A model generated the notes under the pieces. The model worked only from the letters and a program-made list of their open reading frames with translations, did no database searches and had not been told where the DNA came from. The position numbers and the translations under genes are program-made. Below are positions 1 through 42,051 of a stretch of DNA of 42,051 nt, piece by piece. Each line of letters begins with the position of its first letter. Positions within the stretch are counted from its first letter, which is position 1. The stretch comes from Candidatus Sedimenticola endophacoides (GTDB lineage Bacteria > Pseudomonadota > Gammaproteobacteria > Chromatiales > Chromatiaceae): positions 1 through 42,051 of the forward strand of contig PQCP01000110.1 in assembly GCA_003062205.1 (NCBI GenBank), given 5' to 3'.

Positions 1-124
1 GCAATGTGCGGGACGGAGTCGTGATGAGCGCAGGACGGTCGGGGCAGTAACGGCTGTCGCGTTGGCGAGTCGATTTTGGGGACTGGGATGTCCCAAAATC
101 TTTCACGAGGTAGCGACACTCTTG
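1..124 (-). mobile_element. 300-bp element E, copy 1 (cut by window edge)
   Basis: This is the reverse complement of element nt 1-124; the rest lies left of the window. Its 5' end (CAAGAGTG in element orientation) is at 124 and abuts flank GAGGCTTACG. It is inverted relative to the copy at 452-751, and the tRNA-Ser gene lies between the two. The subterminal GATTTTGGG/CCCAAAATC stem is present. The left flank in element orientation ends AAGCCTC. No duplication of flanking bases can be tested because the other end is outside the window. Confidence 0.9.
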
Positions 125-243
125 GAGGCTTACGCGGCCACCACCCTCTGAACCGGGGCGGCCTGGATTCAGGGAACCCCCACCGCTCCGGCCTTCCCGC
201 AATAGGGCGGCTGTCGAACCCGCGTTCTCATCCCTGGATCGGT
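125..243. other. Unassigned DNA between element copy 1 and the tRNA-Ser terminator
   Basis: I recognise no gene here. The minus strand stays open for over 30 codons in the frame that meets the element at a codon boundary. There is no start signal or recognisable protein, so I do not call a coding region. Confidence 0.4.
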
Positions 244-293
244 CCGCCAGATACAAAAAAACCCCGCAACGCGGGGTTTTTTGTATCTGGCGG
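244..293 (-). terminator. tRNA-Ser terminator, extended hairpin reaching the tRNA 3' end
   Basis: The core is ACCCCGC/GCGGGGT with loop AAC, flanked by A and T tracts, a good intrinsic terminator for the minus-strand tRNA. Pairing continues outward through ATAC/GTAT and CCGCCAG/CTGGCGG. The arms are 24 and 23 nt with one bulged A. The outer part pairs with the encoded CCA end, the discriminator base and the last acceptor-stem bases of the tRNA. Confidence 0.75.
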
Positions 294-377
294 AGGGACA
301 GGGATTCGAACCCTGGAAGGGGGTAAACCCTTGCTGGTTTTCAAGACCAGTGCATTCAACCGCTCTGCCATCCCTCC
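288..377 (-). tRNA. serT-like: tRNA-Ser (anticodon UGA), CCA encoded
   Basis: On the minus strand the acceptor stem is GGAGGGA/TCCCTCC. The anticodon arm is CTGGT-CTTGAAA-ACCAG with anticodon TGA. A long class II variable arm (AAGGG/CCCTT) is typical of tRNA-Ser, and the T arm is CAGGG-TTCGAAT-CCCTG. Discriminator G and CCA are encoded, giving 90 nt. It reads UCN serine codons, chiefly UCA. Element E copies lie 164 bp beyond the 3' end and 75 bp upstream of the 5' end, so the gene and the likely promoter space are intact. Confidence 0.96.
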
Positions 378-451
378 GGTGAATACCGGCGCAAGAATAC
401 CCGATTGCCGCCCCTTTAACCAGCCTTTGCCGATGCATTGTTGAATAGCGG

Positions 452-751
452 CAAGAGTGTCGCTACCTCGTGAAAGATTTTGGGACATCCCAGTCCCCAA
501 AATCGACTCGCCAACGCGACAGCCGTTACTGCCCCGACCGTCCTGCGCTCATCACGACTCCGTCCCGCACATTGCAGCAAAGCTGCTCGTGCGCAACTCC
601 GTCATGATGACCACAATGACTCTACGGCGTGTCGGATGCGCTATTTGTATGCCCTACGTCACTCCCTATCGGTCGTAACTGCGGCCATACAACCGCGCCT
701 ACGCCTATCGGGGACTAACCGCCTTCGCTTCGCTCTCCATGGCGGTTAGCG
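452..751 (+). mobile_element. 300-bp element E, copy 2 (complete, intergenic)
   Basis: A full-length copy runs from CAAGAGTGTCGC to GGCGGTTAGCG. Features by element nt: stem TGTCGC (7-12)/GCGACA (65-70) enclosing hairpin GATTTTGGG (25-33)/CCCAAAATC (45-53); hairpin GCAGC-AAA-GCTGC (123-135); terminal hairpin CTAACCGCC (264-272)/GGCGGTTAG (290-298), two bases from the end. It has no terminal inverted repeats and no open frame with a ribosome site. Flanks are AATAGCGG on the left and GCGGTAC on the right, with no clear target duplication. Confidence 0.95.
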
Positions 752-766
752 GCGGTACTTGAAATC

Positions 767-794
767 TTGAACTTTTCTCCCAACTTAGTATGCT
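767..794 (+). promoter_or_regulatory. Candidate sigma-70 promoter for the BI-1/YccA gene
   Basis: TTGAAC at 767-772 and TATGCT at 789-794 are separated by 16 bp. They lie about 100 bp upstream of the start codon at 890 and 16 bp beyond element copy 2. Both hexamers are only partial matches. Confidence 0.4.
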
Positions 795-889
795 GTGGAA
801 CCATCGGGACGGGCCGGTGTCGGAAGAGACGCCCGGCGCAGCCACCCACAGAGTGACACCAAACTGGTTTTGAAGGAGTGATACAACCC

Positions 890-1558
890 ATGAATCGTTT
901 TGACCAAAGCATCGCCCAACCGGCCGGCAATACCCTGGCAGTCAACAAGGTCATCAGGAACACCTACATGCTGCTCTCGGCCACCCTGGTGTTCAGTGCT
1001 GTTATGGCCACTGTCTCGATCGCCACGGCGATGCCGCCCATGACCTACCTGGTCTCTCTCATCGTCTCCATGCTGTTGGGTATGTTCGTGTTGCCGCGTA
1101 CCGCCAACTCGGCCTCGGGTATCGGTGTCATCTTTCTGATCACCGGCCTGATGGGATTCGGACTGGGCGCGGTTCTCTCGCTTTACCTGCAGCTGCCCCA
1201 TGGCCCGCAGACCATCGCCACCGCCCTCGGCGGCACCGGCGTCATCTTTCTCGGCCTCTCGGGCTATGCCCTGACCAGCCGCCGCGATTTCAGCTTCATG
1301 GGCGGCTTCATCTTCTCCGGCATGATGGTGATGATGGTGGCGATCATCGCCAACCTGTTCCTGCAGATGCCGGCGCTGCAACTGGCGATCGCCGGCGGCG
1401 TGATGCTGCTGATGAGCGGCTATATTCTGTTCCAGACCAGTCAGATGATGAACGGCGGCGAGACCAACTACATCAACGCCACCTACGGGCTCTACATCGC
1501 CATCTTCAACATCTTCATCAGCCTGCTGCAGCTCCTGGGCATCTTCGGCGACGACTGA
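890..1558 (+). CDS. Bax inhibitor-1/YccA family membrane protein
   Basis: This 222-residue protein is almost entirely hydrophobic, with about seven predicted membrane segments, the layout and length of bacterial BI-1/YccA proteins. E. coli YccA interacts with and modulates the inner-membrane protease FtsH, so a role in membrane-protein quality control is inferred. I chose ATG 890 because AAGGAG lies at a good distance upstream. An in-frame GTG at 878 overlaps that ribosome site and is less likely. The N-terminus (MNRFDQS) and the C-terminal acidic GDD tail fit the family. The gene has its own upstream promoter candidate and a following terminator, so it may be monocistronic. Confidence 0.88.
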   Translation: MNRFDQSIAQPAGNTLAVNKVIRNTYMLLSATLVFSAVMATVSIATAMPPMTYLVSLIVSMLLGMFVLPRTANSASGIGVIFLITGLMGFGLGAVLSLYLQLPHGPQTIATALGGTGVIFLGLSGYALTSRRDFSFMGGFIFSGMMVMMVAIIANLFLQMPALQLAIAGGVMLLMSGYILFQTSQMMNGGETNYINATYGLYIAIFNIFISLLQLLGIFGDD

Positions 1559-1583
1559 GCGACGGCGTCCGTTTCGTTTTCTC

Positions 1584-1609
1584 GCCCCGGCCTTGCCGGG
1601 GCTTTTCGT
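1584..1609 (+). terminator. Intrinsic terminator after the BI-1/YccA gene
   Basis: GCCCCGGC and GCCGGGGC pair almost back to back and are followed by TTTTCGTTT. The hairpin lies 25 bp past the stop codon at 1558. Confidence 0.65.
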
Positions 1610-1624
1610 TTCAGGAGTTGGGAC

Positions 1625-1813
1625 ATGGACAATCTCTGGCTTCAAATCGGCGCCGCTGTGGTATTCGGCATGATGCTGTTCTTCATCTATCCGAACGCCA
1701 AACACTGGATGAAAAACGCCCCGAAGGCGCAACAGGGGGACTGGATGGCGGCCCTGCTGCCCCTGGCGGCGGTAGTCGGTTTTGTGATTCTGCTCATATT
1801 TCTCGTCCGGTGA
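1625..1813 (+). CDS. Small two-helix membrane protein, function unknown
   Basis: The 62-residue product has an N-terminal hydrophobic helix (about residues 6-22), a short basic loop (KHWMKNAPK) and a second helix (about 42-61), so it probably spans the membrane twice. A ribosome site (CAGGAG, 1612-1617) precedes ATG 1625. I do not recognise a named family. It follows the BI-1/YccA gene but is separated from it by a terminator hairpin, so it is either weakly cotranscribed or has its own promoter. The strong ribosome site and clear membrane topology support a real gene. Confidence 0.7.
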   Translation: MDNLWLQIGAAVVFGMMLFFIYPNAKHWMKNAPKAQQGDWMAALLPLAAVVGFVILLIFLVR

Positions 1814-1939
1814 GTGGAAAAAGATCGACTTTATTATTTAAAAACAGGATATTGATGGCTAATTGGCCCTGCCGGGCCTGCGCCACCGCACCCTGGTGCT
1901 AGACTGCCACTATAAAAAGGCTTTGCGTGGAACACGAGA

Positions 1940-2629
1940 ATGGAAACAGAAAAAATCGCGGCTATCGAAGAGAAACTCGAAAAATTGCGCAATAAACAGC
2001 GCGTTCTCGACAAGGCGTGGAGGAAGACCGGCAACCGGGATCTGAACCGGTTTTTCATCGACATCATCCCCCGTCTGCTCAAGGTTCAGCGCTGCTCCAT
2101 CTTCGTTCTCGACCCCAAGACCGAGAATGTCTGGCTGCACTGTGGAACCGATCTCTCGGAACGGGAGGTCAAGGTCGCCAAGCACAGCTCAATGGTCGGC
2201 GAGGTGATCGCCAGCGGCAAGAGTCAGGTGAAGACCAACATGGCGGCCAGCGCCGGCGCCCATGGCAAGGTGGACATGAAGACGGGCTTTACCACCTATG
2301 ACGCCCTCTGTGTCCCCATCTTCAGTGTCGACAAGAGTCAGGTGGTAGGGGCGATCCAGGTGCTGAACAGGCGGGCCGACGCCGGGTACTCCCAGGAGGA
2401 TATCGAGCTGCTCGAACGGTTCGCCTTCCAGGTGCAGTTGAACATCGAGAACATCTTTCTGCGCCAGGAGATTGTCAAGGTATCGGAGCTTTTGGGTGAG
2501 AAAATCCGCAAGCTGGAGCGCGCCCTGATTCGCTACGGCGAGAAACACGGCAGCCATCCCAATTCACCCGAGGAAGAGGAGCTGATCCACCTGGTGCAGG
2601 ACGAACTCAGCTCCACCCTGCACTTCTGA
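1940..2629 (+). CDS. GAF-domain sensory protein
   Basis: The 229-residue soluble protein has a charged coiled-coil-like N-terminus (residues 1-35). A GAF domain follows (about 45-175), recognisable by the RCSIFVLD strand, the loop ending in CVPIF and the VGAIQVLNR strand near its end. A second helical region (about 180-229) rich in charged residues completes it. There is no attached kinase, cyclase or DNA-binding domain. GAF domains bind cyclic nucleotides or small ligands or mediate dimerisation, so it may be a stand-alone sensor or partner protein. The ligand is unknown. It converges on serS, and no strong ribosome site is visible before ATG 1940. Confidence 0.8.
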   Translation: METEKIAAIEEKLEKLRNKQRVLDKAWRKTGNRDLNRFFIDIIPRLLKVQRCSIFVLDPKTENVWLHCGTDLSEREVKVAKHSSMVGEVIASGKSQVKTNMAASAGAHGKVDMKTGFTTYDALCVPIFSVDKSQVVGAIQVLNRRADAGYSQEDIELLERFAFQVQLNIENIFLRQEIVKVSELLGEKIRKLERALIRYGEKHGSHPNSPEEEELIHLVQDELSSTLHF

Positions 2630-2686
2630 CCCGCGCCTCCCGGCGGGGGCGGGGCGATCATGCGGGGCCCGTGAGATGGCGGGCGC

Positions 2687-3967
<1,281 letters not shown>

Positions 3968-4276
3968 TCAACCAATATTGACGTTTGCGGACCAGCTGAC
4001 GACATGTCCCGGTCCGACCAGGGGATACACATGTTCCAAGACCCGGGCTACCTTATCGGGCTGGTCGTAAAATTCAAGTACCAATGGCATATCCAGCGAG
4101 AGATCGAGCAGGGTCGACGAGTGGACCTCGCCCGAACTGCCGAATCCGGCGATTCCGCGAAACGCGGTCACCCCGGCCACCTTTTCGCGATCGTGCAGCA
4201 GCTCCATCAGCTTCTGGAACTGGTGTCGGCCCTCGGTGAGGTAGATGCGGACCATGGTCACGGTTTTGCTTTTCAT
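3968..4276 (-). CDS. DUF190 family protein
   Basis: The 102-residue product matches the small DUF190 family, ferredoxin-fold proteins often encoded next to crcB. Recognisable pieces are VRIYLTEGRHQFQKL near the start, VTAFRGIAGFGSSG in the middle and PLVLEFYDQPDKV later. Its start overlaps the crcB stop by 4 bp (ATGA), indicating translational coupling. The constant pairing suggests a role with fluoride export or its control, but the biochemical function is not established. serS begins 6 bp after its stop. Confidence 0.88.
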   Translation of the reverse strand: MKSKTVTMVRIYLTEGRHQFQKLMELLHDREKVAGVTAFRGIAGFGSSGEVHSSTLLDLSLDMPLVLEFYDQPDKVARVLEHVYPLVGPGHVVSWSANVNIG

Positions 4277-4647
4277 ATCTGCCTCCCGAGCAGCAGGCCG
4301 ACCCAGGCCGCCGCGACACAGGCGACGACCGATACCAGCATATTCAGCACGGCCTTGAACAGCTCGGCCTGCTGGATGAGGTTGAGGGTCTCGATGGAGA
4401 AGGTCGAGAAGGTGGTGAAGGCCCCCAGAAAACCGATCAGCAGCCCCGCGCGCAGTTCCGGGGTCACCGTCATCCGCTCCAGGAACAGGACATAGAGCAC
4501 CCCCATGAGCAGCGAGCCGAGGAGGTTCACCGCCAGCGTCCCATAGGGAAACCCCCGCCCCAGGAGCTGATAGACGCCGTTGGCGACCCAGAAGCGCATT
4601 AGCGCCCCCAGGGCGCCGCCCGCTGCGATGGCGAGTAGTTGAGACAA
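4273..4647 (-). CDS. crcB: Fluoride-specific ion channel CrcB/Fluc
   Basis: This 124-residue, four-helix inner-membrane protein exports fluoride as a dual-topology dimer. Family hallmarks are GGALGALMRFW at the N-terminus, GTLAVNLLGSLLMG with the conserved pore Asn, and GFLGAFTTFSTFSIE, the central phenylalanine-rich segment. Translation appears to start at TTG 4647, with AGGAG about 10 bp upstream; no ATG in the right place exists. It is coupled to the DUF190 gene downstream. I see no fluoride riboswitch in the 85 bp between rarA and crcB. Confidence 0.93.
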   Translation of the reverse strand: MSQLLAIAAGGALGALMRFWVANGVYQLLGRGFPYGTLAVNLLGSLLMGVLYVLFLERMTVTPELRAGLLIGFLGAFTTFSTFSIETLNLIQQAELFKAVLNMLVSVVACVAAAWVGLLLGRQI

Positions 4648-4732
4648 GGCCGGCCTGCTCCTTAGTTATGGTGGCGGCATTTTACACTCCCCGGCCAGGT
4701 GATTGCGAGGCGCGGGATAGCGGGAGGGGTGC

Positions 4733-6079
4733 CTACCGGCCGGCTCCGGGGCGGGCCTTGCGGTCGAGTTCCGCGAGCCGTGCCAGCTTTTCGGCGATCT
4801 TGATCTCAAGGCCCCGCTCCACCGGCCGGTAGTAGCTTCTCGGGGCCATGCCGTCCGGGAAGTAGGACTCCCCGGCGGCGTAGGCATCGGGCTCGTCGTG
4901 GGCGTAGCGGTAGGCCTTACCGTAGCCCAGCTCCTTCATCAGCCGGGTGGGGGCGTTGCGCAGGTGCAGGGGCACCTCCAGCGAGCCCAACTCGCGCGCG
5001 TCGCGCATGGCGGCCTTGTAGGCCATGTAAGCGGCGTTGCTCTTGGGAGCGCAGGCGAGATAGAGCACCGCCTGGGCGATGGCCAGCTCGCCCTCGGGGC
5101 TGCCCAGCCGCTCCTGGGTCTCCCAGGCGTTGAGGGCGATCTCCAGGGCCCGGGGATCGGCGTTTCCGATATCCTCGGAGGCCATGCGCACCACGCGCCG
5201 GGCCAGATAGAGGGGATCGCAGCCGCCGTCGAGCATGCGGCACAACCAGTAGAGGGCGGCATCGGGGCTGGAGCCGCGCAGGGATTTATGCAGCGCCGAG
5301 ATCTGGTCGTAGAAGGCCTCGCCACCCTTGTCGAAGCGGCGCAGGCCGCCACCGATCACCTCCTCGACGGCGTCGCGGCTGATCTCTCCGGCCGGGGAGA
5401 GATCGGCGGCCAGCTCCAGCAGGTTGAGGCCACGGCGGGCGTCGCCGTCGGCCGCCTCCGCGATCAGGCGCAGCAGTTGGCCGTCGGGGGGCGCGTGCCG
5501 CCCCCCCAGCCCGCGCTCCCGGTCGCCGAGGGCCTGAACCAGGATCCGCTCCAGCTCATCCGCATCCAGGGCCTTGAGCACATAGGTGCGGGCACGCGAC
5601 AGCAGCGCGTTGTTGAGTTCGAAGGAGGGGTTTTCGGTGGTGGCCCCGATGAACACCACGGTGCCATCCTCCACATGGGGCAGGAAGGCATCCTGCTGGG
5701 CCTTGTTGAAGCGGTGCACCTCGTCGATGAACAGCACCGTCGGGCGCCCCTCGGCGGCCTTCGTCTGACGGGCCCGGTCCACCGCCGCCCGGATCTCCTT
5801 GACCCCGGCGAGGACCGCGGAGAGGCTCAGGAAGCGGGCCCCGGAGTGGCGGGCGATGAGTCTGGCCAGGGTGGTCTTGCCGGTGCCCGGAGGTCCCCAG
5901 AAGATCATGGAGTGCAGACGGTCGGATTCGATCGCCTGGCGCAGGGGCTTGCCCTCCCCCACGATGTGCGCCTGCCCCATGAATTCGTTCAGATCGCGCG
6001 GGCGCATCCGGTCGGCCAGCGGGCGGGCCGGATCGCCCCCGCCATCAGCGAACAGATCCTGGTCGCTCACGCCGCCCAT
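4733..6079 (-). CDS. rarA: Replication-associated recombination protein A (AAA+ ATPase)
   Basis: This 448-residue RarA/MgsA/WRNIP1-type AAA+ ATPase acts at stalled replication forks. The N-terminus has the family segment [13 protein letters not shown], followed by Walker A GPPGTGKT (about residue 65), Walker [10 protein letters not shown] and sensor [10 protein letters not shown]. The C-terminal half contains the tetramerisation segment with [18 protein letters not shown] and [11 protein letters not shown] take ATG 6079, placed 1 bp after the lolA stop. Longer upstream reading lies inside lolA. It sits in the conserved ftsK-lolA-rarA order and is presumably cotranscribed. Confidence 0.95.
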
Positions 6080-6080
6080 A

Positions 6081-6764
6081 TCAGTCGGACTTGAAGATAT
6101 CCAGGCCGTGGCCGGGACGGAAGTAGAACAGTGACTGCTCCAGGGGCGGATTGAGTTCGACATCGTAGAACTGGAAACGGGTCACCTGGCCGAATTTGTC
6201 GGCCATCTCCATGCGGCGCAGGGTGTCGGCGGTGAACGCCAGCAGGATGCGGGTGAACTGGCTCTCGGGATCGCGCGGGATCAGCTCCACCCAGCCCATG
6301 GATTGACGGTCGCCGATGTCGATCACCTCGAAGTGGCTGGCCACCGGATCCCCGCTGATCAGCAGCATCGCCGGGGTACCCTTGAGGGCCGACTCCTGTC
6401 CCTGGACGCTGACCTGGTCGAGCTCCGGGTCGTGGTGCCAGATCTGACGCCCGTCGGCCAGGATCATCTGCCCCTCGGGCTCGCTGTAGTCCCAGCGGAA
6501 ACGGCCCGGACGCTGGAGATAGAACAGCCCCTGGGAGCGAATCGCCGACTGGTGCTCGGGATCCAGGACCGACTGCTCAAAGCTCGCCTTGAGGCTGGTC
6601 ACGTCCTGGAGAAAGCGCTCCAGTTGCACCACGCCGGTTCCGGCATGGGCGGGCGGGCACAACAGCACCAGGGCGACAGCGGCCCAGCGCGCCACCCGCC
6701 GGTAGAGCACGGTGGAAACAGAGACCCCGGGGCCGGGATACGGTTGCTTGTTGTTTACTGTCAT
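6081..6764 (-). CDS. lolA: Outer-membrane lipoprotein carrier protein LolA
   Basis: The 227-residue precursor has a Sec-type signal peptide (basic stretch YRRVARW, hydrophobic AAVALVLLC, probable cleavage after AHA near residue 41). The mature protein matches LolA, the periplasmic chaperone that carries lipoproteins from LolCDE to LolB. Family features include [22 protein letters not shown] and the aromatic-rich strands lining the lipid pocket. The signal region is long if ATG 6764 is used; an in-frame GTG at 6710 would give a shorter one but lacks a ribosome site. rarA follows after 1 bp. Confidence 0.94.
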
Positions 6765-6833
6765 GGCGCCTCGCCTCGCGGGCCGTGCCCGGTCAAACTG
6801 GTTGTTTGGGTATCCACGCGTCCATCCGCCGCC

Positions 6834-9143
6834 TCAATCCCCCGGCGGCGGGGGCGCCAGCACCTCGCGGTTACCGTTGCTTCCGGCGGGGGTGACGATG
6901 CCGGTGCGCTCCATCTCCTCGATCAGGCGGGCGGCGCGGTTATAGCCGATCTTGAGGCGCCGCTGCACGCCCGAGATGGAGGCGCGGCGCGACTCGGTGA
7001 CGATCTGCACCGCCTCGTCGTAGAGGGGATCGCTATCCTCGACATCCCCCGTCGGCTCTCCACTGAGACCGGGTATCGCCTCGGTCGGTTCCTGGGTGAT
7101 GGCGTCGATATAGTCGGGCTCGCCGGTCTGGCGCAGGTGATCGGCCACCCGATGCACCTCGTTGTCATCGACGAAGGCGCCATGGATGCGCTGGGGGATG
7201 CTGGTCCCGGGGGGCATATAGAGCATGTCGCCGTGCCCCAGCAGGTGCTCCGCCCCCATCTGATCGAGGATGGTGCGCGAGTCCACCCGCGACGAGACCT
7301 GAAACGCCACCCGGGTGGGGATGTTCGCCTTGATCAGCCCGGTAATGACATCCACCGAGGGGCGCTGGGTGGCCAGCAGCAGATGGATGCCGGAGGCGCG
7401 CGCCTTCTGGGCCAGACGCGCGATCAGCTCCTCCACCTTCTTGCCGACCACCATCATCATGTCCGCCAGTTCGTCGATGATGACCACGATATAGGGCAGC
7501 GGCGTCAGGAGAGGTACCGGGCCCGCCTCGGTGATGGCCATCGGATCGGGCTGGTAGAGGGGGTCCGGGATCGGCTCGCCGCGCTTCTCCGCCTCTCGCA
7601 CCTTCTTGTTGAACCCGGCGATGTTGCGCACCCCCATGGCCGCCATCAGCCGATAGCGCCGCTCCATCTCGCCGACGCACCAGCGCAGGGCGTTGGCCGC
7701 CTCCTTCATGTCGGTGACCACCGGACTGAGCAGGTGCGGAATCCCCTCGTAGACCGAGAGTTCCAGCATCTTCGGGTCGACCATGATCAGCCTCACCTGC
7801 TGGGGCGAGGCCTTGTAGAGCAGGCTCAGCACCATGGCGTTGATCGCCACCGATTTACCCGAGCCGGTGGTTCCGGCGATCAGCACATGGGGCATCTTGC
7901 CCAGGTCGGCCACCGACGGGTTGCCCGCGATATCCTTCCCCAGGGCGAGGGTAAGCACCGATTTCGCGCCCTCGTAAGCCTGGGAGTGGAGTACCTCGCT
8001 GAGATAGACCATCTCGCGATACTCGTTGGGGATTTCGAGTCCGATCACCGATTTGCCCGGAATCACCTCCACCACCCGGACGCTGATGGTGGAGAGGGCG
8101 CGCGCCAGATCCTTGGCCAGGTTGGTGATCTTGCTCACCTTGGTGCCCGGTGCCAGACGCAGTTCGAACAGGGTCACCACGGGCCCTGGATGGACCGATT
8201 CCACCTCCACTTCGACACCGAAGTCGCGCAGCTTAAGCTCCACCTGGCGCGACATCGCCTCCAGCGCCTCCTTGGAGTAGCCCTTGCCGCTGGATTTCGC
8301 CGGTTCCAGCAGCGCCAGCGGCGGCAGCCCCCCCTCCATGGCCGTGGGCTCGAACAGCGGCGCCTGACGCTCCTTCTCCGCCCGCTGGCTCGGTTCTACC
8401 ACCTTGACCGAGGGTTCGATACGCACCGGCTTGCGCTTCTCGGTCTTCTTCTTTTCTGTCCGCACCGCCTCGCTGCGCTGCCGCCGCGCCTGACGCGAGC
8501 GACGCCAGTCATCCAGGCGGTCCTTCAGATCGAGGCTGCCCCGGTAGAGACGCAGCAAAGCGCCGCCGATCGAATCCATCACGGTAAACCAGGAGATGCC
8601 GGTGAACAGGGTGAACCCGGCCAACAGCAGGGCCAGCAACAACAGGGTGCTGCCGGCGAAGTTGAATACCGCGACCAGGGCCCCCTGCAGAAAACGTCCG
8701 AGGATACCGCCCGCCCCGGCCGGCAGTGTTCCGGCGTCGCCCATCTGCATGGCGAACAGCGCGCTGCCGGCGGCCAGGGTGACCAGAAAGCCGATCCAGC
8801 GTATCGCCACCAGGTGGATATTGACCGAGTCGTCGGGGTTGCGCTCCTTGTAGATGAGCCAGCCGCTGAGGCCGACCATGACCGGAAACAGGATCGCGAG
8901 TACCCCGAACAGGTAGAGAAAGACATCGGCGAACCAGGCACCGACCGGACCTCCGGCATTGGTCACATGATCGCGGCTGCCGGTGAAGGACCAGCCCGGA
9001 TCACCGGGCGAGAAGGTGATCAGCGACAGTATCAGATAGACGGCGACGGCCACCAGCAGCAGCAGCGCCACCTCCCGCAGACGCCTGCCGACATGCATGC
9101 CCAGTCCGCCTCCCTGTTCTCCCGCCTTGCTTGCCTGCGCCAC
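6834..9143 (-). CDS. ftsK: DNA translocase FtsK
   Basis: The 769-residue product has four N-terminal membrane helices (about residues 25-185), a short charged linker rich in Arg, Lys and Glu (about 200-260), and the motor domain. The motor carries Walker A GTTGSGKS (about residue 425) and Walker B-like [13 protein letters not shown]-terminal winged-helix gamma domain ([13 protein letters not shown]) reads KOPS sites. FtsK clears DNA from the septum and activates XerCD dimer resolution. The linker is much shorter than in E. coli, common in other phyla. I chose GTG 9143, which has AGAGGA just upstream, over the TTG at 9155. Confidence 0.95.
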
Positions 9144-9214
9144 GTATCCTCTCAAAAATATCTTATTAGTTATGCAGTTAAATAAATTACCTGCAACTAT
9201 ATATTAAGTGGCTG

Positions 9215-9243
9215 ATTATATCCTCTCCGCCGCAGCAATTGAA
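9215..9243 (-). promoter_or_regulatory. Sigma-70 promoter for the ftsK-lolA-rarA-crcB-serS block
   Basis: On the minus strand, TTCAAT (9238-9243) and a perfect TATAAT (9215-9220) are separated by 17 bp. They lie within an AT-rich stretch between ald and ftsK, about 70 bp upstream of the ftsK start. This is the best promoter match in the window. Confidence 0.7.
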
Positions 9244-9262
9244 CTTGAAGCGCTACAAATCC

Positions 9263-10318
9263 TCACCCCCCCAACCCCGGGTGCACCACCCTGCCCCGCT
9301 CCACGTTGATCCCTGCCCGCAGCGCCGGGTGGGCGCGCCAGTCCGCCCCCGCCAACTCCAGCACATAGGGGATCAGACTCGCCGAGAGGGCCTGGGAGGC
9401 GCTGCGCGGCACCGCCCCCGGCATGTTGGTGACGCAGAAGTGGGTAACGCCGTCCACCCGATAGGTGGGCGCCTCGTAGGTGGTGGGGCGGGTGGTCTCG
9501 ATACAGCCGCCTTGGTCCACCGCGATATCCACCACCACGCCCCCCTCCGCCATGGCCGCCACCTGCCCGGCGTCGAGCACCCTGGGCGCGGACGCCCCCG
9601 GGATCAGCACCGCACCCACCACCAGGTCGGCACGGGCCACCTCCCGGGTCACCTCGGCGGTATAGGGATAGAGGGCGGTGACATTCTCCCCCAGCGCCCG
9701 CATCCGCTCCAGCGCCGCTGGCTTTTTGTCGAACACCACCACTTGCGCACCCAGGGCGGCGGCCATCCGGGCGGCGTTGCCTCCGGCATTCCCGGCCCCC
9801 AGCACCACCACCCGCCCGCGCTCGGCGGCGGGCAAACCGCCCAGCAGCAAACCCTTGCCCCCCTGGGGCCGGTGCAGCAGGGTGGTGCCGATCTGGATCG
9901 CCAAGCGTCCGGCGATATCGCTCATCGGCGCCAGCAGCGGCAGCCGCTCGCCCTCCTGCACCGTCTCGAAGGCGACGGCGGTCAATCCCGTCTCCAGCAG
10001 CGAACGGGTCAGCTCCTCATTGGCGGCCAGGTGCAGGTAGCTGAACAGCAGGTGCCCCTCGCGCAGCAGCCCCAGCTCTTCACCTACCGGCTCCTTCACC
10101 TTGACGATCAACTCGTTCTCGCCATAGACCGTCGCCGCATCGGCCACGATATCCACCCCGAGGGCCCGATACGCCTCATCGGAAAAACCGCTGGCGTCCC
10201 CCGCCCCGGTCTCCAGACAGACCCGGTGTCCGGCCTTTACCAGCTCCGCACAGGCCTCGGGGACCAGTCCGACCCTCCCCTCCAGCGTCTTGATCTCTCT
10301 CGGAATACCGATTCGCAT
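9263..10318 (-). CDS. ald: Alanine dehydrogenase
   Basis: The 351-residue enzyme interconverts L-alanine and pyruvate plus ammonia using NAD. The N-terminus [16 protein letters not shown] is the family signature, including the Arg and Lys substrate contacts. The Rossmann nucleotide-binding loop is [22 protein letters not shown]. The C-terminal segment [21 protein letters not shown] matches the conserved catalytic region. It is slightly shorter than the usual 370 residues. ATG 10318 is preceded by AAAGGAG at 5 bp; a GTG two codons upstream is less well spaced. It stands between ftsK (same strand) and trxB (divergent). Confidence 0.95.
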
Positions 10319-10387
10319 TGTCACTCCTTTACCGATTTGACCACATTACGTACTATCCGGTGAAAGCCACCGCCGCTCCCGGTATAA

Positions 10388-11503
<1,116 letters not shown>

Positions 11504-11504
11504 T

Positions 11505-12206
11505 TCACCCGCGGTCCCCCGGGCGGGTCGGCTGCGCCGGCTCGCCCGCCCCCTTTGCCATCAGCAGATAATTGCTCAGCAACACCTCCTGGTAGCGGTT
11601 GGCGACGCGCCATTCGATGCCGGTCTTGAGCCGGGTCTGGTATTCCGGATCGATCTCGGTGGCCAGAGCGTTGGCCTGGTTGCGCAGGACCGCCTTGAGA
11701 TCAAGCACCTCCTGGCGACCGCACACATCCAGATTGAAACGCAGGTCGAGCTCATCGCCCATCCGCCCGAGCGGGTTGACGGTGTGCAGCAGCGCACCGG
11801 TGTTGCTGACATCGCGGATCACTCCCGGGTGCCACTTCTGCTCGCCCTGGGTGGCGTTGCGCACCAGGGTCAGGACCCGGGTGTCGACCCGCTCGGCGTT
11901 GCGCACCACGGCCGCCTCGATACGCTCCGGGTAGGAGAGGTGCAGATGGGGATAGGGGCGCGAGACGACCGCCAGCACCCGCCCCATGAAGCCCCTCGCC
12001 TCGGTGCCATGAAGGGTGCGCAGGGCCAGCAACTGCCCCTCCCGAATCCACAGCACCCGCCCCTCCACCTCGGGGGTGGTGATCAGCAGGCTCTTGCCGT
12101 GCAGATACCCGATCAGGGTCGTTGCGTAGCGCTCTTCATGCCCGGTCGCGAGCAGTTGCAGTTGCAGCTTCTCGCCCGGGCTCAGGTCCAACAGCGGTTC
12201 CGTCAT
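11505..12206 (-). CDS. PilZ-domain (YcgR-like) putative c-di-GMP receptor
   Basis: The 233-residue protein has two parts. The N-terminal half (about residues 1-105) resembles YcgR-type flagellar-brake domains (LSPGEKLQLQL near the start, RPYPHLHLSYPE at its end). The C-terminal half resembles PilZ: an RNATQ segment about where an RxxxR motif is expected, then VIRDVSNTGALL in place of D/NxSxxG. This arrangement binds c-di-GMP in YcgR relatives, but I cannot confirm binding. A degenerate cyclase gene lies elsewhere in the window. ATG 12206 gives the family start; the upstream frame is not conserved-looking. It converges on trxB. Confidence 0.72.
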   Translation of the reverse strand: MTEPLLDLSPGEKLQLQLLATGHEERYATTLIGYLHGKSLLITTPEVEGRVLWIREGQLLALRTLHGTEARGFMGRVLAVVSRPYPHLHLSYPERIEAAVVRNAERVDTRVLTLVRNATQGEQKWHPGVIRDVSNTGALLHTVNPLGRMGDELDLRFNLDVCGRQEVLDLKAVLRNQANALATEIDPEYQTRLKTGIEWRVANRYQEVLLSNYLLMAKGAGEPAQPTRPGDRG

Positions 12207-12656
12207 CCGTCCATCCCGTGCAGCCCCCGCCCGCGGCGTAGGGAGTCCATGATTCGCCCCCCTCGCCCCCCCGGCTCCACGGGTTGCCCGCGCCGACTCA
12301 GGCCGCTGACTCCGGTCGGGGCAGGCAGAGGCGGAGGCTACCTGAAATAATAGAATGTTTATCACAGCCCGGCACAGATAAATTGTTCGTAACCATTCAG
12401 CCGCATCCGGGCCCGGGAGCGATCGCGCCGGATCCGTTTGCCGGTTTCCCCCGCATTTGGGCAACCGGCAGCGGCCCCTGGTGGAATCGGCACGGGATGC
12501 CATGGCCGGAGGAGAAAAAAACACGGCCCATATCCGGCAATCGGGCTGAACGGGTACAATTGATCTTCCCGGGTTATCGAGGATCACGGATCGTCATCGA
12601 CCGATGGCCGGACTTGTCACGACTGCTTTCCAACGTTTGCTATTGCGCCACAGACC
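12207..12656. other. 450-bp divergent intergenic region
   Basis: This separates the minus-strand PilZ-like gene from plus-strand aat and must hold both promoters. An AT-rich patch near 12345-12385 is the likeliest promoter area. I see no gene, repeat or clear operator. Confidence 0.4.
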
Positions 12657-13364
12657 ATGCTTCGCGTTCTCGACCATACACCGCCGGAGACCCCGTTCCC
12701 CCCCCTGGAGGAGGCGCTGGATGAGCCCAACGGCCTGCTGGCCGTGGGCGGCGACCTCTCTCCCGCACGTCTGCTCAACGCCTATCGCCACGGTATTTTT
12801 CCCTGGTTCTCCCAGGGGCAGCCGATCCTCTGGTGGAGCCCGGCGCCACGCATGGTGCTCTATCCAAAGCACCTGAGGATAAGCAGGAGCCTGCGCAAGT
12901 TCCTCAACCGGGGAGAGGTGTCGGTCACTCTGGATCACGATTTCGGCGCGGTAATCCGCGCCTGCGCCGCACCCCGGGCGGGCGATCCCGGGACCTGGAT
13001 CACCCCGCCGATGCAGGCGGCCTACCAACACCTGCACACCCTGGGCCACGCCCACAGCGCCGAGGTCTGGCACCAGGGGGCGCTGGTGGGGGGGCTGTAT
13101 GGCGTCGCCATCGGCGGCATCTTCTTCGGCGAGTCGATGTTCAGCAGGAGGAGCAACGCCTCCAAGGCCGCCCTGGTGAGCCTGTGCCGCTTTCTCTCCG
13201 GACACGGCTTCGCGATGATCGACTGCCAGCTCCACACCCATCACCTGCAGTCGCTCGGTGCGGTGGAGATCCCGCGCGCGCGCTTCGCCGAAGCGCTGGA
13301 GCGGTACTGCCCCGCCGGGACCCTGCCCCCCGGCCGCTGGCGCGACGGGACGGACGCACCATGA
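12657..13364 (+). CDS. aat: Leucyl/phenylalanyl-tRNA-protein transferase
   Basis: This 235-residue enzyme attaches Leu or Phe from aminoacyl-tRNA to proteins with N-terminal Lys or Arg, making N-degrons for ClpS/ClpA. Recognisable motifs are [20 protein letters not shown], the FPWF-x-QPILWWSP core, [19 protein letters not shown] and [14 protein letters not shown]. Its stop overlaps the bpt start by 4 bp (ATGA), so the two transferases are translationally coupled. ATG 12657 matches the family start, though its ribosome site is weak. Confidence 0.97.
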
Positions 13365-14095
13365 CCGGGCAAACGCTGCCCCTCTACATCACCCCGGAGC
13401 ACCCCTGCAGCTACCTGCCGGGAAGACGCGCCAGGACACTCTTTCTGCCGGAGGGGTTTGCCCTCGACGCGGCTATCTATCAGTCGCTGATCGATCTGGG
13501 GTTTCGCCGCAGCGGCGACATGCTCTATCGCCCCGAGTGCGATACCTGCCACGACTGCCACTCCACGCGGCTTCCGGTGGAGCGTTTCCGGCCGCGTCGC
13601 AGCCAGCGCCGGGTAGCCGCGGCGGCGGGCGATCGGCTGCAAAGCCACATCCTGCCCCCGGAGTTCAATCCGGAACACTTCGCCCTCTATAAACGCTACC
13701 TGGAACAGCGTCACCCGGACGGAGAGATGGCCAAGGCCGACCGGGAACGCTACCTCCAGTTCTTCACCTCCGCCTGGTGCGAGACCCGCTTCGTGGAGCT
13801 GCGCCTCGACCAGCGGCTGCTGGCGGTGGCGGTGGTCGATCTACTGCCCCGGGGCCTGTCGGCGGTTTATACCTTCTTCGAACCCGACCTGGCCCACATG
13901 AGTCCGGGGGTACTGACGATCCTTTGGCAGATCGAACACTGCCAAGTCGAAGGCCTTCCATGGCTCTATCTCGGCTACTGGATACCCGGCTGCGAAAAGA
14001 TGGCCTACAAGAGCAACTACCGTCCGCTGCAACTGCTTGAGCATGGTGTGTGGGTGGAGCATGGGCGGCGCCCGCAACGGCACCGGGGAAGCTGA
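13361..14095 (+). CDS. bpt: Aspartate/glutamate leucyltransferase
   Basis: The 244-residue protein is a bacterial Bpt (Ate1-like) leucyl-tRNA-protein transferase that adds Leu to N-terminal Asp or Glu. The N-terminal cysteine cluster [14 protein letters not shown], the central [13 protein letters not shown], and the C-terminal [21 protein letters not shown] are hallmarks of the family. It begins inside the end of aat and is followed about 150 bp later by infA. With aat, clpS and clpA it completes a bacterial N-end rule route in one neighbourhood. Confidence 0.96.
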
Positions 14096-14197
14096 GCGGG
14101 TGTTTTTTCGTCTGATCCGGCCGATTGAGTGGGCCGATCCTTGCCTTATGGCGCAAATTGAAGATAATGGCGGCCGTGATGGGAGGCGGGTTTGTGG

Positions 14198-14203
14198 TAT
14201 ACT
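14198..14203 (+). promoter_or_regulatory. Candidate extended -10 element for infA
   Basis: TATACT preceded by TGTGG lies about 47 bp upstream of the infA start codon. No good -35 hexamer stands 16-18 bp upstream, so the assignment rests on the -10 alone. Confidence 0.4.
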
Positions 14204-14249
14204 CCGCCGCTGTTCTCGCCGCGACAGCGGCAATCAATCAGGAAACCGA

Positions 14250-14468
14250 ATGGCTAAAGAAGATTTCATCGAGATGGACGGGACGGTCGTCGAGACCCTT
14301 CCCAACACCATGTTCAGGGTCGAGCTGGAGAATGGTCACGTGGTGACCGCCCATATCTCCGGCAAGATGCGCAAACACTACATCCGCATCCTCACCGGCG
14401 ACAAGGTCACGGTGCAGCTCACCCCTTACGACCTGAGCAAGGGCCGCATCACCTACCGCGCCCGCTGA
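14250..14468 (+). CDS. infA: Translation initiation factor IF-1
   Basis: The 72-residue OB-fold protein starts [19 protein letters not shown] and ends [11 protein letters not shown], the canonical bacterial IF-1 sequence and length. IF-1 binds the 30S A site and cooperates with IF-2 and IF-3 in initiation. CAGGAAA precedes ATG 14250. It lies between bpt and convergent clpA, the same neighbourhood as in E. coli (aat-infA-clpA). Confidence 0.98.
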
Positions 14469-14489
14469 GCACGGGGCGGCTGGCGGGTC

Positions 14490-16745
<2,256 letters not shown>

Positions 16746-16836
16746 GTTTCGATTGCCGTCTTCTCTGGGTCGTGGGCTAAGGCACAGATGGTGCCAGGAG
16801 CGGGATAATTCAACGCGTTCGCCGCCGCCCGGGGGT

Positions 16837-17157
16837 TCACGCCTCCTCCATGGAGCAGAGTAGCGGGTGCTGGTTGCTGCGGGCGTAGTCATTGACCTGG
16901 ACCACCTTGGTCTCGGCGATCTCCCGGGTGAAGAGACCGCACACACCGACGCCCCGGGTATGCACATGCAGCATCACCTGGGTCGCCTTGGCGCGATCCA
17001 TTGCAAAAAACGACTCCAGCACCTCGACCACGAACTCCATCGGCGTGTAGTCGTCGTTGAGGAGGATCACCTTGTACATGGGTGGCCGCTTCAGTTTCGG
17101 GCGCGCCTCCTGGAGGCCTACCCCGGCGTCCGATTCGTCATCTCGTTGCTTGCTCAT
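16837..17157 (-). CDS. clpS: ATP-dependent Clp protease adaptor ClpS
   Basis: The 106-residue adaptor has a flexible N-terminal tail (residues 1-25) and a core beginning [25 protein letters not shown], whose NDD and Met residues form the N-degron pocket. [20 protein letters not shown] follows, and the end is [10 protein letters not shown]. It delivers proteins with N-terminal Leu, Phe, Trp or Tyr to ClpA. ATG 17157 gives the same length as E. coli ClpS, but the preceding bases are pyrimidine-rich with no ribosome site. A TTG at 17199 is an alternative start. clpA follows downstream. Confidence 0.95.
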
Positions 17158-17199
17158 AGGAGGGGATTTTAGCCCGCATCGCCCATCAGGCGAACTCAA

Positions 17200-17661
17200 T
17201 TATCAAGAAAAGTGGCCGTTCCTTGATCGGACTCGCCAACCGCCCGGGAATCAGCCCGGCGACACGTCGCGCCATCCGGTTTTCGACTCCGTCTGAGCGC
17301 GCATCCTTACGCCACGGAAGCGTCACGGCGTTGCGGGCCCGCGCAAGGGGGGACCTCATGCGGCGCAAAAAGTAAGCAATTCAGCGCATAATAATATAGC
17401 ATTTTTAGCATATACTTAAGATTAATAATTAATCGCAATCAAATGATAAATATAATAATTCACCTCCAAAAAAACCATTGACCCGATTCGCCGGCCTGAT
17501 ATACCCTCGCCTGAGAGGTCGGGAGGGTTTTCCGGGCGCTGTCGCGCCCATAGCCACCACCTCGCAGATCGGCCCCCGGTACAACACATCAAACAAAAAC
17601 AGCCTTACCCGCGCCGAGGGAGTCCGGAGAAGTCGAAGAAGTACTTGGAGGAGTATGTGTC
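17200..17661. other. 460-bp intergenic region upstream of the cold-shock gene
   Basis: It contains a strongly AT-rich block at about 17375-17470, unlike its GC-rich surroundings, and then a long leader before the cold-shock start. This probably holds the clpS and csp promoters and a csp 5' leader. A strong ribosome site (GGAGGAG) lies near 17647. I see no gene. Confidence 0.5.
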
Positions 17662-17874
17662 ATGGCCACTGGAACCGTGAAATGGTTTAACAACGCGAAA
17701 GGATATGGTTTTGTAACCCCGGATGACGGAGAACAGGATATCTTCATCCACTTCTCCGCGATCATGATGGATGGCTACAAGACCCTCAAGGAGGGACAGA
17801 AGGTTCAGTTCGAACTGCAGGAGGGTCCCAAGGGACTCCATGCAGCCAACCTCACCGAAGCGTCGGCGGGCTGA
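17662..17874 (+). CDS. cspD: Cold-shock domain protein (CspD-like)
   Basis: The 70-residue protein is a single cold-shock OB fold with RNP1 (KGYGFVTP) and RNP2 (DIFIHFSAI) single-stranded nucleic-acid binding motifs, starting [14 protein letters not shown]. Position next to clpS matches E. coli cspD, which inhibits replication in stationary phase; that orthology is inferred from location more than sequence. The unusually long leader and AT-rich upstream block could support temperature- or growth-phase control. Confidence 0.9.
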
Positions 17875-17894
17875 ATCGGGCGATTGATCCAAGA

Positions 17895-17923
17895 CCGCCC
17901 CGGCGCACCAGGTGTCGGGGCGG
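17895..17923 (+). terminator. Terminator-like hairpin after the cold-shock gene
   Basis: CCGCCCCG and CGGGGCGG form an 8-bp GC stem 20 bp past the csp stop. There is no T-run, so this is a weak or factor-assisted terminator candidate. Confidence 0.4.
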
Positions 17924-18244
17924 ATGTGGAGACGGGCGGGGGCGCCCCCCATGCAACCGTGCTCGTGACGGTTACGGAAACGGGTTCGGCCACCGACCGG
18001 ATCGCTCCTGACAAGGAATGACGCCGGACAGCTGCTCCGGCGGCGTTGGAACGCGCACGCGATTAAGGTCCACGCCCTTCACCGGGCCAACCGACGCATC
18101 ACAACCATTCGCAGCGTTATCAAACGACTCCACAAGGCGCGGAGAGCGCATCCCTGCCACGCACCGCGCCATCCGGTGAGCGATAGCGCCTGCAAAACAC
18201 CCTTGCCCGTTCTGCGAAAGATCCGCGCCCAAGACCGGTGCGCT

Positions 18245-18278
18245 CCCGAAAGGCACAGCACCGGCTGTGCCTTTCGGG
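18245..18278. terminator. Perfect 15-bp hairpin between convergent csp and icd
   Basis: CCCGAAAGGCACAGC and GCTGTGCCTTTCGGG pair perfectly around the 4-nt loop ACCG. It lies 46 bp beyond the icd stop, between convergent genes. It lacks a clear T-tract on either side, so it may be a bidirectional terminator, an mRNA 3'-end stabiliser, or a REP-like palindrome. Confidence 0.55.
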
Positions 18279-18324
18279 TATGTGAATCACGGATTGCCCC
18301 TCCGGGCCGTGGCGGGCGGCGTGC

Positions 18325-20547
18325 TCAGAGGTCGTCGATGATCGCGTTCAGGGTGGGGCTCGGGCGCATGACACGCCCGCACAACACCCGATCCGGGTGG
18401 TAGTACCCTCCGATATCCACCGCCTGACCCTGAACCTGGCGCAACTCCTCCACGATCCGCGCCTCGTTGTCGGCCAGCCGGCGCGCCACCGGGGCGAAAC
18501 ATTCGCGCAGAGCGGCATCCTGCTCCTGCGCGGCCAGGGCCTCGGCCCAATAGAGGGCCAGATAGAAGTGGCTGCCCCGGGTGTCGAGTTCCCCCACCTT
18601 GCGCGACGGGGCCTTGTTGGCGTTGAGGAAACGGCCATTGGCCTGATCGAGGGTCGCGGCCAGCACCGCCGCCGCGTCATTGCCCCCCTTCTGGGCCAGA
18701 TCCTCCAGGGATACCGCCAGGGCGAGAAATTCACCCAGGGAGTCCCAACGCAGGTGGTTCTCCTCCAACAACTGCTGCACATGCTTGGGAGCCGATCCCC
18801 CGGCGCCGGTCTCGAACAGACCACCTCCCGCGAGCAGGGGAACGATGGAGAGCATCTTGGCGCTGGTGCCCAACTCCAGGATCGGGAACAGATCGGTGAG
18901 GTAGTCGCGCAGCACGTTGCCGGTGACCGAGATGGTATCCAGTCCGTCGCGTACCCGTTGCAGGGTGGCGCGCATCGCCTCGACCGGGGAGAGTACCCGG
19001 ATATCGAGTCCCTGGGTGTCATGTTCCCCCAGGTAGCGCTCCACCTTGGCGATCAGGTTGGCATCGTGGGCGCGCTCCCGGTCGAGCCAGAAGATGGCGG
19101 GATTCCCGGTCAGCCGGGCGCGCTTCACCGCCAGCCCGACCCAATCGCGGATCGGCAGATCCCTGGTCTGGCAGGCGCGCCAGATATCTCCCGCCTCCAC
19201 GGGGTGTTCGATCAGTAGCGCACCCTGCTCATCGGCCACCCGCACCACGCCGTCGTGCGGGATCTCGAAGGTCTTGTCGTGGGAGCCGTACTCCTGCGCC
19301 TTCTGCGCCATCAGGCCCACGTTGCTGACATTGCCCATGGTGGTGACATCGAAGGCGCCGTGCTCGCGGCAGAAGTCGAACACGGCTTGGTAGATGCCTG
19401 CGTAGCAGCGGTCGGGGATCAGCGCTTTGGTGTCGTGCAGCGCCCCGTCGGGACCCCACATGCGGCCCGAGGCGCGCAGGGCGGCCGGCATCGAGGCGTC
19501 GATGATCACATCGCTCGGCACATGCAGGTTGGTGATGCCCTTGTCTGAGTTGACCATGGCCAGGGGGGGGCGCCGTTCATGGACCGCCCGGATGTCGGCC
19601 TCGATGGAGGCACGCCGCTCCCCGGGGAGGGTGGCGATCCTGGTCAGCAGATCGCCGACGCCGTTGTTGGGATCGATCCCCAGCTCGGCGAACACATCGG
19701 CGTGCTTCTCGAACAGATCCCGGTAGTAGACCGAGACCGCATGACCGAACAGGATCGGGTCGGAGACCTTCATCATGGTCGCCTTGAGGTGCAGGGAGAG
19801 CAGCAGCCCGCTCTCCTTGGCATCGGCCATCTCCCGCTCATAGAAGGCGCGTAGGGCCCGGCGGCTCATGCGCGAAGCGTCCAGCACCTCTCCCTCCTGC
19901 AGGGGGATCGACTCTTTGAGCGGGGTGACGCCGCCGTCACCGGCAACCAACTCCACGCGCACGGTGCAGGCACGCCCGGCCACCAGCGACTGTTCACTTG
20001 AGTAAAAGTCACCCTCCTGCATGTGGGCGACATGGGATTGGGATGTGCCGCTCCACGCTCCCATCGAGTGGGGATGGCTACGGGCATAGGCCTTGACCGG
20101 AGCGGCCACCCGGCGGTCGGAGTTGCCTTCACGCAACACCGGATTGACCGCGCTGCCGAGAACCCGGGCGTAGCGCGCCCGCACGGCCTCACTGGCCTCG
20201 TCCCCCGCCTCATCCGGGTAGTCCGGCAGATCGTAACCCTGACCCTGAAGCTCGGCGATGGCCGCCTTCAACTGGGGAATCGAGGCACTGATGTTGGGGA
20301 GCTTGATGATGTTGGCCTCCTGCGTTCTGGCCAGCGCGCCCAGCTCGGCCAGGTCATCACTTTGCGCCCGCTCCGGGGAGAGCCGGTCGGAAAAGGCGGC
20401 GATGATCCGCCCCGCCAGCGAGATATCCCGGGTCTCCACCTCGATGCCGGCGGCATCGGTGAAGGCCTTGATGATCGGCAACAGCGAATAGGTGGCCAGG
20501 GCCGGTGCCTCGTCTGTCTCGGTGTAGATGATCTTTGCGGTTGCCAT
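18325..20547 (-). CDS. icd: Monomeric NADP-dependent isocitrate dehydrogenase (IDH-II)
   Basis: The 740-residue enzyme oxidatively decarboxylates isocitrate to 2-oxoglutarate in the TCA cycle. It is the roughly 80-kDa monomeric type, not the 416-residue dimeric E. coli enzyme. The N-terminus reads [18 protein letters not shown], and typical family segments include [43 protein letters not shown] and GNAI-type [13 protein letters not shown] 20547 is the family start. It occupies the place next to clpS-csp where E. coli carries its unrelated-length icd, an exchange of isoenzyme at a syntenic site. Confidence 0.97.
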
Positions 20548-20692
20548 TCTGTTGTGCCTCTCCAATTGGTCTCAGCGGTCGCTGAAAGGGGATTTTAGCA
20601 AGTGCAGCATAAAAAAGGGAACCCAGGTCCGGGGCCGCGCCGAGAAATCACGGATCCGCGGAGTTCCGCTGCTCCGATGCGCTTCGCCCCCC

Positions 20693-21358
20693 TCAGGAGA
20701 CCATCCGCCGCTTGCAGCCGCGGCCTAGCGGGCACCCCGGACAAAGCGCCTTCACTTTGCAGAAATGCTTTGAATGATGAACGATAAGCGCATGATATTC
20801 ATTGAATAACGCAACATCCTCCGGGAGCGCTTCCTGTATCCCGAGACGCAGGCTCTCATAGGGCTCATCCCCCGCGATCAACCCATAGCGGGAGAGTATG
20901 CGGCGGGTATAGGCGTCGATCACGAACACCGGGCGCTCGAAGGCGTAGAGCAGGATATCATCGGCGGTCTCCGGCCCCACACCATTGACCCCCAGCAGGC
21001 GCTGGCGCAAAAGCGCGGTGTCCAGCCCCGCCAGCCCGTCGATATCCCCGTGGCGCCGCAGGAAACGGCACAGGTTGCCCAGGCGCGCCGCCTTGACGTT
21101 GAAGTAACCCGCCGGTCGGATCAGGGCCGCCAGTTCGTCCGGTGCCTCTCCGAGCAATCCATCGAGCGAGAGCAGCCCGGCCTGCTTCAGGTTGCCGATC
21201 GCCTTCTCCACGTTACTCCAGGCGGTGTTCTGGGTCAGCACCGCGCCCACCAGCACCTCGAAGCGGCTCTCGGCGGGCCACCAGTGCCGGGGACCGTGGG
21301 CGGCGAGCAGACGCCGGTAGATACTCAACAAAGACTTTGACGGGATGCGGGGGGGCAT
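20693..21358 (-). CDS. Endonuclease III-like HhH-GPD DNA glycosylase with 4Fe-4S cluster
   Basis: The 221-residue protein has the family start VLVGAVLTQNTAWSNVEKAI, a helix-hairpin-helix LLGVNGVGPETADDILLYA, the catalytic Asp in VFVIDAYTRR and a C-terminal 4Fe-4S motif C-X6-C-X2-C-X5-C (near 200-215). The lysine that gives E. coli Nth its lyase activity (in GVGRKTA) is Glu here (GVGPETA), so it may be a monofunctional glycosylase of the endonuclease-III-domain group, not classical Nth. ATG 21358 is chosen; the longer frame runs into the divergent promoter region. Confidence 0.85.
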   Translation of the reverse strand: MPPRIPSKSLLSIYRRLLAAHGPRHWWPAESRFEVLVGAVLTQNTAWSNVEKAIGNLKQAGLLSLDGLLGEAPDELAALIRPAGYFNVKAARLGNLCRFLRRHGDIDGLAGLDTALLRQRLLGVNGVGPETADDILLYAFERPVFVIDAYTRRILSRYGLIAGDEPYESLRLGIQEALPEDVALFNEYHALIVHHSKHFCKVKALCPGCPLGRGCKRRMVS

Positions 21359-21421
21359 AGGAGTATAATCCACGGTGGCGCGGGGACACCCCGGCCTCAT
21401 TCAAGGAAGCGAAAAATGCTC

Positions 21422-21606
21422 CAAGAGTGTCGCTACCTCGTGAAAGATTTTGGGACATCCCAGTCCCCAAAATCGACTCGCCAACGCGACAGCCGTTACT
21501 GCCCCGACCGTCCTGCGCTCATCACGACTCCGTCCCGCACATTGCAGCAAAGCTGCTCGTGCGCAACTCCGTCATGATGACCACAATGACTCTACGGCGT
21601 GTCGAA
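21422..21606 (+). mobile_element. Element E, partial copy (nt 1-183 plus AA)
   Basis: The sequence matches element nt 1-183, ending GTGTCG at 21604. Two extra bases AA follow, then a full copy starts at 21607. In the intact element the next bases would be GATGCG, and GATG also follows the element in napA and the GGDEF gene. That suggests a second element inserted into this one and the tail was then lost. Confidence 0.9.
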
Positions 21607-21906
21607 CAAGAGTGTCGCTACCTCGTGAAAGATTTTGGGACATCCCAGTCCCCAAAATCGACTCGCCAACGCGACAGCCGTTACTGCCCCGACCGTCCTG
21701 CGCTCATCACGACTCCGTCCCGCACATTGCAGCAAAGCTGCTCGTGCGCAACTCCGTCATGATGACCACAATGACTCTACGGCGTGTCGGATGCGCTATT
21801 TGTATGCCCTACGTCACTCCCTATCGGTCGTAACTGCGGCCATACAACCGCGCCTACGCCTATCGGGGACTAACCGCCTTCGCTTCGCTCTCCATGGCGG
21901 TTAGCG
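21607..21906 (+). mobile_element. 300-bp element E, copy 3 (complete, tandem to partial copy)
   Basis: A complete copy runs from CAAGAG to GTTAGCG with the same hairpins as copy 2. Its right edge joins AAAGATATC of the membrane-protein gene at a codon boundary. With the partial copy it forms a direct tandem, a substrate for recombination. Confidence 0.95.
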
Positions 21907-22259
21907 AAAGATATCGCATGGCTGGCAGGCGCGCTCTACGTGCTGCTGTATGTCACCTGGATCCACTATCTGGCGATCATGAACCTGTCGAGAAACCGGC
22001 GCAAGCTGACCCCGTTCGCCCGTTTCTGGGCCTACAACGCCCTGGTGATCGGCTACCCGCTGGATTGCCTGTTCAACCTGCTCCTCGGCACCCTGTTCTT
22101 CCTGGAGCTGCCCCGGGAGTGGTTGTTCACCGCCCGTTGTGACCGCCACCTGGACGATCCCGGATGGCGGGGCCGCAATGCCCGTTTCTTCTGCCACAAC
22201 CTGCTTGATCCGTTCGACCCGAAAGGCACCCATTGCCGCGATAGCGACTGAGGCTGGAG

Positions 22260-23114
22260 TCAGCGCCTCGCCTTGGGACCGCCCCGACCGTGCGGGCGGC
22301 GAGCCGGTGCGGTGCCGGATCGGCCGCGCGGGCGCGAACGCCCACGCCCTCTCTCCGCCGGGATTCCCACGGCGTCCAGCAGGCTGCGCACCTCGTCCGG
22401 TGTGAGGTCGCGGTGTCTGCCCACGCTGACACTGCTATCGAGGATGATGGGGCCGAAGCGCACCCGTTTGAGACGGTTGACCCGGAGTTCCACCGCCTCC
22501 CAAAGGCGCCGCACCTCGCGGTTGCGCCCCTCCATGATCACCACATGGAACCAGCGGTTGCTCCCCTCCCCCCCCGACTCGACAATCTCCTCGAAGCGGG
22601 CCGGGCCATCCTCCAGTTGTACGCCATTGACCAGTGCCTGGAGTTTCTCCTGCGTGACCTCGCCGTGAACCCGTACCGCGTACTCGCGCTCGATCTGCCG
22701 CGAGGGGTGCATCAGGCGGTTGGCAAGCTCGCCGTCGGTGGTGAAGATGATCAGACCGCTGGTGTTGAAATCGAGGCGTCCGACGGCGATCCAGCGCCCG
22801 CTGGCGAGTTTCGGCAGCCGGCTGAAGACCGTGGGCCGACCCTCCGGATCGGAACGGGTGACCAGCTCCCCCTCCGGTTTGTTGTAGAGGATAATCTGCC
22901 GCTGCTGGGGCTTGAGCCGCCAGGCTCCGACCTTGCGACCGGCGATGGCGATACGATCGCCGGGCGACACCCGGTCGCCCAGTTTGGCCCGGACCCCGTT
23001 CACCTCCACCTCGCCCGCCTCGATCAGGCGCTCGGCCTCGCGCCGCGAACAGACCCCGGCATTGGCCAGGACCTTTTGCAGGCGCTCTCCCATCGTTTCG
23101 GGGGGCTTATTCAT
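22260..23114 (-). CDS. rluB: 23S rRNA pseudouridine(2605) synthase
   Basis: The 284-residue RsuA-family enzyme has an N-terminal S4 RNA-binding domain (ERLQKVLANAGVCSRREAERLI, residues 9-55) and a catalytic domain with the Asp motif GRLDFNTSGLIIFT. EGRNREVRRLWEA follows, and a basic Arg/Gly-rich tail (last 35 residues) ends it. RluB isomerises U2605 of 23S rRNA; the RluB versus RluE/F assignment is by length, tail and neighbourhood. ATG 23114 overlaps the scpB end by 8 bp, so rluB is coupled to scpAB, a common arrangement. Confidence 0.93.
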   Translation of the reverse strand: MNKPPETMGERLQKVLANAGVCSRREAERLIEAGEVEVNGVRAKLGDRVSPGDRIAIAGRKVGAWRLKPQQRQIILYNKPEGELVTRSDPEGRPTVFSRLPKLASGRWIAVGRLDFNTSGLIIFTTDGELANRLMHPSRQIEREYAVRVHGEVTQEKLQALVNGVQLEDGPARFEEIVESGGEGSNRWFHVVIMEGRNREVRRLWEAVELRVNRLKRVRFGPIILDSSVSVGRHRDLTPDEVRSLLDAVGIPAERGRGRSRPRGRSGTAPARRPHGRGGPKARR

Positions 23115-23946
23115 GACGCCGCGGATCCTCTGCCGGGTCTGCGCTCTCTCGGTCCGGCTCCTGATTCGGCTCCTGATTCGGCTCCTGATTCGGCTCCTGG
23201 TCCGACTCTTGGTCCGACTCTTGGTCCGGCTCCTGGTCCGGCTCCTGGTCCTCTGGCGGCGCCTCGTCCCCCTCACTCACCACATGGAGCCGGGGTGGCG
23301 CCCCCTCTTCCCCGGCGCGCTCATCCCCTACCGGTTCCAGCGCCTCCTCCTGCGTTGCGTCGGCGGCCTTGAGCGGTGGGACATGCTCTTCGAGTTGCAA
23401 TTCGCGGTTGATGGAGTCGAGATCGCGGATCTCCTGCAGGGTGGGCAGCTCCTCCAGGCCCTTGAGGCCGAAGTAGTTGAGAAACTCCCGGGTGGTGGCG
23501 TAGAGCGAGGGCTTGCCGGGTACGTCGCGGTGTCCCACGACACGCACCCACTCCCGCTCCAGCAGGGTCTTCATGATATTGGTGCTGACGCTTACCCCGC
23601 GGATCTCCTCGATCTCACCCCGGGTGATGGGCTGGCGATAGGCGATCAGCGCCAGGGTTTCGAGCAGGGCCCGGGAGTAGCGCGCGGGGCGCTCCTCCCA
23701 CAACCGCAGTACCCAGGGCGCGAAGTCGGCGCGCACGTTGAAGCGGTAGCCCCCGCCGACCTCGGCCAGCTCCACCCCACGCCCGGCGTAATCCGACTGC
23801 AGCGCCTCCAGCGCCTCGCGCAGATCCTTGCGTTCCGGCCGCTCCTGTTCTGGAAACAGCTCCAGCAGGCGATCGACGGACAGGGGTTCTCCGGCGGCAA
23901 ACAGGGCCGCCTCTATGATCTTTTTCAGTTTGCTTTCCGATGACAT
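23107..23946 (-). CDS. scpB: Segregation and condensation protein B
   Basis: The 279-residue protein has the two winged-helix domains of ScpB (about residues 1-170): LKKIIEAALFAAGEPLSVDRL at the start, LIAYRQPITRGEIEEIRGVS centrally and GKPSLYATTREFLNYFGL. It partners with ScpA and SMC in chromosome condensation. The C-terminal extension is unusual: an acidic tail dominated by nine four-residue units of DQEP/NQEP type. scpA lies 1 bp upstream and rluB overlaps downstream, forming an scpA-scpB-rluB operon. Confidence 0.95.
   Translation of the reverse strand: MSSESKLKKIIEAALFAAGEPLSVDRLLELFPEQERPERKDLREALEALQSDYAGRGVELAEVGGGYRFNVRADFAPWVLRLWEERPARYSRALLETLALIAYRQPITRGEIEEIRGVSVSTNIMKTLLEREWVRVVGHRDVPGKPSLYATTREFLNYFGLKGLEELPTLQEIRDLDSINRELQLEEHVPPLKAADATQEEALEPVGDERAGEEGAPPRLHVVSEGDEAPPEDQEPDQEPDQESDQESDQEPNQEPNQEPNQEPDRESADPAEDPRRHE
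23143..23250. repeat. 12-bp tandem repeat inside scpB
   Basis: Nine 12-bp units of the GGCTCCTGATTC type (with GGTCC and GACTCTT variants) encode the peptide units DQEP, DQES, NQEP and DRES in the acidic ScpB tail. Unit length is a multiple of three, so changes in copy number keep the frame. Confidence 0.9.
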
Positions 23947-23947
23947 A

Positions 23948-24775
23948 TCAGGATGACAACGCCTTGACGTGTATGGGTCCGAACGATTCCGCCTGCACCA
24001 GCTCGATCAGCGCCCCCTTGAGCAGTTCGAGAATCGCCAGGAAGGTGACCACCACTCCCAGGCGTCCCTCCCCGGCGGTGAACAGGGCGGTGAACTCCGT
24101 GAAGCCTTCGCAGTTGATCCGCTCCAGAACCTGGGACATCTTTTCACGCACCGACAGCGCCTCCAGTTGGATCTGGTGCCGGGTGAACATGTCGGCCCGG
24201 CGCAGCACCTCATTGAGGGCGAACATCAGCTCCTTCATCTCCACATCGGGCAGAGGCTTTTCGATCTGATGGCGCGGGGCCTCGGCCTGGGCCTGAAACA
24301 GGTCGCGCCCGATGCGCGGCAGGGCGTCGATATCCTCGGCCGCCTGCTTGTAGCGCTCGTACTCCTGGAGACGGCGGATCAGCTCGGCGCGCGGATCGTC
24401 CCCCTCCTCCTCGGTCTCATCCTGGCGCGGCAGCAGCATACGGGACTTGATCTCCGCCAGCATCGCCGCCATCACCAGATACTCGGCCGCCAGTTCCAGG
24501 CGCAGCTCCTTCATCAGCTCCACGTACTCCATGTACTGGGCGGTGATCTGGGCCAGCGGGATATCCAGGATATCGAGGTTCTGGCGCTTGATCAGGTAGA
24601 GCAGCAGGTCGAGGGGCCCCTCGAATGCGTCCAGGAACACCTCCAGGGCGTCCGGCGGAATATAGAGGTCCTTGGGCAGGGTGGTCCAGGGCTGGCCCTG
24701 CACCATGGCAAAGGGCATCTCCTCCTGCTCGGGATGGGGCTGGTTGAGTATTCCCTGTTGCTCTGTATCGCTCAT
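23948..24775 (-). CDS. scpA: Segregation and condensation protein A
   Basis: The 275-residue kleisin-like subunit begins, after a variable N-terminus, with FEGPLDLLLYLIKRQNLDILDIPLAQITAQY, diagnostic for ScpA. EYLVMAAMLAEIKSRMLLP follows, and a C-terminal winged-helix domain (FLAILELLKGALIELVQ) contacts the SMC head. ATG 24775 gives a reasonable start; the longer frame overlaps the trpS end. It is followed by scpB after 1 bp and lies 45 bp downstream of trpS. Confidence 0.95.
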   Translation of the reverse strand: MSDTEQQGILNQPHPEQEEMPFAMVQGQPWTTLPKDLYIPPDALEVFLDAFEGPLDLLLYLIKRQNLDILDIPLAQITAQYMEYVELMKELRLELAAEYLVMAAMLAEIKSRMLLPRQDETEEEGDDPRAELIRRLQEYERYKQAAEDIDALPRIGRDLFQAQAEAPRHQIEKPLPDVEMKELMFALNEVLRRADMFTRHQIQLEALSVREKMSQVLERINCEGFTEFTALFTAGEGRLGVVVTFLAILELLKGALIELVQAESFGPIHVKALSS

Positions 24776-24820
24776 GACAAACCCTTCAGCTGCCGCTCGG
24801 GCCCCGGGCGCGGCCACCGC

Positions 24821-26038
24821 TCATCGATAGAGCAGCGACATGGCGTGGCGCACCTCGGCCATGGTCTCCTGAGCCACGTCCCGGGCCGCCTCGGTACCCT
24901 CTGCGATGATGTTGCGCACCAGCTCGGGCTGGGCCTCGAACTCCCGCGCCCGCTCCTGGATCGGCGCCAATTCACGCAACACCGCGTCGATCACCGGTTG
25001 CTTGCACTCGATGCAGCCGATCCCGGCGCTCTTGCAGCCGTTCTGCACCCACTCCCTGACATCGTCACCGGAGTAGACCTCGTGAAACTGCCACACCGGG
25101 CAGCGCGCCGGGTCACCGGGGTCGTTACGGCGCACCCGGTTGGTGTCGGTCGGCATCCGCCGCAGGGCGTTCTCCACCACCTCCGGATCGTCGCGCAGGG
25201 CGATGGTGTTGCCATAGGATTTGGACATTTTCTGTCCGTCCAGCCCCGGCATCCTGGATGCCTTGGTCAACAGCGGCTGGGGTTCGGGAAGGATGATGCG
25301 CCCACCGCCCTCGAGATAGCCGAACAGCCGCTCGCGGTCGTTGACGGTGATGTTCTGCTGGGTTTCGAGCAGGGCGCGCGCCGCCTCCAGCGCCTCGCTG
25401 TCACCCTGCTCCTGGTAGGCCTTGCGGTAGCGGGTGTAGAGCTTGGCGCTCTTCTTGCCCATCTTTTTGACCGCGGCCTCGGCCATCTCCTCGAAGTTCG
25501 CCTCACGCCCATAGATATGGTTGAAACGGCGGGCCACCTCGCGGGTCAACTCCACGTGGGCCACCTGGTCCTCACCGACCGGCACCAGCCCCGCCTTGTA
25601 GATCAGGATATCGGCCGATTGCAGCAGCGGGTAGCCGAGAAACCCATAAGTGGCCAGATCCTTCTCCTTCAACTTCTCCTGCTGATCCTTGTAGCTCGGC
25701 ACCCTCTCCAGCCAGCCAAGGGGGGTGATCATCGACAACAGCAGGTGCAGTTCCGCGTGTTCCGGCACCTGTGACTGGATGAAGACCCGCGACTCACCAT
25801 GATTGACCCCGGCGGCCAACCAGTCGATGACCATATCCCAGACACTGCCGGGAATGATGCTCGGGTCATCGTAGTGTGTGGTCAGCGCATGCCAGTCGGC
25901 AACGAAAAAATAGCAGTCGTACTCGTGCTGCAGTTCGACCCAGTTTTTCAGTACCCCGTGGTAGTGCCCCAGATGCAGGCGCCCGGTGGGACGCATGCCG
26001 GACAGGACGCGGGCGTGCTGTGTTGCAACGGAGTTCAA
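24821..26038 (-). CDS. trpS: Tryptophanyl-tRNA synthetase
   Basis: The 405-residue class I synthetase carries the HIGH-type motif RPTGRLHLGHYHGV and the KMSKS loop GLDGQKMSKSYG. It is the longer TrpS form, with an inserted C-terminal region containing CIECKQPV and a cysteine pair, versus about 334 residues in E. coli. It charges tRNA-Trp. Together with downstream scpA-scpB-rluB it forms a conserved proteobacterial cluster. ATG 26038 is the family start. Confidence 0.96.
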   Translation of the reverse strand: MNSVATQHARVLSGMRPTGRLHLGHYHGVLKNWVELQHEYDCYFFVADWHALTTHYDDPSIIPGSVWDMVIDWLAAGVNHGESRVFIQSQVPEHAELHLLLSMITPLGWLERVPSYKDQQEKLKEKDLATYGFLGYPLLQSADILIYKAGLVPVGEDQVAHVELTREVARRFNHIYGREANFEEMAEAAVKKMGKKSAKLYTRYRKAYQEQGDSEALEAARALLETQQNITVNDRERLFGYLEGGGRIILPEPQPLLTKASRMPGLDGQKMSKSYGNTIALRDDPEVVENALRRMPTDTNRVRRNDPGDPARCPVWQFHEVYSGDDVREWVQNGCKSAGIGCIECKQPVIDAVLRELAPIQERAREFEAQPELVRNIIAEGTEAARDVAQETMAEVRHAMSLLYR

Positions 26039-26126
26039 TCTACTTCCCCTTACTGATTCTGAGTATTCGTGGCGCGTTCGCGCTGAGCGGACGCTGTAGT
26101 CTATCAGGTAACGCAGCGGGCAGAAA

Positions 26127-26783
26127 TCAGCGCAGCCCGGCCAACGAGGTGGCGAACCACTGGACCAGGTCGATGCCGGGCTGAATCAAAGTGCCGAGCA
26201 GCCCGCTGACCAGCAGCCCGATCACGATGATCAGGCCCCACGGCTCCATCCGCGCATACCGCGCGGCCAGCGGCGGCGGCAGCAGAGCAGCCACCACCCG
26301 GCCTCCATCGAGCGGAAGAATCGGTAGCAGATTCAACACCATCAGAATGGAATTGATCATGATTCCCGCGGAGCCCATGTAGATCAGCGGCAGGGCCACC
26401 CAGCGCAACTCCCCACCCATCAGCATCCCCACCTTGATCGCCAGCGCCCAGCCGATCGCCATCAGCAGGTTGGAGCCGGGACCGGCGATGGCGACCAGGG
26501 CCATGTCCCGGCGTGGATTGCGCAGATTCCTGAAATCGACCGGCACCGGCTTTGCCCAGCCGAACAGGAACCCCGAAAAGAGGTACATCAGCAGCGGCAC
26601 GGCGACGGTGCCGACCGGATCGATGTGCTTGAGTGGGTTGAAAGTGACCCGCCCCAGCATGCTGGCGGTATGGTCGCCGAGGCGCCGCGCGACCCAGCCA
26701 TGGGCCGCTTCGTGGACGGTAATGGCGAACAGCACCGGCAGAATCAGCACGGTAATCGCCTGTATCGTGGTCAACTCAGCCAT
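26127..26783 (-). CDS. Site-2 protease family (M50) membrane metalloprotease
   Basis: The 218-residue integral membrane protein has the zinc motif HEAAHGW in the first helix, the family segment FNPLKHIDPVGT, and the second metal-ligand region NLLPILPLDGGRV. AGPGSNLLMAIG lies between them. About five to six membrane segments are visible. This compact group lacks PDZ domains and is common upstream of trpS-scpA. Intramembrane proteolysis is expected; the substrate is unknown. Confidence 0.92.
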   Translation of the reverse strand: MAELTTIQAITVLILPVLFAITVHEAAHGWVARRLGDHTASMLGRVTFNPLKHIDPVGTVAVPLLMYLFSGFLFGWAKPVPVDFRNLRNPRRDMALVAIAGPGSNLLMAIGWALAIKVGMLMGGELRWVALPLIYMGSAGIMINSILMVLNLLPILPLDGGRVVAALLPPPLAARYARMEPWGLIIVIGLLVSGLLGTLIQPGIDLVQWFATSLAGLR

Positions 26784-27001
26784 CCATCCACTCCTCCGGT
26801 TCGCATTGGGCTCGGCCTTCGATCATGTGCACTATCCTATCATCGGGCACCGGGATTTCATTCAAGGGGCCGTACGGATGCTGCCCGGGCCCTGGGTTGT
26901 GAATCGTTCCGCCCCCCGTCCCCCATTGAAAAAATAGCCCAAAAAGACCAAATATATTACATTAAATTAACTGTATTATTTATTGTTTAATAGAGATTTT
27001 T

Positions 27002-27619
27002 TCACTCGAACAATGAGACATCTCCCTTGCCGACCCGTACCACCACCGGCGCCTCCTCCATATCCACCACGGTGGTCGGCTCCAAGCCGCAATAGCCGCC
27101 GTCGATGATCAGGTCCACGGCATGGCCGATCAGGTCCCGCATCTCGTAGGGATCGGTCATCGGCATCTCCTCGCGGGGCAGGATCAGGGTGGAACTCATC
27201 AGGGGTTCGCCGAGTTCATCCATCAGGGCCAGGGCGATGGGATTGTCCGGAATGCGGAAACCGATGGTCTTACGCTTGGGGTGCATCAGGCGCCTGGGCA
27301 CCTGCTTGGTCGCCTTGTGAATAAAGGTGTAGGGCCCCGGCGTCAGGGTCTTGAGCAGCCGGTAGTGTTGATTGCCGACCTTGGCGTAGTTGGAGATTTC
27401 CGACAGATCCCGGCAGACCAAGGTGAAGTTGTGCCGGTCATCGAGCTGACGGATGGCGCGGATCCGCTCCATCGCCTCCTTGTCGCCGATCTGGCAGCCC
27501 AGGGCGTAGCTGGAATCGGTGGGATAGATCACCAGCCCGCCACGGCGGATGATCTCCACCGCCTGGGTGATCAGCCGCTTCTGCGGGTTGTCGGGGTGAA
27601 TCTGAAAGAACTGCGACAT
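27002..27619 (-). CDS. yciO: Sua5/YciO/YrdC family protein
   Basis: The 205-residue protein has the family core IYPTDSSYALGCQIGDKEAMERI, KTLTPGPYTFIHKATKQVPRRL and the C-terminal PTTVVDM, with the YciO-type start MSQFFQIHPDNPQKR. YrdC/Sua5 make threonylcarbamoyl-AMP for t6A tRNA; YciO is a divergent member whose cellular job is less certain. ATG 27619 has TTAGGAA upstream. It follows the PHP-domain gene rnm by 7 bp, the same pairing as in E. coli (yciV-yciO). Confidence 0.92.
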   Translation of the reverse strand: MSQFFQIHPDNPQKRLITQAVEIIRRGGLVIYPTDSSYALGCQIGDKEAMERIRAIRQLDDRHNFTLVCRDLSEISNYAKVGNQHYRLLKTLTPGPYTFIHKATKQVPRRLMHPKRKTIGFRIPDNPIALALMDELGEPLMSSTLILPREEMPMTDPYEMRDLIGHAVDLIIDGGYCGLEPTTVVDMEEAPVVVRVGKGDVSLFE

Positions 27620-27626
27620 GGAGTTC

Positions 27627-28493
27627 CTAAGGTGTGTTGTGATGTGTACTTTGGCGCGACTGCCCCCACGCCGCCCAGACCGGCTCCACCCCGTCGGGCA
27701 GGGGCGCGATACAGCCCAGCCCGTTCCAGAGGCTCTCCGGCCCATGATAATCGGAGCCCACCGACCCGAGCAGACCGAAATCCCTCGCATGGCGCCCCAT
27801 GGTGTGACTCTCCTCCCGGGTATGGCTGCCGGAGACCACCTCGATGGCGCTCCCGCCACTCTCGCTGAACTCACCGATCAGCCGCCTGAGCTTGCTTCGA
27901 CTGAACGAATAGCGCGCGGGATGGGCGATCACGGCCTGCCCGCCCGCCGCCCGTACCCAGGCCACGGCATCCTCCAGCCGCGCCCAGCGTCCGGGTACAT
28001 GCCCCGGTTTCCCGCTGACCAGAAACCGCTTGAACACCCGGCGCATGTCGGGTGCGTATCCCCGGGCGACCAGAAAACGGGCAAAATGCGTGCGACTGAT
28101 CAGGCGTCCGTTGGAGAGGGCGCGCGCCCCCTCGTAGGCGCCGGGGATCCCCGCCTTCGCCAACCGCTCTCCGATCTCGACCGCGCGCCACTGCCGAAAC
28201 GCCCGGACCCCGGCCAGCCCCCGGCACAGCAGTGGATTCTCAATGTCGATATCCAGCCCGACGATGTGCACCACACCGGCGTTCCAGGTGACCGAGATCT
28301 CAATGCCTGAAACCAGTTCGATGCCGAGTCCGGAAGCCGCCTCCCGGGCCTCGGCGACCCCCTCGGTGTTGTCGTGGTCAGTCAGTGCCAACAGGCCGAC
28401 CCCGGCCGCACCCGCCTGAGTGACCAGCTCGCTTGGAGAGAGCGTGCCATCGGATGCTGTGGAGTGGGTGTGAAGATCGACGATCAGCGACAT
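27627..28493 (-). CDS. rnm: PHP-domain 5'-3' exoribonuclease (RNase AM/YciV)
   Basis: The 288-residue PHP metal-dependent enzyme has the metal motif VDLHTHSTASDG at the N-terminus, LLALTDHDNTEG, SGIEIS, AHPARY and GSDYHGP, all metal ligands of the fold. E. coli YciV (RNase AM) trims 5' ends of rRNA; older annotation called it TrpH. ATG 28493 is used; an in-frame ATG at 28502 is possible, and neither has a strong ribosome site. It is cotranscribed with yciO. Confidence 0.9.
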   Translation of the reverse strand: MSLIVDLHTHSTASDGTLSPSELVTQAGAAGVGLLALTDHDNTEGVAEAREAASGLGIELVSGIEISVTWNAGVVHIVGLDIDIENPLLCRGLAGVRAFRQWRAVEIGERLAKAGIPGAYEGARALSNGRLISRTHFARFLVARGYAPDMRRVFKRFLVSGKPGHVPGRWARLEDAVAWVRAAGGQAVIAHPARYSFSRSKLRRLIGEFSESGGSAIEVVSGSHTREESHTMGRHARDFGLLGSVGSDYHGPESLWNGLGCIAPLPDGVEPVWAAWGQSRQSTHHNTP

Positions 28494-28593
28494 GGGGCGC
28501 ATTGTACAGTAAAAGCCCGCCACGCCCGGGCAAAATAACACCCGATGGATGCCCCAATTGCTGATCATCGGCGCGCAGGATAGAATCGGTGCG

Positions 28594-29349
28594 ATGAAAA
28601 CGCCCCCCGCAAATCTGAGCTGGTTCGCCGACACCTTCAAACAGGCGGCCAAACAGATTCTCCAGGCCTGGGAGGACGTCGGTCTCGACAGCCCCGCGGA
28701 GCAGCCCACCGTCGATGTGCTGTGCGGCGCCATGGATCAGTTGATCGACCTGCTGCGCAAAAGCGAAGAGAGCGGGCCGGACCGGCTCTCCGGCGATCCG
28801 GGGGCGCAACCCCCCGACATCAGCGAGATGGGCGACTACGGTCTCAACATCCTGGAGGAGCTGGCGCTCATGGCGGAGGACCTCGGCATCGAGGATCAGT
28901 CGATGGCCTGGGAGCTGCTCGCCATCGCCCTCGCCCGCTGGATCGCCTATCACGGGGGGGAACTCTCCAGCATCAGCGCCCTGGTCAACGGCCTGGCCTT
29001 TCTGGCCAACAACACCGAGGAGACGGATGCGCTGGAGGAGATTTACACCGTGATGGGCGACTTCATCAACGCCACCTCCCCCGCCACCCAGCAGCAGCCC
29101 GGCGATGAGTACGACCAGAACCCCTGGCACCTGCTGCTGCTCAACCGCGGCATCATCGCCACCCGCATCATGTCACCCCGCTTGATGGACGCCGCCTACT
29201 CGGAGATCGCCCAGCTGATCCCGGAGGATGCGGGCAGCTTCTTCCGCGAGGGCATGGAACAGATGGAACTGGTCGACTATCCCCCCGAGGTACGGGAGGT
29301 GATCGAACGCTATTTCAACGACTGGCCCGGCAAGCGGGTACTTCACTAG
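28594..29349 (+). CDS. Conserved-looking hypothetical soluble protein
   Basis: I do not recognise this 251-residue protein. It is acidic and predicted mostly helical, with no signal peptide or membrane segment. Notable stretches are MDQLIDLLRKSEESG, WELLAIALARWIAYHGGELSS and LLNRGIIATRIMSPRLMDAAY. Length and codon use look genuine. It starts divergently from rnm, and yciB begins 1 bp after its stop, so the three genes (this, yciB, yciI) probably form one operon. ATG 28594 is preferred over the in-frame 28549 codon because the upstream segment lies close to rnm. Confidence 0.75.
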   Translation: MKTPPANLSWFADTFKQAAKQILQAWEDVGLDSPAEQPTVDVLCGAMDQLIDLLRKSEESGPDRLSGDPGAQPPDISEMGDYGLNILEELALMAEDLGIEDQSMAWELLAIALARWIAYHGGELSSISALVNGLAFLANNTEETDALEEIYTVMGDFINATSPATQQQPGDEYDQNPWHLLLLNRGIIATRIMSPRLMDAAYSEIAQLIPEDAGSFFREGMEQMELVDYPPEVREVIERYFNDWPGKRVLH

Positions 29350-29350
29350 A

Positions 29351-29902
29351 ATGAAATTCCTCAACGACTTCCTCCCTGTCATCCTGTTCTTTATCGCCTA
29401 TAAGCTGGGTGATATCTATATCGCCACCGGAGTGCTGATCATCGCCTCCATCGCCCAAGTCGCCATTCAGCGGCTGCTGCACAAACGGGTGGAGAAGATG
29501 CATCTGGTGGTGCTTGGCCTGGCGGTGTTTTTCGGGGGCATGACCCTGCTGCTGCACGATCCACTGTTCATCAAATGGAAACCGACCGTCGTCAACTGGC
29601 TGTTCGCCATCGCCTTTCTGGGCAGCCGCTTTATCGGCGCCAAGACCCTGGTACAGCGGATGATGGATCATGCCGTAACGCTGCCAAACCCGGTATGGGA
29701 CCGACTCAACACCGCCTGGGTGATCTTCTTCGCCGCCATGGGCGGGCTCAACCTCTATGTGGCGTTCAACTTCACGGAGGCCACCTGGGTGGATTTCAAA
29801 CTCTTCGGCATGATGGGCCTGACCCTCGTCTTCGTCCTGATCCAGGCCTTCTACATGAGTCGCTTCATGCCACAACCCGATGAAAACCAGGGAGAATCCT
29901 GA
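29351..29902 (+). CDS. yciB: Inner membrane septation protein YciB/IspZ
   Basis: The 183-residue protein has about five membrane helices and the family motifs [36 protein letters not shown] and [17 protein letters not shown]. YciB-type proteins affect cell-envelope synthesis and septation in enterics. The stop overlaps the yciI start by 1 bp, and the upstream hypothetical gene ends 1 bp before it, so translation is coupled. Confidence 0.95.
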
Positions 29903-30201
29903 TGCTCTATGCCATTATGGGAACCGATCGAGAAAACAGCCTTGAATCCAGACTCAAGGTGCGCGAACAGCATCTGGAACGGGTCAATGCCCTGCAGGCC
30001 GAGGGACGCCTGATCATCGCCGGCCCACACCCGGCCATCGACAGCAACGATCCGGGCGAGGCCGGCTTCAGCGGTAGCCTGATCATCGCCGAGTTCGAGA
30101 CCCTGGACGAGGCCAGCGCCTGGGCCAACGACGACCCCTATGCCACCACCGGCGTATTCGAATCGGTCGTTGTAAAGCCCTTTAAACGGGTCCTTCCGTA
30201 A
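29902..30201 (+). CDS. yciI: YciI family protein
   Basis: The 99-residue ferredoxin-like dimeric protein has the family layout: [11 protein letters not shown] at the start, [24 protein letters not shown] in the middle with the conserved His, and [25 protein letters not shown]. The enzymatic role of E. coli YciI is unproven. It is the last gene of a plus-strand operon and converges on the split GGDEF gene 13 bp away. Confidence 0.95.
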
Positions 30202-30214
30202 TCGTCAAGCCCAT

Positions 30215-31453
30215 TTAGAGAGCCTCCGCCACCCCCGAATCGACCCTGATGCAATTGCGCCCGGACTCCTTGGCCATAACCAGCGCCGCGTCGGCGCGCC
30301 CGATCAGCGACTGGATACTGCCTCGCCCCGGCGCATAGGCAGTGACCCCGAAACTGGCCGTCAGGTCGATCACCGCACCAATCGGCTCATGGGAGATTCG
30401 ATGCTGCAGGCGCCGGGCCAGGTGCACGGTGTCATCCAGGGCCGTTTCGGTCGCCAGCACCAAGAGTGTCGCTACCTCGTGAAAGATTTTGGGACATCCC
30501 AGTCCCCAAAATCGACTCGCCAACGCGACAGCCGTTACTGCCCCGACCGTCCTGCGCTCATCACGACTCCGTCCCGCACATTGCAGCAAAGCTGCTCGTG
30601 CGCAACTCCGTCATGATGACCACAATGACTCTACGGCGTGTCGGATGCGCTATTTGTATGCCCTACGTCACTCCCTATCGGTCGTAACTGCGGCCATACA
30701 ACCGCGCCTACGCCTATCGGGGACTAACCGCCTTCGCTTCGCTCTCCATGGCGGTTAGCGGATGAACTCCTCCCCGGCCCAACGTGCTGCCAAGTCACTC
30801 TCTCGCAGCGTATTGCGAATCCGCCGGGCCACCTCCGTCAGCACCTCGTCACCAACATCGTAGCCATGCACCGCGTTGACTCGCTTGAAGTGATCCAGAT
30901 CGAGCACCAGCAGGGAACAGTTGCCACCATAGCGGTCTACTCGGCTCAAACACTGGCCGATCTGCTCGATGAAGCGGCGTCGGTTATACAGGCCGGTCAG
31001 TGTATCGACGCTACTCAGACGCCGCAGTTCCTGGCTACGTTCGACCAGGTCCTTCTCCAGATTGAACAGGCGGATCTGACTTATCACCCGCGCGGCGGTC
31101 TCCGCCCCACGATAGGGCCGAACCAGATAATCACCGCAACCCGAGGTGAATACCCGCTCCACATCCACCTCGTGCCGCGATCCAAACGCCAGCAACAGCG
31201 GTATCCCCCCAAGCCTCACGTCGGTCTTGATTTCCCGGCACAAAGCGTAGGGATCCACCCCCGCCCTGGTATTGAGCAGCAACAGACCGGGGAGCCGTTG
31301 CTCTGGAAACCGGCGCAGAGCGCGCAGATCCTCCACCCACCGCACACAATAGCCAAACGGCCGCAGCAGAACTCCGAGTGCATCGCGGTCATCATCCGAC
31401 CCGCCGAGCATAACCAGGTCACGCCGGCCACCCTCTGTCACCACATCATTCAT
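30215..31453 (-). pseudogene. Pseudo-receiver-GGDEF diguanylate cyclase gene split by element E
   Basis: Joined across the element, the gene encodes 312 residues. Residues 5-125 form a receiver-like domain. The phosphoacceptor Asp is replaced by Asn61 (LLLLNTRAG) and the switch Lys by Arg (YLVRPY), so it is unlikely to be phosphorylated. A GGDEF domain follows (DTLTGLYNRRRF to the end) with active-site loop AGEEF, an accepted variant. The element enters right after AGEEFI and before VLATETAL, inside the cyclase domain and exactly between codons. The first part then stops at the TAA in the second codon of the inverted element. ATG 31453 was chosen over longer frames. Confidence 0.88.
30461..30760 (+). 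mobile_element. 300-bp element E, copy 4, inside GGDEF gene
   Basis: A complete copy is antisense to the host gene. Left flank GCCAGCAC and right flank GATGAACTC rejoin without loss or gain to give the codons ATC GTG, so the insertion made no target duplication. Confidence 0.97.
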
Positions 31454-31758
31454 AATCCCACCAAAGCTCTCCGCCAACCAGATCCCGCCCCGTCGGTGCA
31501 CGGGAGCCATTCACCCAAAGCTTAGCCCGCATTTGCGGACGGGCACAGGTCGATGAGCGCAAGGCACCACAGAGGGATTTTTTCTCTCAAGGAGTAGCAG
31601 CAGCATACTGACGCCATTATGAAAAGCCGTGAAGAACCGTCCCGACACCGCCCCGCCCGTAATATTCACCGGCGCCTGAAGAGATTATATCGGTAGAGAG
31701 CGCTCAGTGAGTCGCTTGTCACGGGCTTGCAGAGCGGCAGGGGTTCGTCCGCAGACCG
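31454..31758. other. 305-bp region between moaA end and the GGDEF gene start
   Basis: This should include the GGDEF-gene promoter and the moaA 3' end. I see no gene, strong hairpin or repeat. Confidence 0.4.
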
Positions 31759-32739
31759 CTATCCACCGGTCATGGACATGACACGCACAACCTGCCCCGG
31801 CTTGGTGTCGAACTCGTGCTTCTCGGGTTTACGCTCGATCGCCTCCAGAATGTGCCCCTTCAGCTCATCATCATCGACGCCGCCGCGCAACAGGGGGCGA
31901 AACTCCAGCTTATCGCCCTGACCAAGACAGAGATAGAGTGTGCCCTCGGACGAGAGCCTGACACGATTGCAGTCTTCGCAGAAATGCTGGGACATGGGCG
32001 TGATAAAGCCGATCTTCAAGCGTCCGCCAACCACTTTCAGGTACTTGGCCGGACCGGCACCGGTCATGCGCGCCGGCTCCAGCTCGAAGCGCTGCTCCAG
32101 CATCTCGCGGATCTCGCTCAGGCTGACATAGCGGTCACGAGCGCTGACGCCCGCCTCCCCAACCGGCATGGTCTCTATAAACCGCAGGGTGAAGCGGTGC
32201 TCAAGGCAGAAATCGACCATGTCGCCAACTTCGTGCATGTTCAGGTCGCGCATCACCACCATGTTGATCTTGATGGGCCTGAAACCGGCCGACTTGGCGG
32301 CCATCAAGCCGTCCAGCACCCGGCTCAAATCACCCTGGGTGATCTGGCGAAAGGTCTCCGGATCAAGGGTGTCGAGGCTGACATTGAGACGCTCAACGCC
32401 CGCCGCCCGGATCTCGCTCGCGCAGCGGGCGAGCTGAGAGGCGTTGGTGCTCATGGAGAGGTCATGGATATTCGGCATTGCGCCGATGCGGCGCACCATC
32501 TCGACGATGTCCCGTCGCACCAGGGGTTCGCCCCCGGTGAAGCGGACCCGCCCGACACCCATCTCACTGAACACGCGCACCAAACGCACGCACTCGTCCA
32601 GGGTAAGCTGGTCACCCCGATCGCTGAACTCATTGAATCCTTTGGGAATACAGTAAAAACAGCGGAAATCGCAACGATCCGTCACCGACAGCCGAAGATA
32701 TTCGATTTTTCGACCGAAACGATCAACTAACTCAGCCAT
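31759..32739 (-). CDS. moaA: GTP 3',8-cyclase, molybdenum cofactor biosynthesis
   Basis: The 326-residue radical-SAM enzyme converts GTP to 3',8-cyclo-GTP, the first step of molybdopterin synthesis. The SAM cluster Cys residues are at 23, 27 and 30 (CDFRCFYC), and the second cluster sits at FCEDCNRVRLSSEGTLYLC. The C-terminus ends in the conserved GG. ATG 32739 gives the usual MAELVDRFGR start. It lies downstream of napC on the same strand, so it may supply cofactor for NapA; a 212-bp gap with a hairpin suggests a separate or attenuated transcript. Confidence 0.96.
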   Translation of the reverse strand: MAELVDRFGRKIEYLRLSVTDRCDFRCFYCIPKGFNEFSDRGDQLTLDECVRLVRVFSEMGVGRVRFTGGEPLVRRDIVEMVRRIGAMPNIHDLSMSTNASQLARCASEIRAAGVERLNVSLDTLDPETFRQITQGDLSRVLDGLMAAKSAGFRPIKINMVVMRDLNMHEVGDMVDFCLEHRFTLRFIETMPVGEAGVSARDRYVSLSEIREMLEQRFELEPARMTGAGPAKYLKVVGGRLKIGFITPMSQHFCEDCNRVRLSSEGTLYLCLGQGDKLEFRPLLRGGVDDDELKGHILEAIERKPEKHEFDTKPGQVVRVMSMTGG

Positions 32740-32904
32740 GCGGAACGGACCTCGGGATATGGAGGGCACATTCTTGTCTTTTTACTTCCAAAAGACAATA
32801 GACCCATCTCAGGAACGGGATCGCCCGGGCCGGGAGCGGGAGAATCACAATACTCCCGGATCGGGGCCGCGTGGTGGGGGCGAAGCCGTGCAGAATCGAG
32901 GAGG

Positions 32905-32935
32905 CCTCACCCCGCCGCCTGGCGACGGGGTGAGG
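32905..32935 (-). terminator. Terminator-like hairpin after napC
   Basis: CCTCACCCCG and CGGGGTGAGG form a perfect 10-bp stem with an 11-nt loop, starting 16 bp beyond the napC stop. There is no T-tract, so it may attenuate, not fully end, transcription into moaA. Confidence 0.5.
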
Positions 32936-32951
32936 GTGTGACGGTTCGGGA

Positions 32952-33536
32952 TCAGCCTTCGTTCATCTCATCCGCGGCCGGGTCGTAACCCGCCGGCAGC
33001 GAGTGGGCGATGCCCTTGTGGCAATCGATGCAGGTCTTCTGCAGGGGCTTGCCGTCCACCGCGTCCCAATAGTGGGGATCGTGGGCATCGGCGCTGCGCG
33101 AGTCCTGCTTGTCGAGGTTCATGGATTCGAACTTGTGGCAGTTTCGGCATTCGCGCGAGTTGGTCTTCTTCATCGCCCGCCACACGTTCTGAGCCAGTTC
33201 CAGACGCTTCTCCTCGAACTTCTCGGGCGTATCCACCGTACCCAACATCTTGTGATAGAGCTCATTGGTGGCCTGGATCTTGCGCACCACCTTGTGTATC
33301 CACTCCCGCGGGACATGGCAGTCGGGGCAGGTGGCGCGGACACCGGTGCGGTTGGTAAAGTGCACGGTCTCTTTCAACTCCTGATACACCGTGGTCTCCA
33401 TCTCATGACACGAGATGCAGAAGGTTTCACTGTTGGTCGCCTCCATGGCGGTATTGAATCCTCCCCAGAGGATAATGCCGAGGATGATGCCGACCATCAG
33501 GATCTTGATCACCTTGCTTTTTGCGCCATTGTTCAT
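32952..33536 (-). CDS. napC: Tetraheme cytochrome c NapC
   Basis: The 194-residue NapC/NirT quinol dehydrogenase is anchored by one N-terminal helix (about residues 12-30). It carries four heme-binding sites: CISCH, CPDCH, CRNCH and CIDCH. It takes electrons from quinol and passes them to NapB. ATG 33536 gives the proper short cytoplasmic N-terminus (MNNGAKSK). It is the last gene of napFDAGHBC, the order found in many gammaproteobacteria. Confidence 0.97.
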   Translation of the reverse strand: MNNGAKSKVIKILMVGIILGIILWGGFNTAMEATNSETFCISCHEMETTVYQELKETVHFTNRTGVRATCPDCHVPREWIHKVVRKIQATNELYHKMLGTVDTPEKFEEKRLELAQNVWRAMKKTNSRECRNCHKFESMNLDKQDSRSADAHDPHYWDAVDGKPLQKTCIDCHKGIAHSLPAGYDPAADEMNEG

Positions 33537-33685
33537 AACTGTTCTCATCTGACTCTGTGCAGGCACCCGCTGGTGCCGTTCTATGTTGTATCGCCGAATG
33601 GGCGATCTGTCCGATAGACCACATCCGGTCCAGGCCGGGACCGGCGACCGCCCCCGGCCGGGGGGGCGGTCGCCGGTGTCCGTGG

Positions 33686-34114
33686 TTACTTCGCACCGGC
33701 GAAGACGTTCTCCACCAGGGGGGCCGCGTCAAGCTGCAGCGCATGGCACTGGTTGCAGAAGTAGCGGCGGCTGGAGACCGTCTCCAGGACCTTTCCGTCG
33801 CGCGTCACGTAATGGCTGTCGCCCGCCTTGGGCGCCTTCTTCTCCTTGTAGGTCTTCTCCGAGTGGCACTTCATGCAGGTGTTGACCCGTAGGCTGATCT
33901 CCTCCTTTTCGATGGTGTGCGGGATCATCGGGGGCTGGATCTTATAGCTGCGATCGAAGCTGCCTTTGACGATCTCCTGCTTGCGCTTGTCGGGCGCCTT
34001 TGAGGGGTCCTGAATCTCCTGGCCGCCGCGCAGGAATTCCACGCCCGAGAAGGCGGTGCCGGAGCACAGCAGCGCCACCAGGGCAACCATGAGGGTAAGT
34101 GTCGATTTTTTCAT
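33686..34114 (-). CDS. napB: Diheme cytochrome c NapB
   Basis: The 142-residue precursor has a Sec signal peptide (MKKSTLTLMVALVALLCSG, cleaved near TAFS) and two heme sites, CMKCH and CNQCH. The family segment RSYKIQPPMIPHTIEKEEISL precedes the first heme. It is the small subunit of periplasmic nitrate reductase and feeds electrons to NapA. ATG 34114 is preferred because GGAG lies just upstream. The napH C-terminus ends 55 bp before it. Confidence 0.96.
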   Translation of the reverse strand: MKKSTLTLMVALVALLCSGTAFSGVEFLRGGQEIQDPSKAPDKRKQEIVKGSFDRSYKIQPPMIPHTIEKEEISLRVNTCMKCHSEKTYKEKKAPKAGDSHYVTRDGKVLETVSSRRYFCNQCHALQLDAAPLVENVFAGAK

Positions 34115-34169
34115 CTTGCTCTCCATCAAACTCACTGTTTGAAAATTGATACGCCTGAAAACCATCCGG

Positions 34170-35102
34170 CTAGGCGCCCGTACGCTGACGGGCACCCGCC
34201 CCGGTTACCGATGTTGTTTTCACCTGGTCAATGGCATTACGGCTGCCGAATTGGAAGACATCCACCGCACATACATCGATGCAGCGGCCACAGTTGGTAC
34301 AGTTGGAAGAGAGGATCACCGGCCCGACACCCGTTTCTGCGCCCTTCAGCACGGGCTTGATGATCCGTGACTCGGGGCAGACTGCGTAGCAGTCCATGCA
34401 GTCGTCGCACGCCTCACGGTTTGCGGCTACCACACGCAGCTGGCTGCGGCTTCCCAGCAGGGAGTAAAAGGCCCCCACCGGACACAGCCTGCCGCACCAG
34501 CCATCCCTGCTCACCAGCAGATCGAACAGGAACACGCCAAGCACCAGCACCCAGGCCATGCCCAGCCCGAAGACGATGCCGCGAAACAGCATCGAGACCG
34601 GATTGACCAACTCCCATACGATGGAGCCCGTCACCAGGGGCAGGACCAGGGTGAGGCCCAGCATCCAGTAGCGGGTAACGCGCGGGAGCTGCGACGGCGT
34701 GCTGATGCCGAGCTTGCGGCGCAGCCAGGCGGCGGCATCGGTGACCATGTTGACCGGGCATACCCAGGAGCAGTACACCCGACCTCCCACCAACAGGTAG
34801 AAGGCGATCACCAGGATGACGCCGATGATGGCGTCGCGGTGGGGTTCCACCCCGGCGAGCACCGCCTGCAGCAGCACATGGGGGTCGGTCAGGGGCAGCA
34901 CGTCGAGCGTGACGCTCGACGCCAGATTGCCCTTGACCAGCCATGTCTCACGCTCCAGGCGGTCCACCAGGTAGGGACTCACCACGAACAGCGCCAGCAG
35001 ACTCAGCTGACTGACACGACGGAGGATCAACCACTTGTGGGCCTTGAACCAACCCTTGGCGGCAACGGCTTCAGCGCCTACTGCTGTCTGCTTGGCCATC
35101 AT
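34170..35102 (-). CDS. napH: NapH quinol dehydrogenase membrane component
   Basis: The 310-residue protein has about four membrane helices, the two CXXXCP motifs (CSWVCPV, CGRLCPV), and C-terminal 4Fe-4S clusters (CDDCMDCYAVCPE, CTNCGRCIDVC). NapH with NapG forms an alternative quinol-oxidising route to periplasmic nitrate reductase. ATG 35102 overlaps the napG stop (ATGA) and has GGAGG at good spacing, showing coupling. Confidence 0.96.
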   Translation of the reverse strand: MMAKQTAVGAEAVAAKGWFKAHKWLILRRVSQLSLLALFVVSPYLVDRLERETWLVKGNLASSVTLDVLPLTDPHVLLQAVLAGVEPHRDAIIGVILVIAFYLLVGGRVYCSWVCPVNMVTDAAAWLRRKLGISTPSQLPRVTRYWMLGLTLVLPLVTGSIVWELVNPVSMLFRGIVFGLGMAWVLVLGVFLFDLLVSRDGWCGRLCPVGAFYSLLGSRSQLRVVAANREACDDCMDCYAVCPESRIIKPVLKGAETGVGPVILSSNCTNCGRCIDVCAVDVFQFGSRNAIDQVKTTSVTGAGARQRTGA

Positions 35103-35974
35103 TTATCCTCCAGTCCACGGTTGAGGGTATCGAGCGGGTTGGTCGAGAAGGGTACCTCTCCGGCACCCTGCCCCTGTTCGATAATCAATCCCTCGCCCTG
35201 CAGCTCATAACGCACACCCTCGGGGAGGTTGTAGCGATGCTCCAGGTCCGGTGTCACCAGTGATTTCCCTGCCTTCTCTTTCTCTTTCCAGCCGAGTCGA
35301 TAGTGTCCGCCAAGCTCCCCCTTCGCCAGATGGTTGGGGAAGATCTTGATCGCCGCCTCTTCGAGGATGCACGCCTTCTCACAGAGTCCGCACCCGGTAC
35401 AGGCCTCGGAATGCACCACCGGAATGAACAGTGCGTGCTTGCCTGAGCGGTCATTGTGCTGCAACTCCAGGGTAATGGCGTCACCCCGCACGGGACAGAC
35501 GTTGAAGCAGACTTCACAGCGCAGGCCGAGGAAGGCGATGCAGGTCTCCTGGTCCACCACCACCGCCAGGCCCATGCGGGCTTCCCGGATATCGGTGAGG
35601 TTGTGGTCCAGGGCGTTGGTCGGGCAGACGGGCACGCAGGGGATGTCCTCGCACATCTCGCAGGGGCCGGTCCGGGCGGTGAAATACGGCGTGCCGGTCG
35701 GCACGTCATCGCCCAGTTGCCCCAGCTTGAGGATGTCGTAGGGACAGTCCCTGACGCACAACCCGCAGCGAATGCAGGCGCCGAGGAAATCCTCCTCCGG
35801 GATCGCTCCCGGCGGTCGAATCGCCATCGGCGGCAGGGAGTCGGCCTGTCTCGCATAAAACCCGAGCCCCATCCCCACCAGGCCCACGCCGCAGACGGTC
35901 TTGAGCGTATTGCCCAAAAACTGCCTGCGGGAGAGGCCCCGCTCCTGACCATTACCTGAATCTGACTTCTTCAT
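35099..35974 (-). CDS. napG: NapG periplasmic ferredoxin-type protein
   Basis: The 291-residue protein starts with a twin-arginine signal (SRRQFLG, residues 15-21, followed by a hydrophobic stretch) and carries four 4Fe-4S clusters. These are CIRCGLCVRDCP, CEMCEDIPCVPVCP, CEVCFNVCP and CTGCGLCEKAC. It partners with NapH in electron transfer to NapA/NapB. It is followed by napH with a 4-bp overlap and lies 72 bp downstream of napA. Confidence 0.96.
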   Translation of the reverse strand: MKKSDSGNGQERGLSRRQFLGNTLKTVCGVGLVGMGLGFYARQADSLPPMAIRPPGAIPEEDFLGACIRCGLCVRDCPYDILKLGQLGDDVPTGTPYFTARTGPCEMCEDIPCVPVCPTNALDHNLTDIREARMGLAVVVDQETCIAFLGLRCEVCFNVCPVRGDAITLELQHNDRSGKHALFIPVVHSEACTGCGLCEKACILEEAAIKIFPNHLAKGELGGHYRLGWKEKEKAGKSLVTPDLEHRYNLPEGVRYELQGEGLIIEQGQGAGEVPFSTNPLDTLNRGLEDK

Positions 35975-36046
35975 ACTGCTCTGCTATCGATTCGGTACCA
36001 TTTCCAATCCGCGGCCCGGTCCGCCGAAACGGACCGGAGCCGGGCC

Positions 36047-38914
36047 CTATGCCTTCACCACCTTGACCGCGCACTTCTTGTAATCCGTCTCCTTGGAGAG
36101 CGGATCGGTCTGGTCGAGGGTCAGTTTATTGACCAGGCGGCTGGCATCGAACCAGGGGATGAACACCAACCCCTCGGGAGGACGGTTACGTCCCCGGGTC
36201 TCCACCTCGGCCACCACTTCTCCACGGCGGGTCTGCAGCTTGGCCATGGAGCCCTGGCGCAGACGCCGTTTCTTGGCGTCGTTGGGGTGCATGAACACCA
36301 CCGCGTCCGGCACGGCCCGGTGCAACTCCTCGACACGCTGGGTCATGGAGCCCGAGTGCCAGTGCTCCAGCACACGGCCGGTGCAGAGCCACAGGTCGTA
36401 CTCTTTGTCCGGGACCTCGGCGGCCGGCTCGAAGGGCGCGGAGATGATGTTGGCCTTGCCGTCGGGCTTGCCGTAGAACATCATTCCGGCGCCGGCCGGT
36501 ACGTGGGGGTCATAGCCTTCGCGGAAGCGCCACAGCGTCTCCTTGCCGTTGACCACCGGCCAGCGCAAGAGTGTCGCTACCTCGTGAAAGATTTTGGGAC
36601 ATCCCAGTCCCCAAAATCGACTCGCCAACGCGACAGCCGTTACTGCCCCGACCGTCCTGCGCTCATCACGACTCCGTCCCGCACATTGCAGCAAAGCTGC
36701 TCGTGCGCAACTCCGTCATGATGACCACAATGACTCTACGGCGTGTCGGATGCGCTATTTGTATGCCCTACGTCACTCCCTATCGGTCGTAACTTCGGCC
36801 ATACAACCGCGCCTACGCCTATCGGGGACTAACCGCCTTCGCTTCGCTCTCCATGGCGGTTAGCGGATGCCGCGCACCTTGTGGTAGGTGTCGAAATCGG
36901 CCATCTCGTGCCCTTTCTTGGGGATATTCTCCGCCGAGTTGAACAGGCGGTATTCCTCGAACATGCCCTTCTGCGGATAGAAGCCGAAGTACTCCATCTC
37001 GTCGTTGCCGTATACGTGGCCCTCGGAGTCGGTCACCTCCTGTTTCGGGAACTTGTCGACCTGTCCGTTGGCGTAGAGCACATCGAACAGGGTCTTGCCC
37101 TGGTACTCGGGCGCCGCCGCGATCAGGTCCGCGGGCCACACATCCTCCACCTTGACGTACTTGGCGAACTCCATGATCTGCCACAGGTCGGAGCGGGCCT
37201 CGCCCGGCGCCTGCACCTGCTGACGCCAGAACTGGGTACGCCGCTCGGCGTTACCGTAGGCACCCTCCTTCTCAGCCCACATGGCGGTGGGCAGAATCAG
37301 ATCGGCGGCCTGGGCCGATACGGTCGGATAGGGGTCGGAGACGACCACGAAGTTCTCCGCCTTGCGCCAGCCCGGAAGGGACTCGTCGTTGAGGTTGGCG
37401 GCGGCCTGCATGTTGTTGTTGCACATGACCCAGAAGCAGTTCATCACACCGTCCTTGAGGGCGCGGTGCATGGCCACGGCATGGATCAGCGTGGCCCCCA
37501 TCGGCTTGCCGCTGATGTCGGTCTGATCGGCGTCTCCCGCCTTGCCCTTGGCCCTGGGGATGGTCCCGGCGGGCAGTTTCCACACCTTCTCGGTGAACGC
37601 GCAGTGGGCATCTTTGGCCACCACCAGATCCGCCGGAAGACGATGGGTGAAGGTGCCGACCTCGCGCGCGGTACCGCAGGCGGAGGGCTGGCCGGTCAGC
37701 GAGAATGGGCTGTTGCCCGGCTCGGAGATCTTGCCCATCAGCAGATGGATGTTATAGACCAGGCCGTTGATCCAGACCCCGCGGGTGTGCTGGTTCATAC
37801 CCATGGTCCAGAACGAGGTGACCTTCTTGTTGGGGTCGGCATAGATCTTGGCCAGCCGCTCCAGCTGATCCGCCGGTACGCCGGACATCTCGCTCGCCTT
37901 CTCCACGGTGTAGGGCGCGACCTCCTTGGCGTACTCCTCGAACGAGATCTTGGTAAGCTTGCCACTGTTGCGGTTCTTGGCCGCCTTCTCGCGCGGGTCG
38001 TTGTCACGCAGACCGTAGCCGATGTCGGTGGCGGTCTTGGTGAAGTTGACGTGCTTGTCGATAAAGGACTGGTTGTAGGCCTTGTTCTGGATGATGTAGT
38101 TGGCGATGTAGTTGGCGATGGCCAGATCCGACTGGGGGGTGAAGACCATGCCGTTGTCCGCCAGCTCAAAGCAGCGGTGCTCGTAGGTGGAGAGCACATG
38201 CACCTCGCACCCCTCCTTGGTGAGGCGGGTGTCGGTGAGACGCGACCAGAGGATCGGGTGCATCTCGGCCATGTTGGCGCCCCACAGGACGAAGGCGTCG
38301 GCGTGCTCCAGGTCATCGTAGCAACCCATGGGCTCGTCGATGCCGAAACCACGGATGAAGGCGGCCACCGCCGAGGCCATGCAGTGACGGGCGTTGGGCT
38401 CCAAGCTGTTGGAGCGGAAGCCGGCCTTGATCAGTTTGGAGGCGGCGTAGCCCTCCCAGACGGTCCACTGACCGGAGCCGAACATGCCCATACCCTTCGG
38501 ACCCTTCTTGCGCGCAGCCACGAACTTCTCGGCCATGGTCTTGAACGCCTCGTCCCAGGATACCGGCTCGAAATTGCCGTTCTTGTCGTACTGGCCGCCC
38601 TTCTTGCGCAGCAGCGGCTGGGTGAGGCGATCCTTGCCATACATGATCTTGGGCAGGAAATAGCCCTTGATGCAGTTCAGGCCCTTGTTCACCGGGGCGT
38701 CCGGGTCACCCTGACTGGCCACCATGCGTCCGTCCTTGACGCCGACCAGAACCGAGCAGCCGGTGCCGCAGAAACGGCAGGCAATCTTGTCCCAGCGGAT
38801 GCCATCGGCGTCCGCCGCGGAGGCCACCTGCACCCCCGGAAGGGTGACGCCCGCCGCCGCGGCCGCCGCCGCAATCGCATTACTCTTGATAAAGTCACGC
38901 CTGGTTTGTTTCAC
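36047..38914 (-). pseudogene. napA: Periplasmic nitrate reductase catalytic subunit, split by element E
   Basis: The joined product would be 855 residues, normal for NapA. The N-terminus has a Tat signal ([10 protein letters not shown]). The 4Fe-4S cluster is CRFCGTGC with a distant fourth Cys (GLNCIKG), and the molybdenum ligand Cys sits in NARHCMASA. The C-terminal domain ([13 protein letters not shown] onward) lies beyond the element. GTG 38914 is the start, with AGGAGG 7 bp upstream, overlapping the napD stop. The element sits between codons ATC and CGC of GIRW. As written, the first 681 codons end at a TAA inside the element, losing about 173 C-terminal residues that contact the molybdopterin cofactor. 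Everything else looks intact, so the insertion is recent. Confidence 0.95.
36566..36865 (+). mobile_element. 300-bp element E, copy 5, inside napA
   Basis: A complete copy is antisense to napA. Flanks CCAGCG and GATGCC rejoin exactly. It carries the only base change I noticed among copies: T at 36795 (element nt 230) where the others have G. Confidence 0.97.
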
Positions 38915-39174
38915 TGGAGTACCTCCTCGTTCGAAACTTCGTCTTCCCCACAAAAGTGATAAATCATGACGGTGCTGACCACACCCTGGAGGTCACCCAC
39001 CCTGCCGAGGGTGTCGGCCAGCACATCGTCCTCGCTACCTTCCACCGTGACGATCAACTTGCCCTCCTCGACGCCCCCATGGACCTCGGCCCCCTCGAAC
39101 GCCTCGATGGCCTGGCGCACCCGCGCCGCCTTCTCGGGGCGGGCATGTACGATGGCACTGCAAATGTTTCTCAT
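38911..39174 (-). CDS. napD: NapD chaperone
   Basis: The 87-residue ferredoxin-fold protein binds the NapA twin-arginine signal peptide during maturation. Family features are the start [30 protein letters not shown] and [12 protein letters not shown] 39174 overlaps the napF stop, and the stop overlaps the napA GTG (4 bp each), a tightly coupled napF-napD-napA arrangement. Confidence 0.94.
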
Positions 39175-39689
39175 GCTGTCATCTCCCCCCATTCGTCGGT
39201 TAATGCTGAAATCTCCACCGCCCGCACCGGGCAGACGGCGTGGCACGCACCACAGCCGGTGCAGGCCTGTTGATCGAGTTCCGGGATCGCCCTCCCGCCG
39301 GTCTGCAACCGGAAACGGATGGCGCGCGGCGCGCAGACCTCACCGCAGCAGCGGCAGGTCACGGCGTTTACGGCCAGGCAGCTACCGCCGATGCGCGCGA
39401 CAAGCGCCCAGGGGGGACGCTCCCCGTCGCCCCGGGCAAGCACGCCCGGTTCGCAAACGGCACTGCATTCGCCGCAGAAGTCGCAGCCGCCACGGGAGAA
39501 ATCGATCACCGGGAAACCGCCGCCGCCCCTGACCAGGAGCTGGTCGGGGCAGACCCCGATGCAGTTGTCGCAACGGGTGCAGCGGTCGGTAAACTCCGTT
39601 TCGGGAAGGGCCCAGGGCGGGCGCGGCAATGGCGCCCCGCCACCGAACTGCCCCCTGAGAAACCGGGCCCTGTTGATTGAAGTCGTCAC
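39171..39689 (-). CDS. napF: NapF ferredoxin-type protein
   Basis: The roughly 172-residue cytoplasmic protein has three 4Fe-4S motifs: CTRCDNCIGVCPD, CDFCGECSAVCEP and CTGCGACHAVCP. NapF helps assemble the iron-sulfur centre of NapA. The start is uncertain. The AGGAG directly abuts an ATG at 39698, leaving no spacing. GTG 39689 (9 bp away) or TTG 39692 (6 bp) fit better and give the expected TTSINRARFLRGQF N-terminus. It is the first gene of the nap operon. Confidence 0.9.
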   Translation of the reverse strand: MTTSINRARFLRGQFGGGAPLPRPPWALPETEFTDRCTRCDNCIGVCPDQLLVRGGGGFPVIDFSRGGCDFCGECSAVCEPGVLARGDGERPPWALVARIGGSCLAVNAVTCRCCGEVCAPRAIRFRLQTGGRAIPELDQQACTGCGACHAVCPVRAVEISALTDEWGEMTA

Positions 39690-39717
39690 CAAGTACATCT
39701 CCTGACTATGGTTGGGG

Positions 39718-39723
39718 ATTATC
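39718..39723 (-). promoter_or_regulatory. napF promoter -10 hexamer
   Basis: GATAAT on the minus strand, 29 bp upstream of the GTG start. Transcription would begin near 39711, which puts the FNR-like box exactly at the class II position. Confidence 0.6.
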
Positions 39724-39745
39724 CCCCCACAGACCGGGAGAGTTA

Positions 39746-39759
39746 TTGATATCAACCAA
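39746..39759 (-). promoter_or_regulatory. FNR-type binding site upstream of napF
   Basis: TTGATATCAACCAA (plus strand) matches the FNR consensus TTGAT-N4-ATCAA at nine of ten positions. Its centre is 41.5 bp upstream of the start predicted from the -10 hexamer, the spacing of FNR-activated promoters. It supports oxygen-limited expression of nap. Confidence 0.7.
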
Positions 39760-39820
39760 AAACTCACGACCTAACTAATTGATTAAATTGAATAATAGTA
39801 GGTAGTGCCGACCCCATAAC

Positions 39821-39850
39821 TACCCCGGGGGTGGTACCTATTTGTGGGTA
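39821..39850 (-). promoter_or_regulatory. Two adjacent NarP/NarL-like 7-2-7 palindromes
   Basis: TACCCCG-GG-GGTGGTA (39821-39836) and TACCTAT-TT-GTGGGTA (39835-39850) resemble the inverted heptamers (TACYNMT) recognised by nitrate-response regulators. The second has one mismatch, the first one per half. They are centred near -118 and -132 from the predicted start, further upstream than in E. coli, so the function is tentative. Confidence 0.4.
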
Positions 39851-40143
39851 GTCCGATATTCAGGCCTGCCCCGCCGGATGTGCGCCGAACGGCTATCTGC
39901 CTGAGTTTATTGGCGGGTATGGATCGGAATGCGCAACGCCCGCCCAGGAATGGGCGGGCGGAGGGACGGCCGTTCAGGCGAAGTGCAACTTCTTCGGCTC
40001 TTCGGGATGCGCCTCATAGACCACCGGCTTGCCCAGTTCGTCGAAGGCGAAGCGGTGAAACACCCGGTAGCCGTTTTGGTCGAGCACGCGCAGTTCGTCC
40101 TTTTCATAGCTGTCGGCCAGCACCGCCCCATAATGGGCGCCAT

Positions 40144-40147
40144 AACG
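40144..40147. repeat. Target-site duplication AACG (left)
   Basis: AACG directly abuts the IS right end TGTCCTGG at 40148 and is repeated at 41828-41831 beyond the IS left end. Four base pairs is normal for IS3-family insertion. Confidence 0.8.
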
Positions 40148-40187
40148 TGTCCTGGTTCAGCCTGAACCGGAGTTTTCCGGTTCACAT

Positions 40188-40583
40188 TTAAGAGACAACC
40201 TCACGGCTGCCCGTGGGCAGATGTACCGATTGTAACTGCCTATTTTCTGCACGTCGGTTACGTGCTTCTGCCAGCTTCTGTTCCCGGTTTGCCAAGATCT
40301 CAGGGGCCTTGCCTGCCAGCTTGTCGGCAGGGGTGATATAGCCGATAGCACTGTGTAGGCGAGACTGATTATAGTCATCCACGTAAGCCGCCACCAAGCG
40401 CTGGGCCTCTTCGAAATTCAGCGGTGCCTTCGGGCGAATGCATTCCGATTTCAGGCTCTTGTGCCACCGTTCCAGCTTTCCGTTGCTCTGCGGATAGTAA
40501 GGTGAGGTTCGTACATGATCCATACCCTTGACCCGAATGAACGCCTTGAAGTCCTTGGCGACAAACTGGGGACCGTTGTCCGA
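40188..40583 (-). pseudogene. IS3-family transposase OrfB, C-terminal fragment A
   Basis: The fragment starts at SDNGPQFV, which contains the second catalytic Asp of the DDE triad. It continues through YYPQSNGKLERWHKSLKSE, with the catalytic Glu, and DDYNQSRLHSAIGYITP to REVVS. The N-terminal part is missing; element E abuts the first codon (TCG) at a codon boundary. Confidence 0.88.
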
Positions 40584-40883
40584 CAAGAGTGTCGCTACCT
40601 CGTGAAAGATTTTGGGACATCCCAGTCCCCAAAATCGACTCGCCAACGCGACAGCCGTTACTGCCCCGACCGTCCTGCGCTCATCACGACTCCGTCCCGC
40701 ACATTGCAGCAAAGCTGCTCGTGCGCAACTCCGTCATGATGACCACAATGACTCTACGGCGTGTCGGATGCGCTATTTGTATGCCCTACGTCACTCCCTA
40801 TCGGTCGTAACTGCGGCCATACAACCGCGCCTACGCCTATCGGGGACTAACCGCCTTCGCTTCGCTCTCCATGGCGGTTAGCG
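40584..40883 (+). mobile_element. 300-bp element E, copy 6, abutting OrfB fragment A
   Basis: A complete copy. Its left edge adjoins the transposase (GTCCGA) and its right edge adjoins non-IS DNA (GAAGATGGG), so its two flanks were not contiguous before. Confidence 0.95.
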
Positions 40884-40965
40884 GAAGATGGGGACTGAAA
40901 TGGCAATCTTGAATTGTAAAACCCTGCGAGTAGTTGTGATCGGTTCCGCAGCCGCTTTTTTCCTG
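40884..40965. other. 82-bp orphan segment
   Basis: This lies between element copy 6 and a second IS right end. It does not match the IS or the host gene here. It could be the flank of another IS copy brought in by recombination or misassembly. Confidence 0.6.
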
Positions 40966-41005
40966 TGTCCTGGTTCAGCCTGAACCGGAGTTTTCCGGTT
41001 CACAT

Positions 41006-41212
41006 TTAAGAGACAACCTCACGGCTGCCCGTGGGCAGATGTACCGATTGTAACTGCCTATTTTCTGCACGTCGGTTACGTGCTTCTGCCAGCTTCTGTT
41101 CCCGGTTTGCCAAGATCTCAGGGGCCTTGCCTGCCAGCTTGTCGGCAGGGGTGATATAGCCGATAGCACTGTGTAGGCGAGACTGATTATAGTCATCCAC
41201 GTAAGCCGCCAC
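41006..41212 (-). pseudogene. IS3-family transposase OrfB, C-terminal fragment B
   Basis: It repeats the last 69 codons of fragment A (VAAYVDDYNQSRLHSAIGY to REVVS). It begins at a codon boundary (GTG) directly after element copy 7, with which it reads in the same direction. Confidence 0.88.
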
Positions 41213-41512
41213 CGCTAACCGCCATGGAGAGCGAAGCGAAGGCGGTTAGTCCCCGATAGGCGTAGGCGCGGTTGTATGGCCGCAGTTACGACCGATAGGG
41301 AGTGACGTAGGGCATACAAATAGCGCATCCGACACGCCGTAGAGTCATTGTGGTCATCATGACGGAGTTGCGCACGAGCAGCTTTGCTGCAATGTGCGGG
41401 ACGGAGTCGTGATGAGCGCAGGACGGTCGGGGCAGTAACGGCTGTCGCGTTGGCGAGTCGATTTTGGGGACTGGGATGTCCCAAAATCTTTCACGAGGTA
41501 GCGACACTCTTG
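41213..41512 (-). mobile_element. 300-bp element E, copy 7 (inverted), joining IS fragments
   Basis: A complete copy on the minus strand. Its 5' end adjoins orfA (AAGGAC) and its 3' end adjoins orfB fragment B (GTGGCG). Both junctions fall between codons, but the transposase region normally lying between them is missing. This fits recombination between two element copies in one IS. Confidence 0.95.
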
Positions 41513-41761
41513 GTCCTTCTTTTTCAGCTTCGCTTCCAGTTCAGCAAAGCGACGTTGCTCAGCCTTTACCCTACCCCTGTCTTCCTTCTCGAAAGCGGCC
41601 GCGCCATTCTCAAAGAACTCTTTTTGCCAACGGTAGAACGTGTTGGGGTTCAAACCGTGGGCATCACACACGTCTGATACCGGCTGCCCCTCAACCAGGT
41701 GCTGCTTCAGGATTGCCACCTTTTCCCGGGGCGTGAAATTTCGTCGGGTTCGTTTGCTCAT
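41513..41761 (-). pseudogene. IS3-family transposase OrfA, N-terminal fragment
   Basis: The 83-codon fragment begins MSKRTRRNFTPREKVAIL and carries a helix-turn-helix (VSDVCDAHGLNPNTFYRWQKEF) and the start of the leucine-zipper region (RRFAELEAKLKKKD), where element copy 7 interrupts. A ribosome site (GGAGG) precedes ATG 41761. Confidence 0.9.
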
Positions 41762-41827
41762 ATTTTCCTCCAGAAGTTACCACTAACTCAAATTGAGGAA
41801 AACTCCAATTCCGACTGAAGCGGGACA

Positions 41828-41831
41828 AACG
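41828..41831. repeat. Target-site duplication AACG (right)
   Basis: Matches AACG at 40144-40147 on the other side of the IS3-family insertion. Confidence 0.8.
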
Positions 41832-41995
41832 GTCGTGAACCAGATCGCTGTCCAGCTCATAGGCCATGAATTTATCGATGCCCTTGGCCGCCAGCTTTTC
41901 GATGAAGCCCCCGGAAACGGGACTGTTGTGCATGACCAGATTATCTGCGGTAGATTCCGCCCATCCTGTCCACAATCCCTGATGGATAAAGAAGA

Positions 41996-42030
41996 ACCCC
42001 CTCGAACAACTTGAACATTGTCCGAGGGGA
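41996..42030 (-). terminator. Intrinsic terminator from a gene beyond the window
   Basis: On the minus strand, CCCCTCGGACAA pairs with TTGTTCGAGGGG (one G-T pair) around an 8-nt loop, followed by GTTCTTCTTT. It likely ends a transcript entering from beyond 42051. Confidence 0.6.
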
Positions 42031-42051
42031 CGGTCTCCTGTGTTCTTCGCC

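Follow-up and report, generated by a model that had tools for sequence, protein, structure and literature searches.

A napFDAGHBC promoter with predicted class II FNR and upstream NarL-type sites whose nitrate control has probably been lost through element insertions

Introduction

The closest described counterparts of the promoter analysed here are those of Escherichia coli. At E. coli napF, FNR is located near -64; nirB and nrfA have NarL/NarP 7-2-7 sites near -70 to -75, upstream of a class II FNR site at about -41.5, and the narG promoter is also of the class II FNR type. Outside the enterobacteria, Stewart and Bledsoe are said to have reported in 2005 on FNR and NarP control of the napF control region of Haemophilus influenzae. 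The available part of PMC4549865 places the NarL/P site of E. coli napF at -40 to -49 and the distal NarL regions of E. coli narG at -89 and -195, the latter without 7-2-7 sites. Heptamer repeats positioned upstream of FNR sites are described in the accessible portion of PMC12285233. In the excerpted text of PMC8199190, nitrate/nitrite genes (for example nap, nar) are reported in the neighbourhood of nearly all of 13 representative kinases of the NarX/NarQ type, one of them from a Riftia endosymbiont, so that the nap-sensor linkage described below is not new as such.

Here we analyse the nap promoter in a 42,051-nt stretch of DNA from Candidatus Sedimenticola endophacoides (the window), for which an earlier note, made from the sequence alone, had proposed a class II FNR box and double NarP-like palindromes. 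We consider it probable that the promoter of the napFDAGHBC operon combines class II FNR control with upstream NarL-type sites, and that its nitrate control has been lost through insertions of a 300-bp element; the earlier note included neither the split of napA nor those of the sensor and narL genes. No account of this nap layout was found in the open-licence literature, among the matches listed.

Results

The nap operon and its interrupted napA

The earlier note's reading of the region as a nap promoter is borne out by NCBIfam models, which identify an operon in the order napF-D-A-G-H-B-C directly downstream, with the following coordinates in the window:

39171..39692, minus strand: napF, starting at TTG 39692 or GTG 39689 (NCBIfam napF equivalog, 116 bits, cut-off 102)
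38911..39174, minus strand: napD, by operon position (NapD chaperone model 47 bits, under the cut-off of 113)
36866..38914, minus strand: 5' part of napA, above the NapA cut-off
36566..36865, plus strand: 300-bp repeat element splitting napA, antisense to it
36047..36565, minus strand: 3' part of napA
35099..35974, minus strand: napG, above the model cut-off
34170..35102, minus strand: napH, above the model cut-off
33686..34195, minus strand: napB (single model matched, 100 bits, under the cut-off of 230)
32952..33566, minus strand: napC/nirT-family cytochrome (268 bits, under the cut-off of 311)

The insertion into napA is clean, since the two parts of the gene match profile positions 1-658 and 659-830. 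As assembled, the operon would be unable to make intact NapA unless the population also contains uninterrupted napA copies. The best-ranked of the 80 NapA relatives listed were those of Ca. Thiodiazotropha, the Solemya velum gill symbiont, Lamellibrachia symbionts, Sedimenticola and other gammaproteobacteria. A search of the genome with the narG model gave no match above its cut-off; the best one, at 49.6 bits against a cut-off of 1084, lies inside a long molybdoenzyme-like frame on contig C172.

The upstream neighbour of napF, apparently encoded on the minus strand, consists of two fragments flanking an insertion, with no Pfam match. Positions 40147-41800 of the window hold IS3-like transposase pieces with 249-bp identical repeats, which we take from their reading frame to belong to the IS3 family; these pieces are interrupted by two inverted-orientation copies of the 300-bp element, apparently inside a gene upstream of napF.

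Promoter sites in the window

The region upstream of napF presents the following candidate sites:

39850..39835, minus strand: distal 7-2-7 palindrome, NarL-type, TACCCACAAATAGGTA, 13/14, centre at -131.5
39836..39821, minus strand: proximal overlapping 7-2-7 palindrome TACCACCCCCGGGGTA, 11/14 (weak), centre at -117.5
39759..39746, minus strand: FNR box TTGGTTGATATCAA, read as TTGGT-TGAT-ATCAA, 9/10 to TTGAT-N4-ATCAA
39723..39718, minus strand: -10-like hexamer GATAAT, 22 nt downstream of the FNR box
39699..39703, minus strand: AGGAG, likely napF ribosome-binding site, from its sequence

The transcription start predicted from GATAAT is 39711, which sets the centre of the FNR box at -41.5, in agreement with the earlier note, where the box had been given in its plus-strand form (TTGAT-N4-ACCAA) at the same distance. 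The window has three FNR matches of at least 9/10, this box included, where 0.44 would be expected. Furthermore, when the 298-nt upstream region was shuffled 20000 times by mononucleotide, no shuffle reproduced an FNR box of at least 9/10 followed, after 22 nt, by a hexamer of at least 5/6. A generic sigma-70 scan detected no -35/-10 pair within positions 39000-40500, as expected if FNR substitutes for the -35 element.

The two palindromes, scored against the NarL/NarP 7-2-7 consensus TACYYMT-N2-AKRRGTA, overlap by two bases and lie 90 bp (distal) and 76 bp (proximal) upstream of the FNR centre. Apart from the distal palindrome, the 42-kb window has no match of at least 13/14, 0.04 being expected. 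In contrast, the proximal palindrome is at chance level, with 10 matches of up to 3 mismatches in the window against 11.9 expected, and it coincides in part with a hairpin that scores as terminator-like on the plus strand. What speaks for the proximal palindrome is its position alone. The double 7-2-7 pair of the earlier note stands in its positions, and its distal member is the one that convinces individually.

Spacing between FNR box and -10 hexamer across nap loci

Upstream regions of nap operons were taken from 80 named loci and from whole genomes of relatives. The spacing between FNR box and -10 hexamer was analysed in 38 distinct non-enterobacterial loci (window included) with an FNR box of at least 9/10 located 50-145 nt before the first nap gene, leaving out L149-L178 (enterobacteria), L109 (too short) and L009 (identical in sequence to L119). 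The mean -10 score at 22 nt was +2.19, and the runner-up among offsets 10-39 scored -2.12; in 2000 shuffles, the best score over offsets 15-29 was -1.57. The A2/T6 signature of the hexamer was present at 22 nt in 22 of the 38 loci, and in at most five at every other offset between 10 and 39. This single peak is the pattern expected of class II FNR promoters and the window conforms to it, lending strong support to the class II assignment proposed in the earlier note.

These results also bear on the possibility that napF transcription starts elsewhere and that the -41.5 geometry is coincidental. The start at 39711 is itself a predicted position, as such a reading would have it, but the recurrence of the 22-nt spacing across nap loci and its failure to arise in any of the shuffles make this alternative very improbable. 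The conservation that the earlier note had called for is present for this spacing and, as described below, for palindromes in 11 loci; it is incomplete for the box itself, since 14 of the 59 loci with usable upstream sequence lack an FNR box of at least 8/10 at 45-145 nt before the gene.

Several loci carry more than one FNR-type box. Pairs of boxes (at least 9/10) spaced exactly 39 bp apart occur in L010, L015, L122, L139, L142 and L143, and these six nap promoters are without a same-strand linked narL; the second box is possibly an FNR/DNR site replacing the NarL sites. Pairs were also seen at 47 bp (L023), 50 bp (L127) and 72 bp (L014), and some at more than 170 bp. Another FNR-like box in the window, TTCAATTTAATCAA (8/10), precedes the main box by 33 bp; this differs from the 39-bp spacing of the pairs in relatives, and we set it aside.

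Palindromes and the linked sensor and regulator

Several relatives encode a NarX/NarQ-type sensor and a response regulator directly upstream of napF, and in all nine close-linked loci measured the distance from the regulator match to napF is 209-292 nt. The association between palindromes and this regulator was assessed on 50 non-enterobacterial loci, from which L148 (beginning inside napA) and L109, L132 and L138 (too short) were removed, together with 10 further loci having less than 1300 nt of upstream sequence; among these 10, narL and a 13/14 site occur together in L128 and are both absent from the remaining nine. Of the 36 loci left, 8 have narL close upstream, and 7 of these carry a 7-2-7 match of at least 12/14 no more than 300 bp from nap, as does 1 of the 28 without it (Fisher p = 7e-6; shuffle rate 3.4% per region), counts that overstate independence because the loci are phylogenetically non-independent (L099 and L100, among others, are close relatives). 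The lone positive among the 28, L119 (Sedimenticola BM503), has its own narL about 3.8 kb upstream, and carries an additional palindrome far upstream, at -365. The Solemya velum symbiont (L104) has a linked regulator, yet its best site reaches 11/14 and the expected range contains no FNR box of at least 8/10. No 12/14 site was found in five Chromatiaceae-type loci (L141, L142, L143, L145 and L147), despite a nearby narX-like gene on the opposite strand.

Scanning 15-139 nt upstream of the FNR box yielded 13 palindromes of at least 12/14 in 11 loci (window included), located 48-96 bp from the box, centre to centre. In seven relatives this distance is 84-86 bp, versus 76 and 90 bp in the window.

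The earlier note had termed the palindromes NarP-like. The nap-linked regulators of the two relatives scored (G011 and G012), however, pass the NarL model (313 and 312 bits, cut-off 250) and fail the NarP model (207 and 223 bits, cut-off 343), and the label is better replaced by NarL-type. Judged by these two linked proteins, the regulator that goes with the palindromes is of the NarL and not of the NarP type. The segment tvkvhvkh, presumably the DNA-reading helix, is common to the G011 regulator and E. coli NarL (1a04).

It might be argued that the palindromes are not NarL sites at all, the distal one being a chance match and the GC-rich proximal one a hairpin. The chance-level score of the proximal palindrome and the terminator-like hairpin on the plus strand are in line with this view, but the upstream gene is apparently on the minus strand, opposite to the one on which the hairpin scored, the distal palindrome has no equal in the 42 kb, and equivalent sites occupy the same zone in relatives with a linked narL. 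We therefore regard it as quite unlikely and retain the NarL-type reading.

Candidate regulators in this genome

Fnr is encoded intact on contig C21 (302 bits, model cut-off 228) and has candidate cluster cysteines. The motif by itself does not separate FNR from other activators of the CRP/FNR family, and the box at -41.5 could be read by one of these, such as a DNR-type NO sensor. The genome contains six more CRP/FNR-type HTH matches, five of them above cut-off, and DNR motifs are described as similar to the FNR box in the available part of PMC1274295. With a clear Fnr in the genome, and with both position and sequence fitting FNR class II, this reading nevertheless appears unlikely, and we favour Fnr as the protein that would occupy the box.

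The closest match to the nap-linked NarL is found in pieces on contig C86: two pieces with 76% and 66% identity to G011 residues 31-136 and 120-214, plus an N-terminal piece. The nap-type sensor gene on this contig is interrupted once by the 300-bp element, and narL is interrupted twice, each time by a composite insertion made of an element, a 118-bp segment and another element:

Contig C86 (L179), 23961-24678: composite insertion in narL
Contig C86 (L179), 24997-25714: composite insertion in narL

A gap of about 118 bp between two element copies was found on contig C78 too. Since C86 extends 611 bp past narL without reaching nap, the sensor-narL pair is not directly upstream of nap in this genome. 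No intact pair of cognate nap-type sensor and regulator is encoded in it. An intact NarL-like paralogue lies on contig C80, beside a kinase-like frame; it has 44-47% identity to the linked regulators and scores 224 bits with the NarL model, under the cut-off of 250. This paralogue is a possible substitute reader of the palindromes. With napA, the nap-type sensor and narL all split, the nitrate arm of the promoter may now be dead.

The 300-bp element

Copies of the element occur in the window at the following positions:

452-751: element copy
21422-21906: element copy
30461-30760: element copy
36566-36865: element copy, in napA
40584-40883: element copy
41213-41512: element copy
1-124: cut copy

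The element (CAAGAGTGTCGCTACC...GGCGGTTAGCG) is 300 bp long and has hairpin-like ends. Its 42-bp left end has 374 exact occurrences in this genome and none in the 54 other genomes searched; if each of the 374 marks a full copy, the element would make up about 112 kb, close to 4% of the genome. Among 75 distinct full copies examined, 69 match a window copy base for base over 300 bp, in a count for which exact ends were required and which therefore favours identical copies; because of this identity, the spread of the element looks recent. At base +4 of the right flank, 72 of the 75 copies have G, and no fixed target duplication was apparent, with 10 copies sharing 2 bp (about 4.7 expected), one sharing 3 and one sharing 4. 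Queries of the open-licence literature on mobile elements and symbionts returned no match.

A self-splicing intron was considered and set aside, the sole Rfam match at gathering score in the window being a tRNA, and RNA splicing of the element is unlikely given its orientation, antisense in napA and sense in the sensor gene. A preference of the element for open genes was considered as well: a stop-free stretch of at least 250 codons crosses the empty site at 32 of 67 sites, compared to 41 of 134 frame-shifted controls, a control too weak in this GC-rich genome to carry much weight.

In a genome of the same genus (G001), the core of the element occurs 17 times. There (L024, contig C59), napA breaks off near residue 230 and runs, through a short stretch with the element's core hairpin, into a late part of napH (profile positions 180-283), as if by deletion between two element copies, in a draft of 84% completeness.

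These insertions raise the possibility that the promoter is already a relic, conferring no benefit with napA, sensor and regulator split, and that its sites survive since the insertions are recent. Such a reading would account for the presence of 300-bp copies in all three genes, and is in line with the apparently recent spread of the element, the lack of narG matches above cut-off and the truncated napA of the same-genus genome. That genome, however, is an incomplete draft, the frames of napF, napD, napG, napH, napB and napC are open, and recent insertions would have left little time for decay, so that intact sites do not tell a relic from an active promoter. We hold the relic reading to be a real but rather doubtful possibility, and prefer that of a promoter still open to FNR.

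Discussion

Taken together, these data suggest that the promoter most likely is, or until recently was, activated by FNR without oxygen and boosted by NarL with nitrate. The FNR arm of this interpretation draws on sequence, spacing and conservation, and the NarL arm on one strong site and on co-occurrence in relatives. In the mechanism that we propose, FNR at -41.5 would act as a class II activator in the absence of oxygen, its contact with RNA polymerase substituting for a -35 element, and a phosphorylated NarL-type regulator, bound as dimers to one or two palindromes (-117.5/-131.5), would add a nitrate response. The genes for such a regulator and its NarX/NarQ-type sensor lie just upstream of nap in several relatives, with the sites in the narL-napF gap; here, the pair is located on another contig, and in the assembly the 300-bp element interrupts napA and the sensor gene once each and narL twice. 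Because the element split those genes, nitrate control via the sensor-narL pair is probably lost, and FNR control is probably still possible. In this genome, the promoter has probably been recently orphaned from its nitrate regulator, a loss of function that we infer from the interruptions present in the assembly.

A broader reading, on whose truth we are close to evenly divided and lean slightly against, is that the nap operons of the Sedimenticolaceae have a dedicated switch, composed of a NarX/Q-type sensor and narL, encoded upstream of napF, and palindromes that precede a class II FNR box by 48-96 bp; that some lineages without a same-strand pair use instead a second FNR-type box exactly 39 bp further upstream; and that a burst of the element in this species disabled the switch together with its target enzyme. 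If so, this would be a natural promoter that keeps its activator sites without its dedicated nitrate regulator. The split napA, sensor and narL genes also suggest that nitrate respiration is being lost in the genus via one recent burst of the element. Beyond this genome, our analysis would extend FNR/NarL control of the periplasmic nitrate reductase to sulfur-oxidiser lineages, among them Solemya, lucinid and tubeworm symbionts, in an order of sites unlike that of E. coli napF, and it provides a rule for annotating nap starts in these lineages: an FNR box, 22 nt and a -10 hexamer.

The promoter is well supported and of a known type, with a different order of sites that several relatives have in common. 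Like E. coli napF, the promoter combines FNR with NarL/NarP 7-2-7 sites for the control of napF. It differs, as far as the available part of the E. coli account goes, in that FNR is proximal (-41.5) and the palindromes are distal (-117.5/-131.5), reversing the order, and the earlier note was right that order and spacing depart from those of E. coli napF. The E. coli-type layout, with a NarP site proximal and FNR about 20 bp further upstream, is not found here, the spacing being 76/90 bp. Across 30 enterobacterial loci, the best-scoring pair in the E. coli order was spaced at 20 bp in 3, 29 bp in 5 and 26 bp in 1, in a site scan that detects enterobacterial FNR boxes poorly, many of them scoring below 8/10. 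The napF promoter of H. influenzae might share features with this one.

With nirB and nrfA the promoter shares class II FNR at about -41.5 and upstream 7-2-7 sites, which lie here 45-60 bp further up and in front of a different operon. With narG it shares class II FNR and distal NarL regions, the difference being a 7-2-7 site at -131.5 here and none in narG, according to the available part of its description. The layout resembles those of E. coli nirB, nrfA and narG more closely than that of E. coli napF.
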